Source: Rhizobium sp. L1K21
GTDB lineage: Bacteria; Pseudomonadota; Alphaproteobacteria; Rhizobiales; Rhizobiaceae
Assembly (NCBI RefSeq): GCF_024055895.1
Contig: NZ_JAMXLE010000001.1
Span: 1,178,001 to 1,242,000, forward strand
Direction: 5' to 3'
Length of the DNA: 64,000 nucleotides
Positions 1 to 64,000 of this stretch are shown here, piece by piece. Both the position numbers and the translations under genes were made by a program. Under the pieces are notes generated by a model, which ran no database searches, was not told the DNA's origin, and saw nothing but the letters and a program-made list of their open reading frames with translations. Numbering within the stretch: position 1 is the first letter of the stretch; each line of letters starts with the position of its first letter.

Positions 1-278
1 AGGATTTGGCTTGGATAAGCCCGGCCTGTTGCCAGGATATGGGCAATGCGGGTCGTCAAGACGCGTGTTTTGCCTGTTCCGGCACCCGCCAGCACGAGAA
101 CGGGACCGTCCACGGTTTCAACGGCTTCGCGTTGCTCAGGGTTCAACCCGTCCAGATAGTCCGGCGCTCGCGCACTTTCGCGCGCGGCCATGGCCCGCGC
201 GGCCAAACCTGCGGACGGTTGGGATGGGGCGCTTTCGGGCTCCTCATCGAAAAAGGGCATGTCTTTTACATTGGTCAT
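1..278 (-). CDS. UvrD/PcrA-type ATP-dependent DNA helicase, N-terminal part
   Basis: Only the first ~92 codons lie in the window; the gene runs off the left edge. The ATG is the complement of 276-278. The translation has an acidic/Ala-rich leader, then the helicase Q-motif region ([10 protein letters not shown]) and a Walker A motif [17 protein letters not shown], which together are typical of superfamily 1 UvrD/PcrA helicases acting in nucleotide excision and mismatch repair. The family assignment is firm; whether it is UvrD or PcrA proper cannot be decided from this fragment. Confidence 0.88.
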
Positions 279-382
279 TGTTGCTCAATGTAGTGATTCG
301 GGTATGAAAGGCAAAATAAAGCGGAACAAAAAGGGGGTATAGTACCCATTTGGCGGCCTTATTGTCGCCTAATATGCCCATG

Positions 383-398
383 ATTACAAAATTGTAAT
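383..398. promoter_or_regulatory. inverted repeat upstream of the RND efflux operon, candidate operator
   Basis: ATTACAA-AA-TTGTAAT is a perfect 7-bp-arm inverted repeat 94 bp before the adaptor start codon. Such sites upstream of RND pumps are commonly TetR-family operators, but no tetR-like gene is adjacent. A weaker GGGTA-TAG-TACCC repeat lies at 335-347. Function is inferred only from symmetry and position. Confidence 0.35.
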
Positions 399-491
399 TC
401 GGCATTATGCGATTGCCAGCGCTGATCGCTTTCTAGATAATCGCAGCCAAGTTTTTCAGTAGGCATTTCCTACCAAAGATTCGGAGATCAT

Positions 492-1685
492 ATGCGCTTT
501 TGGAAGCAGCTGTTTCTCAGCCTTGTCGTCGTCATCGTGGCCCTTGTTATTTGGGCCCGATTTGTCCCGGGATCGCGTGAGACGCTTGCAACTGTCGGAA
601 TGCCGGAATTTGTCGTCGGTCTGCTTACCCCGGAAGGCGCGGATACTGCCTCTGGCGAAAAGCCCTCCCGTGGCGGATTTGGTGGGATGCGCGGTTTTGG
701 CGGTCCTGCGCAGGTGGTTGCGCAGCCTGTTGAATCTGCAGTTGCAAACGACAGGCTTGTTGCCATTGGCAATGGCGCTGCCATCCGTTCGGTCTCTGTA
801 TCTCCTGACGAATCCGGAAAGCTCGCTGAAATCCTCGTCCGTTCGGGTCAAAAGGTGGAGGCCGGCGATGTTCTTGCGCGTCTCGACAATCGCGAGCAGG
901 TGATAGCGCGTGATCGCGCGCAGCTTGAATATCAGACCGCACAGGAGAAGGTGCAGCGTTATACAAGCCTGAAAGGTAACCTTTCCAAGGTCGAACTGGA
1001 CGATGCTGTTGCCGCTGAAAAGACGGCCAAGCTGGCCTTGGAATCCGCAGAGCTGGCGCTGGAAAAGCGTGATATCGTCGCGCCTATTGATGGCGTTGCC
1101 GGCATTGTGGATGTCAATCTCGGAGATAACCTCACATCATCATCCACCGTGGTGACGATTGATGATCGCTCCTCCATCCTCATCGAGTTCTGGGCGCCGG
1201 AGCGCTTTTCCGGTTCGATTGAAACCGGCATGCCGATATCGGCCATTGCAATCGCGCAGCCGGGTGTCGTCCATGAAGGCAAGATCGCAGCAGTGGATTC
1301 GCGCGTCGATGAGGCCAGCAGGACCGTTCGCGTGCGCGCCGAGGTTCCCAATCAGGACGACACGTTGCGCGCGGGGATGTCTTTCAGGGTAACCCTGCAT
1401 TTTGATGGTCAGAACTATGCGGCGGTCAATCCTGTCTCCATCCAGTGGGATTCTAAGGGCTCTTATGTATGGAAGGTTGTCGACGGCAAGGCGAACCGCA
1501 GCGGCGTGCGGATCATTCAGCGCAACCCCGAGAATGTTCTGGTCGAAGGCGAAGTCGAGCCAGGCGATATGATTGTCACCGAAGGTGTTCAGCGTGTTCG
1601 TCAGGGCGGCGATGTCAAATTGATTGGCGATGACGGTGCTGGCGATGGCAAAAGCGAGTCGAAGTCCGATGGAGCCACGTCATGA
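492..1685 (+). CDS. RND efflux periplasmic adaptor (HlyD/MFP family)
   Basis: This 397-aa protein has one N-terminal membrane/signal segment (about residues 6-24) and a Gly/Phe-rich linker (around residues 58-72). A biotinyl-lipoyl-like half follows (ILVRSGQKVEAGDVLARLDN), then an alpha-helical hairpin and the second lipoyl half (IVAPIDGVAGIVDVNLGDNL). This order is typical of membrane fusion proteins that link an inner-membrane RND pump to an outer-membrane channel. GGAG sits 6 bases before the ATG. Its stop overlaps the start of the RND permease by ATGA, so the two are translationally coupled. No outer-membrane factor gene is adjacent. The substrate is unknown. Confidence 0.9.
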   Translation: MRFWKQLFLSLVVVIVALVIWARFVPGSRETLATVGMPEFVVGLLTPEGADTASGEKPSRGGFGGMRGFGGPAQVVAQPVESAVANDRLVAIGNGAAIRSVSVSPDESGKLAEILVRSGQKVEAGDVLARLDNREQVIARDRAQLEYQTAQEKVQRYTSLKGNLSKVELDDAVAAEKTAKLALESAELALEKRDIVAPIDGVAGIVDVNLGDNLTSSSTVVTIDDRSSILIEFWAPERFSGSIETGMPISAIAIAQPGVVHEGKIAAVDSRVDEASRTVRVRAEVPNQDDTLRAGMSFRVTLHFDGQNYAAVNPVSIQWDSKGSYVWKVVDGKANRSGVRIIQRNPENVLVEGEVEPGDMIVTEGVQRVRQGGDVKLIGDDGAGDGKSESKSDGATS

Positions 1686-4600
1686 GTGCGCATTCCGAGG
1701 ATGATCACCTTTCGGCGAGCGCGAGCTTTACGGCCATCTTCGTTCGCCGGCCCATTCTGGCGCTGGTGCTCAATGCGCTGATCGTGGTTGCCGGGCTTGC
1801 GGCCTATTATGGTGTCGAAGTGCGAGAGTTGCCGCAGGTGGACCGGCCGGTCGTCACCGTGCGCGCTGAATTTGCCGGTGCGTCGCCGGAAACCATGGAC
1901 CGCGAGGTCACATCCATCATCGAGGGGGCGGTGGCGCGGGTGTCGGGCATTGCCGATGTTTCCTCGCGCTCCACCCAGGGCAACAGCCGGGTGACGATCG
2001 AATTCAATGACGATGTCGATATCTCCGTTGCCGCCAACGACGTGCGCGATGCCGTGGGGCGGATTGAAAACCAGCTGCCCGACGATGTCGATGCGCCGAC
2101 AATTGTAAAGGCCGATGATGACAGTCAGCCGGTGATGCGCCTTGCGGTGACGTCCAGCACGTTGTCGATGGACGATCTGACCGTTCTCGTCGAAAACCAG
2201 ATCGAAGATACGCTGGCGGCGGTCAATGGTGTTGCCGATGTGTCCGTTTATGGCGAGCAGGACAAGATTTTCCGCGTCGATGTCGATCAGGCAAAACTGG
2301 CAGGGCGAGGGCTGACCATTGCCGATCTCGGCAATGCACTTTCCACGGTGACGCTTGATGTTCCGGCGGGATCGCTGACAAACGCATCGCAGAACATTGT
2401 CGTTCGTGCCACGGCGCAGCTGACCGAGCCTGAAGAGTTCGAAAACCTGATCATCGCGAACCGGGTTCGGCTCGGCGATGTTGCCACTGTGACGGTCGGA
2501 GCCGCAGATGGCACGACGGCGCTTCGTTCGGATGGAAAGACCGGGATCGGCCTTGGCATCATCCGACAGGCCCAATCCAACACATTGGAGATTTCGAAAG
2601 GCATACACGCCGCGGTCGAGCGGATTCAGGCCAATCTGCCGGAAGGCACGCAGATTGTCGTTTCGAGCGATGACGCGGTTTTCATCCAGGGATCGCTGGA
2701 TGAAGTGGTCAATGCGCTCGCCATCGCCGTGGTGATCGTTGTGGTCGTCATCTTCCTGTTCCTGCGGGATTGGAGGGCGACCATCATTCCGGCCGTGACC
2801 ATGCCTGTCGCGTTGATCGGCACGCTGGCGGCGATCTATCTGGCTGGCTTTTCGATCAATATTCTCACCCTGCTTGCCATCGTTCTGGCGACGGGCATGG
2901 TGGTGGATGACGCGATTGTCGTTCTGGAAAATATCGTGCGCCGCAAATCCGAGGGGCTGGGTCTGCGCGCGGCAGCCGTGATCGGCACTCGGGAAGTGTT
3001 TTTCGCGGTCATTGCCACGACAGCGACGCTGGCCGCTGTGTTCGTGCCGATCTCGTTTCTGCCGGGGCAGACGGGTGGGCTGTTCCGCGAGTTCGGTTTC
3101 GTGCTGGCCTTTGCCGTCATGCTGTCTTCGTTTGTGGCTTTGACGCTTTGTCCCATGCTGGCGTCGCGTCTGCTCAAAAAAGGCCAGACGCAGCAAGACA
3201 GCGGACAGGAGGATGGCGGTTTCATCGGTCGCGCCTTTGCCGGCTTCTATGCCCGCACGTTGCGCGCCGTTCTTGATGTGCCGGTCGTGGTATTTGTCAT
3301 CGCCATCATTTTCACGCTTGCGGCTTTTGGAACATTCGGGCTTCTGACGCGTGAAGTGACGCCGAGGGAGGACCGTTCGGTGGTGCTTGCCAGCATTACG
3401 ACGCCGCCCGGCGTGAGCCTTGATTATACGCGCGAGCAAATCCGCCGTGTGGAGGAAAAGTTGCTGCCCATGCGCGATAACGGCGAATTGCGCCGCATCT
3501 TTTCCATCTCCGGATTCGGTGGCAGCACCAACCGCGCCTTCATGGTGATGACGCTGGCGCCCTGGGGCGAGCGTGAGCGCTCCCAAGACGACATCGTCAA
3601 GGACATCAACGCGCGACTGGCACAGGTTCCATCGGTTCAGGCATTTGCAATCCAGCCCAACAGTCTCGGTATTCGTGGCGGTGGACAGGGTCTGCAGCTT
3701 GCCATTCTCGGCAACAATTACGAGACCTTGAACGAAACGGCCACAAAGCTGATTGCCGCGCTGGAAGACAGCGGCAAATTCAACAGTATCCGGTTGAACA
3801 ACGAGCCGACCCAGGCGCAGCTGTCGGTGTCTATCGATCGTGAACGCGCCGCTGATCTCGGAATTTCGATTTCCGGACTTTCGGTCGCAATCCAGGCCTT
3901 GCTGGATGGACGCAGTGTCGGCGATGTCTATGTCGATGGTCGGGCCTATCCCGTGACGCTTCTGTCCAGCACCAATCCGATCAATGATCCCGGCGATCTG
4001 GAGAATATATTCCTGAAGACCGAAGACGGGCGCATCGTGCCCATGTCGACCATTGCGACACTGCAGGAAAAGGCGATTTCGCCCACGTTGGAGCGGAACG
4101 ACCAGATGCGGTCTGTGTCTTTGTCGATGAGCATGAATGAAGGTCTGTCGCTCGGTGGCGGGTTTGACGAGGCAACGCGGATTGCCGAGACAGTTCTGCC
4201 GCCGGGCTACCGGGTCATACCGCTTGCCGAAGCGGCAACGCTGCAGCAGAATTCGCAGAGCCTTGCCACGACCTTCGGCTTTGCCGTGGTGATCATCTTC
4301 CTCGTTCTGGCGGCGCAGTTTGAAAGCGTTGTCAGCGCGCTGATCATTATGGCGACCGTGCCGCTTGGGCTCGCCTGCGCCGTCTTTGCCATGTATCTGA
4401 CCGGCAACAGCCTGAATGTTTACAGTCAGATCGGACTTGTCATGCTGGTAGGCATCATGGCGAAGAACGGTATTCTGATCGTCGAATTCGCCAATCAGTT
4501 GCGGGACCGGGGCGAGGATGTTCGCTCGGCCATCGAAAACGCCTGTCGAATCCGTCTTCGCCCGGTCATGATGACGATGATCTCCACTGTGCTTGGCGGT

Positions 4601-4813
4601 GTGCCGCTCATTCTGGCGCATGGCGCAGGTGCCGAAGCCCGTGTGGCGCTTGGCTGGGTGGTTGTCGGCGGTCTGGGGCTCGCGACCATCGTAACGCTCT
4701 ATCTCACACCGGTTGCCTATCTTGCTTTCGCGCGCTTTTCCAAACCGCATGCCGATGAAGAGCGGCGTTTGCATGAGGAAATGCTGCTGGCAAGTCAGAT
4801 GGCTGGAGAATAG
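1682..4813 (+). CDS. RND family multidrug/solute efflux permease (AcrB/HAE1 type)
   Basis: At 1043 aa this is full length for an AcrB-like proton-driven inner-membrane pump. The first transmembrane segment lies at about residues 22-42, followed by a large periplasmic loop. The TM4 motif GMVVDDAIVVLEN carries the paired Asp of the proton relay near residues 407-408, and the TM10 motif AKNGILIVEFA carries the relay Lys. A second periplasmic loop and final helices follow. It overlaps the upstream adaptor gene by 4 bp. Substrate specificity cannot be read from the sequence. Confidence 0.93.
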   Translation: MSAHSEDDHLSASASFTAIFVRRPILALVLNALIVVAGLAAYYGVEVRELPQVDRPVVTVRAEFAGASPETMDREVTSIIEGAVARVSGIADVSSRSTQGNSRVTIEFNDDVDISVAANDVRDAVGRIENQLPDDVDAPTIVKADDDSQPVMRLAVTSSTLSMDDLTVLVENQIEDTLAAVNGVADVSVYGEQDKIFRVDVDQAKLAGRGLTIADLGNALSTVTLDVPAGSLTNASQNIVVRATAQLTEPEEFENLIIANRVRLGDVATVTVGAADGTTALRSDGKTGIGLGIIRQAQSNTLEISKGIHAAVERIQANLPEGTQIVVSSDDAVFIQGSLDEVVNALAIAVVIVVVVIFLFLRDWRATIIPAVTMPVALIGTLAAIYLAGFSINILTLLAIVLATGMVVDDAIVVLENIVRRKSEGLGLRAAAVIGTREVFFAVIATTATLAAVFVPISFLPGQTGGLFREFGFVLAFAVMLSSFVALTLCPMLASRLLKKGQTQQDSGQEDGGFIGRAFAGFYARTLRAVLDVPVVVFVIAIIFTLAAFGTFGLLTREVTPREDRSVVLASITTPPGVSLDYTREQIRRVEEKLLPMRDNGELRRIFSISGFGGSTNRAFMVMTLAPWGERERSQDDIVKDINARLAQVPSVQAFAIQPNSLGIRGGGQGLQLAILGNNYETLNETATKLIAALEDSGKFNSIRLNNEPTQAQLSVSIDRERAADLGISISGLSVAIQALLDGRSVGDVYVDGRAYPVTLLSSTNPINDPGDLENIFLKTEDGRIVPMSTIATLQEKAISPTLERNDQMRSVSLSMSMNEGLSLGGGFDEATRIAETVLPPGYRVIPLAEAATLQQNSQSLATTFGFAVVIIFLVLAAQFESVVSALIIMATVPLGLACAVFAMYLTGNSLNVYSQIGLVMLVGIMAKNGILIVEFANQLRDRGEDVRSAIENACRIRLRPVMMTMISTVLGGVPLILAHGAGAEARVALGWVVVGGLGLATIVTLYLTPVAYLAFARFSKPHADEERRLHEEMLLASQMAGE

Positions 4814-4873
4814 GTCTCGACATCATCATTCTGCTGAGACATTGATGGCCGCGATCAGTTCGTGGAGGAAAAC

Positions 4874-6286
4874 ATGTCGCTGGAAGACGTTGTCGCCGGA
4901 AAACGCAATGAAGCCGGAATAGCTGCCGTACTCGGGATTTTGAAACAGCAGTTCGGCGAGCGTTTCCAAACAGGTGATTCCATTCGCGAGCAGCATGCGC
5001 ACACGACAACCTATCTGCCGGCGCAATGGCCGGACGGCGTGGTGTTTGTTGAAACGTCGGATGATGTTCAATCGGTGGTCAAGGTCTGCGCCGAGCACAA
5101 GGTGCCGGTCATTGCTTTTGGCACCGGCTCTTCGTTGGAGGGACAGATCAACGCTGCATCGGGCGGCATTTCCATCGATTTTTCGCGCATGAACCGAATT
5201 CTCGAGGTGAATGCCGAAGACCTCGATTGCGTTGTTGAACCCGGCGTGACGCGTGAGCAGTTGAATGAATACCTGCGTGATACCGGGCTTTTCTTTCCGA
5301 TCGATCCGGGTGCGAACGCGTCCATCGGCGGCATGGCGTCAACGCGGGCTTCGGGCACCAATGCGGTGCGCTACGGAACGATGAAGGATAATGTTCTGTC
5401 TCTGACCGCCGTGATGGCCGATGGCCGGGAAATCAGAACGGCGCGGCGGGCCCGCAAATCGTCAGCGGGCTATGATCTGACCCGGCTTCTGGTCGGGGCG
5501 GAAGGAACGCTTGGCATCCTCACATCCATAACACTGCGGCTGCAGGGGATTCCTGAAGTGATCGCGGGCGGTGTTTGCGGTTTTCCAACGCTGAAAGACG
5601 CAGCTGACGCGGTGATCATGACCATTCAGCTTGGTATTCCCGTTGCCCGTATTGAGCTGGTGAACGCCACACAAGTTGCCGCCTGCAACGCCTATTCCAA
5701 GTTAAACCTCAAGGTTCAGCCGACGCTTTTCGTGGAGTTTCATGGAAACGAGGAGAGTGTCGCCCTGCAATCGCGCCAGTTCGGGGAGGTCGTGGCGGAA
5801 TTCGGTGGCGGGCCATTCGAGTGGACTGTGGACCCCGAAGAGCGGGCAAAACTGTGGAAAGCGCGGCATAACGTCTATTGGGCTGTGAAGGCGATGATCC
5901 CGGGCTATGAGGCGCTGGCGACCGATGTGTGTGTCCCGATTTCGAAGCTTGCCGAATGTGTGGCGCTCACCGAAGCGGATATTGAAGAGCATGGTTTGAC
6001 GGCACCCATCGTCGGTCATGCGGGAGACGGCAATTTTCATGTGAGCATTCTCTTCGACGACAAGAAGCCGGAGGAGATCGCCAAGGTCGAGGCCTTTGTT
6101 GCGCGGCTGAACGAGCGGGCACTCGCCATGGATGGTACCTGCACTGGCGAACACGGTATAGGGCAGGGCAAGCAGGCTTTTCTGGTAGCCGAACTTGGTG
6201 ATACCGTCGATTTCATGCGACAGATCAAGGCTGCCATGGACCCGCACAATATTTTGAACCCGGGCAAGATATTCAGGTTGGAATAA
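4874..6286 (+). CDS. FAD-linked oxidase, D-lactate dehydrogenase (cytochrome)/glycolate oxidase GlcD-like
   Basis: This is a two-domain flavoprotein of the VAO/PCMH superfamily. The FAD-binding half contains FGTGSSLEGQINA and the Ala/Gly-rich GANASIGGMASTRASGTNAV; the C-terminal FAD-oxidase half ends with GEHGIGQGKQAF and DPHNILNPGKIF. These proteins oxidise D-2-hydroxy acids such as D-lactate and pass electrons to cytochrome or quinone. I chose the ATG at 4874 because GGAGG lies 5 bases upstream; a GTG at 4862 is in frame but overlaps that ribosome site. The exact substrate is not determined. Confidence 0.85.
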   Translation: MSLEDVVAGKRNEAGIAAVLGILKQQFGERFQTGDSIREQHAHTTTYLPAQWPDGVVFVETSDDVQSVVKVCAEHKVPVIAFGTGSSLEGQINAASGGISIDFSRMNRILEVNAEDLDCVVEPGVTREQLNEYLRDTGLFFPIDPGANASIGGMASTRASGTNAVRYGTMKDNVLSLTAVMADGREIRTARRARKSSAGYDLTRLLVGAEGTLGILTSITLRLQGIPEVIAGGVCGFPTLKDAADAVIMTIQLGIPVARIELVNATQVAACNAYSKLNLKVQPTLFVEFHGNEESVALQSRQFGEVVAEFGGGPFEWTVDPEERAKLWKARHNVYWAVKAMIPGYEALATDVCVPISKLAECVALTEADIEEHGLTAPIVGHAGDGNFHVSILFDDKKPEEIAKVEAFVARLNERALAMDGTCTGEHGIGQGKQAFLVAELGDTVDFMRQIKAAMDPHNILNPGKIFRLE

Positions 6287-6368
6287 TTGTTGTCGCCCTT
6301 GTATTTGCGTTTGTGGCGGCTAGCATAGCAGCCACTACGCCCATGTTCTGACAGGGAGAAATGCCAAG

Positions 6369-9300
6369 GTGCTGGGGCGCTTTCTCGTTTTTATCGCCGG
6401 TCTGCTTGTCGTTGCGCTGTTTTCTGCGCTTCTGGCACCCTATTTTATTGACTGGACCAATTTTCGGCAGGACTTCGAACGACAGGCGTCTTCGATCCTT
6501 GGCAAGAAAGTGGTGGTTTACGGCGATGTCAGCGCGAGAATCATCCCGTTTCCCTCCGTGACCATGAAAGATGTGCGCGTGGCGCAGGAGGGGGAGACCG
6601 AGCCGCTTGTCGCCGTCGAGCAGTTTTCGATGGATATGGAACTGGCACCGTTCCTGTCCGGCGAGGCGCGCATTTTCGAGATGCGTATCGTCAGGCCCAA
6701 GGTGCGCCTGCGGCTCAGCAAAGATGGGACGCTTGACTGGATCAGGACTGGCAATCCGACCATTCCGGCGAAGACCGTCGTTCTTGAAAATGTCCATATC
6801 ATCGACGGGTCACTCAGTTTCGAAGATCAGCAGACCGGCCGCAATCGCGTTGTCAGCGACCTTGATATGGTCGCGTCCGCCAAGACGTTGCGTGGCCCTT
6901 GGCGGTTTGAAGGGGAAGGCGCTCTCGATGGTGTAGAGGGTCGCTTTTCGGCGGCGACCGGGGCTTATGATGGCGATGGGCAATTGCGGCTTGTTTCGCA
7001 TGTATCTCCCGCCGAGACCCCTGTGGAGCTCGATCTTGAGGGCAGCCTGAAGATGGAAGCGCTGCGGCTTCGTTATGCGGGCAAGTTTTCGGCGCGCTAC
7101 CGGCCGCCCGAGAACGATAATCAGGCTCGTCAGCCAGGGCCGCGCGCCAGCGGAAATTTCGAACTTGCAAATGATGCCGTCAGGCTGCCGGATTACCGGA
7201 TTGAAGTGGGCGATCCCGCTGATCCTTATGTCATTACAGGCGAGGCGACGCTTGATACGGGTCTCAAACCGGAGTTTCTGTTGACGGCGGAAGGTCAACA
7301 GGTCGATATCAATCGCATCGGCGGTGAGGCTGCCAAGACGGGGCGGTATGTGGATGGTTCGGCGTGGATGCGGCTGCAGGCTTTGATGACGGTGATCGGG
7401 GATGTGCCAATCCCGACCGTGCCGGGACGGGCAACCATCAAGCTGCCTTCGATCGTGGCGGGAGATACGACCTACCGTAATATTGCCATCGACGCTGCGC
7501 CTGCCGGCACTGGCTGGACGATTACCAAGGCGACGGCGGAGCTGCCGGGGCGCACGGTGCTGGAAGCGAACGGCAATCTGAACGTCAAGGGTGGATTTGG
7601 CTTTGACGGTCAGCTGGTGATGGCCAGCAATCAGCCATCGGGTTTGGCGGCGTGGCTTTCAGGACGGGTGGACCCTGCCATCCGGGGTCTCAATCAGGCC
7701 GGCTTTTCCGCGTCCGTGAGCCTGCAGCCGGGCCTGCAGCGCTTTGAGGGTATGGAACTGGCCCTTGGCGGCGATATTCTGCGCGGTCGTGCCGAGCGAC
7801 AGGCCCTTGGTGATCACAAACCCTCCATTTCGGTTGATCTGTCAGGCGGTGAACTCGATATCGACGCGTTGGAGGCGCTGGGCAATCTGGTTTTCGGTGG
7901 CGATGCTGCTCAAGGCGTGCTCAATCATTCGATTGCCGCGAAGCTGAGTTTCAAGGCGCTCAAGGCCTACGACACGGTCAGCAACGATGTTGCGACCACA
8001 TTTTCGCTGCGGGACGGTGTGCTTGATCTCGACAATCTCAGCGTGGGCTCTGTTCTGGGAGCTTCACTGCAGGCCAGCGGACGCATTGAAGGCGCGCTGG
8101 ACGAACCGAAAATTGCGCTGGATGGCACGGTCAAATCGGAAGACCCTTCAGCCCTTCTTGCCTATCTGCAGAAAAGGCTGCCTGATCACCCTGTGATGAC
8201 GCGTCTAGCCGCCAGCAGTGGTTTTTTTGTCGATAGCGATCTGCGTTTTTCCGTCCATAGCGGCGCAGGGGGTGCCTGGCCTGTCAATCTCGATATTGAC
8301 GGAGAGACGAATGGCACGAAACTGACCGGTCAGTTTGGCAGCGACATCCTCGGTGTCTCGGAAGACAGCGGGTTTTCGTTTGATATATCCGGGGAGAACA
8401 GCAATACGGCTACGCTTCTCGGACAGTTTGGATTGCAGCCGCTGCCGATTAACGAAGGGTCTGGCGGCATTGTCGGGCTGACGGTCAGCCGAAAGGCGGG
8501 AAAACCGGCGCAGATTGCGTTGAGTTTCACTGCTGATGATGGATCGCTGACGCTTTCGGGCGAGGGTGACATGGGTTCTGCGCATTTCCTCGACGGGCGC
8601 TATGCCATGACATTGGAAAGCGATGATCTTGAGCCGTATCTGATCATGACCGGGGTTGCCGTGCCGCAAATGGGTGCGGGGCTGCCAATATCGCTTTCTG
8701 CCTCCATTGCTATTGCGCCGGAGTCGATTGCCTTTTCCGAGGTGAAGGGAAAAGCCGATCAGAACGGTTTTTCAGGCGACCTGACGCTGAGCCGCGACGC
8801 TGTGCCGAAGGTCAACGGAGCGCTTTCTGTGGACACGCTTGACGTTGCGTGGCTGGCGGAGGCGGTGATTGGGCCCGTGACGGATGCGACCGGCGGCTGG
8901 AACAGCGACAATATCGCGCCGGCGCGTGATGCTGCGTTTAATGCGCAGATCGGCGTTCAGGTTGGAAAGCTTTGGACAGGCTACGCCTTGCCGGTCACGG
9001 CGTTCGATGGAACCTTGGTCTATGATGGGCGCTCGGTCGGATTGCAATCGGGCAAGGGTACCTTTGCCGGTGGCGCTGCGGAGGGCTCCGTTTCTGTCGC
9101 CAATGCGGACGGGCAGGCCTTTTTGAGAGCGCAGTTCAATGTGAAAAATGCAGCTTTTGCCAAGCTTTCCTGGAAATTTGGCGACATGCCGGTGCTGATG
9201 GGGCGGAGTGATTTCTCGGCTTTGCTGGAATCGTCCGGTCGATCTGTCGCCGACCTCGTGTCCCAGTTCAGCGGTTCGGGTGTTGTCGCGGTTGACCCGT

Positions 9301-10037
9301 TGACTGTAACGGGCCTTGATCTCGGCGTGCTGCCGTCCATTTTGAACAAGGTGGATGCCCTGGACGAAAAAGACCTGACCGCCGACACGGTGGCTCCGCT
9401 TGCTGCGGGCATCATTGGCAGCGGTTCGTCTACTCTCGGCAAGGTTCAGGTACCGTTTTCCGTGTCCGGCAGTGTCTTGCGGGCCAGCAATGTCGGGGCT
9501 GAAACAGACAATGCAAAATTGACATTCGAAGCGGATGCCAATTTGGCAGAACACTCAATCGACGGCTCGGTGCGCGTTGTCTTGAAGGCCGGCGATGAGG
9601 CGCTGGCCGGTGCTGAGCCTGCCGTGACGCTGAAAATTGGCGGTGAACTGTCTGCGCCTTCGGTCACACTGGATGTTTCCGAGCTTGCCGGGTTCCTGTC
9701 ACTCAGAGCCTTTGAGCAGGAACGCCGACGGGTGGAGCTGTTGCAGGCCGACATCATGGAAAAGCAGCGTCTGAGACGGGAAAATGCCTATTACAAAGCG
9801 CTTGCGGAGGCGCGCGAGGCTGCTCGGCTGAAGGCTGAGGAAGAGGCGCGCAAGGCTCAAGAGGCTGAGGAAAAGCGCAAAGCCGAGCAGACGCTGCAGG
9901 AAGAGCAGAAAGCCGCCCAGCCCGATGCTGCGCCTTCAAACGACAATTCGCCTCAGCCGGCGGCCAGCGGCTCCAAGTCGTCCAACGATCCGTCTGGCGC
10001 CATTGACTGGAAACTTCTGCCAGCGCCGGGAAATTAG
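6369..10037 (+). CDS. AsmA-family giant envelope protein
   Basis: This is a 1222-aa protein. A single N-terminal transmembrane helix (about residues 3-22) is followed by an AsmA-type start (YFIDWTNFRQDFERQASSILG). A very long beta-rich periplasmic region with repeated GSLSFEDQQTG/LSVGSVLGASLQASGR-like units comes next. The last ~110 residues form a charged Lys/Glu/Ala coiled coil (QEERKAEQ-type) and a disordered tail. AsmA/TamB-like proteins are thought to form bridges for lipid movement between membranes. The start is GTG at 6369, with AGGGAG about 10 bases upstream; the ATG at 6361 is out of frame. It converges with the minus-strand gene at 10034, overlapping by 4 bp. Confidence 0.88.
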   Translation: MLGRFLVFIAGLLVVALFSALLAPYFIDWTNFRQDFERQASSILGKKVVVYGDVSARIIPFPSVTMKDVRVAQEGETEPLVAVEQFSMDMELAPFLSGEARIFEMRIVRPKVRLRLSKDGTLDWIRTGNPTIPAKTVVLENVHIIDGSLSFEDQQTGRNRVVSDLDMVASAKTLRGPWRFEGEGALDGVEGRFSAATGAYDGDGQLRLVSHVSPAETPVELDLEGSLKMEALRLRYAGKFSARYRPPENDNQARQPGPRASGNFELANDAVRLPDYRIEVGDPADPYVITGEATLDTGLKPEFLLTAEGQQVDINRIGGEAAKTGRYVDGSAWMRLQALMTVIGDVPIPTVPGRATIKLPSIVAGDTTYRNIAIDAAPAGTGWTITKATAELPGRTVLEANGNLNVKGGFGFDGQLVMASNQPSGLAAWLSGRVDPAIRGLNQAGFSASVSLQPGLQRFEGMELALGGDILRGRAERQALGDHKPSISVDLSGGELDIDALEALGNLVFGGDAAQGVLNHSIAAKLSFKALKAYDTVSNDVATTFSLRDGVLDLDNLSVGSVLGASLQASGRIEGALDEPKIALDGTVKSEDPSALLAYLQKRLPDHPVMTRLAASSGFFVDSDLRFSVHSGAGGAWPVNLDIDGETNGTKLTGQFGSDILGVSEDSGFSFDISGENSNTATLLGQFGLQPLPINEGSGGIVGLTVSRKAGKPAQIALSFTADDGSLTLSGEGDMGSAHFLDGRYAMTLESDDLEPYLIMTGVAVPQMGAGLPISLSASIAIAPESIAFSEVKGKADQNGFSGDLTLSRDAVPKVNGALSVDTLDVAWLAEAVIGPVTDATGGWNSDNIAPARDAAFNAQIGVQVGKLWTGYALPVTAFDGTLVYDGRSVGLQSGKGTFAGGAAEGSVSVANADGQAFLRAQFNVKNAAFAKLSWKFGDMPVLMGRSDFSALLESSGRSVADLVSQFSGSGVVAVDPLTVTGLDLGVLPSILNKVDALDEKDLTADTVAPLAAGIIGSGSSTLGKVQVPFSVSGSVLRASNVGAETDNAKLTFEADANLAEHSIDGSVRVVLKAGDEALAGAEPAVTLKIGGELSAPSVTLDVSELAGFLSLRAFEQERRRVELLQADIMEKQRLRRENAYYKALAEAREAARLKAEEEARKAQEAEEKRKAEQTLQEEQKAAQPDAAPSNDNSPQPAASGSKSSNDPSGAIDWKLLPAPGN

Positions 10038-10255
10038 CGCTTTTCGGCCTGTGCCTTCAGGGCTTTCAGAACAAACAGCCGGATAGCCGAGGAGAAGTTT
10101 GTGTCTTCGTCGCGGTTCTCATCGATTCGCTGGAGAAGGGCACCTATCGGCAGGCCGGTGGTCTTGGCGATGCCGTTCAGTTCCGCCCAGAATTCATCTT
10201 CGAGGGAAAAGGAGGTTTTGTGACCTCTCAGATTGACGGAATGTTTGCGTATCAA
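10034..10255 (-). CDS. ribbon-helix-helix domain protein
   Basis: This 73-aa protein has a short beta strand (HSVNLRGHKTSFSLEDEFW) and two helices, typical of the RHH_4 family of small DNA-binding proteins common in Hyphomicrobiales next to DUF4169 genes. Its first codon appears to be TTG at 10253-10255, overlapping the TGA of the upstream DUF4169 gene (TTGA junction), which implies translational coupling. It likely forms an operon with the two genes upstream. Its target is unknown; self-regulation is possible but not shown. Confidence 0.75.
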   Translation of the reverse strand: MIRKHSVNLRGHKTSFSLEDEFWAELNGIAKTTGLPIGALLQRIDENRDEDTNFSSAIRLFVLKALKAQAEKR

Positions 10256-10458
10256 TCCTGTTCGTCCGTCTTGTCGGAAGAGGGAATACGGCGTCCCTGA
10301 TCGTGATCTTTTTTGGCTTTTTCATTCAAGGCCGTTGTCAGGTTCTTTTCCGCCTTTGTGCGGCCGAAGGAAATGCGGTTTTGCTCGGCAGCCTTCTGCT
10401 TCTCGTCTCGCGCCTTGCGCTTGCGGAACTGTTTCAGGTTGACAACGTCTGAAGCCAT
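10252..10458 (-). CDS. DUF4169 family small protein
   Basis: This 68-aa, very basic, low-complexity helical protein starts MASDVVNLKQFRKRKAR and continues with a Lys/Glu-rich body. This start is the hallmark of the DUF4169 family, small alphaproteobacterial proteins of unknown function. It lies between the SspB-like gene and the ribbon-helix-helix gene, in the same direction and with the downstream start overlapping its stop. Function is unknown. Confidence 0.75.
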   Translation of the reverse strand: MASDVVNLKQFRKRKARDEKQKAAEQNRISFGRTKAEKNLTTALNEKAKKDHDQGRRIPSSDKTDEQD

Positions 10459-10488
10459 GGGCGGGGATCCTGTCTTTTCCGCCTGAAC

Positions 10489-11001
10489 CTATTTTTTGCG
10501 GAATGCATCCAATGAAACGACGGAAGCACCCTGCTTGTTGTCGCCGTCAGTGCCTTCTGCCGCAGTCTCTTCGTTGTCGGCTGCCGCATCCTGCATCGAA
10601 TGGTCTGCCATTTCCACGTCTTCGGCAAAGTCTTCTGCAGACATGGCCACGTCGAATTCCAGCTCGAAATTCACTGAAGGATCGTAAAAGCCGCGAATGG
10701 CGTTGAAGGGAATCACCAGCTTCTCGGGCTTGTCGGAGAAGGAAAGGCCGATTTCGAATTGCGAATCGGTGACTTTCAGATCCCAGAACTGGTGCTGGAT
10801 GACGATGGTCATCTGCTCGGCATATTTTTCCTTCAGATGCTGGGAAAGACGCACGCCCGGCGCATCTGTGAGAAAGGTGATGAAGAAGTGATGTTCGCCC
10901 GGGAGGACACCTGTCGCTGCAACCTCGCTCAACACTTTGCGGATAACGCCGCGAAGTGCGTCCTGCGCGAGAATGTCGTAGCGGATGTGATCCTGCCCCA
11001 T
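10489..11001 (-). CDS. sspB: SspB-family ClpXP adaptor (stringent starvation protein B homolog)
   Basis: The folded domain (IRYDILAQDALRGVIRKVL, then HHFFITFLTDAPGVRLSQHL and the VTDSQFEIGLSF region) matches alphaproteobacterial SspB. The tail is acidic and ends VVSLDAFRKK, resembling the ClpX-docking tail of such adaptors. SspB delivers ssrA-tagged proteins to ClpXP; the tmRNA gene that makes the tag lies 1.7 kb away. I chose the ATG at 10999-11001 (GAGG 8 bases upstream); an in-frame ATG 11 codons earlier would add MRHNEGNRGSH, unlike the family start. Confidence 0.85.
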   Translation of the reverse strand: MGQDHIRYDILAQDALRGVIRKVLSEVAATGVLPGEHHFFITFLTDAPGVRLSQHLKEKYAEQMTIVIQHQFWDLKVTDSQFEIGLSFSDKPEKLVIPFNAIRGFYDPSVNFELEFDVAMSAEDFAEDVEMADHSMQDAAADNEETAAEGTDGDNKQGASVVSLDAFRKK

Positions 11002-11045
11002 GTGTGAACCTCGATTTCCCTCGTTATGCCGCAATTGAAAAACAG

Positions 11046-11062
11046 CGCGGTTAATAACCGCG
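11046..11062. promoter_or_regulatory. 17-bp perfect palindrome in the sspB upstream region
   Basis: CGCGGTTAATAACCGCG reads the same on both strands and lies 45 bp upstream of the sspB start. It could be an operator for the sspB operon, for example for the ribbon-helix-helix protein encoded in that operon; this is inference from symmetry and position. Confidence 0.35.
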
Positions 11063-11367
11063 ATTACGATTCAATCCAAGAGAAATCTATATCTCAAGCG
11101 CGGCGGTGGCAAGGAAGTCCCCGTTGATGTATGGGGATGCCGATCATCTGTTACAGAGTGAAATCTTAATTGTGCAGAGGACGCTTGCTTAAATGCTCAA
11201 CCGTTCATACCACACATTTGTGAAAATTTTATCTGTGGGTAGCGGTTTTGCGGCGAGGAATTGTGACGTTTGGAGCGTAAAGCTGAATTTCGTTTTGAAG
11301 TCGGCGGCGCTTATACAAGCGTTTTTGACCGGCCACCTGCTCATGGATTGCATTAAGGGTACGATAA
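11063..11367. other. intergenic region, no gene recognised
   Basis: About 300 bases between the sspB upstream palindrome and the 442-aa gene. I see no convincing coding potential or RNA fold. TTGACC at 11326-11331 could be a -35 element for the downstream gene, but no clear -10 follows at proper spacing. Confidence 0.4.
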
Positions 11368-12696
11368 ATGAACCTAAGAACATCTCTAAGGGAACTCCCT
11401 GAAAACAAGCTTTTTCAGAAAGGCGACGTGTTTGTCCTGTTCGGTGAGCTTTTTGACCGGGGTTATGCAAATGGTCTGGTTGAGCAGGCCCGTGCAGCAG
11501 GCCTGGAGATCATTGGTTTCACCGTTGGCCGGCGTACCGAAAGCGGCGAGTTGCGGCCTTTGACAGACGAGGAACTGGCGACGGCTGAGGCGCGTCTTGG
11601 CGGGCGTATCATCAATGTGCCGCTGATGGCCGGTTTCGATCAGGATGCGCCTGCAGGCGGCCTGAAGCCACAGGAAATCATCGGCCAGCTGACGCTGGAG
11701 AATTGGAAAGACGCCAAGTTCGACTGGGATTATCTTGCCGAGTGCCGCAAGATCGGCGTTGACCGCTTCCGTTCTTCGGCGAAGGAGGCTTTTGCAAAGC
11801 TCGCCGACATGGTGCCGGAAGACAAGAATATCTATTTCGCCCATATCATGGCCGGCGGTGTTCCCAAGACAAAGGTTTTTCTGGCGCTTGCAAACCGGAT
11901 ATATAAGGGAACAGGCCCGCGTTTCCTCTCCTCGAACGACTTTATTGCCAGTGATCTCGGCAAGTTGGTTTTGCAGAATTTTGAGGAAGTGACCGCCAAT
12001 ACGTTTGACTGCCTGATTGAGGGCACGGCCGCAATCCGCGAGCGGGCCGAGAAAAATGGCAAGCAGGTGCGGTATTCGGCCTATGGCTATCACGGCACCG
12101 AGATTCTGATCAACGATGTCTATGAGTGGCAGACCTATTCAAACTACACGCAGGGCTACGCGAAGATCAAACTCGAGCAGATCGCTGAAGAGAACTGGGA
12201 GAAGGGGATCAAGGCAACGGTCTATAATTGCCCGGAAATCCGCACCAATTCCTCTGACATCTTTGTCGGCGTGGAATTGCCGCTGTTTTCACTTCTTCTG
12301 GCGATGAAGAAAGAGGGCGGTGGTGAATGGGTCGACAAGGCTTGGAACGTTTGCCGCGGACTTCTGCGTGAGGATGTATCGCTGGAAATGCTGTTGGAAA
12401 AGACGCAGACATTGAATGCCAGTGAAGTGTTCCTGAAAAACCGGGACTTTGCCGCCTGGCCGACGCCGAATGCGCCGGATCTGGCCGAAACTGTGATCGG
12501 AGTTTCGCGTGAGATCACCCAGCTGCACCAGTCGAACCATGCACTGATTACCGACAATCTCAGTGCGCTGGTGGTGAATGCTGCCGGTATGTTGATCTTC
12601 AAGGACATGTCAGAACCTGAAGGTCCGGTTGTGTGGCTGAACCACGATATTGTCGCCAAGCAGCTTATCGAATCCGCTCCCAAGGTCTCGCTCTGA
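11368..12696 (+). CDS. conserved protein of uncertain function, possibly FabMG-type enoyl-ACP reductase family
   Basis: This 442-aa cytoplasmic protein has no signal peptide or membrane segment. The N-terminus (KGDVFVLFGELFDRGYANGLVEQARAAG) reads like the first strand, glycine turn and helix of a Rossmann fold, as does FAHIMAGGVPKTKVFLALANR further on. Later segments (SAYGYHGTEILINDVYEWQTYSNYTQGYAK) are Tyr-rich. From memory, similar Hyphomicrobiales proteins carry the label FabMG-family enoyl-ACP reductase, but I cannot confirm this and see no classical FabI/FabV active-site signature. It is a monocistronic gene upstream of the convergent tmRNA gene. Confidence 0.8.
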   Translation: MNLRTSLRELPENKLFQKGDVFVLFGELFDRGYANGLVEQARAAGLEIIGFTVGRRTESGELRPLTDEELATAEARLGGRIINVPLMAGFDQDAPAGGLKPQEIIGQLTLENWKDAKFDWDYLAECRKIGVDRFRSSAKEAFAKLADMVPEDKNIYFAHIMAGGVPKTKVFLALANRIYKGTGPRFLSSNDFIASDLGKLVLQNFEEVTANTFDCLIEGTAAIRERAEKNGKQVRYSAYGYHGTEILINDVYEWQTYSNYTQGYAKIKLEQIAEENWEKGIKATVYNCPEIRTNSSDIFVGVELPLFSLLLAMKKEGGGEWVDKAWNVCRGLLREDVSLEMLLEKTQTLNASEVFLKNRDFAAWPTPNAPDLAETVIGVSREITQLHQSNHALITDNLSALVVNAAGMLIFKDMSEPEGPVVWLNHDIVAKQLIESAPKVSL

Positions 12697-12739
12697 GGCT
12701 TTGGCCCGTCGGGTGAAATGGCTGTTTTTGAAAAAGAAA

Positions 12740-13055
12740 GCGCGGGTGGGTGGAGGTTTCTGTTGCCAGGTACCTCCGAACCCCGCCTGAAGGGGCTAAC
12801 CAACAGGGCTTAAGATCGGGTAACCCGCACCGCCATTAGGCAGCGAGAGCGTAACCCTTAGCGTTGTTGTCATTTGCAACTACACTTTTGACCCGATAAC
12901 GGTGGTATCATGCCGAGCAAAAGTACGATCTTTACGCCCTTGTCGATCCTATTTCGCCCCCATCAAAAGCCGTCTTTACAAGCTTAAGGCGGTTTTTGGT
13001 GGAGGCGCCGGGTACCGCCCCCGGGTCCAATAGGTTTATTACATCGTCCGTTTAT
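12740..13055 (-). ncRNA. ssrA: transfer-messenger RNA, circularly permuted two-piece type
   Basis: The minus strand holds a permuted tmRNA. The acceptor piece comes first and has a T-arm-like segment ending CGCCTCC-A-CCA at 12997. After a short intervening loop, the coding piece starts GGGGGCG at 12961; the two ends pair as a 7-bp acceptor stem with one G-U. The tag frame runs 12877 to 12836 and reads ANDNNAKGYALAA then stop. G/C-rich pseudoknot stems follow to about 12745. Outer boundaries are approximate (plus or minus 20 bases). tmRNA rescues stalled ribosomes and tags products for ClpXP, with SspB as adaptor. Confidence 0.92.
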
Positions 13056-13062
13056 TGCCATA

Positions 13063-13079
13063 GCCGGATCAAGTCCGGC
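13063..13079. repeat. short palindromic intergenic repeat
   Basis: GCCGGATCAAGTCCGGC is an imperfectly centred palindrome (arms GCCGGA/TCCGGC) just upstream of the tmRNA acceptor piece. This word is a familiar intergenic palindrome in rhizobial and Brucella-like genomes. It may affect tmRNA 5' processing or simply be a repeat; not decidable here. Confidence 0.35.
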
Positions 13080-13296
13080 ACGTGTCATATAGGTGTTATG
13101 AGCGGTCATGAAAAGGGGTAAGTTTGCGATGCGTACGGCATCGGCCTGGAATATCGTGCTGTTCAGAAAGCATTGGAAAACGCCAAGCTGACAATGGCGC
13201 CTGATAGCGGGCGGCGTGTAGACTGTTGCGAAAGTGGTGCAAGACGCACCTGCTTGAGTGTAAAATTCTCTCAATCGAATCGGCGGTGGGAAGCTC

Positions 13297-14091
13297 ATGA
13301 AACAATATCTCGACTTACTTGCGCACGTGAAGGATACCGGTTCCGACCGCGGCGACCGAACGGGAACGGGTACGCGTTCCGTGTTCGGCTATCAGATGCG
13401 TTTCGATTTGTCGGAAGGCTTTCCGGTGACGACGACGAAGAAGCTGCACTTGCGCTCGATCATTCATGAGCTTTTGTGGTTTCTCAAGGGTGACACCAAT
13501 ATCGGATATCTGCGCGACAATGGCGTTACGATCTGGGATGAGTGGGCCGACGAGAACGGCGACCTCGGGCCGGTCTATGGTTCGCAGTGGCGCTCCTGGC
13601 CCGATTATAATGGCGGCCATATCGACCAGATCAAGCAACTGATCGAGGGGCTGAAGACCAATCCCAATTCACGCCGCCACATCGTGACAGCATGGAACCC
13701 GGCGCTGGTGGATGAAATGGCACTGCCGCCGTGCCATTGCCTGTTCCAGTTTTATGTGGCTGACGGCAAGCTCTCCTGCCAGCTTTATCAGCGCTCTGCC
13801 GATATCTTTCTCGGCGTGCCATTCAACATTGCGTCCTATGCGCTGCTGACCTTGATGATTGCGCAGGTGACCGGGCTCAAACCGGGGGATTTCGTGCATA
13901 CGCTCGGTGATGCGCATCTTTATCACAATCATTTCGAACAGGCAGAACTGCAGCTCAGCCGGGCACCAAAGGCGCTTCCTACCATGCGCTTGAACCCGGA
14001 CGTGAAAGACCTTTTTGCCTTTAAGTTTGAAGACTTTACGCTCGAGGGCTACGACGCTGATTCAAGCATCAGGGCGCCGATTGCGGTATGA
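13297..14091 (+). CDS. thyA: thymidylate synthase
   Basis: At 264 aa this is the exact length of bacterial ThyA. It opens [20 protein letters not shown] and carries [11 protein letters not shown] (phosphate/dUMP site), the catalytic Cys in [13 protein letters not shown] (near residue 146), [20 protein letters not shown] and the conserved C-terminal APIAV. It makes dTMP from dUMP using methylene-tetrahydrofolate and releases dihydrofolate, which the next gene (DHFR) would recycle. GGGAAG precedes the ATG. Confidence 0.98.
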
Positions 14092-14278
14092 ACAAAATAT
14101 CTTCGACTGCCTTGCAGTCTATGGGATCAAGAGATAAGCAACCCGGAATCTGCAATCCATTCGCTAGGTTTGCGAGCGACAGAAAGGTGGTTATCCTACC
14201 GTGGGTGAAGACCAAGAAAAAAAAGAGTTCAACAACCCTCGAGCCCACCGTGTAAAAAAAAGCGCACCGAGGGTGCGT

Positions 14279-14947
14279 ATGCCCTCAGTCGCTTCAATTG
14301 TGGCACGAAGCTATCCCGACAAAATAATCGGCATAGAAAACACTTTGCCTTGGCATTTGCGCACGGATCTTCAGCTGTTCAAAAAACGAACGCAAGGTCA
14401 CGCCGTTATAATGGGCCGAAAAACCTTCGAGTCTATAGGCCAACCATTACCGAAGAGAACCAATATCATTCTTTCTCGCGCTGAGCCAAATTATCTAACG
14501 GAATTTCCGGAATTACGCTGGGCTCCTAATCCTGAAACTGCATTGCTGTTAGCTGATATTGACTCAATCATATCCGGCAAGATGGAGTTCTTCGTCATTG
14601 GCGGAGATCAGATATATCAAATTTTTGAGGGTCGAATTAATCGTATTTTTGTAACCGACGTGTTTTGTGGTCACATAAACGGTGATGCAAAATTTGAAAC
14701 AGATTTTGATGCAAAAACAAAGGGTAAGAAATCTGAGTGGTGGATCAAAAGCGAAGAAGACTTTCCTAGGTCAGATTTCGATGACTTTCCATTTAGGGTG
14801 ACCGAATATCGAAGACGTGTTCCTTTTCATCGGTACAGGGTGAAGGAGGAGTTGATGGGCCGAGAGCCAACTCTTGACGCGTTTTGGGAGCAATATCAGT
14901 TTCGGTTAGAGGCAGAGGTTTCTGAAGAGCAGTTGCCGCTTTTTTAG
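14279..14947 (+). CDS. dihydrofolate reductase, divergent and AT-rich
   Basis: DHFR motifs are clear: SVASIVARSYPDKIIG, LPWHLRTDLQLFKKRT with the active-site Asp, AVIMGRKTFESIGQPLPKRT and FFVIGGDQIYQIF. It would reduce dihydrofolate to tetrahydrofolate. At 222 aa it is 50-60 residues longer than usual FolA, because of an inserted or extended C-terminal part ending SEEQLPLF. I chose ATG 14279 (GAGG 6 bases upstream, directly before the first beta strand); a GTG at 14201 would add 26 basic residues. Codon use is strikingly AT-rich (many ATA, TTA, AAA, AAT), unlike thyA and hflK on either side, suggesting transfer. The gene sits where folA would be expected. Confidence 0.85.
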   Translation: MPSVASIVARSYPDKIIGIENTLPWHLRTDLQLFKKRTQGHAVIMGRKTFESIGQPLPKRTNIILSRAEPNYLTEFPELRWAPNPETALLLADIDSIISGKMEFFVIGGDQIYQIFEGRINRIFVTDVFCGHINGDAKFETDFDAKTKGKKSEWWIKSEEDFPRSDFDDFPFRVTEYRRRVPFHRYRVKEELMGREPTLDAFWEQYQFRLEAEVSEEQLPLF

Positions 14948-15154
14948 CGATTTCTTGTGAGCTGAACGTCGCTTCAAACTCTTAATGTATCACTCAATTA
15001 GGGGCGAGCCATTGAAACGGAAGAACCTGATACCTATAAGAGGTCGATAAGGCCTTGGGCGGTTTAAAATCAGGAGTTTTTGGCAAAAGCGAGACGTTTG
15101 CCGGAGGCGGCCTCATTTTCAACCGAGCGAGTGTTAACAAAACAAGAGGATTTG

Positions 15155-16249
15155 ATGCCCTGGAGCAATCAAAATGGCGGCGGCCCATGGGGCGGCGGCG
15201 GAGGAAACAATCAGGGACCCTGGGGGCAGGGACCACGCGGGCCGCAAGGCAACGGACCCCAGCCTGATCTCGATGAATTTATCAAGCGTAGCCAAGACCA
15301 GATGAAGCGCTTTCTGCCCGGTGGTGCGAATGGTGGCGTGTTCGTCATTGGTGCCGTGATCCTGGTTGTGTTCTGGCTTTTCCAGTCGATCTACACGGTG
15401 CAGCCGGATGAGCGCGGCGTGGAACTTCTGTTCGGCAAGCCGAAAAACGAAGTTTCCGAGCCCGGTCTGCACTTCCATTTCTGGCCGGTTGAAACCGTCG
15501 AAATGGTCAACATTACCGAGCAGCAGCAAAATATCGGCGCCACGTCTGGCAACGCTGATTCCGGGCTGATGCTGACAGGTGATCAGAACATCGTGAACGT
15601 TCAGTTCTCCGTTCTTTATGCGGTCACCGATCCGGCAGCCTATCTGTTCAAGGTCGAAGCGCCGCAGGATACGCTGCGCCAGGTGGCTGAGAGCGCGATG
15701 CGTGAAGTGGTCGGCTCGCGTCCGGCACAGGACATCTACCGCGACAATCGTCAGGCGGTTGCAGATGATGTGAAAAACACGATCCAGGCGACGCTCGACC
15801 AATACCAGGCCGGTATTTCGGTGACGACCGTTTCGATCGAGGACGCGGCACCGCCGCGCGAGGTGGCCGATGCCTTTGACGAGGTTCAGCGTGCCGAGCA
15901 GGATGAAGACCGCTTCGTAGAAGAGGCCAACCGTTACGCCAACCAGAAACTGGGTCGGGCGCGCGGTGAAGCCGCTCAGATCGGCGAAGAGGCGGCGGCC
16001 TATAAGGACCGCGTTGTCAAGGAAGCACAGGGTGAGGCCCAGCGCTTTGATGATATCTATGCCGAATATATCAAGGCTCCGGAAGTGACGCGCAAGCGCA
16101 TGTATCTGGAAACCATGGAAGGTGTATTGAAGGACACGAAAAAAGTGATCTCGGATGAGGCTTCCGGCACCGGCACGGTTCCTTATCTGTCGTTGAACGA
16201 GCTTCTCAAGCGGAACGAGACAACGACGACGACGGGAGGCAACAACTGA
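15155..16249 (+). CDS. hflK: FtsH protease activity modulator HflK
   Basis: The N-terminus is Gly/Pro-rich (NGGGPWGGGGGNNQGPWG), typical of HflK. A single membrane helix follows (about residues 51-71, VFVIGAVILVVFWLFQSIY), then a SPFH/prohibitin domain (VELLFGKPKNEVSEPGLHFHFWP) and a long coiled coil. HflK and HflC form a periplasm-facing cage around FtsH. I chose ATG 15155 because AAGAGGA precedes it and the protein then begins MPWSNQNGG. Its stop overlaps the hflC start (TGATG). Confidence 0.94.
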   Translation: MPWSNQNGGGPWGGGGGNNQGPWGQGPRGPQGNGPQPDLDEFIKRSQDQMKRFLPGGANGGVFVIGAVILVVFWLFQSIYTVQPDERGVELLFGKPKNEVSEPGLHFHFWPVETVEMVNITEQQQNIGATSGNADSGLMLTGDQNIVNVQFSVLYAVTDPAAYLFKVEAPQDTLRQVAESAMREVVGSRPAQDIYRDNRQAVADDVKNTIQATLDQYQAGISVTTVSIEDAAPPREVADAFDEVQRAEQDEDRFVEEANRYANQKLGRARGEAAQIGEEAAAYKDRVVKEAQGEAQRFDDIYAEYIKAPEVTRKRMYLETMEGVLKDTKKVISDEASGTGTVPYLSLNELLKRNETTTTTGGNN

Positions 16250-17166
16250 TGGAAAAGCGTCTTACAGCAATTCTCGTTGCCATCGCCGTCATCGCGTTCA
16301 TCGCCTATTCTTCCGTATTCGTTGTCAACGAGCGGCAGCAGGCCCTGGTTATCCGGTTCGGTGAAATTCAGTCTGTGAAGGACGAGCCGGGACTTTACTT
16401 CAAACTGCCATTTGCATTTCTTGATGCTGATCGCGTTCAGTATATTCAGGATCAGGCCCTGCGCTTTGATCTTGACGATATCCGCGTTCAGGTTCGGGGC
16501 GGCAAGTTCTACGAAGTGGATGCCTTTGTGGTCTACAAGATCACTGACGCAAGGCTTTTCCGGCAGGCGGTGTCGGGTGATCGTGCCGTTGCGGAATCAC
16601 GGTTGAGAACACGTCTCGATTCGGCACTTCGCCGGGTGTACGGTCTGCGCGGCTTTGAGGCTGCACTGTCGCAGGAGCGCAGTGCGATGATGCGTGAAGT
16701 TCAAAACGACTTGCGTAATGATGCCCAGACGCTCGGCCTCTCGATCATGGATGTGCGCATCAGACGCACGGACCTGACGAAGGAAGTGTCGCAGCAGACA
16801 TACGAGCGTATGAAGGCTGAACGTCTGGCAGAGGCTGAACTGATCCGTGCACGCGGTAACGAAGAAAGCCAGCGGCGCAAGGCTGTTGCCGACCGTCAGG
16901 TTGTGGAAATCGTTGCTGAAGCGCGCCGTGATGCGGAAGTCACCCGCGGTGAGGGCGATGCCGAGCGCAACGCGATCTTCGCGGCTGCCTATGGCAAGGA
17001 TCCGGAGTTCTTCGAGTTTTACCGCTCGATGAGCGCCTATTCGAATTCGCTGACGGGTGATGGAACGACGTTCCTGATCTCGCCGAATTCGGAATTCTTC
17101 CGCTTCTTCAACGAAGACAACGGATCGACACCACGTCAGTCGACCGCTCCGGCTGGCGGTAACTGA
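16249..17166 (+). CDS. hflC: FtsH protease modulator HflC
   Basis: This 305-aa SPFH-domain protein has an N-terminal membrane anchor (about residues 5-25), the conserved VVNERQQALVIRFGEIQSV-type start, IMDVRIRRTDL and a C-terminal helical region rich in Arg/Glu/Ala. It is the partner of HflK in the FtsH-regulating complex. Translation is coupled to hflK through a one-base stop/start overlap. It is followed after six bases by a DUF2065 gene, the usual alphaproteobacterial order. Confidence 0.95.
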   Translation: MEKRLTAILVAIAVIAFIAYSSVFVVNERQQALVIRFGEIQSVKDEPGLYFKLPFAFLDADRVQYIQDQALRFDLDDIRVQVRGGKFYEVDAFVVYKITDARLFRQAVSGDRAVAESRLRTRLDSALRRVYGLRGFEAALSQERSAMMREVQNDLRNDAQTLGLSIMDVRIRRTDLTKEVSQQTYERMKAERLAEAELIRARGNEESQRRKAVADRQVVEIVAEARRDAEVTRGEGDAERNAIFAAAYGKDPEFFEFYRSMSAYSNSLTGDGTTFLISPNSEFFRFFNEDNGSTPRQSTAPAGGN

Positions 17167-17172
17167 TCAGGC

Positions 17173-17367
17173 ATGTCTGACTTTTTTACAGGAATTGCAT
17201 TTTTCCTGGTGATCAAGGGGCTGGTCTATGCACTGGCCCCTCGGCTTTTGAAGGAGATGGCGGCCATGATTCCGTCCATTCCTGAGGATATATTGCGGCG
17301 GTTCGGGGTTGGGGCGATTGCCGTTGGTGTTTTTTTGATTTGGCTTATTCGGGTATATCTGGCGTAA
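17173..17367 (+). CDS. DUF2065 family small membrane protein
   Basis: This 64-aa protein has two predicted membrane segments (about 5-23 and 45-62). The motif IKGLVYALAPRLLKEMAAMIPSIPEDILRRFGV is split over the loop and is characteristic of DUF2065 (YjeT-like), regularly encoded after hflKC. Its role is unknown; location suggests assistance to the HflKC/FtsH or Deg quality-control module. Confidence 0.85.
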   Translation: MSDFFTGIAFFLVIKGLVYALAPRLLKEMAAMIPSIPEDILRRFGVGAIAVGVFLIWLIRVYLA

Positions 17368-17417
17368 ATTCGATTCGCCGGTCATTATCCGCGTGAAGAC
17401 TGAGGAGACAGCCTTTT

Positions 17418-18938
17418 ATGCTTCGCCGCCATGTAGTCAGCGTGAGTGCTGCACTCTCACTCGCCTTTAGCCTTGTTACGGTCGATGCCGGCTTTGCGCC
17501 AGTCATGGCGCGTGATCTTTCCAGGGGGCCTGCTTCCGTTGCTGAGCTTGCGGAAGGGCTGGCAGACACGGTGGTGAATATCGCCATTTCCCAGAAGGCT
17601 GAAGGCGGCGTTGACGATTCGCCGGCTCCGCTTGTCGATGAAGGTGCGCCGTTTCCTGAATATTTCCGCGATTTTTTCGACGACAAGGGCGGGCGTGACA
17701 CCGGACGCAATATCAGTTCGCTCGGTTCAGGTTTTGTCATCGGGCCGGAAGGCTACATCGTCACCAACAATCATGTGATTGAGGGCGCAACCCAGATCAC
17801 GGTGAACTTCGCCAATGGAAGCAAGCTTCCTGCAACGCTGGTCGGTACGGATAAGAAGACAGACCTTGCTCTATTGAAGGTCGAGCCGAAAGCCCCGTTG
17901 AAATTTGCGCGTTTTGGCGATTCCGACGAGATGCGCATCGGCGACTGGGTGATGGCGATCGGTAACCCGTTCGGTCTCGGCGGCACGGTGACGCTTGGCA
18001 TTGTCTCCGCCCGTGGCCGCAACATCAATGCCGGTCCTTACGATGATTTTCTGCAGACCGACGCTGCCATTAACAAGGGTAATTCCGGCGGTCCGCTCTT
18101 CAATATGTATGGTGAGGTGATCGGCGTAAACACGGCCATCATCAGTCCATCCGGCGGCTCGATCGGCATCGGATTTGCCACACCGTCGGAACTCGCAGCC
18201 AATGTGGTCAGCCAGTTGAAAGAGTTTGGCGAGACGCGGCGTGGCTGGCTTGGCGTGCGCATTCAGCCGGTCGAGGCGGATGTCGCTGAAAGCCTGGGGC
18301 TTGATATGCCGCGCGGCGCGTTGATTGCCGGTATTATCGAGGGCGGGCCGGTGTCGGATGGACCGCTTCAGGCAGGCGACGTGGTGCTGACGTTCAACGG
18401 CAAGGAAATCTTGAATGCAAAGGCGTTGACGCGCGCCGTGGCGGAAAGTCCGGTCGACAAGGACCTGCCGGTGAAAATCATGCGCGATGGCAAGGAAATG
18501 GATGTCACGGTGCGGCTGGCGCTTGTGGAAGAGACAGCTGCTGACGAGCCCAGTGACGAAGAGACCGTCCAGCCGTTTGACGAAGACGAGATGACCTCGC
18601 CCGACGACGAAAGCGAGAATGGCGGCGAGATGTCGGAACAGTTGCTCGTGCTCGGAATGCTTCTCTCTCCGCTGGATGATGCAGCCCGTGAAGAATTCGG
18701 TATCGACGAAGCCGTTGACGGGGTTCTTGTGTCCGAAGTGGAGGAGGGCTCTGCTGCGGCTCAACAGGGCATCGTGCCGGGTGACGTGGTGGTCGAAGTC
18801 AGCCAGGAGTTTGTGGCCACGCCTGATGAGGTTGCAACAAGGGTTGGCAAGCTGCGGGAAGAGGGGCGGCGCAACGCGCAGGTGCTCGTTTCCAATGCGG
18901 CAGGCGATTTGCGTTTTCTGGCGCTGCGGCTGGAATAA
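17418..18938 (+). CDS. Deg/HtrA-family periplasmic serine protease
   Basis: At 506 aa it has an N-terminal signal peptide (about residues 1-32), a trypsin-like domain and two PDZ domains. The catalytic triad is visible: His in NNHVIEGA (near 119), Asp in KTDLALLKV (near 149) and Ser in NKGNSGGPLFN (near 223). It degrades or refolds damaged envelope proteins. Between the PDZ domains is an acidic linker (DEPSDEETVQPFDEDEM). It follows hflK-hflC-DUF2065, a common alphaproteobacterial arrangement. GAGGAG lies about 11 bases before the ATG. Whether it is DegP, DegQ or MucD-like is not resolved. Confidence 0.93.
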   Translation: MLRRHVVSVSAALSLAFSLVTVDAGFAPVMARDLSRGPASVAELAEGLADTVVNIAISQKAEGGVDDSPAPLVDEGAPFPEYFRDFFDDKGGRDTGRNISSLGSGFVIGPEGYIVTNNHVIEGATQITVNFANGSKLPATLVGTDKKTDLALLKVEPKAPLKFARFGDSDEMRIGDWVMAIGNPFGLGGTVTLGIVSARGRNINAGPYDDFLQTDAAINKGNSGGPLFNMYGEVIGVNTAIISPSGGSIGIGFATPSELAANVVSQLKEFGETRRGWLGVRIQPVEADVAESLGLDMPRGALIAGIIEGGPVSDGPLQAGDVVLTFNGKEILNAKALTRAVAESPVDKDLPVKIMRDGKEMDVTVRLALVEETAADEPSDEETVQPFDEDEMTSPDDESENGGEMSEQLLVLGMLLSPLDDAAREEFGIDEAVDGVLVSEVEEGSAAAQQGIVPGDVVVEVSQEFVATPDEVATRVGKLREEGRRNAQVLVSNAAGDLRFLALRLE

Positions 18939-19057
18939 CGCGCAACGGCCACCGAAACGCGTTTGAATGATTGCATCAGAAACTTGAATGCGATTGGTGT
19001 CTGCTTTCGGGCTAGTGTCGAGCGCAGACACGTTCTTTTCTCAGAAAGATAGCGCCG

Positions 19058-19954
19058 ATGCGCCCCGTACACATTGCCCTGGCTCTCATGGTCGCCCTTG
19101 TATGGGGCTTCAATTTTGTCGTGATACAGGTGGGGATCGATAATTTTCCGCCGATTTTTTTCTCTGCGCTGCGCTTCTTTCTCGCTGCTTTGCCACTTGC
19201 CTTGATCCTGCCGCGTCCCAACGTGCCTTACCGCATTATTTTCGGTATCGGCATGTTTCTCGGTGTCTTCAAATTTTCGCTGTTGTTCGTGGGCATGAAA
19301 ATCGGTGTGCCGCCGGGGCTGGCGTCGCTGGTTCTGCAAATGCAGGCTTTCTTTACCGTCATACTTGCAGCGGTCCTGCTCAAGGAGCGTCCGACAAGCG
19401 TGCAAATTGTTGGCATTGCCATCGCTTTTGCGGGTATCGGGCTGATCATGTCCACGGTTGAAGGTGATGTTTCGCTGCTCGGCCTGTTCATGCTGATGGG
19501 GGCAGCGTTCTTCTGGGCCTGTTCGAACCTCTTGATGAAGAAGGCGGGCAGCGTCGATATGTTGCGGCTGATGGTGCATGTCAGCGTGGTTGCGCCGCTG
19601 CCGCTTCTTTTGATTTCGCTCGTTTTTGAAGGCTGGCAAGCCGACTACGCGGCGCTGATGTCGATGAACTGGCTTGGGTTTGGGGCGACGCTTTATATTG
19701 CTTATGGCGCGACCATTTTCGGATTTGCTGCCTGGGGCTTTCTCATCCGCACGTATGGTGCAGGCCAGGTCGCACCATTTTCATTGCTCGTTCCCATATT
19801 TGGCATGTCGTCAGCGGCCCTGGTTCTCGGCGAAGAGATCGGCACGATCAAGCTTGTTGCCGCAGTGCTGGTCATCGTTGGTCTTATGCTGGTGGTGATG
19901 AAGCGTTTGCCTGCCAGTCTTGCCGGGTTATCGCGTAAAGCGCGTGATGCTTAA
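19058..19954 (+). CDS. EamA/DMT family transporter
   Basis: This 298-aa protein has about ten hydrophobic helices forming two EamA repeats; it begins MRPVHIALALMVALVWGFNFVVIQVG and contains the family-typical ALRFFLAALPL and AFFTVILAAVLLKERPT. DMT-superfamily members export amino acids and other metabolites; the substrate is not predictable. It is monocistronic after the Deg protease gene. Confidence 0.87.
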   Translation: MRPVHIALALMVALVWGFNFVVIQVGIDNFPPIFFSALRFFLAALPLALILPRPNVPYRIIFGIGMFLGVFKFSLLFVGMKIGVPPGLASLVLQMQAFFTVILAAVLLKERPTSVQIVGIAIAFAGIGLIMSTVEGDVSLLGLFMLMGAAFFWACSNLLMKKAGSVDMLRLMVHVSVVAPLPLLLISLVFEGWQADYAALMSMNWLGFGATLYIAYGATIFGFAAWGFLIRTYGAGQVAPFSLLVPIFGMSSAALVLGEEIGTIKLVAAVLVIVGLMLVVMKRLPASLAGLSRKARDA

Positions 19955-20032
19955 AAGCTCAGGTTGCGGGGCAAACAGTTTCAGCGCAACTGCTTTCGTA
20001 GACGGCTGACGCACATTTCGATCTTCAGAACG

Positions 20033-20920
20033 TCATCCGGCAAAGTCGGACTTTCGGTACCCCTGAATATATAGAAGGCCCGTCAGGTCGGCGTGGTCGA
20101 GCCGCATGGCCGCTTCTGCTGCAACAGCCGGTTTGGCGTGCAGAGCGACACCGGAGCCTGCCAGATGCAGCATGCCGAGGTCATTGGCACCATCGCCAAC
20201 TGCAATGGCATCGTCGGTATGGATGTTGAGCGTTTGAGATATTGCGTTGAGCGCATCCACCTTGGCCTGTTTGCCGAGGATCGGTTCGGCGACTTCGCCG
20301 GTCAACACGCCATCTTTTTCGAGAAGGATATTGGCGCGGTTTTCGTCGAAGCCGAGCGTGGCGGCGATGCGACTGGTGAATACGGTGAAGCCGCCGGAAA
20401 CAAGCGCGGTGTAACCGCCATTGGCTTTCATTGTCGCGATCAGTTCACGGCCACCGGGTGTCAGCGTGATGCGCTTTTCGATCACCTCATCCACGACCGA
20501 AATGGGCAAACCTTTCAGAAGGGCGACGCGCTCACGCAATGCTGGTTCAAAGGCGATTTCACCGTTCATGGCGCGTGCTGTGATCAGCGAAACCTCGTCC
20601 TTGAGGCCCACTTCGGCAGCCAGCTCATCGATGCATTCCTGGCCGATCATGGTGGAATCCATATCAGCGATCAGCAGTTTCTTGCGGCGCGTTTCTGCAT
20701 CCTGAATTACGAGATCGATCGGGTGGCTGCCGATGACCGCGCGGATGTTTTTTTCCGCCTCTTCAAGATCGGTGCCGTCGCGCAGCGCCAGATCGCATGC
20801 AATGCCATCGGCAAGCCAATAGAGACCGGAGGCCTTGACGCTTTCTGCGGCACGCTCGCCAATGGTGGCGGTGAGGATGGGGTTTGACGGATTGGCGATA
20901 AGCGTGGCAACAGAAGCCAT
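20033..20920 (-). CDS. serB: phosphoserine phosphatase
   Basis: This 295-aa HAD-family protein has motif I DMDSTMIGQE, the GGFTVFTSRIA segment, and motif III/IV GDGANDLGMLHLAGSGVAL, all diagnostic of SerB, which releases L-serine from phosphoserine. The N-terminal ~80 residues form the alphaproteobacterial ACT-like part. The ATG (complement of 20918-20920) overlaps the miaA ATG by two bases on the other strand; no other in-frame start fits. AGGA lies 8 bases upstream of it. Confidence 0.95.
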   Translation of the reverse strand: MASVATLIANPSNPILTATIGERAAESVKASGLYWLADGIACDLALRDGTDLEEAEKNIRAVIGSHPIDLVIQDAETRRKKLLIADMDSTMIGQECIDELAAEVGLKDEVSLITARAMNGEIAFEPALRERVALLKGLPISVVDEVIEKRITLTPGGRELIATMKANGGYTALVSGGFTVFTSRIAATLGFDENRANILLEKDGVLTGEVAEPILGKQAKVDALNAISQTLNIHTDDAIAVGDGANDLGMLHLAGSGVALHAKPAVAAEAAMRLDHADLTGLLYIQGYRKSDFAG

Positions 20921-21812
20921 GAACAAAATCCTGGATGAAAACACAGATGCGATCCTGATAACCGGGCCAACCGCCAGCGGCAAGTCCGCTTTGGCGCTCG
21001 AGTGGGCAAAACGGGTGGACGGGATTGTTATCAATGCCGACAGCATGCAGGTTTATGACACATTGCGTGTCTTGACGGCCCGCCCCAGCGAAGATGAGAT
21101 GGCGGGCATAGAGCACCGGCTTTACGGCCATGTTCCTGCTGCGGAGACCTATTCGACTGGCGCGTGGCTGCGGGCGGCGCAAGCCGAGATGAAACGCTGC
21201 CGGGATTTGGGAAAGATGCCAGTGTTCGTTGGAGGGACAGGGCTTTACTTCAAGGCGCTGACCGGCGGTCTCTCGGACATGCCGAAGGTTCCAGATGAAA
21301 TTCGAAACCGCCTCAGACAGCGTCTCACCGATAAAGGCGCTGAGGCCCTGCATGCCGAGCTTTCCACACGTGACGCCGGGGGAGCGGAGAGAATACGCGC
21401 GAATGACGGGCAGCGGATCGTGCGGGCGTTGGAGGTGCTGGAAGCAAGCGGCAAGCCGATATCATTCTTTCAGAACAAGACAGGTGAGGTGGTGGTCGAT
21501 CCGGCACGGGCGCGCAAATTCGTTGTCTTGCCGGAACGCGCTTATCTTCACAGCCGCATCGATAAGCGGTTTGCGATGATGATGGATGAAGGGGCTGTCG
21601 AAGAGGTTGACGCGCTGCTGAGGCTGTCACCTCCGGCAGACGCACCCGTCATGAAAGCAATCGGGGTTATGCAGATTGCCGCCATGCTGAAGGGGCAAAT
21701 GGGGCGCGATGAGGTGATCGAAAAATCATCGGCCGCAACGCGCCAATATGCCAAGCGGCAGATGACGTGGTTTCGCAACCAGATGGACGAGACCTGGGAG
21801 CGCCTTGGTTAG
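20919..21812 (+). CDS. miaA: tRNA dimethylallyltransferase
   Basis: This 298-aa protein has the P-loop GPTASGKSAL close to the N-terminus, NADSMQVYD, FVGGTGLYFKALTGGLS and the C-terminal YAKRQMTWFRNQ, all typical of MiaA, which adds dimethylallyl to A37 of tRNAs reading U-initial codons. The start is fixed by the P-loop position. It is divergent from serB with overlapping start codons, and its stop overlaps the stop of the convergent LysR gene by 3 bp (21809-21812). Confidence 0.96.
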   Translation: MNKILDENTDAILITGPTASGKSALALEWAKRVDGIVINADSMQVYDTLRVLTARPSEDEMAGIEHRLYGHVPAAETYSTGAWLRAAQAEMKRCRDLGKMPVFVGGTGLYFKALTGGLSDMPKVPDEIRNRLRQRLTDKGAEALHAELSTRDAGGAERIRANDGQRIVRALEVLEASGKPISFFQNKTGEVVVDPARARKFVVLPERAYLHSRIDKRFAMMMDEGAVEEVDALLRLSPPADAPVMKAIGVMQIAAMLKGQMGRDEVIEKSSAATRQYAKRQMTWFRNQMDETWERLG

Positions 21813-22690
21813 AAAGGGGCCTTCTGGTTCAGGAACATCGGTTGGAAAGCCTTTTCGATCGCATCGGCCATGGCACGAATGGCGGGGTTGATGGTGCGGG
21901 GGTTGCAGCGCATGACCACCCGGCTCGTATCAATCTGCGAGAATCCATCTTCTTCGGTGAGCTTGCGGCAATCCGGCGGTATGGCGCTTGCGGCGAGCGG
22001 CGCGATGGCAATTCCCGCGCTGGCAGCTGCGGTGAGTGCACCGGCGGTATCGCAGGAATAGGCTTGCCTGTAGGCGATCCCATGCTGCTTGAGGTTGGCG
22101 ATAGCATAGTCACGGCACCAGGTTGACCGCCAGTAGATTGCAATCGGGATGGGTGATCTCAGATGCTGATTATGCGTGGTGGAGGTGACCCAGAAGGTCG
22201 GATCGACAGCAAGAAATGTCCCGTCCATCAGATCTTTCGGGTCGAAGAGGATGGCGATATCCAGCTCGTCCTTTTCCAAGGCCGCTGTCTGCTGGCTGGA
22301 ATAGCCGCAATATGTCGTCACCTCGATGTCCGGGTAAAGCTCTGAAAATGCGGCGATCACGCGCGGAAGGATCGTGGTCGTATATTCGTGCGGAAATCCG
22401 ATCCGCACTTGCCCCTCGAGTTTCACAGCGCGCATGACAGCTGCTGTTTCGTCGGTCATCCTCACGATACTTCTGGCATGCGGCAGAAGACGCTGGCCTT
22501 CTTTGGTCAATTCCACACCGCGCGGGCCGCGCGTGAAAAGGGATGTTTCGAGAATGGCTTCCAGCTTTTGAATCTGCATGCTGACAGCCGATTGCGTTCG
22601 CCTCACCCTGTCGGCTGCGCGGGTGAAGTTCCCCTGTTCGGCAACAAACAAGAAGGTGCGCAGGAGTTCACTGTCCAACGGATATGACAT
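21809..22690 (-). CDS. LysR-family transcriptional regulator, LsrB/VtlR-like N-terminus
   Basis: The 293-aa protein has the LysR winged HTH (LRTFLFVAEQGNFTRAADRVRRTQSAVSMQIQKLE) and a substrate-binding effector domain. The SAVSMQ recognition-helix style resembles the LsrB/VtlR branch of Hyphomicrobiales, though this looks like a paralog. I chose ATG 22690 (starts MSYPLDSELL) because it gives the usual LysR length; 22735 is an alternative. It is divergent from a DUF1127 gene, with an inverted repeat between them. The effector is unknown. Confidence 0.87.
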   Translation of the reverse strand: MSYPLDSELLRTFLFVAEQGNFTRAADRVRRTQSAVSMQIQKLEAILETSLFTRGPRGVELTKEGQRLLPHARSIVRMTDETAAVMRAVKLEGQVRIGFPHEYTTTILPRVIAAFSELYPDIEVTTYCGYSSQQTAALEKDELDIAILFDPKDLMDGTFLAVDPTFWVTSTTHNQHLRSPIPIAIYWRSTWCRDYAIANLKQHGIAYRQAYSCDTAGALTAAASAGIAIAPLAASAIPPDCRKLTEEDGFSQIDTSRVVMRCNPRTINPAIRAMADAIEKAFQPMFLNQKAPF

Positions 22691-22708
22691 CGTTCTGGTC
22701 TCGCCCTC

Positions 22709-22760
22709 GACATTAGAAAATCTGATCTCAGCCATTATTGGAATTCGTTTGTCTAATGTC
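22709..22760. promoter_or_regulatory. spaced inverted repeat in the LysR/DUF1127 intergenic region
   Basis: GACATTAGA at 22709-22717 and its exact reverse complement TCTAATGTC at 22752-22760 are separated by 34 bp, about four helical turns centre to centre. It lies between the divergent LysR and DUF1127 start codons, as expected for a LysR tetramer site; inference only. Confidence 0.4.
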
Positions 22761-22798
22761 AAACGCGTCTTCAGACTGCAGGCAGATGGGAGATTGCG

Positions 22799-23014
22799 AT
22801 GCTGGCCGGACGGTTGATAAAATGGCTCGCTATGAGCCGAAGGGTAATCTACGAACTGCGGCTTGCGAGACTGCAGCGAAAGGCGCTGAGTGATGTTTAT
22901 GCACGCGGAAGCGTGCATCTCCTGCGTGATGTCGGGCTTGAAGCAACGGGGTTCGGCCATGGCATCGGCTATGGCTGCGATGTGCGCCCCAGGCGCTGGT
23001 TACCGTTTGTCTGA
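22799..23014 (+). CDS. DUF1127 domain small protein
   Basis: This 71-aa basic protein contains an Arg-rich helix (LAMSRRVIYELRLARLQRKAL) and the DUF1127 signature LSDVYARGSVHLLRDVGLEATG (consensus: L..L..H.L.DIGL). GGAG sits 7 bases before the ATG. DUF1127 proteins are small, mostly RNA- or regulation-linked; in Brucella and Agrobacterium several are controlled by the LysR regulator VtlR/LsrB. Here one is divergent from a LysR gene. The C-terminal ~20 residues extend past the domain. Confidence 0.7.
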   Translation: MLAGRLIKWLAMSRRVIYELRLARLQRKALSDVYARGSVHLLRDVGLEATGFGHGIGYGCDVRPRRWLPFV

Positions 23015-23019
23015 TGGGC

Positions 23020-25131
23020 TCAGAAACCGTCCTTTTTCAGACTTGAGAGAGGGCGCTTCAAAATGCTTTCCCGCAGGGACATGCCGGGCTCTCTGCGAAT
23101 GCTTGCGGGTTCGCGTTGCGGGTCGGTTGGAATGCGGGCGGCTGGCGGTTGATCCGATACAATCGCCCGCTCGACGCGGCTATATGGGCTTTGGGATGCG
23201 GCAGGTTCCGCTGGTCTTGACGCACCCGGCAACATGTCACGGCGATAAGCTTCCAGGTTTTCTGAACGGTGCGGCTGCGGTGTCGCTGCCGGGCGTTCGA
23301 ACTCAAGGGCGACACTGGATTGCTGTTGGCGGACCGGCGAGATATGGGTTTCCTCATATCGCGGCAGATCAGAAGCGCGTTCAGGCCTGGTCGCGCCGTC
23401 CTCTTCACCGCGATCGGCGATGGAGGATTCGTACCGGTTCTGGAAGTCGGAAATATCAGGTTCGGTTCCAACGGCGCGCATGCGGCTGACGATGGTTCGA
23501 AGATCGATGCTGTCGAATTCGTCCGTCTCCTTGCCGTTGGTAACCATCTGTGCCTTGGGCAGGCGCTGCGGTGCGACGCGCTCAAAACGCATGCGCATCG
23601 GCACTGCCACAGCCTCACCGAAGGCAATGGCCTCACCATTGCCGATGGATGAGATGAAGCTCATCGTTGACGTCGATGAATTGGGAATGGCGGAACGGAT
23701 GATTTCCTGGTCGCGTTCATTTGCAAGCCGCATGGCAAAGACGGTCGAGCACTGCGACAGGATCGTCTGGTCCAATTCGCCCGGCCGCTGGGTGATGATG
23801 CCGAGCGAGACGCCGTATTTTCGTCCTTCCTTGGCAATGCGTGCGATGGCATGGCGGGTCGGGAAAAAGCCGAGGTTGGGATCGGCAGGAACGTAGCGGT
23901 GCGCTTCTTCACAAACCACCAGCATATGGATAGCGCCGTTGGACCAAAGGCCGATTTCGAAGGCCATGCGCGTCAGCACCGAGGCGACGGAATTGACCAC
24001 TTCGGAGGGAATGCCGGAAAGCTGGAATGTGGTGATCGGTTTGCCGTCGCCGGGGATCCGGAAGATGGTCTGGATTGTCTCCATGATGTTGTCGGAGATC
24101 GTGTTCGATGAGAACATGAAATGGTAGCGAGGATCATTGACCGCGGCCATGATGCGCAGTTTGAGCGAGCGCAGAAACGGTTTTTCGTTGCGGCCTTCGA
24201 GCTTGCCGATACGGTCGTCGATCAAGGCCAGAAGATCGGAGATACGATAGGGTACGGGTGTGTCGGCCGTAACGGCGGATTTTTCCGACTGGCGGCGCAT
24301 GAAGGCGGATTCGCCGCGAAACGCGCGCTTGGCCTCGGGTATCATATCGCGGAGGAAATCCAGTTCCTCGGCAACGGCTGGTCGGCCGCGATAGACGACT
24401 TCTGCAAATTCTTCGAGCCGCATCAGCCAGAACGGCAGGTCAAGCGTTTCCGTATCGACGACTATGGCAAGATCCGGGAAGGCAGCAGCAAATTCGTTAT
24501 GTGGGTCGAGAATGAGGACACGAAGCCTCGGATCGACGGCAACGGATTTGCGCAGAAGCAGGGAGACCGCCGTCGATTTGCCCACACCTGTGGAACCAAC
24601 GACAGCAAAGTGTTTCGACAGCATGGAGGGAATGTGAATGGCCGCCTCAATGCTGGTATCCTGGGTGAGGGCACCTATGGCGCAATTGTTTTCTCTGCCG
24701 GTGTCATAAACACGGCGCAGGTCAGCCGAGCGAATGCGGTGCGCGATTGCGCCCAGATAAGGATAGTGGCTGATACCGGTCGAAAATTCTTCACTTCCAT
24801 CATCATTCACACGCACCTCACCGAGAAGCTCGACTTCGATGTGGAAGTTGTTGTCTGCCTCTGCCTGCCAGCCATCATTTTCGGTGTGCATGGCGTTGAC
24901 CAGTGCTACGACGCGGTTCTTGTCCACCGAGATGGAAATGAGACGACCGACAGACCAAAGCTCAGTCATGTCTGTGGCACCGTGTTCGGCGATGGCGGCA
25001 ATCGTTGCGCGTGAGCCCGAGCACGCGACAACGCGACCCATGAGGCGATTGCCGGCTGGATAAAGGCCGCGCAGTTCCCGTCCGGGTTCGTTCTCCTCAG
25101 CTGATACAGCTTGGTTATTGAATTCGCTCAT
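23020..25131 (-). CDS. HerA-like ATPase (DUF87 domain)
   Basis: At 703 aa it has an N-terminal HAS-barrel-like beta domain (about 30-150). A P-loop ATPase domain follows, with Walker A GSTGVGKSTAVSLLL and Walker B MLVVCEEAHRYVP, and motif ITQRPGELDQTILSQCSTVFAMRL typical of the HerA/FtsK-like hexameric translocases. The C-terminal ~150 residues are Pro/Arg/Ser-rich and probably disordered. HerA usually acts with NurA nuclease in DNA end processing; no nurA-like gene is next to it. I chose ATG 25131 (MSEFNNQAVSAEENE). It could also be a bacterial DUF87 protein of other role. Confidence 0.85.
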   Translation of the reverse strand: MSEFNNQAVSAEENEPGRELRGLYPAGNRLMGRVVACSGSRATIAAIAEHGATDMTELWSVGRLISISVDKNRVVALVNAMHTENDGWQAEADNNFHIEVELLGEVRVNDDGSEEFSTGISHYPYLGAIAHRIRSADLRRVYDTGRENNCAIGALTQDTSIEAAIHIPSMLSKHFAVVGSTGVGKSTAVSLLLRKSVAVDPRLRVLILDPHNEFAAAFPDLAIVVDTETLDLPFWLMRLEEFAEVVYRGRPAVAEELDFLRDMIPEAKRAFRGESAFMRRQSEKSAVTADTPVPYRISDLLALIDDRIGKLEGRNEKPFLRSLKLRIMAAVNDPRYHFMFSSNTISDNIMETIQTIFRIPGDGKPITTFQLSGIPSEVVNSVASVLTRMAFEIGLWSNGAIHMLVVCEEAHRYVPADPNLGFFPTRHAIARIAKEGRKYGVSLGIITQRPGELDQTILSQCSTVFAMRLANERDQEIIRSAIPNSSTSTMSFISSIGNGEAIAFGEAVAVPMRMRFERVAPQRLPKAQMVTNGKETDEFDSIDLRTIVSRMRAVGTEPDISDFQNRYESSIADRGEEDGATRPERASDLPRYEETHISPVRQQQSSVALEFERPAATPQPHRSENLEAYRRDMLPGASRPAEPAASQSPYSRVERAIVSDQPPAARIPTDPQREPASIRREPGMSLRESILKRPLSSLKKDGF

Positions 25132-25273
25132 GCTGAACTTTCTCGGTGATCTGCCTGATATTTTAAGCATGCGGCATTAACGGGAGGTTTCCCTTTCATC
25201 GTATCTTCGCATTCGGGACGATTCTGTGTCGCCTTGCGGGACGACAAAATGCAGCCGTGGGTCGATTTGCATG

Positions 25274-25302
25274 TTGACGGAGTTTAAGAATGCCTCTAAC
25301 AA
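25274..25302 (+). promoter_or_regulatory. sigma70-type promoter of the ilvBN leader
   Basis: TTGACG at 25274-25279, a 17-bp spacer, then TAACAA at 25297-25302. Transcription would start at about 25309-25311, the position of the leader-peptide ATG, so the leader mRNA would lack a 5' untranslated region. No Shine-Dalgarno sequence precedes that ATG, which agrees. Confidence 0.6.
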
Positions 25303-25310
25303 TCCGCCCC

Positions 25311-25367
25311 ATGAAAAATCTATTTGTACTTATCGTGGTGGGACAGCGCATGGGCAGGATGGTGTAA
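25311..25367 (+). CDS. ilv leader peptide
   Basis: An 18-codon ORF, MKNLFVLIVVGQRMGRMV, has six Leu/Val/Ile codons (Leu-Phe-Val-Leu-Ile-Val-Val) in a row of seven. It lies between a good promoter and an intrinsic terminator in front of ilvB. Ribosome stalling at these codons when branched-chain amino acids are scarce would prevent termination. It appears leaderless. Confidence 0.85.
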   Translation: MKNLFVLIVVGQRMGRMV

Positions 25368-25393
25368 CCATCCGGCGAAAGCACCCATGCGCT
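25345..25393 (+). promoter_or_regulatory. attenuator RNA stem overlapping the leader-peptide end
   Basis: AGCGCATGGG at 25345-25354 pairs perfectly with CCCATGCGCT at 25384-25393. A smaller hairpin (GGATGG/CCATCC, 25357-25373) sits inside it. A ribosome stalled on the Leu/Val/Ile codons would mask its left arm. This is the probable switch element next to the terminator; the exact alternative pairing was not computed. Confidence 0.6.
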
Positions 25394-25397
25394 ACCG

Positions 25398-25422
25398 AGG
25401 CTCCTCAAAGGGGCCTTTTTTT
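25398..25422 (+). terminator. ilvBN attenuator (intrinsic terminator)
   Basis: AGGCTCC (25398-25404), loop TCAAA, GGGGCCT (25410-25416), then a T run to 25422: a compact rho-independent hairpin located 52 bases before the ilvB start and directly after the leader stems. Confidence 0.8.
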
Positions 25423-25474
25423 ATGTCTCCAATCAAGCTAAAGACGCAGCAAAATCGGGAATGAGAAGAAAGAG

Positions 25475-27253
25475 ATGACGGGCAAAGACAATCAGATGAC
25501 GGGCGCCGAAATTGTACTTCAGGCTTTGAGGGACAATGGCGTGGAGCATATTTTCGGTTATCCGGGTGGTGCCGTTCTGCCGATCTATGACGAGATTTTC
25601 CAGCAGGACGACATTCAGCATATCCTGGTTCGTCACGAACAGGGGGCAGGGCATGCTGCGGAAGGCTATGCCCGTTCGACCGGCAAACCGGGAGTCATGC
25701 TGGTAACCTCAGGCCCCGGTGCGACAAATGCGGTGACGCCGCTGCAGGACGCCCTGATGGATTCCATCCCGCTTGTCTGCATCTCCGGCCAGGTTCCCAC
25801 CACGCTCATCGGCTCCGATGCTTTTCAGGAATGCGACACGGTTGGGATTACACGTCCCTGCACCAAGCACAACTGGCTGGTGAAGGACGTGAACGAGCTT
25901 GCCGGTGTCATTCATGAGGCTTTCCGGATCGCCACAAGTGGCCGGCCCGGTCCTGTTGTGATCGATGTGCCGAAGGATGTTCAGTTCGCCACCGGTACGT
26001 ATGTTCCGAAATCCGCGGTCAAGGCCGAGCCGGCCTATGCGCCCAAAAAGCAGGGCGATCTGGAAAAAATACGCGAAGCCGTCAAGCTGATGGAGGGTGC
26101 GCGCCGTCCGATGATTTATTCCGGCGGCGGCGTTGTAAACTCGGGCTCCGAAGCGAGCCAGCTGCTGCGCGAACTTGTCGAACTGACCGGATTTCCGATC
26201 ACATCCACACTGATGGGGCTTGGGTCCTATCCCGCATCCGGCGAGGCTTGGATGGGGATGCTGGGCATGCATGGCACCTATGAAGCCAATATGGCCATGC
26301 ACGATTGCGACGTCATGCTGTGCATCGGCGCGCGTTTTGATGACCGTATTACGGGCCGTCTGGATGCGTTTTCGCCGAATTCGAAGAAGATCCATATCGA
26401 TATCGATCCGTCTTCGATCAACAAGAATGTGCGTGTTGATGTGCCGATCATCGGCGATGTCGGCCTTGTTCTGGAAGACATGGTTCGTTTGTGGCGTGCA
26501 AGCTCCAAGCGTACTGACAAGGCACATCTGGCTGACTGGTGGGGTGAGATTGCAAAATGGCGGGCGCGCAAGTCGCTTTCCTATACGCATTCGAACGATG
26601 TCATCATGCCGCAATATGCCATCGAGCGGCTTTATGAGAAGACGAAGCATCTGGATACTTACCTCACGACCGAGGTCGGTCAGCACCAGATGTGGGCGGC
26701 ACAGTTCTACGGTTTCGAACAGCCGAACCGCTGGATGACATCGGGCGGACTGGGGACCATGGGGTATGGCTTGCCGGCAGCGCTCGGCGTGCAGATTGCC
26801 CATCCGGAGAGCCTTGTTGTCAGTGTTGCCGGCGATGCATCGGTTCAGATGTGCATTCAGGAAATGTCATCTGCGATCCAGCACAATGCGCCTATCAAGA
26901 TTTTCATTTTGAACAACCAGTATATGGGCATGGTGCGCCAGTGGCAGCAGCTGCTGCATGGCAACCGCCTGTCGAACTCCTATACTGAAGCCATGCCTGA
27001 TTTCGTGAAGCTGGCGGAGGCCTACGGTGCCCATGGCATTCGTTGTGAAAAGCCGGGTGAACTGGATGCGGCCATTGATGAGATGATCAGCGTGAAGAAG
27101 CCGGTGATATTCGATTGCCGCGTGGCCAATCTGGCCAACTGTTTCCCGATGATCCCGTCCGGCAAGGCGCATAACGAGATGTTGTTGCCCGATGAGGCGA
27201 CCGATGAGGTGGTGGCAAATGCCATCGACGCCAAAGGTCGCCAGCTTGTTTGA
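25475..27253 (+). CDS. ilvB: acetolactate synthase large subunit
   Basis: At 592 aa this is a thiamine-diphosphate enzyme with the three typical domains. Seen are IFGYPGGAVLPIYDE, the catalytic-Glu region VRHEQGAGHAAEGYAR, the FAD-domain stretch GLGSYPASGEAWMGMLGMHG, and the ThDP/Mg motif around VAGDASVQMCIQEMS ... ILNNQYMGMVRQWQ. It condenses pyruvate or 2-oxobutyrate in the first common step of Val, Leu and Ile synthesis. It lies downstream of an ilv attenuator and 18 bases upstream of its regulatory subunit. The gene may be named ilvI in relatives. Confidence 0.96.
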   Translation: MTGKDNQMTGAEIVLQALRDNGVEHIFGYPGGAVLPIYDEIFQQDDIQHILVRHEQGAGHAAEGYARSTGKPGVMLVTSGPGATNAVTPLQDALMDSIPLVCISGQVPTTLIGSDAFQECDTVGITRPCTKHNWLVKDVNELAGVIHEAFRIATSGRPGPVVIDVPKDVQFATGTYVPKSAVKAEPAYAPKKQGDLEKIREAVKLMEGARRPMIYSGGGVVNSGSEASQLLRELVELTGFPITSTLMGLGSYPASGEAWMGMLGMHGTYEANMAMHDCDVMLCIGARFDDRITGRLDAFSPNSKKIHIDIDPSSINKNVRVDVPIIGDVGLVLEDMVRLWRASSKRTDKAHLADWWGEIAKWRARKSLSYTHSNDVIMPQYAIERLYEKTKHLDTYLTTEVGQHQMWAAQFYGFEQPNRWMTSGGLGTMGYGLPAALGVQIAHPESLVVSVAGDASVQMCIQEMSSAIQHNAPIKIFILNNQYMGMVRQWQQLLHGNRLSNSYTEAMPDFVKLAEAYGAHGIRCEKPGELDAAIDEMISVKKPVIFDCRVANLANCFPMIPSGKAHNEMLLPDEATDEVVANAIDAKGRQLV

Positions 27254-27271
27254 TGAAAAGGTAGGACGCTT

Positions 27272-27844
27272 ATGAACGCTCAACTTCAACCCACTGGCTC
27301 CGCCTATTTCATCGCCAAGGAAACGGAAGCCGCCGAAAATCACACGCTCTCGGTTCTCGTCAAAAACGAGCCGGGGGTGCTCGCCCGCGTGATCGGTCTG
27401 TTTTCCGGTCGGGGCTATAATATCGAAAGTCTCACGGTTTCGGAAACGGAGCATGAGGCGCACCTTTCGCGCATCACGATTGTCACGAATGGAACGCCGC
27501 ATGTTCTGGAGCAGATCAAGGCGCAGCTTGAACGCATTGTGCCGGTTCACCGGGTGGTGGACCTCACCGTTCGCGCCCGTCAGTTTGGCCATGAACGCCC
27601 GCTGGAGCGGGAAGTAGCGCTGGTGAAGGTTGCTGGCTCGGAGAACTATCGTGTGGAAGCGCTTCGCCTTGCCGATGCATTCCATGCCAAGGTGGCCGAT
27701 GCCACGGTGGAGCATTTCATCTTCGAAATCACCGGCAAACCTTCCAAGATCGATCAGTTCATCGCCATCATGAAGCCGCTCGGACTGATTGAAGTCTGCC
27801 GCACCGGCATTGCCGCCATGAACCGCGGCGCCCAGGGCATGTAA
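27272..27844 (+). CDS. ilvN: acetolactate synthase small (regulatory) subunit
   Basis: At 190 aa it has an N-terminal ACT domain (HTLSVLVKNEPGVLARVIGLFSGRGYNIESL) with the valine-binding fold and the C-terminal ALS_ss domain ending LIEVCRTGIAAMNRG. It confers valine feedback inhibition on the large subunit. It is cotranscribed with ilvB and closed by a strong intrinsic terminator. It may be called ilvH in relatives. Confidence 0.95.
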   Translation: MNAQLQPTGSAYFIAKETEAAENHTLSVLVKNEPGVLARVIGLFSGRGYNIESLTVSETEHEAHLSRITIVTNGTPHVLEQIKAQLERIVPVHRVVDLTVRARQFGHERPLEREVALVKVAGSENYRVEALRLADAFHAKVADATVEHFIFEITGKPSKIDQFIAIMKPLGLIEVCRTGIAAMNRGAQGM

Positions 27845-27869
27845 GAGCGTCGCGCTCTATAAGCTTTGA

Positions 27870-27899
27870 AGCCGTTCGTTTGCACGAGCGGCTTTTTTT
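27870..27899 (+). terminator. intrinsic terminator after ilvN
   Basis: AGCCGTTCG (27870-27878) pairs with CGAGCGGCT (27885-27893), followed by a T run. A small AGAGCG/CGCTCT hairpin (27844-27858) precedes it. Confidence 0.85.
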
Positions 27900-27988
27900 A
27901 TGCCTTCAGATGAACTTGTCACGGTAGCAATTTGAAACTGGAAATCTCTGCAAGGGTGGTCAATCTGAGATCTTGCTCGGAGCTATTT

Positions 27989-28582
27989 ATGGATATTGAG
28001 ACTTATTTGGCCTTGCTGGCGTTTGCACTGACTTCGTCGATTTCGCCTGGTCCCAATAATTTGATGCTCTTGGCTTCCGGTGTGAATTTCGGCTTTGTCC
28101 GGACGATCCCGCATATTGTCGGTATCGAAGCCGGTTTTAGCGGCCTGATCCTTGCTGTCGGGCTTGGGTTGGGTGTGCTTTTTGCCGTCGAACCACGTCT
28201 TTACATCGTCTTGAAGGTTATCGGCGGGTCCTATCTGCTGTGGATGGCGTGGAAGATTGCCACGACCCGTGAAATGGGCAGGGTACACGGCGAGGCAAAG
28301 CCATTTTCCTTCTGGCAGGCGGCGGGTTTTCAGTTCGTCAACCCGAAAGCCTGGGTCATGGCAATCGGTGCGAATACGGCATTTGCCGATCCAGAGCATT
28401 ATGTCTTCACGACGGGTCTCGTTTGCCTCGCATTCCTGTCCGTCGGTTTTTTTACGACAGGACTTTGGACCGTATTCGGAACCACTTTGAAGGTGTTTCT
28501 CAGCGATTCACAGCGGCTGAAGTGGTTCAACATCACAATGGCCGTCCTGCTGGTGCTCAGCCTTTGGCCGATGTTGGCGTGA
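27989..28582 (+). CDS. LysE family translocator
   Basis: At 197 aa with about six membrane helices, it starts MDIETYLALLAFALTSSISPGPNNLMLLASG; the SPGPNN motif is the LysE/RhtB family signature. Such proteins export amino acids or their analogues. GGAG lies 7 bases before the ATG at 27989; in-frame upstream sequence has no membrane-protein character. Substrate unknown; the ilv neighbours may be coincidental. Confidence 0.88.
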   Translation: MDIETYLALLAFALTSSISPGPNNLMLLASGVNFGFVRTIPHIVGIEAGFSGLILAVGLGLGVLFAVEPRLYIVLKVIGGSYLLWMAWKIATTREMGRVHGEAKPFSFWQAAGFQFVNPKAWVMAIGANTAFADPEHYVFTTGLVCLAFLSVGFFTTGLWTVFGTTLKVFLSDSQRLKWFNITMAVLLVLSLWPMLA

Positions 28583-28624
28583 AATCCGCCAGGCGGAGGG
28601 CTGCCGGTCGCTTAAAAGGGCGGC

Positions 28625-29395
28625 TCATCCTTGGAACTGACGATAACAGGAATCTGCAAGCTGCCTCAGCGTCTCGCGACTGGTCTCTCCGGTGATGGCG
28701 AAAGCGAGTGGTCCGTCCATCCAATAAAGCGTTTGTATGGGCCCCCGTTTATCGAACATGAAGGCAGTCTCCTCGTTTTCCGGTATACGCGCCAGGAGAA
28801 CGGTAAACCGCTCTCCGCTTTTGTCTTCATACATCAGCAGAGCGCCGGCGGAACCTTCGGCGGGAATGAGGCGGCCACCGACCAGTGAGAGGCCATCGGC
28901 CGAAAGGTCTGGTGCGGTGATTTTTGTGCCGAGCCGCTTCGATAGCCACTGAACCAGATGATCTTTCTCATCTGCCCAGACCTCGACGGGATGCCGTACC
29001 TCGGGAGCGTAAAGTGAATACGCTTCGCTTGCCTGCTCATAGATTGGCGTTGCCGTGGCCGCACTGCCGAGGAACGACGGGATAGACAGACCGGTCAAGG
29101 TTCCCAATATGAAAAGCGCTGCGGCAGCTGCGACCTGGCGAGATTTTGAAGCATTCAGGCGCTGTTTCCCGTGCCCGGCGTAAAGCAGTGCTTCGTCCTC
29201 AGACCTTGAAAGCGCATAGGGTTCATAAAGGTCCCGGATCGCGATGTTCTGCTCCTGCCAGCGACACACGCGTTCAGCGTCTTCTGGGTGGGCATCGAGC
29301 CACTGTTCAACCCGCACCATATCATCTGCGGCCAGTTGATCGTCGGCATAAGCGTGTAATTCATATTCGCTCACGGTTTTCGGTTTATCGTTCAT
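28625..29395 (-). CDS. anti-sigma factor, membrane-bound
   Basis: At 256 aa the N-terminal cytoplasmic part (SEYELHAYADDQLAADDMVRVEQWLDAHPEDAERV) is typical of anti-sigma factors with a small zinc-finger-like or ASD domain, but no Cys-rich zinc motif is present. One membrane helix follows at about residues 87-105, then a ~145-residue periplasmic domain. It overlaps the ECF sigma gene by 4 bp and should bind and inhibit that sigma factor until an envelope signal arrives. Confidence 0.85.
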   Translation of the reverse strand: MNDKPKTVSEYELHAYADDQLAADDMVRVEQWLDAHPEDAERVCRWQEQNIAIRDLYEPYALSRSEDEALLYAGHGKQRLNASKSRQVAAAAALFILGTLTGLSIPSFLGSAATATPIYEQASEAYSLYAPEVRHPVEVWADEKDHLVQWLSKRLGTKITAPDLSADGLSLVGGRLIPAEGSAGALLMYEDKSGERFTVLLARIPENEETAFMFDKRGPIQTLYWMDGPLAFAITGETSRETLRQLADSCYRQFQG

Positions 29396-29904
29396 TCGCT
29401 TCTCCGTAGCGGGATCACATTGCTCGATTGAAGCGCCTGCGCCAATTGACGGCGCGCCCGCGCCAGCCTTGACATCACTGTCCCTTCGGGAATTTGGAGA
29501 AGGTTTGCCGTTTCGCGGTAGCTCATGCCTTCCACCACCACCAACATGAGCACGGTTCTGAAATCCGGTGCAAGTCCATCCAGGGCTGCGGCGAGACGCC
29601 GTCGTTCCAGAGGGTCGCCGGGATAGGCGTTTTCCGCCGGTATCGAATCGGCGTCCTCAAAAGGCGCCAACGGCGCCCGTGCTGCTCGTTTGATGCCGTT
29701 GCGGTATAGATTTGTCATGATCGTGAAGGTCCAGGCTTTCAGGTTTGATCCCGACCATTGCGTTTGCCTTGAGAGCGCCTTTTCAACGCAATCCTGAAGC
29801 AGGTCCTCACCATCCGCATCTGACCGCGTCAGCGAGCGCGCATAACGCCTGAGCGACGGCATGAGTGAAAGCATGCCGTGCTCAAATTTCGTTTGTTCTC
29901 TCAT
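29392..29904 (-). CDS. ECF-family RNA polymerase sigma factor
   Basis: It contains sigma region 2 (LRRYARSLTRSDADGEDLLQDCVEKAL ... NLKAWTFTIMTNLYRN) and region 4 (LAPDFRTVLMLVVVEGMSYRETANLLQIPEGTVMSRLARAR). At about 170 aa it is a normal extracytoplasmic-function sigma factor. The start is uncertain: ATG 29904 begins MREQTKFEHG; an upstream in-frame ATG at 29946 would add 14 polar residues overlapping the preceding gene. It is followed directly by its anti-sigma partner. Confidence 0.9.
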   Translation of the reverse strand: MREQTKFEHGMLSLMPSLRRYARSLTRSDADGEDLLQDCVEKALSRQTQWSGSNLKAWTFTIMTNLYRNGIKRAARAPLAPFEDADSIPAENAYPGDPLERRRLAAALDGLAPDFRTVLMLVVVEGMSYRETANLLQIPEGTVMSRLARARRQLAQALQSSNVIPLRRSE

Positions 29905-29929
29905 CTCGAGAGTGTTGTCTTTTTCCCCA

Positions 29930-30301
29930 TCAGGGCCGCGCGACATCCCAAACGCCTTTCACGCCATCGCCGGTTGTGTCGCCCTTCTTTTCGTCCTTGA
30001 CCCAGAAGTAGAGCGGCATGCCGTCCTTTGCCCATTGCTTGGAGCCGTCCTTGCGTTCCACAAGCGTGTATGCGCCTTCAGCTTTTGCGCCGTCTTCTGC
30101 GATCAGCGGCGGCCAGTTCTGGGCGCAGGCATCATAGCAATTTGTAACGCCGGGCTGGTCGTTCTTGAAAGTATAGAGGGTCATTTCATTTTCACCGGCC
30201 AGGACATCCCCCTTATCGGTTTTCACCGTGATCGTGGGCTGAGCATAGGCGACAGAAACGCTTGCCAGAAGTATGAACGTCGCGGAAATTTGGGCCTTCA
30301 T
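29930..30301 (-). CDS. secreted COG4315-type repeat protein
   Basis: This 123-aa protein has a signal peptide (MKAQISATFILLASVSVAYA) and motifs MTLYTFKNDQPGVTNCYDACAQNWPP and MPLYFWVKDEKKGDTTGD, typical of the secreted repeat family PF03640/COG4315. It has two Cys (in NCYDAC) that could bind a ligand or form a disulfide. It is first in the operon with an ECF sigma and anti-sigma, so it is a likely target or sensor accessory of that system. Function is unknown. Confidence 0.82.
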   Translation of the reverse strand: MKAQISATFILLASVSVAYAQPTITVKTDKGDVLAGENEMTLYTFKNDQPGVTNCYDACAQNWPPLIAEDGAKAEGAYTLVERKDGSKQWAKDGMPLYFWVKDEKKGDTTGDGVKGVWDVARP

Positions 30302-30355
30302 GTTGGTCTCCCATTTTTGAAGTTAAGACGGCTTTTGCCGGCTGTGAACATGGTT

Positions 30356-30384
30356 GAGACAATCGGGGTGCGCCTTTTATTCCC
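30356..30384 (-). promoter_or_regulatory. candidate ECF-type promoter of the sigma/anti-sigma operon
   Basis: On the minus strand GGGAATAAA (complement of 30376-30384) is followed after 15 bases by GTCTC (complement of 30356-30360), about 55 bp before the first gene. GGAA-type -35 boxes and GTC-type -10 boxes are typical of ECF sigma factors, suggesting autoregulation; unproven. Confidence 0.4.
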
Positions 30385-30477
30385 GCGCGCAGGATTATTT
30401 TGATACCGGCCTCACTATAATGGGCGATTTGATGATTTACCTTGCATGTGGCGGCCGAATCCTGCCACTCGAGTTTC

Positions 30478-31605
30478 ATGGAATTCGCACCTCAACAGGA
30501 TGACGCGCTCAAGGCGGTTTCGAAGTGGCTGAAGGAAGGGCGCTCGCCGCTTTTCCGGCTTTTTGGCTATGCGGGAACCGGCAAGACCACGCTTGCGCGC
30601 TATTTTGCTGAAAATGTGGATGGTGACGTCCTGTTTGCTGCGTTTACCGGCAAAGCGGCGCAAGTGTTGCGCTCGCGTGGGGCCACCAATGCCAGCACAA
30701 TCCACTCGCTGATCTATCGTCCGCGCGGCGAGGAAGAGGTGGCGGATGAGGAAACCGGCAAAACCTCAGTGACGCCCATGTTTGCGCTCAACCGGCAAAG
30801 CCCGGTATCCAAAGCGGCCCTCATTGTCATCGATGAGTGCTCGATGGTTGATGAAACGCTTGGCCGCGATCTCATGAGTTTCGGCACGCCGATCCTTGTT
30901 TTGGGTGATCCGGGCCAGTTGCCGCCGGTGACGGGTGGTGGTTTCTTCACCGATGCGGAGCCGGATTTTCTGCTGACGGAAATTCATCGTCAGGCGCGCG
31001 ACAACCCCATCATCGAGCTTGCCATGCATGTGCGTGAGGGCAAGGAGCTGATGTATGGCGACTGGGGGACCGCGCAGGTCATTTCCAGAAACGAGGTGGA
31101 TCAGGATCTGGTGCTGGGCGCCGATCAGGTTCTTGTCGGCACCAACAAGACCCGGCGACGCTATAACAAGCGTTTGCGCGAGCTGAAGGGGTTCACCGCC
31201 GATTATCCGCAAGCCGGCGACAAGCTCGTATGTCTGCGTAACGATCCGCAAAAGGGGCTTTTAAACGGCTCGCTCTGGCAGGTGATGACCTCGTCTAAGG
31301 AGACGGTGAAGCCCGGGATCAACCTGCTGATCCGGCCTGAGGACGACGATATGGATCGGGGGGCTGCGAAGATCAAGCTGCTCAAGGCTGCCTTTGAGGA
31401 ACTGGACACGGAAATACCGTGGTCGACGCGCAAGCGTTTTGACGAATTCGACTACGGCTATGCGCTCACCGTGCACAAGGCGCAGGGTTCGCAGTGGAAT
31501 GAGGTCGTGTTGTTTGACGAGAGCTGGGCGTTCCGCGACAGCCGGGAGCGCTGGCTTTATACGGCTGTGACGCGCGCAGCCGAGCGCCTGACGATCGTGC
31601 GGTGA
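30478..31605 (+). CDS. RecD-like/UvrD-C ATP-dependent DNA helicase
   Basis: At 375 aa this is a superfamily 1B helicase. It has Walker A LFGYAGTGKTTLARYF, Walker B IVIDECSMVDE, motif III LGDPGQLPPVTGGGFF, a beta-hairpin region and the C-terminal ALTVHKAQGSQWNEV and YTAVTRAAERL. It lacks the long N-terminal part of RecD2, like the small exodeoxyribonuclease V-type helicases common in alphaproteobacteria. The start is ATG 30478 (MEFAPQQDDAL); the upstream in-frame codons look non-coding. Confidence 0.88.
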   Translation: MEFAPQQDDALKAVSKWLKEGRSPLFRLFGYAGTGKTTLARYFAENVDGDVLFAAFTGKAAQVLRSRGATNASTIHSLIYRPRGEEEVADEETGKTSVTPMFALNRQSPVSKAALIVIDECSMVDETLGRDLMSFGTPILVLGDPGQLPPVTGGGFFTDAEPDFLLTEIHRQARDNPIIELAMHVREGKELMYGDWGTAQVISRNEVDQDLVLGADQVLVGTNKTRRRYNKRLRELKGFTADYPQAGDKLVCLRNDPQKGLLNGSLWQVMTSSKETVKPGINLLIRPEDDDMDRGAAKIKLLKAAFEELDTEIPWSTRKRFDEFDYGYALTVHKAQGSQWNEVVLFDESWAFRDSRERWLYTAVTRAAERLTIVR

Positions 31606-31628
31606 GGGCGGCAAACTCCAGCCCAAAA

Positions 31629-32318
31629 TCAGGTTTCGACGATTCCCAGCATGATGGCCTTGGCAACGGCCTGGAACCTGTTGTTCGTCCCCAGTTTCGA
31701 GATGATGCCTGCTTCGAGCGCTGCAATCTCTGCGGGTGTCTTTTCCATGGCATGGGTCAGCCGTGTGCTCGAATAGCCTTCGGCGATCAGCGATATGCAC
31801 TGCAGTTCAAGCTTGGTCAGGACTTCGTTCTGACGGTTATCGTTCGTCTCGTCCTCGTCGCCGTTCAATTGGCCGATCAGGCTGCCCAACTGCCCGATTT
31901 GCCGCAGAATGGTGGACTGCTCGGCCTGCAGTTCGCGCCGTCGAATCTCCAGGAAATGCTGAAAAATGCTGTCAGCTTCCCGCCTTGAAGAGGCCTTCGC
32001 AAGGTCTTTCATCAATTCCTGAATGATGATGATCGGCATCCCGGTTTCGCGGCAGGCATTGATAATCGCCATGCGCTGTGCCTGTTCGCGATCATAGACC
32101 CGCATCAGACCAATGCGGCCGGCTTTCAAAAGCCCTTTTTCTTCGTAAAAATGCAGCGTTCGATGCGTTACGCCGAAGGCGTCAGCCATGTCGGCAATGC
32201 CGATGGCGCCAGAAGGCAGCTGTTTTGGTAGCTCTATGGCCGGCAGAAACCCACTATCGGCGTCGGCCTCGTAGACCCCATTTTCGGCCTGTTGGCTTGC
32301 ATGTGCTTCTTCTGACAT
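31629..32318 (-). CDS. MerR-type regulator fused to a LuxR-type C-terminal HTH
   Basis: This 229-aa protein has an unusual order. After a ~35-residue acidic leader comes a MerR winged HTH (IGIADMADAFGVTHRTLHFYEEKGLLKAGRIGLMRVYD). A helical dimerisation segment (about 90-155) follows. The C-terminal ~65 residues (LTKLELQCISLIAEGYSSTRLTHAMEKTPAEIAALEAGIISKLGTNNRFQAVAKA) match the LuxR/GerE HTH pattern. Two DNA-binding domains in one chain suggest bridging or dual regulation. No Cys-based metal site is visible. An inverted repeat lies 108-126 bp upstream. Confidence 0.8.
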   Translation of the reverse strand: MSEEAHASQQAENGVYEADADSGFLPAIELPKQLPSGAIGIADMADAFGVTHRTLHFYEEKGLLKAGRIGLMRVYDREQAQRMAIINACRETGMPIIIIQELMKDLAKASSRREADSIFQHFLEIRRRELQAEQSTILRQIGQLGSLIGQLNGDEDETNDNRQNEVLTKLELQCISLIAEGYSSTRLTHAMEKTPAEIAALEAGIISKLGTNNRFQAVAKAIMLGIVET

Positions 32319-32425
32319 GAAATATCCGCCTTCCAGTCAGGTGTGAAAATCTACAGGGTTGACCGACCACCTATCGAACCCGATTAGCTCCTTCCCCTAT
32401 CGGCAGCATTCTGACCCTGCGTTAA

Positions 32426-32444
32426 CATGTGAAGTTTTCACATG
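32426..32444. promoter_or_regulatory. inverted repeat between the MerR-LuxR gene and pdxJ
   Basis: CATGTGAA-GTT-TTCACATG is a perfect 8-bp-arm repeat; outer flanks GTTAA and GTCAAC extend the symmetry imperfectly. A half-site-like GTGTGAAAA occurs at 32341-32349. This is a candidate operator for the MerR-LuxR protein. Confidence 0.5.
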
Positions 32445-32691
32445 GTCAACATTCTACAACCGATTCGTTTCCATTGTAAGTCAAGAGAAATAGGGGATCG
32501 GAACTGTTCGTTGCCGGCAGGCAATTTCAGGCAATGTGCAACGCGAATATGCTGTTCTATATTGGTCGTTCGGGATTTCGTGCCTCTTCGTTTTATGAAA
32601 TTTAATGATGCGATATCGCGCAAAACCATTGGCAAAAGCCGTTGTTCGGCAATAACTTCGCTTCGACGTGTTTTAAGAAAGCTGAATTGCC
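32445..32691. other. AT-rich intergenic region upstream of pdxJ, no gene recognised
   Basis: About 250 bases with lower GC than the surroundings. No ORF with family features and no clear RNA structure. It should contain the pdxJ promoter; none is clear by eye. Confidence 0.4.
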
Positions 32692-33441
32692 ATGCCTGCA
32701 AAATTGTCTGTGAACCTGAACGCGATAGCCATGCTGAGGAACCGGCGTGATCTGCCCTGGCCGAGTGTCACCGGCCTTGGGCAAATTGCGTTGGAGGCGG
32801 GCGCGCATGGCTTGACGGTTCATCCGCGTCCCGACCAACGGCATATCCGGTTTTCAGACCTGCCTGAAATTCGCGCGCTGATAGACGATGCCTTTCCGCA
32901 GGCCGAATTCAATATGGAAGGCTATCCGACCGAGGAATTTCTTCAGCTGGTGGAAGCCCACCAGCCGGAGCAGGTGACGCTGGTTCCCGACGATCCGGCG
33001 CAGGCTACATCCGACCATGGCTGGGATTTCCGCAAACATCATGACGTGCTGCAGTCCGTCTGCATGAGACTGAAAGATGGCGGTTTTCGCATTTCGCTTT
33101 TTGCCGACGGCGATGCCGATCGCGAGGCACTTGAACTGGCCAAAGATGCCGGTGCCGATCGCATCGAGCTCTACACCGGACCCTATGGCGGGTGCTACGA
33201 TGCGCCGAAGCACGCTGAAGAATTGTTGGAAATGCTGGGGCAAACGGCTGATATTGCGCACAAGTTGGGGCTTGGCGTGAATGCCGGTCACGACCTGACC
33301 GTCGAAAACCTGCCGCCGCTTGCCGCACGCATCCCCAATCTCGCCGAGGTCTCCATCGGACACGGCCTGACCGCTGATGCGCTGATTCATGGTATGGCGG
33401 AGACAGTGCGTCGTTTTCGTGGGGCTTGTGGCGATCTTTGA
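32692..33441 (+). CDS. pdxJ: pyridoxine 5'-phosphate synthase
   Basis: At 249 aa the protein begins [24 protein letters not shown] and contains [50 protein letters not shown] and [14 protein letters not shown], all typical PdxJ motifs. It condenses 3-amino-2-oxopropyl phosphate with deoxyxylulose 5-phosphate to make vitamin B6 phosphate. The DDP...TSDHGWD variant is the usual alphaproteobacterial form. It is monocistronic here. Confidence 0.95.
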
Positions 33442-33484
33442 GGCGGCTCGGCTGCATGCCGCGCCACCTGTCTGGATTATTATA

Positions 33485-34783
33485 TCAGGCCAGAGCTTTG
33501 TGAATATCTGCAGCCGTGGCTTCAGCTGACTGGTAGGCTCCACCCACTGTCATGACCAGATCTGCGCCCAGCGTATCGCCGGCAAAGAAGATGCGGTTTT
33601 CCATGGGTGCGCCGAAGTCGTCGCGTGGGCTGCCCGTGCCTGGAAGCACATGGGCATAACTTCCATGTGCGAAGGGGTCTGATCGCCACTCGCTCAACAG
33701 GCCACCGCGCACCTCACCAACGGCAGATGTGCCAGCAATGGCAGCCAGTACCGATTTTGCCTCATCCATTGCAGCGGCCTCGCCGGCGTCGATGACGGCA
33801 CGTGCAGCATCGCCGCCAAGCATCAGGGTCACAACCTCTTCGCCCGGTGCATGGTGCAAAGCATGGAGTTCGCCGTTCAGGAAGCGGGCGCTATCGATGC
33901 TATAGATTGGCAGTTCATCCATCGGCTTTTCGGTTTTCAAAGTAACCTTGGTGAATACGCCCATCGGCAGCCGTTCGATGGCTGCCTGTTTGGCCGCTGG
34001 CAGGGCGGGGTGGAATTGAATTCCGGGGCTGGCAGCCAGCACTGCGGGCGGAACCGTGATCAGGCAGGTCTTTGCTCGAACCTTGCCGAATGCGCCCGAG
34101 ACCTCAACGACGCCCGGCATGGACCAATCGATCTGATCGACCTGCGAACGCAGCTCGACTGGAATACCTGCGCCGAAGCGTTGGATGAACGCGCCCATAC
34201 CGCCTTCGACTGTGAAATCGATGTTCTCGTCAGCCATCATGGCCACGTCGAGCGCTGCTATCTTGTCTGGCTCTTCGCCAATGGCAAAGGCAATGACTTC
34301 AGCCGATAGTGCGCTATCGCCCTTGGCGAAGTCCGCCAGTGAGGCGGTGGCGAGCTGCTGCTGGTTTTCATAAAACTGGGCGTAGAGGGCTTCAGTGCTT
34401 TGCGCCAAAACAGCCTCTGCACCCTCGGCAAAAACACCCGGGCCTTCAAAAAAGCGTCCCTCGGCGCGTGATGATGGCGTCAAGGCCAATTGTTCGCCGC
34501 GCGCAACTGGCACCATTGGATTGATATCTCCGTTGTGGAGCCAGTGCGCACCGCGGTCGACCGGAACACCCATGAAATCCTGCGTAAGGGTTCTGCCTCC
34601 GATGCGGTCACGTGCTTCCAGAACAATGAAACTGTGGCCAAGTGCGCCAAGACGGCGCGCCGCCGCGAGGCCGGCAACGCCAGCTCCGATGATAACGACG
34701 TCGTAATCTGTGCTGGCTGCGAAGGTCCGCCCGGCAAGTCCGAGCATGGCGGTGGTGGCAATAAAGCTTCGACGATTGAGCAT
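33485..34783 (-). CDS. Tat-exported flavin amine oxidase
   Basis: This 432-aa protein has a twin-arginine signal (NRRSFIATTAMLGLAG), so it is probably folded in the cytoplasm with FAD and exported. The FAD-binding motif DVVIIGAGVAGLAAARRLGALG is followed by the ERIGGRTL-like EARDRIGGRTLTQDF. The C-terminus (RIFFAGDTLGADLVMTVGGAYQSA) is typical of monoamine/polyamine oxidases. ATG 34783 has an AGGGG Shine-Dalgarno. It is divergent from a TetR gene with a shared operator-like palindrome. Confidence 0.9.
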   Translation of the reverse strand: MLNRRSFIATTAMLGLAGRTFAASTDYDVVIIGAGVAGLAAARRLGALGHSFIVLEARDRIGGRTLTQDFMGVPVDRGAHWLHNGDINPMVPVARGEQLALTPSSRAEGRFFEGPGVFAEGAEAVLAQSTEALYAQFYENQQQLATASLADFAKGDSALSAEVIAFAIGEEPDKIAALDVAMMADENIDFTVEGGMGAFIQRFGAGIPVELRSQVDQIDWSMPGVVEVSGAFGKVRAKTCLITVPPAVLAASPGIQFHPALPAAKQAAIERLPMGVFTKVTLKTEKPMDELPIYSIDSARFLNGELHALHHAPGEEVVTLMLGGDAARAVIDAGEAAAMDEAKSVLAAIAGTSAVGEVRGGLLSEWRSDPFAHGSYAHVLPGTGSPRDDFGAPMENRIFFAGDTLGADLVMTVGGAYQSAEATAADIHKALA

Positions 34784-34823
34784 TTGAAAGTTCCCCTCTT
34801 TTACGAGGATATTCTCACATTTG

Positions 34824-34845
34824 ATTATACGAGGCAAGTCTCGTA
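34824..34845. promoter_or_regulatory. divergent promoter and operator between amine oxidase and tetR
   Basis: The inverted repeat TACGAG-N6-CTCGTA covers 34828-34845. On the minus strand a perfect TATAAT (34824-34829) overlaps its end, serving the amine oxidase. On the plus strand TTGATT (34821-34826), a 17-bp spacer and TAAATT (34844-34849) flank the repeat. A TetR dimer bound here would block both promoters. Confidence 0.6.
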
Positions 34846-34855
34846 AATTTGGAGC

Positions 34856-35473
34856 ATGACAGCCAGAACGATTCGCCCGGGACGACAAGCGCGGGGGCAA
34901 GCGCATATTCAACGTATTCTCGATTCCGCAGCGGCCTTGATTGCTCAATCCGGTGTTGACGGTCTTACAATGTCGGCGATCGGGGAGGCTGCGGGCAGTG
35001 CGCCGGGTTCGCTCTATCAATTCTTCTCCAACCGCGAGGCCTTGATTGAAGCACTGGCAGAACGGGAGGCCGCAATTGTGGAAGCGTGTGTCCTATCGGC
35101 GCTTGAGTCCTGGAACAGTCGCCAATCCAAAACGCCCATGTCGCTGATGGATGCTTTGTTGCCGCCGCTTTTCGAAACATATCAGGCAAGGCCCGCTTGG
35201 GGAGAGCTGCTTCATGCTCTGGCGCGACGCGGAGCGCCAGGTGATGTGGAGCAGGCACTTGACGCAAGTATACAAATGCCTCTGGCGGCAGCGTTGTCGT
35301 TGCTTTGTCCTCAAGCGAGCGCTGATCGATGCATGCTGGCTGCCGCAATGTTGCTGAATTTCGGTCATGCCGGATTGTTGGCGGCCTGCGCAGATACCAG
35401 TGGTTCCGTATATGGCGAAGTGCGGCGTGCACTCAATGCCTATGTGACAGATTGGGCGCGCAACGAAGGCTGA
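34856..35473 (+). CDS. TetR-family transcriptional regulator
   Basis: At 205 aa it has an N-terminal HTH (IQRILDSAAALIAQSGVDGLTMSAIGEAAGSAPGSLYQFFSNREALIEAL) of TetR type and a helical ligand domain. Its ATG lies about 6-7 bases after a good -10 element, so the mRNA is probably leaderless; GGAG is only one base from the ATG and too close to act. It likely represses the divergent amine oxidase gene and itself. Confidence 0.9.
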   Translation: MTARTIRPGRQARGQAHIQRILDSAAALIAQSGVDGLTMSAIGEAAGSAPGSLYQFFSNREALIEALAEREAAIVEACVLSALESWNSRQSKTPMSLMDALLPPLFETYQARPAWGELLHALARRGAPGDVEQALDASIQMPLAAALSLLCPQASADRCMLAAAMLLNFGHAGLLAACADTSGSVYGEVRRALNAYVTDWARNEG

Positions 35474-35574
35474 GCGGGCCGCTCAGTGAGGCAAGCGGCG
35501 TTTTGTCCGATGAAAAAATGACGAGGCCGCCGGATGATTTCCAGCGGCCTCCTTTCATACAATCGAATACGCGA

Positions 35575-37092
35575 TTACTTGACGACGATGCGTCCGTCGA
35601 CCTTGGGGGATACGGCTCCCATTTCACGGACATAGACCATAACGTCGTTGGCCATAAGCTTGCCGTTGTTGCCGTCAACGATCACGTTGCTGCCGGTGAA
35701 GGCGGTGTAGCCATCGCCGCCGCCGAGCATGTAGTCATTGGTCGCGACTTTGTAGGTCTTCGCCGGATCGATTGGCTCGCCGTTGAAGGAGGCGGAAACG
35801 ATACGGCTGCCCGGTGCTGCCTTGGAGTCAACTTCGATCTTGAGGCCTTCGGAGACCTGCGGGAAGCGGCCAGCGCCATCTTCGATCATCGAAACACCGT
35901 TTTCGAGGCCTTCGAGGATCTGCTTGCCGGTCATTTCAGCAACAACCGTCTTGTTGCCGAAGGGCAGTTCGGAGAGAATGTCGCGGCGTGTCAGTTCGGT
36001 GCCTGCGGCATATTCCTTGTCGCCACGAATGCCGCCACCGTTGATAATGGCGAAGTCTGCGCCTGAGGCCTTGACCATCGCGTCCGCGATCAGGTCGCCC
36101 ATGGCGGTTTCCTGCGTGCGCACCATGTTGCGGCGGCTATCGAGTGCGGTTTCGGTCTTGCCGATCACCACATCAAGCTCCTTGCCGAGTTCTTCCTGGA
36201 ACTGCTTGACCTTGGCTTCGGTTTCCGGGTCCGGGGTCACGTTTGCCGTGTCGATGAAGCGGAAGTTCGGCTCCCATGAGACGCGGCGTTTGCCGTCCTT
36301 CTCGCTGACATTGACGGTGATGTCGACCGGGATCATGTAGTTGGCGTCGATCGATGTGTCGACATAGGCGGTGATGCCGTTGTACTGGATCACGACATCG
36401 TGGTCGTCGCCCGAGAGGATGACGTCGAAGGCCTTGGAGGCCAGCATCAGCTGGTCATAAGAATGCGGTGCCTGAACAACGCCGACGACGAGGTCAGCAC
36501 CTTCGTCACGGGCCTGTTTGGCAGCAGTGACGGCGGTTTCTACCGTTGATTCAAACTTCCAGTCGTCGGTGGTTGCGACCTCGGGGGAAGTGTCCTGCGC
36601 GACTGGAATGAGGGCAACCTTCACGCCTTCGATTTCCTTCCACATAACGCCGCCAAGACCTTCAATCGGCGATCCATCGGCATGCGTGATATTGATCGCG
36701 GCCCACGGATATTTGGAATCCTTCAGCTTGGCGATGAAGTTTTCCGTGCCGAAATCGAATTCGTGGTTGCCGGGAACGGCCAGGTCGAAGGGAACCATAT
36801 TGGTGAGGTCGATCATGTTCTGGCCCTTGTCGAGGCCGGAAAGCAGAGACGGGGAGAGCATGTCGCCGTCGAACACGTAGATGGTGTTGGGGTTTGCGGC
36901 CTTTTCGGCCTTTGCAACGGCATTCATGCGCGCCAGACCACCACGGGTCTTGCCGCCGTCAAACTGGTACACGTCGCCGACGCCGAGAAAGGTGATCTTG
37001 ACTGTTTCCGCCTGGGCCGCGGTGACAGCGGCGGAACAGAGCATGGATGTTGCGAGAAGAATGCCCGACATTCTGGAGAGTGCGCGTTTCAT
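35575..37092 (-). CDS. periplasmic 5'-nucleotidase/metallophosphatase (UshA-like)
   Basis: This 505-aa protein has a signal peptide (to about residue 28, ending AAQAETV), a metallophosphatase domain with FDGDMLSPS, VPGNHEFDFG and LSGDDHDVV, and a C-terminal 5'-nucleotidase domain with AIINGGGIRGDKEYAAG and NDYMLGGGDGYTAF. It likely hydrolyses nucleotides or related phosphodiesters outside the cytoplasm. The first metal motif (GVGDVYQF) replaces the usual D-x-H, so activity or metal binding may differ. Confidence 0.9.
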   Translation of the reverse strand: MKRALSRMSGILLATSMLCSAAVTAAQAETVKITFLGVGDVYQFDGGKTRGGLARMNAVAKAEKAANPNTIYVFDGDMLSPSLLSGLDKGQNMIDLTNMVPFDLAVPGNHEFDFGTENFIAKLKDSKYPWAAINITHADGSPIEGLGGVMWKEIEGVKVALIPVAQDTSPEVATTDDWKFESTVETAVTAAKQARDEGADLVVGVVQAPHSYDQLMLASKAFDVILSGDDHDVVIQYNGITAYVDTSIDANYMIPVDITVNVSEKDGKRRVSWEPNFRFIDTANVTPDPETEAKVKQFQEELGKELDVVIGKTETALDSRRNMVRTQETAMGDLIADAMVKASGADFAIINGGGIRGDKEYAAGTELTRRDILSELPFGNKTVVAEMTGKQILEGLENGVSMIEDGAGRFPQVSEGLKIEVDSKAAPGSRIVSASFNGEPIDPAKTYKVATNDYMLGGGDGYTAFTGSNVIVDGNNGKLMANDVMVYVREMGAVSPKVDGRIVVK

Positions 37093-37309
37093 TGTGACCT
37101 ACCTCTGAGGGTTCGATTTTATTATGTTTCAACCCGCCTTTTGCTTCAAAAAGGCAGGCGGTTTGGGAGCCATCATGCGCCAGGCGCCGGCACCTGCGCT
37201 CATTACTTCAAGTTTGTGAAAGCTTCGCAACAGAAATTTTTCCGAACAGTCAAAAAAACTGTCACAAATGAACTGTCATACTCATTTTGCGGCTCGTCTG
37301 AATGTTGCG

Positions 37310-37774
37310 TCAGGCGGCATAGGAAACGGGAATGGTGCGACCGCTTTTGAGCGTTTCCATGGAGATTGAGGCTGAAATCTCGAAAATGGAGACTTTGCTG
37401 ACGAGCCTCTTGTAGACAGTATCATAGTGTTCGGCGTTCGGCAGGGCGATGGTGAGAATGTAGTCGTAAGAGCCCGTGACGCGATGCGCCTCGATGATTT
37501 CAGGGATATCAACGATTGCCCGGCGGAACTGCTCGAGCCATTCTTCGTCATGCCGCGCTGTCTTGATCAGCGCGATCAATGTGGTGGGGACGCCCATGCG
37601 GTTTCTGTCGAGCACCGCGCTGCGACTTGAAATATAGCCTTCTTCCTCCAGGCGCTGAACGCGCCTCGAACAGGCTGAGACGGAAAGGCTTACGGCTTCT
37701 GACAACTGCGTGAGGGGAATCGTTGCGTCCTGCTGCAGAAGTCTGAGTATCTTGCGGTCGCGGTCGTCAATCAT
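37310..37774 (-). CDS. Lrp/AsnC-family transcriptional regulator
   Basis: This 154-aa protein has the AsnC HTH (DRKILRLLQQDATIPLTQLSEAVSLSVSACSRRVQRLEEEGYI) and a RAM/ACT ligand domain (EIIEAHRVTGSYDYILTIALPNAEHYD). It is divergent from an Asp/Glu racemase-like gene and probably regulates it in response to an amino acid. Confidence 0.92.
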   Translation of the reverse strand: MIDDRDRKILRLLQQDATIPLTQLSEAVSLSVSACSRRVQRLEEEGYISSRSAVLDRNRMGVPTTLIALIKTARHDEEWLEQFRRAIVDIPEIIEAHRVTGSYDYILTIALPNAEHYDTVYKRLVSKVSIFEISASISMETLKSGRTIPVSYAA

Positions 37775-37935
37775 CGTTTGGCTGCCATTTTTCTATGCTT
37801 GATTGCGAAAATTGGAGAACAGGCGCGAAAATTTTGCGCCATATTCGCCATTATCAACGAATAATGCAAGCCGAACGCGACAAGTCCGTTTTATCTTTGT
37901 GCATGTTGAAAACAATTTACATGATGGGGAAAGCC

Positions 37936-38661
37936 ATGAAACGGATTGGCCTGATCGGCGGAATGAGCTTTGAAAGCTCGGCGGTTTATTACAAGCTTAT
38001 CAACGAGATGGTCCGCGAGGCGCTGGGTGGGCTTTCGTCGGCGGATTTATTCCTGCATTCGGTCGATTTCGCAGAGATCGTCGCCATGCAGAAGGCCGGC
38101 AAGTGGGACGACGCAGCCAACAAACTGGCTGAAAGCGCGAAGATGCTGGAAAAGAGCGGGGCCGACTGCATACTCATCTGCACCAACACCATGCACAAGG
38201 TTGCAGACACTGTTGCTGCCAGCGTCGATATCCCGCTCATCAGCATCATTGACGAGACGGCCAAGGCCATCAAGTCTGCCGGTGCTTCCAAACCGCTGCT
38301 GCTGGCGACCCGTTACACGATGGAACACGGTTTCTATCAGCAGGTGATGGCGCGTCACGGACTGGAGATCATGGTACCGGAAGCCGCTGACCGCACCATG
38401 GTGCACGACATCATTTTCGAAGAACTATGTGCGGGCAAGGTAGACGACCAATCACGGCAACGGATGATGGCGATAGTGGATGCTGCCAAGGCAGACGGTG
38501 CCGACAGCGTTATCCTCGGATGCACGGAAATCTGCCTTCTGGTGGATGAGCATTGCCTTTCGCTTCCCGTATTCGATTCAACTGCCATTCACTGTGAAGC
38601 CGCACTTTCTTTCGCGCTTTCCGGTGAACCGGGAATGAAACAGGCGACAAAGGCTGCCTGA
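37936..38661 (+). CDS. aspartate/glutamate racemase family protein
   Basis: At 241 aa, the start MKRIGLIGGMSFESSAVYYKLINE, the first catalytic Cys region (DCILICTNTMHKVAD) and the second (SVILGCTEICLLV) are typical of cofactor-independent amino-acid racemases of the YgeA/aspartate racemase group. GGGGAAAG precedes the ATG. It is divergent from an Lrp-type regulator. The substrate could be Asp, Glu or another amino acid. Confidence 0.88.
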   Translation: MKRIGLIGGMSFESSAVYYKLINEMVREALGGLSSADLFLHSVDFAEIVAMQKAGKWDDAANKLAESAKMLEKSGADCILICTNTMHKVADTVAASVDIPLISIIDETAKAIKSAGASKPLLLATRYTMEHGFYQQVMARHGLEIMVPEAADRTMVHDIIFEELCAGKVDDQSRQRMMAIVDAAKADGADSVILGCTEICLLVDEHCLSLPVFDSTAIHCEAALSFALSGEPGMKQATKAA

Positions 38662-38700
38662 ACCGTTGGGGGCGCAAAAAGCGTTGTCGCTTGCGTTCTT

Positions 38701-40371
38701 CTAGGCCACCCGATTTGGTTGGAGTGCCGGTGCCGGTGCCGGTGCGCCGCCCATCCCTTTGAGATGGTTGCCCCACACAACATCCTGATTGCGGCCCGAG
38801 ATCTTCGCCCTATAAAGCGCGATATCGGCCGCTTTGATGCAGTTTGTGAGCGTCATGCCTGCGTCCGGTGCCTGCGCAATACCGGCTGAGAAGTTCAACG
38901 CAAAGTCTTCCAATCCCGGGATAACGAGTTTTGCAAATTCGCTGCGGATGTGTGCGGTTCGCTCCAGGGCATCTGCTGTTGAACATTGCGGAAGGACGAT
39001 CAGGAATTCTTCTCCGCCTTGGCGCACTGCCATCTCGCCGGTCTTGAGGCTTGATTTCAAAAGGCCGGCGAAGGCCACCAGAACCTGGTCGCCGATATCG
39101 TGGCCGAAGCGATCGTTGATCTGTTTGAAGAAGTCGAGGTCGAACAGAATTAGCGATGTCGGCTCGTCTGGCGTCGCGCATTCGACAAGCGCTGTGGCCG
39201 CCGTGCTCGCGTGGCGGCGATTGTGCAGGCCTGTCAGATGGTCGCGCGTTGCCTCTTCTTCGAGGCGCTTCTGCAGAATAAGATTTTCTTCAAGACGGTG
39301 CTGCAGGTCTTCACCAACGGCCAGCAGTCTCTGCTTTGCGGTTTCACGTGCCGTGACATCACGCAAGACGAGCAGCCTGCATCCTTTGCGATCCCACTGT
39401 TCGAGCGATCTTTGGGACACTTCAAAGATAAGGGTGTTGTTGTTCAGATAAACCAGTTCCGGATGCGGGTGCTTGTTGGGCGTGCAGACCGAGAGGTTGT
39501 AAAGCGGATGATTGAGCGGCAGCGTTTTTCCAACCGGCTTGGCACCCAATTCGGCGTGACTTTCAGCCGCAGGATTAAGCTCCAGAATGACATTGTTCTC
39601 ATCCAGCACGATGACCGGGTCGGGCAGAATTGAGAAGATGACGTCGCGCGCCACCGGCGGCAATGTAAAGAGCTTTGCCTTGCTTTGAAGCGCCAGCATG
39701 ATGAACGAGGTGGCCGCAAAGGCAAATGGCGTCGGGTCGTCGTTGAGAATTCTGAACTCAAACAGGTTGAATGCTATGTTAGCGACCCACGGTAGCGCCA
39801 TGGCGGCAAGTACGCCGACAAATTGCAGCTGGTGCAGGCCCGATGACCGCTTCAACTTGCGGATGGCGGCGACGGAGGCTGCGGCCAGTGCGACATAGAT
39901 GATGGCCAGCAGAACGAAATAGAGCCAGCCATGAGAGAAACTGGGACGATGGATATTGGTTATGCCGGTGTAAATCGTCTGGTGATACTGGTTGGTCAAG
40001 GCGGCCACGCCACCAAAAGCAGTGATCATCAGCGCCATCGCGAAGTTCTTCGGCTGGCCTGCCTTTGTGTATCCAGCGTAATCCAGAAAGCCGATCGCCC
40101 AGAAAAGCGGTGTTCCGAGGATGCCGAACCAGGCCAGTTCGCAGAGCAGAACCTTGAGATTCAGGCTATCCACGTTCAAACGCACGATGACGACGGTAAT
40201 CCACCAGATCGATGCAAGACCTGAAAGAACAAGAGCGAGCCGGCCGGGCGCGGCCGGCGAGCGCAAAATGCGGTAGAGCGTTAGCGCCGATACGAGAGCG
40301 GCGGCAATAAGGATTAGACCGGAACCAAGCACAAATAAGGCCTTATACTTCCTTCGATTGGCGTGGGGCAC
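38701..40371 (-). CDS. membrane diguanylate cyclase (7TM-PAS-GGDEF)
   Basis: At 556 aa it has about seven N-terminal membrane helices (to about residue 230), a PAS-like domain (DVIFSILPDPVIVLDENNVILELNPAAE), a short coiled coil and a C-terminal GGDEF domain. The catalytic motif is GGEEF (RQGGEEFLIVLP) with LFDLDFFKQINDRFGHDIGD, so it should be active. The allosteric I-site RxxD is replaced by KTGE, implying no c-di-GMP product inhibition. The membrane part resembles 7TM histidine-kinase sensors. Confidence 0.88.
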   Translation of the reverse strand: MPHANRRKYKALFVLGSGLILIAAALVSALTLYRILRSPAAPGRLALVLSGLASIWWITVVIVRLNVDSLNLKVLLCELAWFGILGTPLFWAIGFLDYAGYTKAGQPKNFAMALMITAFGGVAALTNQYHQTIYTGITNIHRPSFSHGWLYFVLLAIIYVALAAASVAAIRKLKRSSGLHQLQFVGVLAAMALPWVANIAFNLFEFRILNDDPTPFAFAATSFIMLALQSKAKLFTLPPVARDVIFSILPDPVIVLDENNVILELNPAAESHAELGAKPVGKTLPLNHPLYNLSVCTPNKHPHPELVYLNNNTLIFEVSQRSLEQWDRKGCRLLVLRDVTARETAKQRLLAVGEDLQHRLEENLILQKRLEEEATRDHLTGLHNRRHASTAATALVECATPDEPTSLILFDLDFFKQINDRFGHDIGDQVLVAFAGLLKSSLKTGEMAVRQGGEEFLIVLPQCSTADALERTAHIRSEFAKLVIPGLEDFALNFSAGIAQAPDAGMTLTNCIKAADIALYRAKISGRNQDVVWGNHLKGMGGAPAPAPALQPNRVA

Positions 40372-40411
40372 CGAAAGCGAAGGGGTGTCGAGCGGATTAA
40401 CGTTTGCAGGC

Positions 40412-40460
40412 TAGCGATATTTCGCTAACGAATGTTTTCACTATCATTGATTGTGAAAAC
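40412..40460. promoter_or_regulatory. two inverted repeats upstream of the diguanylate cyclase gene
   Basis: TAGCGA-TATT-TCGCTA at 40412-40427 and GTTTTCAC-N11-GTGAAAAC at 40434-40460, both perfect, lie 41-89 bp upstream of the cyclase start. The second has the length and spacing of a dimeric repressor site. Function inferred. Confidence 0.45.
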
Positions 40461-40621
40461 ACGCGCCGCACTAGATGATATGTGGTTAAAAAAACGTAAG
40501 CCGGAGGTGCCAACGGCGCTCCAAAACACAGGATGTGACGACGGGCGCTGGAAAGCCAGAGAGAATGGGAATTTCTCTGGCTTGCAGATTGACAGCGCCG
40601 CGGCCAAACTCTAAAAGAACC

Positions 40622-40635
40622 GTACCGTACGGTAC
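40622..40635. promoter_or_regulatory. palindromic operator upstream of the tetR-ilvC pair
   Basis: GTACCGTACGGTAC is a perfect 14-bp palindrome 20 bp before the TetR start codon, immediately followed by a -10-like TATAAG (40636-40641). It fits TetR autoregulation. Confidence 0.6.
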
Positions 40636-40654
40636 TATAAGAGTTGGAGGCACC

Positions 40655-41314
40655 GTGTCATTGGTATCGCAGACAGATGAATTTACGCCGCGCCAGAACG
40701 CTGTTCTGGAGGAGGCGTTGCGTCTGCTGATCAAGGGCGGAGAGAAGGCTCTGACGACCGCTGGTGTTGCCCGCGCTGCCAACTGCTCGAAGGAAAGCCT
40801 TTATAAGTGGTTTGGCGATCGCGACGGGTTGCTCGCCGCAATGATTTCCTATCAGGCGTCCAAGGTGCGGGCCTATGAACCCGCTGGTGAAAAACTGACC
40901 GAAGAAGACCTGCGTGCGCATTTGACCTCTTTCGTGCGCGATCTTCTGGAGGTTCTCTCCGGCGAGGTTTCGCTGGCGCTGAACCGGCTGGCTATCGGCC
41001 AGGCAAGCCGGGAAGGGGGCAAGTTGGGCCAGATGATGCTGGAGCGCGGGCGCGGACCCGTTGGCAAGCGTACCATTGCACTTTTGGAAGCAGGACGCCG
41101 TTCGGGACTTCTCGATTTCAGCGACGGCAATGAAGCTTATTTAAGCTTGTATGGCCTGGCTGTCGGGGATTTGCATGTTCGCATGCTTTTGGGGTTGCGG
41201 GCAGAGGATGCACGCAAGGAATTCGGTGTGCGGGCGGAAAAAGCAGTTGATGCTTTTTTGACGCTTTACGGCACCGATCGGAAATGGGAAGAGCCGCGCA
41301 TCAGAAGCGTCTAG
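40655..41314 (+). CDS. TetR-family transcriptional regulator upstream of ilvC
   Basis: At 219 aa it has a TetR HTH (VLEEALRLLIKGGEKALTTAGVARAANCSKESLYKWFGDRDGLLAAM) and a helical C-terminal domain of the type TetR_C_7-like (VLSGEVSLALNRLAIGQASREGGKLG). The start is GTG at 40655, with GGAGG 4 bases upstream. It lies 53 bp before ilvC in the same direction, with no obvious promoter between, so the two may be cotranscribed. The ligand is unknown. Confidence 0.88.
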   Translation: MSLVSQTDEFTPRQNAVLEEALRLLIKGGEKALTTAGVARAANCSKESLYKWFGDRDGLLAAMISYQASKVRAYEPAGEKLTEEDLRAHLTSFVRDLLEVLSGEVSLALNRLAIGQASREGGKLGQMMLERGRGPVGKRTIALLEAGRRSGLLDFSDGNEAYLSLYGLAVGDLHVRMLLGLRAEDARKEFGVRAEKAVDAFLTLYGTDRKWEEPRIRSV

Positions 41315-41352
41315 CTCTTCTTTTCAGGGACAATTCAGACAAGCACATTTAA

Positions 41353-42387
<1,035 letters not shown>

Positions 42388-42412
42388 GCGCCTCAATCTT
42401 CAAGAAAACCAG

Positions 42413-42436
42413 GCCGGGGAGGGTGACTTCCCCGGC
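42413..42436. terminator. intrinsic terminator between ilvC and the convergent aldehyde dehydrogenase gene
   Basis: GCCGGGGA (42413-42420), 8-base loop, TCCCCGGC (42429-42436), then TTCTATTTT. It lies between two converging genes and may act in both directions. Confidence 0.8.
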
Positions 42437-42466
42437 TTCTATTTTGTTTCAGTCTGTCGTCATTCG

Positions 42467-43861
42467 TCACGCGGCGATGGTGCCGCCCATATCGAAGATT
42501 GACTTTGCGTTGGCAAATTCGCGCACGCCGAGACCACCGTGTTCGCGACCGTAGCCTGAGTTTTTCACACCGCCGAAGGGCATGTTGGGCTGGGCCAGAC
42601 TGTAGCCATTGATGAACACCATACCCGTGTCGAAGCAATCTGCGGCCAATTTGCGGGCGTGGTCGACATTCTTGGAAAAGATGCCACCGCCAAGGCCGAA
42701 CTTGCTGTCATTGGCAAGCCGGAAGGCATCTTCATCATCTTTCGCGCGAATGAGCGAGGCGACCGGACCGAACAGTTCGTCGTCATAGGCCGGCTGCCCC
42801 GGCTGAACATTGTTCAGGACAGTTGCAGGATAGTAATAACCATCGCCGTCGGGAACTTCGCCGCCGATCAGGATCTGCGCGCCATTCTTCACGCTTTCCT
42901 GCACCTGCTCATGAAGCTTTTCGCGCAGGTCCTTGCGCGCCATCGGTCCCAGACGGGTGTCTTCCTTCATCGGGTCACCGGATTTGACCGCCTTCATGCG
43001 CTCCACGAAACGGGCCTGAAACTCTTCGTAAACGGAATCGACCACGATGAAGCGCTTGGCGGCAATGCAGGTTTCGGCATTGTTGGCCATGCGGCCTGCC
43101 ACGCAACCTTCGACAGCAAGGTCCAGATCGGCATCGCTCATGACGATGAAGGCATCGTTTGAGCCAAGTTCGAGAACCGACTTCTTGACGTGTTTGGCCG
43201 CTTCAACGGCAACCTTGGCGCCACCTTCTGTGCTGCCAGTGAAGGTCACGCCACGAACGAGTTCGTGGGCAATGACGTCGTTTGACTGGTCGTGGTCGAT
43301 CACCAACACGCGGAAGAGGTGTTCGGGAAGGCCGCCTTCGCGGAAGATTTCCTCCAGCAGCAGACCCGATCCGGTGACATTGGAGGCATGTTTAAGAAGA
43401 ACGCCGTTGCCGGTCATAATGCTGGCGATGGCATAACGGATCACCTGATAGGCCGGGAAATTCCAGGGCTGAATGCCATAAACGATGCCGATGGGACTGT
43501 AATGGATGTAACCGGTTCTGCCGAGCTGAAGATCGCGCGCCTCCTCCTTGAGGAACTCCGGTCCGGTTTCAGCCGTGTAATCACAAATGCCGGTGCAGAC
43601 ATCGACTTCGGAATAACCGGTGGAAATCGGCTTGCCCATTTCCTCGCACATGATCTTTGCGAGTTTTTCCTTGTTGGCCTGAAGGGACCTACCGATATTG
43701 GCAACAACCTGAGCCCGCTTTTCAGCAGGTATGAGGCGCCAGTCGAGATGAGCCTCGTGGCACTTCTTGATGATGTCCTCGACCTCAGAGCGGCTCATGC
43801 GCTCGTAGGTCTTGAGTTCTTTACCGGTCGCAGGATTAATGGTGGTAATATGATCTGACAT
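42467..43861 (-). CDS. aldehyde dehydrogenase, succinate-semialdehyde dehydrogenase-like
   Basis: At 464 aa it has the NAD(P)-binding PIGIVYGIQPWNFPAYQ, FTGSTEGGAKVAVEAAKHVKKSVLELGS with the general-base Glu, and the catalytic Cys in NNAETCIAAKR. C-terminal NMPFGGVKNSGYGREHG is typical of the YneI/Sad-like succinic semialdehyde dehydrogenases. It would oxidise an aldehyde, probably succinic semialdehyde, to the acid. Exact substrate inferred. Monocistronic, convergent with ilvC. Confidence 0.88.
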   Translation of the reverse strand: MSDHITTINPATGKELKTYERMSRSEVEDIIKKCHEAHLDWRLIPAEKRAQVVANIGRSLQANKEKLAKIMCEEMGKPISTGYSEVDVCTGICDYTAETGPEFLKEEARDLQLGRTGYIHYSPIGIVYGIQPWNFPAYQVIRYAIASIMTGNGVLLKHASNVTGSGLLLEEIFREGGLPEHLFRVLVIDHDQSNDVIAHELVRGVTFTGSTEGGAKVAVEAAKHVKKSVLELGSNDAFIVMSDADLDLAVEGCVAGRMANNAETCIAAKRFIVVDSVYEEFQARFVERMKAVKSGDPMKEDTRLGPMARKDLREKLHEQVQESVKNGAQILIGGEVPDGDGYYYPATVLNNVQPGQPAYDDELFGPVASLIRAKDDEDAFRLANDSKFGLGGGIFSKNVDHARKLAADCFDTGMVFINGYSLAQPNMPFGGVKNSGYGREHGGLGVREFANAKSIFDMGGTIAA

Positions 43862-44040
43862 GAAATGCCTCCTTTTGTTTCAACAACGTGGTGGCATCCA
43901 AACTGTTCCGGGCGGGCGCGAAGCGTTATTGTTGTGGTCATACTTTCTTAATCCTGTTTCCAAGCTTTTGCGGTCAAAGTTGTAGGCTTTTCTTTTCATC
44001 AACCTCGCGGTGCTAAGACGCTGGGCAAGGACCAAGGTTG

Positions 44041-45219
44041 ATGATGATGCAGACACAGCAACGCGAATTTTACTGGGATTTTGTGCGGGCAGTCTACTTG
44101 CTCCTGGGCGTGCCATTTCATGTCGCTGTTGCCTATTCCACCCATTTTGACTGGTCGGTGCCGTCACCAGAGCGAAGCCCTGTTCTGACATTTATTGCCG
44201 ATATGCTGCACACCGCGCGCATGCCCGGCTTTTTTGTCATTGCCGGCTATTTCTCCTTCATGATCCTCAGCCGCAAAGGTGTGGGGGTGTTCTTCCAGGA
44301 GCGCATGGTCCGTCTGGGCGTGCCGCTTATCACCGCCACACTGACAATCCTGCCGCTGCAGATGGTCATCCAGACATATTTCGAGGTTTCCAACGGGACA
44401 CTGGATGCCGATGCTTTCGGTTCAACACTCATCGCCCGCCTCACGCATTTTGATGAACCGTGGATTTCGCACCTCTGGTTTCTCTATATCCTCATTGGCT
44501 TGACGGTCGGTATTTCCATTCTTGCGCGTATCCTGCAGACCGGGCGGTTTGAAACGATCTATCGCAATATTGCTGAATTCGCGCTGCGCAACGGTGCGAT
44601 GAGCATCCTGGTCGTTGCCTTTGTTTGCACGCAGCTTGCCGTGGCATTGCCGCGGTTGGAGGCGCTTGGCGGTTCCAAGCTGATGGCGCTTCTGAGCTAT
44701 CTCCAATACACCCCTTATTTCCTGATCGGTGGGGCCATTTATCTCAGTCCCGTCGCCAAGGGCCGATATCTCGGGGTTGGTGTGCTGGCGGGCATTTCCG
44801 GGCTTGTGCTGGCCTATGTCGCGACATGGGAGGGGCAAACGGTCTGGAGCCGCACAGTCTTTCTGGTGTCAGGCTTTTTTGCCGCGCTGCTGGTTACGGG
44901 ATTTGTGGCGAATATGGCGCAACGCCATTTCAACCGTGCAAACCGGACCATACGCAACATCGCGGATGCGTCCTTTTCGATTTATCTCTTCCATCATCCG
45001 ATCATCTATGTGCTCGTCGGACTTTTCGCAAAGGTTGATCTGCCTCCGGTGCTGGAGTTTGTAATCATCACGCCGGTTACGGCCGTCCTGTCTTATCTGC
45101 TGCACAAGGCTGTGGCTGCAAACCGGATCACTGCGCTGCTCTTCAATGGTGTCCGTGCCAAAAAGGCCGCCCCGCAGCTTGAAACGGGTCAACGCGAAAA
45201 AGAGACGGTCGCGGCGTGA
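44041..45219 (+). CDS. membrane acyltransferase 3 family protein (OpgC/MdoC-like)
   Basis: At ~392 aa with about ten membrane helices. The N-terminal FYWDFVRAVYLLLGVPFHVAVAYS carries the family His, and ARMPGFFVIAGYFS follows, as in glucan-modifying OpgC/MdoC proteins. These transfer acyl groups such as succinyl to periplasmic glucans or other polymers. Three consecutive ATG codons (44041, 44044, 44047) after a TTG make the exact start ambiguous. A second acyltransferase gene follows in the same direction. Confidence 0.86.
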   Translation: MMMQTQQREFYWDFVRAVYLLLGVPFHVAVAYSTHFDWSVPSPERSPVLTFIADMLHTARMPGFFVIAGYFSFMILSRKGVGVFFQERMVRLGVPLITATLTILPLQMVIQTYFEVSNGTLDADAFGSTLIARLTHFDEPWISHLWFLYILIGLTVGISILARILQTGRFETIYRNIAEFALRNGAMSILVVAFVCTQLAVALPRLEALGGSKLMALLSYLQYTPYFLIGGAIYLSPVAKGRYLGVGVLAGISGLVLAYVATWEGQTVWSRTVFLVSGFFAALLVTGFVANMAQRHFNRANRTIRNIADASFSIYLFHHPIIYVLVGLFAKVDLPPVLEFVIITPVTAVLSYLLHKAVAANRITALLFNGVRAKKAAPQLETGQREKETVAA

Positions 45220-45391
45220 ACCGTAAAAATATCCATTGGTGCGCTGTGGAGCAAGGGAGGCCCAAAGCGCCCCGTCTTCATGATTCTGAAACTTCGAACG
45301 GCGATACTGTTTATCGCCTCACGGGTTTACAAGGTCCGGTTTTTGTGAAGGCACCCTCGCGTCAGGGAGATGTTTGGAGGCAGAATAGACC

Positions 45392-46585
45392 ATGAGATTT
45401 TCCGCCCTTGACGGCTGGCGCGGTCTCTTCGCGATTTTTGTCGTGCTCGGCCATTTCCCGGCTTTTCTTGTACTGGAAAATGGCCCGACAGTGGTTGCCG
45501 GTTCGGTAATGGTGGACATGTTCTTCATTCTGAGCGGCTTTGTGATCATGGTCGGCTATGAGGAACGCTTTGCTCAGGGGTATGATGTTCGTCGTTTCCT
45601 TCTGGGTCGGCTGGGACGCATTTACCCGATCCACCTCGCATTGCTGCTGGCCTTTGTCCTCACCGAAGTCGTGTTGGCATTCGTTACTGAACATATGAGT
45701 ATCAATCAGAGGGTTCCGTTTACCGGTGACAGATCCATCTGGGCCATCTTTACCAATCTTGCGCTGATACAGAGCTTCAATATTCACGATACGCTCACCT
45801 GGAATTTTCCGGCCTGGAGCCTTTCAACAGAATGGGCCGCTTATCTTCTCTTTGCCCTGGCCATGCTTGTGCGGCCCGGCAAAACATTGCCATTTGCGGT
45901 TTTCGGTGCAGTCTTCGCCGCCGGTGTGCTCTACGTTGCCACGCCGCGCCCAATGCAGGCGACATATGACTTTGGTGTGTTTCGCTCGATCTACGGCTTC
46001 GCGCTGGGGGTCATTGGCTACTATATTTTCCGCTGCATTGAGAATCGCAACCTGCAGACAAAAGTGGGTCGTTCAACGTTTACGGCGCTTGAGATCGTGA
46101 CGGTCTTTCTCACATTCGCCTTGCCGGCAATCACCGGGCCGACACGCTGGCAATTGTTCATTCCTCCGTTTTACATGTGCGCCATATTGCTTTTTGCGTT
46201 CCAGGGTGGCGTCGTGTCTTCGCTTTTGAGCACGCGCTTCATGGTCTATCTCGGAACAATCTCGCTCTCCATCTACGTCTGCCACATCTTCTTCATGTTT
46301 CGCCTCGTCAATGTTTTCGAAGTGCTCCAGAAGTGGACCGGAATGACCTTTATCGAAATTATCCATTTTGATGGGGGATCTGCAAAATTCCTGTCGCTGC
46401 ATCCGCTTGTGCTTTATCCGCTGGCGGTTGCTTTCGTTGCGTTTATCATTGTTTTCAGTCACTTCACGCGTCAGTTCATTGAAATACCCGGCGGGCGCTG
46501 GTTCAGAAGCCTGGCCAACCGATTTCCAGCGCAGCAAGTGGTGGACGAGTCTCAGGTTCAGCCCGTTGGCGGTTTGACAAAGTAG
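45392..46585 (+). CDS. acyltransferase 3 family membrane protein
   Basis: This 397-aa protein starts MRFSALDGWRGLFAIFVVLGHFPAF, containing the typical DGWRG and the family His (LGH), then MVDMFFILSGFVIMVGYEERF, RLGRIYPIHLALL and a total of about ten helices. This is the NodX/OafA-type branch acting on sugars of surface polymers. GGAGG lies about 12 bases before the ATG. The next gene starts 39 bases downstream. Confidence 0.9.
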   Translation: MRFSALDGWRGLFAIFVVLGHFPAFLVLENGPTVVAGSVMVDMFFILSGFVIMVGYEERFAQGYDVRRFLLGRLGRIYPIHLALLLAFVLTEVVLAFVTEHMSINQRVPFTGDRSIWAIFTNLALIQSFNIHDTLTWNFPAWSLSTEWAAYLLFALAMLVRPGKTLPFAVFGAVFAAGVLYVATPRPMQATYDFGVFRSIYGFALGVIGYYIFRCIENRNLQTKVGRSTFTALEIVTVFLTFALPAITGPTRWQLFIPPFYMCAILLFAFQGGVVSSLLSTRFMVYLGTISLSIYVCHIFFMFRLVNVFEVLQKWTGMTFIEIIHFDGGSAKFLSLHPLVLYPLAVAFVAFIIVFSHFTRQFIEIPGGRWFRSLANRFPAQQVVDESQVQPVGGLTK

Positions 46586-46624
46586 GCCCATGCAGACATC
46601 TTCCCCTTGATCGAAAGGGAAGAA

Positions 46625-47737
46625 ATGACTCTCAGGCTCGCCACCTTCAACGTCGAAAATCTGATGAACCGTTTCGACTTTTCCGGTCACCGGAATGACC
46701 TGCGTCGCGACCGGGTCTTGCAGCTCTTTGATATTCAAAGCAAGCAGGAATTCGAGCGGCTCGAGGAGGCGCGTTTCATCTCATCGACCGACGACACGCG
46801 GCAGATGACGGCGCAGGCAATCTTTGATGCGGATGCGGATATACTCTGCCTGCAGGAGGTGGACAATATCGAAGCGCTCAAGGCGTTCGAATATGGCTAT
46901 CTCTTTCGGATGATGGGCGCGGGATACCGACAGAAATACCTGATCGAAGGCAACGATTCACGCGGGATCGATGTTGCGCTGATGATGCGCGACGAAACAC
47001 GCACGGGCGAAAAGATTGAGCTCATTGATATTCGCAGCCATGCACGTGTGACCTATGATGAGCTTGGCCTTTTCAACCGGGATGTTGCCGTGGCCGGCGA
47101 GAAGCCTACAGATCAGGTTTTCAAGCGCGACTGCCTGGAGGCGGATATCCGCGTTGGTCGCCAGCGTCTTACGCTTTATATTGTCCATTTCAAATCCATT
47201 GGCGGTGCGCGCGGCGGCGGCGATCCGCGTTTGGCCACGATGGCAATCCGGCAGGCCGAGGCGCAGGCTGTGCGTCATATTATCTCCAAACGTTTCGGTT
47301 CAAACGTTTCCTCGAACATCAATTTTGCGATTTGCGGCGATATGAATGATTACGAGGAAAAGCTGATGATTTCCGGCGACAAGCGCAACGGCTATTCCTT
47401 TGCCTATGTAGAAGAGGAGACAAAGCCGTTTGCCGCCTTTTCCAGCGGCGGGTTTGCCGAGAACATCGTTCAGCGCCGGCCACGAGACGATCGGTGGACG
47501 CATTATCATGCGCGCGGGCCAGAAGAGCGTCATCTTTGCCAGCTTGATTATATCTGGCTTTCACCACACCTTGCGCGCACCAACCGGCAGGCGATACCGG
47601 AGATCATTCGTGCGGGGCAGGCCTATCGGACGATCTTTCCGCCGGGCCAGGAGGTGGAGCGCTATCCGCGCGTTGGTTGGGATAGGCCGAAGGCATCCGA
47701 TCACTGCCCTGTAGTGGTGGAGTTGGCGCTGACATGA
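46625..47737 (+). CDS. endonuclease/exonuclease/phosphatase family protein
   Basis: At 370 aa it has EEP-fold motifs in order: ATFNVENLMNRFDF, ILCLQEVDNIEAL, the IVHFKSIGGARGGGDPRL region, AICGDMNDYEEKLM and SDHCPVVVELALT. These residues bind Mg and cleave phosphodiester or phosphate bonds; the substrate may be nucleic acid or a small phosphate ester. ATG 46625 has AAGGGAAGAA upstream. Its stop overlaps the next start by 4 bp. Confidence 0.88.
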   Translation: MTLRLATFNVENLMNRFDFSGHRNDLRRDRVLQLFDIQSKQEFERLEEARFISSTDDTRQMTAQAIFDADADILCLQEVDNIEALKAFEYGYLFRMMGAGYRQKYLIEGNDSRGIDVALMMRDETRTGEKIELIDIRSHARVTYDELGLFNRDVAVAGEKPTDQVFKRDCLEADIRVGRQRLTLYIVHFKSIGGARGGGDPRLATMAIRQAEAQAVRHIISKRFGSNVSSNINFAICGDMNDYEEKLMISGDKRNGYSFAYVEEETKPFAAFSSGGFAENIVQRRPRDDRWTHYHARGPEERHLCQLDYIWLSPHLARTNRQAIPEIIRAGQAYRTIFPPGQEVERYPRVGWDRPKASDHCPVVVELALT

Positions 47738-48504
47738 GCGGCTTTGCGGATGCGACTGTCCAATTGCCGCCGCAAGGCGTTGTGGTTTCCATCAGCGAAC
47801 TTCAAATCAATCTGTCGGATGCCCCGCATCCGGTTGCGCAGCACTTTCCAGACGAAATCGAAGCGTGCTGGAAAGGCGAAAGCAAGGCCAACCCGGCCCT
47901 TTACGACGGTATCGTTCTGCTCGCCGGTAATGTCATATATTCACATGGCAGGCTGAACATCGATGTTCATCGCACCCGCTTTGCCACGCTTTTGTGGTGG
48001 CGGCGCAATTTCTACAGAACGCCTTATGTCCACATGTTCTGCATGGCCGTTCCCATGACGGTTGAAGGCAAGCTGGTTGCCATCAAAATGGCTGCCCATA
48101 CCGCTAATCCAGGCCGTATCTATTGCGCGGCTGGTACATTGGATGAGGGCGATCTCGACGGGCGGACTGTGGATTATGACGCCAACATGCGGCGTGAACT
48201 GAAAGAAGAAACCGGTCTGGAAATTGCTGGCGTGCATGGCCTCCAGGCGCTTCATGAAAACGGGCGGCTGGTGATTTTCAGAGCCGTTGAACTCGGACTT
48301 ACCGTCACGGAGGCAGAAGCGCGAATAAGAATGCATATGGCCGTCGATCATGAAAAGGAGATCGAAGGGCCGGTTTTTGTAGAAAACGGAAAAAGCCTGC
48401 CGGAAAACTTTGCATCTTTCATGGGACCCATTATCAATTGGGTATTGAACGAACAATTCAAGACAGAGGAAAGAGTGAATGGCACGATCTTACGCCATAT
48501 ATGA
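47734..48504 (+). CDS. Nudix hydrolase domain protein
   Basis: At 256 aa, the second half of the Nudix box is intact (RRELKEETGLEI), and GTLDEGDLDGRTVDYDANM precedes it; the first half departs from the canonical G-x5-E spacing. This would hydrolyse a nucleoside diphosphate linked to another group. A ~110-residue N-terminal extension is unassigned. It overlaps the upstream EEP gene by 4 bp and the downstream PhzF gene by 26 bp, so these three are tightly coupled. Confidence 0.82.
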   Translation: MSGFADATVQLPPQGVVVSISELQINLSDAPHPVAQHFPDEIEACWKGESKANPALYDGIVLLAGNVIYSHGRLNIDVHRTRFATLLWWRRNFYRTPYVHMFCMAVPMTVEGKLVAIKMAAHTANPGRIYCAAGTLDEGDLDGRTVDYDANMRRELKEETGLEIAGVHGLQALHENGRLVIFRAVELGLTVTEAEARIRMHMAVDHEKEIEGPVFVENGKSLPENFASFMGPIINWVLNEQFKTEERVNGTILRHI

Positions 48505-49390
48505 CGTTTTTACCGGGTCGAAGCTTGCTGGCAATCCTCTGGCGGTCGTGTTCGACGGTGAGGGTCTCAATGACGACCAGATGCAGAAGATCGCGATCGA
48601 ATTCAATTTATCCGAAACCGTTTTCGTCCTGCCGGCGCAAAAGCCGGCGCATACGGCCAGTCTGAGAATATTTACACCGGGCAAGGAATTGCCTTTCGCA
48701 GGGCACCCGACTGTGGGGACTGCCATTGCGCTGGCCGAAAGGAACGGTGAGGGCACAACCATGGATATGGTGTCCGTCCTTGAGGAAAAAGCCGGACCTG
48801 TGCGTTGCGCCATCAAGCTGAGAGAGGGCGAAACCTCATTTGCCGAGTTAGATCTGCCGAAAAAGGCCGAGCAGCACCCGCTGAAAGCGCAACTCGACAA
48901 GCAAGGCTTGGCCGATGCTCTGTCCATCAACATCAAGGATATTGGTTTCGAGAATTACGTTCCGCAGCTCTGGAGCGCGGGCGTGCCGTTTCTCATCGTG
49001 CCGATCAAGGATCTGGGCGTGCTTGGCGAAATCGATTTCGACCCTGCGGTCTGGGAGCGTATCGCGCCGATGGCCGATGGCAGCCTGGCCTCGGCCTATG
49101 CCGTTTGCCGCGGCCAGAATGGCATCAGCTTTCAGGCACGCATGTTCGCCAATGATATGGGCATCGTGGAGGACCCGGCAACCGGCTCTGCGGCCGCCGC
49201 CTTTTCCGGTATGATCCATCAGTTCGATGGGCTGGTTGACGGCCATCACGCATTCGCCATCGCCCAAGGCATCGAAATGGGACGTCCGTCTGCCATCCAT
49301 CTGCATGTGGATGTGACAGGCGGCGAAATCAGCGGCGCGCGCATCGGTGGCGAGGCCGTTCGCATCGCCTCAGGCACATTAGAGCTCTAA
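48479..49390 (+). CDS. PhzF family isomerase/epimerase
   Basis: At 303 aa it begins YAIYDVFTGSKLAGNPLAVVFDG and contains LSETVFVLPA with the catalytic Glu, ELPFAGHPTVGTA and EDPATGSAAAAFSGM, the PhzF-fold signatures. The family contains isomerases acting on amino-acid-like or aromatic substrates; the role here is unknown. GAGGAAAGAG precedes the ATG, which lies within the Nudix gene. It is the last gene before the tRNA. Confidence 0.9.
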   Translation: MARSYAIYDVFTGSKLAGNPLAVVFDGEGLNDDQMQKIAIEFNLSETVFVLPAQKPAHTASLRIFTPGKELPFAGHPTVGTAIALAERNGEGTTMDMVSVLEEKAGPVRCAIKLREGETSFAELDLPKKAEQHPLKAQLDKQGLADALSINIKDIGFENYVPQLWSAGVPFLIVPIKDLGVLGEIDFDPAVWERIAPMADGSLASAYAVCRGQNGISFQARMFANDMGIVEDPATGSAAAAFSGMIHQFDGLVDGHHAFAIAQGIEMGRPSAIHLHVDVTGGEISGARIGGEAVRIASGTLEL

Positions 49391-49499
49391 TAAAATCAAC
49401 CATTTCGCGTTCAACCCTCTTTTTTTTGAATTCGGCGCTGGACAAGGGGGGCGTTCCCGTTTATACGCCCCGCAGAACGCTTCTGAAGCGCTTCTTTCC

Positions 49500-49575
<76 letters not shown>

Positions 49576-49622
49576 AATTCTTCTCATAGAAGAGATTTAG
49601 GCAGTTTGAGATAGCGCGTGTG

Positions 49623-50315
49623 TCAGTTTTTGATGCGCGCGATTGTCTTTTCGCTTGTCAGTTCCCTCACTGCGTCGCGGCCGATCCAGCGTTCCGTTTT
49701 GTCCGTGCTGGCTGCCAGTTTTTCGGCGCATTTCAAAGCTTCCGCATGGCAGGCGCGGGATCGTTTGCCGATATTGCGCAAAGCCCAGTTGACGGCCTTT
49801 TTCACGAAGTTGCGGGAATCGCTGGCATAGGTTTCGATGATCGGCAGCCAGCTCAGAATGCGTTCGTCCGGCTCCTTCTTGAAATGCACCGCTCCCCACG
49901 CCATCATCGCGAAGGCCGTGCGGCGGACGAATTCGCGCTCGTCGGCGGCAAATTGTGGAATTGTTGCTTCCAGACGGGCCTCCATGAACAGGTCAGCAAA
50001 GCCATCGACGATTTCCCAGGAATTGAACGATTGTGCCCACTGCATTGCGTCGTCGGCTGTCAGAGTTTTCGGCTCTGCTGTGAAGGCTGCCAGAAGACGG
50101 GCTTCGCGAATGTTGCTGTCCCATAGCTCGTGCGCGCGGGCATGATCCTTGCCAACCTTACGCGCAATCTTTCGAAGCTCCGTGTTTGAAATGCCAAGCG
50201 CGGTGTCCGTGACGATGCCGTAGCGTGTCATGCCGGCAATATTGTCGGCATCGCTCAGCGTTTTCAAATGGGCAATGATCTCTGCGGCTGTTGAACGTCG
50301 TGTTAGCTCTTCCAT
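49623..50315 (-). CDS. DNA alkylation repair protein (AlkD-like HEAT-repeat)
   Basis: This 230-aa all-helical protein has AlkD-family features: FGISNTELRKIARKVGKDHARAHELW-like repeats (here DTALGISNTELRKIARKVGK), MQWAQSFNSWEIVDGFADLF, ERILSWLPIIETYASDSRNFVKKAVNWALRNIGKRS. These glycosylases remove bulky alkylated bases without base flipping. It is 27 bases downstream of a dehydrogenase gene on the same strand, so probably cotranscribed. Confidence 0.88.
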   Translation of the reverse strand: MEELTRRSTAAEIIAHLKTLSDADNIAGMTRYGIVTDTALGISNTELRKIARKVGKDHARAHELWDSNIREARLLAAFTAEPKTLTADDAMQWAQSFNSWEIVDGFADLFMEARLEATIPQFAADEREFVRRTAFAMMAWGAVHFKKEPDERILSWLPIIETYASDSRNFVKKAVNWALRNIGKRSRACHAEALKCAEKLAASTDKTERWIGRDAVRELTSEKTIARIKN

Positions 50316-50341
50316 CGCAAGATCACCGCCTCAAGTCGCTG

Positions 50342-51211
50342 CTACTTCTCCAGCCTTGCCAGCAGCGAAGACGTATCCCAGCGCTTGCCGCCCATGGCCT
50401 GGACTTCGGAATAGAACTGATCGACGACGGCTGTTACGGGCAGGTTTGCGCCGTTGCGGCGGGCTTCGGAGAGGACGATTGAAAGGTCCTTGCGCATCCA
50501 GTCCACTGCAAAGCCGAAATCATACTCGCCCTTGTTCATGGTCTTGTAGCGACTTTCCATTTGCCAGGAGCCGGCCGCGCCCTTGGAAATGACGTCGATA
50601 ACCTTTTCGATATCAAGGCCAGCCTTCTTGCCGAAATGGATGCCCTCGGAAAGCCCCTGGACGAGGCCGGCGATGCAGATCTGGTTGACCATTTTGGTGA
50701 GCTGTCCGGAGCCGGCGGGGCCCATGAGGCCCACCATGCGGGCATAGGCGTCGATGACCGGTTTTGCCTTGGCAAAGGTTTCTTCCTCGCCTCCGCACAT
50801 GACGGTTAGGACGCCATTTTCCGCGCCGGCCTGACCGCCTGATACGGGGGCATCGATGAAACCGCAGCCTTTGGCGGCGCAGGCTTCAGCCAGCTCGCGG
50901 GCGACTTCTGCCGAGGCCGTTGTGTTGTCGATGAGGATTGCGCCTTTCTTCATGCCGGAGAGCACGCCGTTTTCACCTGTCGTCACGGCGCGTAGATCAT
51001 CGTCATTGCCGACGCAGCAGAACACGAAATCTGCGCCATCGGCGGCCTCGGCCGGTGTGCGGCGCATGCTGCCGCCATATTGCGCCACCCATTTTTCAGC
51101 CTTCTCGGCGGTACGGTTGTAGACGGTAACCTGATGTCCGCCCTTTTCCTTCAAGTGACCGGCCATGGGATATCCCATGACGCCAAGACCGATGAATGCG
51201 ACATTTGCCAT
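50342..51211 (-). CDS. 3-hydroxyisobutyrate dehydrogenase-family oxidoreductase
   Basis: At 289 aa it has the NAD-binding FIGLGVMGYPMAGHLKEKGG, substrate motif DAPVSGGQAGAENGVL and catalytic Lys in GSGQLTKMVNQ. The family oxidises beta-hydroxy acids such as 3-hydroxyisobutyrate or tartronate semialdehyde. ATG 51211 (MANVAFIGLG) was preferred to an upstream start that would add 12 residues. Substrate not decided. Confidence 0.9.
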   Translation of the reverse strand: MANVAFIGLGVMGYPMAGHLKEKGGHQVTVYNRTAEKAEKWVAQYGGSMRRTPAEAADGADFVFCCVGNDDDLRAVTTGENGVLSGMKKGAILIDNTTASAEVARELAEACAAKGCGFIDAPVSGGQAGAENGVLTVMCGGEEETFAKAKPVIDAYARMVGLMGPAGSGQLTKMVNQICIAGLVQGLSEGIHFGKKAGLDIEKVIDVISKGAAGSWQMESRYKTMNKGEYDFGFAVDWMRKDLSIVLSEARRNGANLPVTAVVDQFYSEVQAMGGKRWDTSSLLARLEK

Positions 51212-51316
51212 GCTTGTTCTCTCCCTGATTCCTGCGTTTGGCGGCAATTTAGAGCATCAGAGCGAGGAAGCAAATCAACTCGCATTCCAACAGCGGGGCG
51301 GCTCCAGGAGGAGGCG

Positions 51317-52132
51317 TTAGACTGGTTCCGAGGGACCGGGTTTGCGGGCAATGCATTCGCAGCGGCAGCGCAGATAAACGCAATCGGGTTCGTTGCCCCA
51401 ATCGTCCCAGGCCTTGATGGCGCGGTCGATTTCTTCTTTCGTTGCCAATCCCTTGGCGATCAGGTCGTCGGACAGGCCGATCATATTGGCTTTGGCGTCT
51501 ATGACGGACTGACGGCGGGTTTCCGGATCACTTGAGTGATTGTGGAAGCTTGCACCGCTCCAGACAGGCTCGAAACCGTGGGTGCGCAGAACATGGCCTT
51601 GACGGCGACCGAATTTCGGCCGGTCGGTGGCGGAATGACCGTACCAGCGCTGCCACAGGTTGAGCGACAGTTCGATATCCGGGTTTTCCGGATAAATCAC
51701 ATCGCCGCCAACATCGCTGTCTCGGATGGCGATGAGGCCGCCGGGCTTGAGCACGCGGTAGGCTTCCGACAGCGCCTTGTTCAGCGTTGCTTCATCGAGA
51801 TGATAAAGGACGGCATGAAAGGTTACCGCGTCAAAGCGATTGTCTTCAAACGGCAGGGCCAGCATGGAACCATGAATGAAGCGCAGATTGTCGATATTCT
51901 GCCGCGCAGCAATCTCCTGCGCGGAGCGGATGGTTTCACCGTCAATATCGATGCCGATGGCTGTTTTGACATGCTGGGCCAGCACATTGGTGATGGAGCC
52001 CGGACCGCATCCGATATCCAGGAGATCCATTGTTTCATTCAGGAATGGTAGAACGTAACGGGTTGATTCAAAACCGCGTTTTCTTTGAAAGTCGACGATT
52101 GCACTGTTGTGCGACAAACCTTGAACGCCCAT
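51317..52132 (-). CDS. class I SAM-dependent methyltransferase
   Basis: At 271 aa it has the SAM-binding motif MDLLDIGCGPGSITNVLAQ, AIGIDIDGETI, and ALPFEDNRFDAVTFHAVLYHLD, typical of UbiE/COQ5-like small-molecule methyltransferases. The first 30 residues (MGVQGLSHNSAIVDFQRKRG) are like the usual family. A Cys-rich tail (YLRCRCECIARKPG) is unusual. Substrate unknown. Confidence 0.88.
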   Translation of the reverse strand: MGVQGLSHNSAIVDFQRKRGFESTRYVLPFLNETMDLLDIGCGPGSITNVLAQHVKTAIGIDIDGETIRSAQEIAARQNIDNLRFIHGSMLALPFEDNRFDAVTFHAVLYHLDEATLNKALSEAYRVLKPGGLIAIRDSDVGGDVIYPENPDIELSLNLWQRWYGHSATDRPKFGRRQGHVLRTHGFEPVWSGASFHNHSSDPETRRQSVIDAKANMIGLSDDLIAKGLATKEEIDRAIKAWDDWGNEPDCVYLRCRCECIARKPGPSEPV

Positions 52133-52264
52133 GGTTGGGTTTCCAATTCAATTCTATTGGTCAAAAGATCGTGGCCGCCGCGGAAGAGAGTGGGAGGATC
52201 GGTTCAACGAGCGACCGGCGCAGCCTTTTATTTCGCAAGTGCGAGATGGCTTCCTTGATGTCGA

Positions 52265-53176
52265 TCAAGAGGCGGGTGTCGGCGTGTTGAAATCGGGCAG
52301 CGTTGTTTCTAGCCAAGCGGCGAATTTGCGTGCGGAGGGGGACAGTTTCTCGAAATTTCGCGCGACCAGCCAATAATTGCCGAATGGCAGCGTCAAATCA
52401 AACGGGCAGGTTAGGCGGCCCGATTCAATATCATCGCGGGCCAGAATGATGTCGGCGAGCGCCACACCGCTGCCGCGTACCGCATTTTGCAGCACCAATG
52501 TGTGGTCGCTGAAGAGGTGGCCCTTCAAAGGTGGCGTGACCGCGACACCTGCAGCCTGGAACCAAGCCATCCAGGTGTCGCGGCTGTCTTCATGGATCAA
52601 GGGAAATTGCAGCAGGTCTGCCGGCGCGGAAAGCGGAGAGACTTTTTTCAGCAAGGCAGGCGAGATGACTGGTATCATAATGACATTGGCCAGGTGCCGT
52701 TTGTGCCCGTCGCTCCAGGTGTCTTCATTGCGGCCATAGCGGATCGCCAGATCGGCGGGGTGGCTGCGCATGTCGACAAGCTGATTGTCGGAGTCCAGGA
52801 AAATATCGATATCCGGGTGCAGGCGATTGAACTCCGGCAGGCGCGGTCCCAGCCAGTTTGCGCTGAATGCGGCTTCTGCGCTTACAAAGACGTTTCTGCT
52901 CTGCTGCGGCTCTGAGATTTCAACGAATGTCTGGGTGATGGCGTCGAAGGCTGCCGTCACCGTATCCAGCAGCCGCTGGCCTTCCGCAGTCAAGGTCACC
53001 GAACGGTGATGCCTTTCGAATAAAGGCTTTCCAGTGCGCTCTTCGAGTTCACGGACTTGGCGGCTGATGGCGGATTGGGACACAAGCAGCTCATCGGCTG
53101 CGGCCTTGAAACTCAAGCGTCGCCCTGCTGCCTCAAAACTTCTCAGTGCCGTCAGCGGCAATCGTCCTCGTCTCAT
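52265..53176 (-). CDS. LysR-family regulator, GcvA-like
   Basis: At 303 aa, it begins RLPLTALRSFEAAGRRLSFKAAADELLVSQSAISRQVRELEERTG, the GcvA/TrpI-type start, and contains the effector domain with LGPRLPEFNRLHPDIDIFLDSDN. It is divergent from a short ORF with a strong ribosome site. TTCGCTT/AAGCGAA repeats flank its promoter. Target and ligand unknown. Confidence 0.92.
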   Translation of the reverse strand: MRRGRLPLTALRSFEAAGRRLSFKAAADELLVSQSAISRQVRELEERTGKPLFERHHRSVTLTAEGQRLLDTVTAAFDAITQTFVEISEPQQSRNVFVSAEAAFSANWLGPRLPEFNRLHPDIDIFLDSDNQLVDMRSHPADLAIRYGRNEDTWSDGHKRHLANVIMIPVISPALLKKVSPLSAPADLLQFPLIHEDSRDTWMAWFQAAGVAVTPPLKGHLFSDHTLVLQNAVRGSGVALADIILARDDIESGRLTCPFDLTLPFGNYWLVARNFEKLSPSARKFAAWLETTLPDFNTPTPAS

Positions 53177-53177
53177 C

Positions 53178-53228
53178 TTCGCTTAACCTGAAGTCATCTG
53201 AAGCGAGAATAAACTCGTTTGAAGCGAA
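53178..53228. promoter_or_regulatory. repeated AAGCGA elements at the LysR promoter, candidate LysR boxes
   Basis: TTCGCTT at 53178-53184 is the inverse of AAGCGAA at 53222-53228; a third copy AAGCGA is at 53201-53206. They lie immediately upstream of the GcvA-like LysR start and before a divergent small ORF. Confidence 0.4.
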
Positions 53229-53268
53229 TGCGCAACTGCAGGCATATGGCTTTCGAAAGGAGGCCGAT

Positions 53269-53394
53269 ATGGCAAAAATCATTCAATTGCTGCTCGATAC
53301 GGTCGCCCTGATCAGCTTTCAGTGGTCGATCACATCCGGCGCGCGATCACGAGATGGCCGGGCGAGGGATTGCCGTTTTCCATACGAACATTGA
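53269..53394 (+). CDS. candidate small ORF divergent from the LysR gene
   Basis: A 41-codon ORF starts at ATG 53269 preceded by AAAGGAGG with good spacing, the strongest ribosome site in this area. It encodes a hydrophobic start (MAKIIQLLLDTVALISFQW) then an Arg-rich tail. Its last part overlaps the 3' end of the opposing methyltransferase gene, so it could be a real small protein or the truncated 5' end of a lost gene. Confidence 0.35.
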   Translation: MAKIIQLLLDTVALISFQWSITSGARSRDGRARDCRFPYEH

Positions 53395-54157
53395 TGTCGG
53401 TTATGGAAAGCACATCAAAGCCGGCTTCCGCGAGAGATCTTCGGACATAGGTTTCCGAATGCACAAAGCGCTGGCTGGGGCCGACTTTGTAGCCTTTGGC
53501 TCCCGTAAAGGCATCGTCGCGGGTCTCTGATGAAAACGCAAAAAGGCCGCCGTCTTTGATATTGCCGGCAACACCAGCGAAAAGTGGCTCAAGTGCACCG
53601 ATATAGGGCAGCACGTCGGCTGCCGTGATGATGTCGAAGGGGCCTTCCTCATTTTCATGCAGATAATCGACGCATTCGGCGACATAGAGGTTTTCGTAAA
53701 GCTCTTTTTCATAGGCAATCTCGACCATGTTTTCAGATAGGTCGAGGCCGGTGATCTCACCCGCGACAAGGTCGCGCAGTGCTCCGCCTGTGAGGCCGGT
53801 TCCGCAGCCGAGATCAAGCATGTTTTCAAAAGGGCCAAGTTCCAGCATCTGAAGCTGTTGGCGGATCAGCAGGGGAACGCAGTAACCCAGCGCATCGACG
53901 AGGATGTCCTCAAAGGCACCGGCATGCTGGTCGAAAAGTGTTTCGACATAAGCCTCCGGGGCCTTTTCCGGTGTCTCGCCTTTGCCGATCGCGGCAAGGC
54001 GCACGGCGGCACCGCCATGGTCGGCGGGGTCAAGCGCCAGAACCTGGGCATAGGCGAGCGCTGCCGCATCGAAGTCCCCGGACTTTTCCAGCGCGAGAGC
54101 CCTGTTATAGGCTTCCGCAAGGGCGTCTTCATCGAATTCGTTGTTAGTCTCGGTCAT
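53330..54157 (-). CDS. TPR-containing SAM-dependent methyltransferase
   Basis: At 275 aa the first ~50 residues form a TPR-like repeat pair (AEAYNRALALEKSGDFDAAALAYAQVLALDP). A methyltransferase domain follows, with MLDLGCGTGLTGGALRD, ITGLDLSENMVEIAYEK and FDIITAADVLPYIG. Such TPR-methyltransferase proteins are common in alphaproteobacteria; the substrate is unknown. The C-terminal end overlaps the opposing small ORF. Confidence 0.9.
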   Translation of the reverse strand: MTETNNEFDEDALAEAYNRALALEKSGDFDAAALAYAQVLALDPADHGGAAVRLAAIGKGETPEKAPEAYVETLFDQHAGAFEDILVDALGYCVPLLIRQQLQMLELGPFENMLDLGCGTGLTGGALRDLVAGEITGLDLSENMVEIAYEKELYENLYVAECVDYLHENEEGPFDIITAADVLPYIGALEPLFAGVAGNIKDGGLFAFSSETRDDAFTGAKGYKVGPSQRFVHSETYVRRSLAEAGFDVLSITDINVRMENGNPSPGHLVIARRM

Positions 54158-54256
54158 GCCCGGCTTCTATTACCGGGTATGATCGCGCGCAACTCAAATC
54201 TTGCGCTGCACTTCGCGCGCTGCACTGGGACGGCTGCGAATTACCCGCTTTACACC

Positions 54257-54304
54257 TTGATTCAATGAGGCGGGCTGCTATATACATATAAATAATTATA
54301 TGTA
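54257..54304 (+). promoter_or_regulatory. promoter and AT-rich palindrome upstream of the SQR-like gene
   Basis: TACATATAA-ATAA-TTATATGTA at 54283-54304 is a perfect 9-bp-arm repeat. It overlaps a promoter with TTGATT (54257-54262) and TATACA (54281-54286), spacer 18. AT-rich palindromes of this look are typical ArsR/SmtB (BigR/SqrR-like) operators; no arsR gene is next to it. Confidence 0.5.
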
Positions 54305-54316
54305 TGGAGCGCTGGT

Positions 54317-55444
54317 GTGGCAAATATCATTGTACTTGGATCGGGTTTCGGTGCACTCACAACGGTACGCGAACTGCGCCGTCAGAATGTGGAGGCGGAC
54401 ATTACCGTAATTTCGCCACGCGACCATCTGCATTACCTGCCAAGTACAATATGGCTTCCTGCCGGGTTGCGGCGCGGTGATAAGCTGAAAATTCCGCTCG
54501 CCGATTTTTTCGACAGTCACAGGGTCCATTTTATCAAGGCATCAGTTGTTGGGCTTGAAGATGGCGGTCGAACAGTGGTCACCGATCAGGGACACTACAG
54601 GAACGATCACCTTGTCATCGCGGCGGGCGGGCGCTTTATCAAAAAGCTTCCCGGCATTGAGAACGCCCTGATACCGTGTGACGGCATTGCCGTGGGCGAA
54701 GACTATGCCAGGCGACTGGAGTCCATGGATGGCGGTACGATTGCGTTTGGTTTTGGCTCCAATCCGAATGAGCAAAGTGCTGTTCGCGGCGGCCCGATGT
54801 TCGAGTTTCTCTTCATTACCGACACACTTTTGCGCAAGCAGGGCAGACGTGACAAATTCAAGCTGGTCTTTTTCAATCCGTCCCAGAAACCGGGCCAACG
54901 TCTGGGTGACAAGGCGGTTGAAAAATTGCTGGAAGAGATGAAGAAGCGCAGCATCGAAACGCATCTGGGTCACAAGATGGTTCGTTTCGAGAGCGACAAG
55001 GTCGTTACAGAAGGTGGTGAGTTTGCTGCTGATCTCATTCTCTTTATGCCGGGGCTGACAGGACCCGCCTGGCTTGCAGCTGCCGATTTGCCCCTCTCAC
55101 CCGGCGGCATGATCCAAGCGGATGAGAAATGCCGGGTTCCCGGTCGAGACGGTGTTTGGGTGGTCGGTGATGCCGGCTCTTATCCAGGGCCTGACTGGCT
55201 GCCGAAGCAGGCACACCAGGCGGACTTGCAAGCCCTGGCAACAGCCAGAAACATTGCTGCAGTGCTGCGGGGGAAGACGCCGGACCATAATTTCAAGCCG
55301 GAACTGATATGTATCGTCGACACGCTTGATAAGGGGATTCTTATCTACCGAAGCGCAAAGCGGAACATCATGCTGCCCGGTTCCCGGCTGTTTCACTGGA
55401 TGAAGCGCGCATTTGAAAACCATTACCTGCGCGCCTTCCGTTAA
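54317..55444 (+). CDS. sulfide:quinone oxidoreductase-like FAD/NAD(P) flavoprotein
   Basis: This 375-aa disulfide-reductase-fold flavoprotein begins NIIVLGSGFGALTTVRELRR and has the FAD-binding LPGIENALIP, the TVISPRDHLHYLPSTIWLPAG region typical of SQR/Ndh-2 proteins, and VWVVGDAGSYPGPDWLPKQAHQADLQA. Only one Cys pair candidate (ALIPCDG, ELICIVD) is visible, fewer than in classical SQRs. It likely passes electrons to quinone from a reduced sulfur or similar donor. Start GTG 54317 with GGAG about 8 bases upstream. Confidence 0.82.
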   Translation: MANIIVLGSGFGALTTVRELRRQNVEADITVISPRDHLHYLPSTIWLPAGLRRGDKLKIPLADFFDSHRVHFIKASVVGLEDGGRTVVTDQGHYRNDHLVIAAGGRFIKKLPGIENALIPCDGIAVGEDYARRLESMDGGTIAFGFGSNPNEQSAVRGGPMFEFLFITDTLLRKQGRRDKFKLVFFNPSQKPGQRLGDKAVEKLLEEMKKRSIETHLGHKMVRFESDKVVTEGGEFAADLILFMPGLTGPAWLAAADLPLSPGGMIQADEKCRVPGRDGVWVVGDAGSYPGPDWLPKQAHQADLQALATARNIAAVLRGKTPDHNFKPELICIVDTLDKGILIYRSAKRNIMLPGSRLFHWMKRAFENHYLRAFR

Positions 55445-55451
55445 CACAGTT

Positions 55452-55558
55452 AACGAATTCACCACACAGCGAGCAGCACTCGGAAGCGTAAATCAGCTTA
55501 GGATGGATGGATATAGCGCACGGAGTGAAGCGGGCTATCCAGCGTTTCCTGCCAGAAC
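55452..55558 (-). pseudogene. broken 3' fragment of a usg-like gene
   Basis: On the minus strand this stretch is a diverged copy of the last ~35 codons of the usg gene at 57908-58174: FWQETLDSPLHSVRYIHPS then stop, compared with FWQEKLDGPLHSVRYVHRKL. A 4-bp tandem duplication (ATCCATCCATCC) shifts the frame; beyond it KLIYASECCSLCGEFV still matches KLISASEWRSLSGEFV. Homology stops abruptly at 55558. The fragment also supplies, in another frame, the last codons of the neighbouring flavin oxidase gene. Confidence 0.75.
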
Positions 55559-56245
55559 ATCGTCCAGCGATCTTCCGACGGTGAACTGGTCAATGCCTTG
55601 CATTGCCGGTTCGGCTATATTGCTTTCATCCGGCACGGCATGGCCGATCACGGTTTTCACCGGGATGATGCCGGACCATGCCGGATAGTCCAGTTCATCG
55701 GGCGCGTTGCTCCCGCCGCCGGTTCGCACCTTTGCGGATGCATCTTCGATCTCCATTCGCACCACGCTGGTCGCCTTCATTTCCTGGGCTGTGTTCGGGC
55801 GCAATCCGGCCAGACGACCAGGGTAAAGACGCTCGACCATGGCGTCGAGTGCTGCGGCCTTCTCATCGTCATCTTCAATCAGACGCGCGGTTCCGAAACA
55901 CATTGCACACCGGTAATTTGCCGTGTGGTGATAGGCAGAACGGGTGACCACCAGTCCATCCAGCAGCGAAACGGTCAGGCAGACAGGTGCACTGCCGCCA
56001 TTGGCTTTCAGGAGCCTGTTGACCGACGAACCGTGCCAGAAAAGTGTTGTGCCATCGCGCCAATGGACCTTCGGCGTGCAGTAGGGCTGACCGTCAATCA
56101 TGTAGGCGACATGGCTGAAAGGCGTTGCATCCAAAATGGCATGGACGGTTTCATAATCGTAATGGGCGCGGTGGTGCTCGCGCTTTACCCGATTACGCTG
56201 GTTGATTTCGTAAGCCGTGTCTTTCGCCTCATGCGATTCAGTCAT
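55535..56245 (-). CDS. pyridoxamine 5'-phosphate oxidase-fold flavin protein
   Basis: At 236 aa it has the FMN-binding split-barrel motif ATPFSHVAYMIDGQPYCTPKVHWRDGTTLFWHGS and CLTVSLLDGLVVTRSAYHHTANYRCAMCFG of the Pyridox_ox_2 group. It is divergent from a MocR regulator, a pairing known for PLP- or amine-related functions. The C-terminal nine codons lie in the broken usg copy, so its present C-terminus may be recombination-made. Start ATG overlaps a possible small upstream ORF by 3 bp. Confidence 0.85.
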   Translation of the reverse strand: MTESHEAKDTAYEINQRNRVKREHHRAHYDYETVHAILDATPFSHVAYMIDGQPYCTPKVHWRDGTTLFWHGSSVNRLLKANGGSAPVCLTVSLLDGLVVTRSAYHHTANYRCAMCFGTARLIEDDDEKAAALDAMVERLYPGRLAGLRPNTAQEMKATSVVRMEIEDASAKVRTGGGSNAPDELDYPAWSGIIPVKTVIGHAVPDESNIAEPAMQGIDQFTVGRSLDDVLAGNAG

Positions 56246-56394
56246 TTTCTACTCCTGTTGGAAAGTGGAAATGCCATCGACAAGGTCGCCAGTATAAGCG
56301 GGCTTATAAACGGTGCCCGCCGGAAGACGGTGGCGTTGCCGACCTCTTGTGGTGCTGCATAGATTTCGCAGACCCGCACCCTCACTTTGCTCAT
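56242..56394 (-). CDS. candidate 50-codon ORF coupled to the flavin oxidase gene
   Basis: An ORF from ATG 56394 to the TGA overlapping the flavin oxidase ATG (ATGA). It encodes MSKVRVRVCEIYAAPQEVGN and a hydrophobic stretch (FISPLILATLSMAFPL). No ribosome site is obvious and no family is recognised. It may be only leader sequence, but the exact stop/start overlap suggests coupling. Confidence 0.25.
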   Translation of the reverse strand: MSKVRVRVCEIYAAPQEVGNATVFRRAPFISPLILATLSMAFPLSNRSRK

Positions 56395-56419
56395 TGCCGC
56401 GGTCCTTGTTGAATGGTCG

Positions 56420-56491
56420 TTGATGGAGGCAAATATGCGTGTATTATTGGACTAAAGAAGGTCCAATATTATGCAAAAAAATAAGTCCAAT
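56420..56491 (+). promoter_or_regulatory. MocR promoter with inverted and direct GTCCAAT repeats
   Basis: TTGATG (56420-56425) and TATTAT (56442-56447), spacer 16, form a promoter. TATTGGAC-N8-GTCCAATA (56445-56468) covers its -10 and start point. A further GTCCAAT at 56485-56491 lies 24 bp after the copy at 56461. One inverted plus two direct half-sites is the arrangement reported for MocR/PdxR-type regulators, so autorepression is likely. Confidence 0.6.
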
Positions 56492-57868
56492 TTTCCGGAT
56501 TGGTCCGGCTTGATCCCCATTCTGCCCGATGGTGGGCCGCGCCAGCGGGCGCTTTATGGCGAGTTGCGACGCCTGATCGAAACGCGCCGGCTGATGCCGG
56601 GCGAAAAATTGCCGCCCAGCCGCATGCTGTCTCAAGAGCTTGGTGTGTCGCGGGGGCTCGTTGTCGGTGCCTATGATCAGCTGATCGCAGAAGGTTACGC
56701 TGAAACCCTGCAGGGCTCGGGAACGTTTGTCGCGCGAGATGTTCCTCAGGCGAGCCATGCGCCTGCGGTCGCCAGAAGGCGTACGGTTGTGAAGGAGGTG
56801 CTGCCGGGTACGCTTGGCTGTGGCACCGCTGACGAGACGACGCTGAGAGCCTTCCGGCAGCTTTTCCGCAAGGTTTTGGAGCGGCCGCCTGAAACGCTCT
56901 TCACCTACGCGTCACCGCAAGGTGATATCGGCCTCCGACAGGAAGTCGCGTCATACTTGCGGTCGGCGCGCGGCATGCGGGTTGACCCGGATCAGGTGAT
57001 GATCACCTCCGGTACCCAGGCCTCCCTTTATCTGATCGCCAATGCGGTTCTGAAGCGCGGCGATGAAGTGTGGATGGAAGATCCCGGCTACAAGAATGCT
57101 CGCCGCGCCTTGGACGAGGCGGGCATGCGGGTGGTTCCCGTGCCGGTTGACCGCGAAGGCCTCGACCCGGAGAAGGGGCGGGTGCTTGCAGACAATGCTC
57201 GGGCCGTCTATCTGACCCCGTCGCACCAGTTTCCTCTGGGTGTCACTTTGACAATGCCGCGCCGCAAGGCCTTGATCGAATGGGCGAGCCGGGTCGGCGC
57301 ATGGATCATCGAAGACGATTACGATAGTGAGTTCCGTTACACCGGCGCACCGCTGGCGGCTCTCCAGGGGATGGATGGCGAGGGCCGCGTGATCTATCTC
57401 GGCACGTTTTCCAAGGTCGTCCTGCCGGGGTTGCGGCTAGGCTATGCCGTGGTGCCGGAGGCCCTGTTCGACAAAGTTCTGGATCTGCGCAAGCGGGTGG
57501 ACCGCTCGCCCAATGCGCTTACCGAGGCCGTGATGGCGGGCTTCATGCGTGAGGGCCATTTTTCCTCCCATATTCGCCGTGCGCGCAAACGCGCGTCGAA
57601 TGCGCGTGATGCCTTGGTGGAAGGGCTTTCACGCGGCCCCTTTGATATCAGATCACCCGATCAGGGTTTGCATCTGATCGCCGGTTTGAAGGATGCGGAA
57701 GAGGAGGGCCGAATGCTCAACGCGGCGGCAGAGGCGGGGCTTGGCGTGCAGGCGCTTTCCACCATGTATCGTGGCAATCGCATGGAGCACGGTCTGGTGA
57801 TCGGCTTTTCAGGATTTGAACCGCAGGTTTTGCGGGCGGCTGCGCAGCGGCTAGTCGAGGCAATTTGA
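56471..57868 (+). CDS. MocR-family (GntR-aminotransferase) PLP-dependent regulator, PdxR-like
   Basis: At 465 aa, the N-terminal GntR HTH (RQRALYGELRRLIETRRLMPGEKLPPSRMLSQELGVSRGLVVGAYDQLIAEGYAETLQGSGTFV) is joined to an aminotransferase fold type I domain. The PLP-binding region is YLGTFSKVVLPGLRLGYAVVPE with the Schiff-base Lys, plus IIEDDYDSEFRY. MocR proteins sense PLP or amino-compounds. It is divergent from a flavin oxidase gene. No Shine-Dalgarno is present. Confidence 0.93.
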   Translation: MQKNKSNFPDWSGLIPILPDGGPRQRALYGELRRLIETRRLMPGEKLPPSRMLSQELGVSRGLVVGAYDQLIAEGYAETLQGSGTFVARDVPQASHAPAVARRRTVVKEVLPGTLGCGTADETTLRAFRQLFRKVLERPPETLFTYASPQGDIGLRQEVASYLRSARGMRVDPDQVMITSGTQASLYLIANAVLKRGDEVWMEDPGYKNARRALDEAGMRVVPVPVDREGLDPEKGRVLADNARAVYLTPSHQFPLGVTLTMPRRKALIEWASRVGAWIIEDDYDSEFRYTGAPLAALQGMDGEGRVIYLGTFSKVVLPGLRLGYAVVPEALFDKVLDLRKRVDRSPNALTEAVMAGFMREGHFSSHIRRARKRASNARDALVEGLSRGPFDIRSPDQGLHLIAGLKDAEEEGRMLNAAAEAGLGVQALSTMYRGNRMEHGLVIGFSGFEPQVLRAAAQRLVEAI

Positions 57869-57907
57869 GGCCCGGCTCCTGAAATCCACGATCTTGCGAT
57901 GACGTGG

Positions 57908-58174
57908 CTAGTTTATCACGAACTCACCGCTCAGTGACCGCCATTCCGAAGCCGAAATCAGCTTGCGGTGGACATAGCGCACCGAGTGAAGCGGGCCATC
58001 CAGCTTTTCCTGCCAGAACTTCAGGAAGCTTTTCATTTCGGGGAAATGCGGTGCCAGATCGTAGTGTTGCCACAGATATGTCTGGAGAAACGAGGGGTGA
58101 TCGGGCAGGCGGTAGAGTATCTCTGCTGTGGTGAGACCGTAGCCCTTTAACTGCAATGCCATTTCTTCGTTCAT
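57908..58174 (-). CDS. Usg family protein
   Basis: This 88-aa protein, MNEEMALQLKGYGLTTAEILYRLPDHPSFLQTYLWQHYDLAPHFPEMKSFLKFWQEKLDGPLHSV split across, is the short alphaproteobacterial Usg protein, a conserved protein of unknown function with aromatic-rich helices. The start is ATG 58174. A diverged copy of its 3' third occurs at 55452-55558, beyond the MocR module. Confidence 0.85.
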   Translation of the reverse strand: MNEEMALQLKGYGLTTAEILYRLPDHPSFLQTYLWQHYDLAPHFPEMKSFLKFWQEKLDGPLHSVRYVHRKLISASEWRSLSGEFVIN

Positions 58175-58357
58175 GTTGACCTCGTCATGTCGTTCACAAG
58201 AAATGTATGTCCGATCATGACGCCAGAAGGCGGTTAACCGAACGTTAACGCCCTCCACGAGAAATGGTGCGACTCCCCAGTCGAGTTATTGTCTATGCAG
58301 CGAGATTGTCACCGATTCTCTTGTTTTTCAACGGAAAAAAAGCGGCTTGGATGAGGC

Positions 58358-59284
58358 TCAATCGCCCAACGCGACGGCGATGGCAGCCGCCAGACGCGCG
58401 TTGTTTTCCACCAGCGCGATATTCGTCTGCAGGCTGCGGCCATCGGTGAGACGGAAAAGGGTATCCAGCAGGTAGGGGGTAACCGCCTTGCCGGTGATCT
58501 CTTCCGCCTCGGCGTTGTCGAGCGCGCGGCGGATATAGATTTCCATTTCCTGCCGCGGAATTTCGGCATCTTCCGGCACTGGATTGGCCACCAGCATGCC
58601 GCCATTGAGGCCCAGAAGCTCGCGAGTCGTCTGGAAGTTTGCAATGGCTGCCGGGCTATTGAGCGAAAGCGGGCTTGGCAGGCCGGAAGAGCGCGACCAG
58701 AAGGCGGGGAACTCCACTGCGTCATAGGTGACCACGGGAACGCCGCGGGTTTCCAGCACTTCCAGTGTTTTGGGTACATCCAGAATGGCCTTGGCGCCAG
58801 CGCAGACGACAATGACGCCGGTGCGTGCCAGCTCTTCGAGGTCGGCGGAAATGTCAAAGCTTTCTTCTGCGCCGCGGTGGACGCCGCCGATACCGCCCGT
58901 GGCGAAGACCTTGATGCCGGCGCGTGCGGCTGCAATCATCGTCGCGGCAACGGTGGTTGCGCCCGTGCGACGCTCGGCAATTGCGAAGGCAATGTCGGCC
59001 CGCGACAGCTTCATCGCATGTGTGGTCAGCGCCAGAGCCTCCAGCTGCTCGGCTTCCAGGCCGATGTTCAATACCCCGTCGACGACGGCAATTGTCGCGG
59101 GAACGGCACCGGCCTCGCGGATGATGGCCTCCACGCTGCGCGCCATTTCCAGATTGCCTGGATAGGGCATGCCATGGGTGATGATTGTCGACTCAAGCGC
59201 GACAATCGGCACGCCGTCGCGCTTGGCGGCGGCAACTTCGTCGCTGTAGGACATATCGAGAAGCGGGGAGGCGGCATTGGTCAT
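58358..59284 (-). CDS. psuG: pseudouridine-5'-phosphate glycosidase
   Basis: At 308 aa it contains VPIVALESTIITHGMPYPGN, SRADIAFAIAERRTGATTVAATM and FATGGIGGVHRGAEESFDISADLEEL, VVCAGAKAILDVPKTLEVLETRGVPVV, matching PsuG/IndA. It cleaves pseudouridine 5'-phosphate to uracil and ribose 5-phosphate. The usual partner, a PfkB-type pseudouridine kinase, is not adjacent in the window. GGAGAAGAAA precedes the ATG at 59284. Confidence 0.93.
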   Translation of the reverse strand: MTNAASPLLDMSYSDEVAAAKRDGVPIVALESTIITHGMPYPGNLEMARSVEAIIREAGAVPATIAVVDGVLNIGLEAEQLEALALTTHAMKLSRADIAFAIAERRTGATTVAATMIAAARAGIKVFATGGIGGVHRGAEESFDISADLEELARTGVIVVCAGAKAILDVPKTLEVLETRGVPVVTYDAVEFPAFWSRSSGLPSPLSLNSPAAIANFQTTRELLGLNGGMLVANPVPEDAEIPRQEMEIYIRRALDNAEAEEITGKAVTPYLLDTLFRLTDGRSLQTNIALVENNARLAAAIAVALGD

Positions 59285-59628
59285 CGGTTTCTTCTCCGGT
59301 TCCGCGCAATCTGCGGCGCGCTGCATATGCTGGTCTTAGCGGCTGCGGCCGCATTTCCGCAAGGACCAAAGCGGGCCAATCATGAATTCTCCACTTCCCG
59401 CCTTGCGCGTTTTGCCATGTCCGTGCCGACCCAATCCGGCGCTTTCCTTCGAAGACCAATTTCCAGGTGCAAGGAGAGCGGGAATCACTGAGACAACGGA
59501 GCACAGATTGACGTGGCGATTCGCTTTTACGGCTGGGCGAACGAGACGCGGCTTGGCGTCATTCAGGGCGAAAACATAAAAAGAACAAATCGCAAATAAA
59601 CGCAATTTTTCAATGCATTATACTGCAC
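59285..59628. other. intergenic region between psuG and recA, no gene recognised
   Basis: About 340 bases upstream of the recA promoter and of psuG. Several short ORFs exist but none shows family features or a ribosome site. AT-rich near 59570-59630. Confidence 0.4.
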
Positions 59629-59657
59629 TTGCAAAAAGAGAACAAATGCGGTACAAA
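59629..59657 (+). promoter_or_regulatory. recA promoter with LexA-type SOS box
   Basis: TTGCAA (59629-59634), 17-bp spacer, TACAAA (59652-59657). GAAC-N7-GTAC at 59640-59654 lies in the spacer and -10 and differs by one base from the alphaproteobacterial LexA box GAAC-N7-GAAC. LexA binding here would block recA transcription. Confidence 0.6.
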
Positions 59658-59714
59658 ATTACCAGCGGCGGCCTTGTTGCCTCTCCAACATCAATAACCT
59701 AAAGGTGGATACCA

Positions 59715-60803
59715 ATGGCACAAAACTCTTTACGGCTTGTAGAGGAAAAATCCGTGGACAAAAGCAAGGCCCTCGAAGCAGCTCTTTCACAGATCGAACG
59801 GTCCTTTGGTAAGGGCTCGATCATGAAACTCGGCTCGAACGAGAATGTGGTCGAGATTGAAACTGTTCCCACAGGCTCGCTCGGGCTTGATATCGCACTC
59901 GGTGTTGGCGGATTGCCCAAGGGGCGTATCGTTGAAATCTATGGGCCGGAAAGCTCCGGTAAGACCACGCTTGCGCTGCAGACCATTGCAGAATCGCAGA
60001 AGCGCGGCGGCATTTGCGCCTTTGTCGACGCCGAACATGCGCTGGATCCGGTTTATGCCCGCAAGCTGGGTGTTGACCTGGAAAATCTTCTCATTTCGCA
60101 GCCCGACACGGGTGAGCAGGCGCTGGAAATCACCGACACGCTGGTTCGCTCCGGAGCTATCGATGTTCTCGTCGTCGATTCCGTTGCCGCCTTGACGCCG
60201 CGCGCTGAAATCGAAGGTGAAATGGGCGACAGCCTTCCAGGCATGCAGGCCCGCCTGATGAGTCAGGCGCTTCGAAAACTGACCGCTTCCATCTCGCGTT
60301 CGAACTGCATGGTGATCTTCATCAACCAGATCCGCATGAAGATCGGTGTCATGTTCGGTTCGCCGGAGACGACGACAGGTGGTAACGCGCTGAAGTTTTA
60401 TGCATCCGTTCGCCTCGATATCCGCCGTATTGGTGCGGTGAAGGATCGTGATGAGGTTGTCGGCAACCAGACCCGCGTCAAGGTCGTCAAGAACAAGATG
60501 GCGCCGCCCTTCAAGCAGGTTGAATTCGACATCATGTATGGCGAAGGCGTTTCCAAGACAGGTGAGCTGATCGATCTTGGCGTGAAGGCCGGTATTGTCG
60601 AGAAGTCGGGGGCATGGTTCTCGTATGATAGCCAGCGTCTGGGGCAGGGGCGTGAAAATGCCAAGCAGTTCCTGCGCGACAACCCCGAAACCGCCAATGA
60701 GATCGAGTTGGCATTGCGCCAGAATGCCGGTCTGATTGCCGAGAAGTTCCTTGAGAACGGTTCCGGCGACGACAGCGTGGATGACAGCGCTGCGGATGGC
60801 TGA
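59715..60803 (+). CDS. recA: recombinase RecA
   Basis: At 362 aa the full-length protein has Walker [33 protein letters not shown], Walker [21 protein letters not shown], the L1/L2 loops ([31 protein letters not shown]) and the acidic C-terminal tail [11 protein letters not shown]. It carries out homologous recombination and triggers LexA self-cleavage. AAAGGTGG lies before the ATG. It is SOS-controlled, as its promoter carries a LexA-type box. Confidence 0.98.
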
Positions 60804-60830
60804 TTGAGGCGTTTGGTCGTACGAATGTTC

Positions 60831-60873
60831 AAGCCGGTCCGGTCGATGTCGATCCGGACCGGCTTTTCTTTTG
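60831..60873 (+). terminator. intrinsic terminator after recA
   Basis: AAGCCGGTCCGG (60831-60842) and CCGGACCGGCTT (60854-60865) are perfect 12-bp arms around an 11-base loop, followed by a T-rich tract. Confidence 0.9.
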
Positions 60874-60973
60874 TTGCTCGGATGCCGTCAGTCTGGACAC
60901 ATGGCGGAGCGGGTTATAAAAGCGCGTGGTTTTCTTGTGAAATCAGCACAGTTCAGGTGGCAAAGGGTAATCC

Positions 60974-63637
<2,664 letters not shown>

Positions 63638-63645
63638 CAGGCGTT

Positions 63646-63688
63646 AAAGCGGATCGCATTTTATCTGATTCAAATGCGATCCTGCTTT
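63646..63688. repeat. long imperfect inverted repeat after alaS
   Basis: AAAGCGGATCGCATTT (63646-63661) and AAATGCGATCCTGCTTT (63672-63688) pair with one bulge. It may serve as the alaS terminator, or be one of the Brucella-group intergenic palindromes containing this GATCGCATT word. Confidence 0.5.
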
Positions 63689-63810
63689 GTCCTTGTTTTG
63701 CCGCATGTACGTTGTCGCTTAATCGCGGGCGATTAAACGCGACATGCTTTAGCACTCTGTTACATTCAAGGGATTATCGACGGTCGGGCCTTTTGGGGTG
63801 GCGGCCGTTT

Positions 63811-64000
63811 TTATTGTGTCTCGCCTCTTTCAGCCGGCTTGAATTCGCCATTTTGCCATTCGAAAACCGCGTAAGGGCTGGTTTCGCGGATCTGGTCATT
63901 CCCGAATTTCACCGGGCCGATGGCAGTCGCGAAGGTTTGCGTCCGCAAGATTTCGGATGGCTTCTTGCCTTCTTTCTTCGCCTGCTCAGAAGCCTTGGCC
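63811..64000 (-). CDS. ABC transporter substrate-binding protein, C-terminal part (amino-acid/urea type)
   Basis: Only the last 62 codons are in the window; the gene continues past the right edge. The end AIGPVKFGNDQIRETSPYAVFEWQNGEF matches the C-terminus of periplasmic leucine/isoleucine/valine- or urea-type binding proteins. Family firm by pattern, ligand unknown. Confidence 0.7.
   Translation of the reverse strand, partial: AKASEQAKKEGKKPSEILRTQTFATAIGPVKFGNDQIRETSPYAVFEWQNGEFKPAERGETQ

Follow-up and report, generated by a model that had tools for sequence, protein, structure and literature searches.

A probable leaderless attenuator sensing branched-chain amino acids upstream of ilvBN in Rhizobium sp. 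L1K21 and its relatives

Introduction

How could a ribosome that starts on the very first codon of a short transcript control the transcription of the acetolactate synthase genes in a rhizobium? The question is raised by the ilvBN locus of Rhizobium sp. L1K21, where a promoter, a leader open reading frame (ORF), a stem (S1), an inner hairpin (H) and an intrinsic terminator (T) precede ilvBN, all on the forward strand. The locus lies in a window of 64,000 nt, by which we mean the whole stretch of DNA that was analyzed. The original prediction for this leader, made from the sequence, was a leaderless, ribosome-mediated attenuation of ilvBN, with possible roles in trans for the terminated RNA and the peptide. 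Here, we followed it up by comparing leaders across the family of the window (Rhizobiaceae) and other families of the order.

Materials and Methods

The leader set (n = 137) comprised 80 leaders from the family of the window and 57 from 21 other families of the order, and was composed of the window itself, the 55 best-scoring RF02502 loci and 81 hand-picked sites spread over genera. Start codons in the 137 leaders were set by rule and reset by hand in three of them (L037, L104, and L114). A model, R1, was built here from 85 leaders. As controls we used trp leaders: 41 loci were inspected, 5 of which had no leader and three of which (L148, L149, and L267) were excluded for want of a properly parsed terminator, which left n = 33; seven more TrpE-domain loci (L140-L146) were left out.

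Results

On re-reading of the sequence, every element of the original prediction, from the promoter through the ORF, stem and terminator to ilvB (Table 1), was found where predicted, exact to the base. The stem was present as given and we add a second hairpin, H, which S1 encloses. The prediction had not recognized the leader as a known Rfam family; a covariance model search identified it as a member of RF02502 (Atu_C8) by a full-length match (1-122) that scored 107.3 bits, where the gathering score is 50, with E = 1.3e-22 for the whole window. The same search of the L1K21 genome found no paralogous leader copy above the cut-off beyond this one, and its two further matches were discarded as noise (E 0.56 and 0.87). 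The large subunit gene was assigned with 789.6 bits to TIGR00118 (cut-off 538.35) and 1209.9 bits to NF006581 (cut-off 974). The divergent neighbor of the locus (23020-25170, reverse strand) encodes a HerA-like ATPase that scores far under the HerA-family cut-offs (225 vs. 850 bits). The window also carries a permuted alphaproteobacterial tmRNA (12749-13118, reverse strand; RF01849, 316.7 bits).

Table 1. Positions of the ilvBN leader elements and genes in the window of Rhizobium sp. L1K21.
Feature	Position	Strand	Basis and remarks
-35 box TTGACG	25274-25279	+	Sequence; position conserved in 80/80 family leaders
-10 box TAACAA	25297-25302	+	Sequence; followed by 8 nt (TCCGCCCC) and then the ATG at 25311
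Leader ORF MKNLFVLIVVGQRMGRMV, predicted leaderless	25311-25367 (TAA 25365-25367)	+	Sequence; no Shine-Dalgarno
RF02502 (Atu_C8) match	25313-25432	+	Covariance model search
Control codons Val-Leu-Ile-Val-Val	25326-25340	+	Sequence; conserved in relatives
Stem S1, arms 25345-25354 (AGCGCATGGG) and 25384-25393 (CCCATGCGCT)	25345-25393	+	Fold, covariation
Inner hairpin H, arms 25357-25363 and 25367-25373, stop codon at tip	25357-25373	+	Fold
Intrinsic terminator T, arms 25397-25405 and 25409-25417, U-tract 25416-25422	25397-25422	+	Sequence, fold
ilvB/ilvI, acetolactate synthase large subunit	25475-27253	+	TIGR00118 and NF006581 matches
ilvN/ilvH, acetolactate synthase small subunit	27272-27844	+	Profile search

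The original prediction proposed looking for the leader in related genomes, where it proved to be widespread: RF02502 matched in 193/199 genomes of the family, 187 of them above the cut-off, and in 168/297 genomes of the order (56 above the cut-off), the two genome sets overlapping. Model R1 matched 80/80 named ilvB loci from Rhizobium, Sinorhizobium/Ensifer, Agrobacterium, Mesorhizobium, and other genera, and 4/289 genomes across the class, including the window's own, under strict filters that may undercount. Downstream on the same strand, 134/137 leaders have an IlvB-like frame, with 131 to 321 nt from the leader ATG to the ilvB start. Two leaders of one family (L115 and L277, family f10) belong to tandem genes for the acetolactate synthase large subunit, each gene having its own leader copy.

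Every one of the 137 leaders carries a short ORF with at least three consecutive Leu/Ile/Val codons; in the window it is 18 codons long. Conservation of these codons, on which the original prediction had staked its reading, was apparent: Leu, Ile and Val all occur in the run in 129/137 leaders. At the two sites before the Val codons, the orders Ile-Leu and Leu-Ile are about equally frequent in the family and the set is retained. A kept set of residues with a swapped order is as predicted by the sensing of all three amino acids. Stop codons are distributed unevenly among frames: the 137 leaders have none before the end in frame 0, whereas frame +1 is interrupted in 131/137 and frame +2 in 20. 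Attenuation by branched-chain amino acids is, in our judgment, highly probable.

The lowest-energy fold of the leader (-46.8 kcal/mol; z = -4.62; equaled by 0/200 shuffles) consists of S1, H, and T. RNAalifold returned S1 and T only from 85 mixed leaders, with compensatory changes in 10/16 pairs: 7 of the 9 core pairs of S1 and 3 of the 7 core pairs of T were changed on both sides in the 85 sequences. The covariation score of S1 and T was 0.413 vs. 0.203 when shuffled, with 0/500 shuffles as high and slid versions of the pairing at 0.125 or less, and 96.0% of the cells were paired (84.9% when shuffled). The number of additional pair types in the two helices did not exceed that of the shuffles (55/500 as high). 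Hairpin H has 6 pairs in 80/80 family leaders and holds the stop codon within its loop in 131/137 leaders. Beyond the predicted end of the RNA, a sequence after the U-tract (window positions 25423-25434; TTATTGCC- or TATGCC-like) is conserved in all relatives. Single folds and the outer bracket of the Rfam model proposed a helix between the control codons and this post-terminator sequence, which we rejected: the four outer Rfam pairs formed in 56.1% of cells vs. 54.1% when shuffled, with a covariation matched by 65/500 shuffles, and a longer register formed in 40.4% vs. 40.7%. No pairing partner for the conserved sequence was found among the Rfam pairs and the longer register.

Attenuators of the trp/ilv type have a terminator before the structural gene, as is the case here, and an antiterminator that overlaps it. 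We found no Watson-Crick partner of at least 6 bp upstream of the first arm of T in any of the 137 ilv leaders (shuffles, 1.8-3.0%), whereas 20/33 trp leaders of the window's family were positive in the same test (shuffles, 16.1%, the arms being longer). Relative to shuffled leaders, the pairing energy of T's first arm was less favorable in the family (z = +1.00), nearly neutral in the other leaders (+0.35) and more favorable in the trp leaders (-0.93), in agreement with an earlier run, and a scan by columns across the family leaders (n = 80) recovered S1, T, and H as the only helices of at least 6 pairs. An alternative pairing of T's first arm, 4 bp between 25352-25355 and 25400-25403, is retained by 99% of the family leaders (n = 80) and could function as a weak antiterminator. 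A wider terminator window yielded partners of 9-11 bp in 8/80 family leaders that were gone with a narrower window; their lengths fit an S1 arm taken into the terminator window.

The original prediction of attenuation stood in part: promoter spacing, codons and covariation are consistent with leaderless, translation-dependent control of ilvBN, but the classical antiterminator was not found. Attenuation could nevertheless be classical if S1 was part of an antiterminator that is short, bulged or in a pseudoknot and was therefore missed. S1 is indeed placed like an antiterminator, would form with a ribosome on the codon run and be lost with one at the stop codon, and the family retains the 4-bp pairing with the first arm of T. 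Yet pairing to this arm is weaker than in shuffled sequences and falls short of 6 bp throughout the ilv leaders in a test that detects it in trp leaders, RNAalifold returns S1 and T alone, and the end of S1 is separated from T by 5-9 nt in the family and 1-10 nt in the others. We consider classical attenuation unlikely on this evidence.

How, then, might the position of the ribosome be relayed to T? Folding of 13 leaders retained S1 and H with a ribosome on the codon run and lost both when the ribosome was placed at the stop codon. In the window, the computed probability of T was 0.96-0.97 at every ribosome position, and S1 and T coexist in the lowest-energy fold. Nine leaders were folded with a ribosome and T had a probability of at least 0.94 at all positions in 7 of them; the exceptions were L046, which decreased to 0.53 at some positions, and L105, with 0.42-0.49 (its arms were set too wide). 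Folding with a stalled ribosome was a check suggested in the original prediction. Because S1 and T coexist and the probability of T does not change, only a steric argument ties stalling to read-through.

The distances between the ribosome and T are compatible with such an argument. In E. coli, a terminator was described as fully active with a ribosome more than 27 nt away, a limit that comes from a different terminator, and folding of a terminator was estimated to need at least 10-15 free nt (PMC4824070); a coupled ribosome is reported to prevent the pyrBI terminator (PMC10135430). The stop codon is 29-43 nt from T and exceeds 27 nt in 137/137 leaders. Once S1 has folded, T lies 5-18 nt from the last codon of the run over the whole set (group ranges of 9-17 nt and 5-18 nt; 27 nt or less in 137/137) and 11-31 nt from the first codon (group ranges of 20-31 nt and 11-30 nt; 27 nt or less in 126/137, the remaining 11/137 exceeding this value). 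From the last codon to the end of the U-tract, the distance has a standard deviation of 1.2 nt in the family and 2.6 nt in the others. As a matter of geometry, and with distances taken from sequence, these values fit the proximity that would be expected of a pyrBI-type attenuator, in which the ribosome can reach T in the ON state but not in the OFF state. Against the steric model, approximately 6 nt of S1 would be covered by a ribosome positioned on the last Val codon. As a link between stalling and read-through is required and the distances fit, we propose that S1-H is a folding spacer that brings the ribosome onto T. The balance between a steric and an antiterminator-based mechanism is, in our judgment, even.

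The -35 and -10 boxes of the leader promoter in the window are 17 nt apart and, using a fixed scoring rule for sigma70-like promoters, the gap from the end of the -10 box to the ATG is 6-9 nt in 80/80 family leaders (6 nt in 4, 7 in 15, 8 in 59, and 9 in 2). Shuffled upstream sequences had such a close promoter in 6.45 leaders on average and in 12 at most. Among the named ilvB loci, 78/80 were parsed and had gaps of 7 nt (13), 8 nt (64), and 10 nt (1), in an analysis whose choice of start favored such gaps. The leader ORF was predicted originally to have no Shine-Dalgarno and this was borne out, as anti-Shine-Dalgarno pairing amounted to +1.9 kcal/mol (none) at the leader ATG vs. -4.3 at the ilvB start; in the 80 family leaders this energy averaged -0.41 and was -5 or lower in 3/80. 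The trpL of the window's genome (L250), read by eye, has the same layout (TAACAC, 8 nt, ATG). In Sinorhizobium meliloti, trpL transcripts are described as beginning with AUG (PMC7298713; PMC10117765) and 171 transcription starts as falling on the first base of an AUG (PMC3616915), so leaderless reading is nothing unusual in these bacteria. We infer that the transcript of the window starts at, or within about 2 nt of, position 25311.

The same attenuator could be preceded by a short 5' untranslated leader if transcription started a few nucleotides upstream. Such an arrangement would accommodate the 5 of the 57 leaders outside the family whose close promoters are doubtful, among them L046 (gap of 5 nt and spacer of 19) and L120 and L124 (Shine-Dalgarno-like energy). 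However, the 8 nt between the -10 box and the ATG provide no space for a Shine-Dalgarno, the pyrimidines at positions -1 (75/80) and -2 (77/80) of the family leaders make the A of the ATG the natural start, and position 1 of the Rfam model (25313) is already inside the ATG. A short untranslated leader is therefore improbable, and the window leader is very probably leaderless.

Outside the family, 33 of the 57 leaders have a promoter of equal quality 24-45 nt upstream of the ATG, 16 are leaderless-like (5-9 nt) and 8 score too low to tell. The leaderless-like outsiders comprise all of f21 (9/9) and f25 (3/3), one leader each of f20 and f15, and two transporter-linked copies in f6. Shine-Dalgarno energies in the 57 leaders averaged -4.07 and were -5 or lower in 27. 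Leaderless initiation thus looks like a conserved and lineage-specific trait, because the close promoter of the 80/80 family leaders is replaced in 33/57 others with one 24-45 nt away.

Three of the 137 leaders (L035, L044, and L045) precede a gene for a Bcr/CflA-type transporter of the MFS class rather than ilvB, with TIGR00710 matches above the cut-off for L044 and L045 and of 178.9 vs. 200.9 for L035. Two more copies before an MFS gene were found in genus g29, and others at five plasmid or chromid loci of Rhizobium gallicum, R. etli, Rhizobium sp. BG4, and Phyllobacterium. A search for the transporter in 297 family genomes retrieved 30 loci, 9 of them with the leader. The MFS-linked leaders (L035, L044, L045, L273, L274, L278-L282, L284, L286, L288, L290, and L294) are rich in Val codons. 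In a tree of 38 transporters, the 17 that bear the leader require 2 changes vs. a shuffled mean of 12.8. The only gene without the leader inside the leader-bearing group (L291) has a TPP riboswitch instead (L291:1241-1356, 74.4 bits). Leaderless spacing was present in 15/17 transporter-linked leaders, with a start choice that favored it, and two of the 17 (L287 and L289) look degenerate. In the copy on plasmid pRetIE4771d of R. etli bv. mimosae (L278:2480-2604), the leader frame has no stop in H and continues into the terminator. The f6 transporter copies differ from the remaining f6 leaders in that their stem is of the family type (GCGCATGGG) and their start leaderless-like, which suggests that leader and transporter gene were transferred together.

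Discussion

The analyses point to a mechanism in which RNA polymerase would start on the A of the leader AUG or on a neighboring base and the ribosome would initiate directly on this 5'-terminal codon to read the 18 codons with the Val-Leu-Ile-Val-Val run. When charged tRNAs are ample, the ribosome would reach the stop codon and open H and the left arm of S1; at approximately 34-37 nt before T, it would allow T to fold and transcription to end. The short RNA terminated in this way would correspond to Atu_C8 of Agrobacterium. A shortage of Leu, Ile or Val tRNA would instead leave the ribosome waiting on the run while S1 and H fold at its leading edge. With these elements folded, only approximately 9-24 nt of RNA would separate the ribosome from T; the ribosome itself would then hinder T, and transcription would continue into ilvBN. 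As a whole, we regard this explanation (a leaderless transcription attenuator of ilvBN that senses branched-chain amino acids and operates through a ribosome that hinders T) as reasonably probable. More tentatively, and with slightly less than even confidence, the leaders could represent a sub-class of attenuators that work by compaction with no antiterminator, are leaderless in the family, and were recruited to an MFS clade and apparently passed between families.

If correct, amino acid attenuation would be possible without two alternative hairpins, ribosome position and a folding spacer being enough. The steric idea is testable with reporters, because there are over 100 natural variants with fixed distances. 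Furthermore, the AUG-starting and Shine-Dalgarno leaders of one regulator offer a comparative series to ask why rhizobia use leaderless attenuators. The transporter-linked copies would tie the transport of an MFS substrate to the levels of branched-chain aminoacyl-tRNAs and, via the inferred signal, provide a handle on an uncharacterized transporter. In the portions of the literature covered by our searches, neither a leaderless ilv leader nor an absent antiterminator nor a link between leader and transporter was reported. Hence, the leaderless lineage trait, the absent antiterminator with fixed geometry and the transporter clade appear to be new relative to that literature.

The attenuator itself and its RNA family are already known. 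The window leader belongs to RF02502 (Atu_C8), which Rfam labels as a Rhizobiales sRNA, with no leader ORF, ilvB role or leaderless start. Atu_C8 reportedly originated with Wilms in 2012. An "ilvB leader peptide" or ilvIH cis element of alphaproteobacteria, with predicted attenuation, was described before (Vitreschak, 2004, as cited in PMC1273637 and PMC2573895); to the extent that the citing papers allow comparison, it is likewise a branched-chain leader peptide before acetolactate synthase genes. The ilvBN attenuator of Caulobacter crescentus (Tarleton, 1994, as cited in PMC4117421) also has an Ile/Val leader before ilvBN. Its RNA apparently belongs to another family, the strictly filtered R1 search having matched only 4/289 genomes of the class.

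The trp leaders, including trpL/rnTrpL of S. meliloti, are similar in layout: they have the same promoter spacing, a short peptide and an intrinsic terminator, as well as the leaderless start and the terminated RNA that are predicted for the ilv leader. They differ in having a GGCGGC-type segment able to pair with T's first arm (20/33 with at least 6 bp), which is found in 0/137 ilv leaders. A function in trans is known for trpL only; the trans roles proposed originally for the ilv leader RNA and peptide would be an analogy to it. That the locus is chiefly a gene for a trans-acting sRNA (and peptide), with cis control of ilvBN secondary, would suit the Rfam classification as an sRNA and the reported activity of rnTrpL and peTrpL in trans in S. 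meliloti (PMC10117765; PMC7298713), yet it is very improbable, because the adjacency to ilvB (134/137) and the retained Leu/Ile/Val set favor cis sensing.

The E. coli pyrBI attenuator is alike in that a ribosome near RNA polymerase is described as blocking the terminator with no antiterminator hairpin (PMC10135430; PMC4824070). The two differ in how the ribosome is brought near: through the pausing of the polymerase at low UTP in pyrBI and, as proposed here for the ilv leader, through tRNA shortage and the folding of S1.
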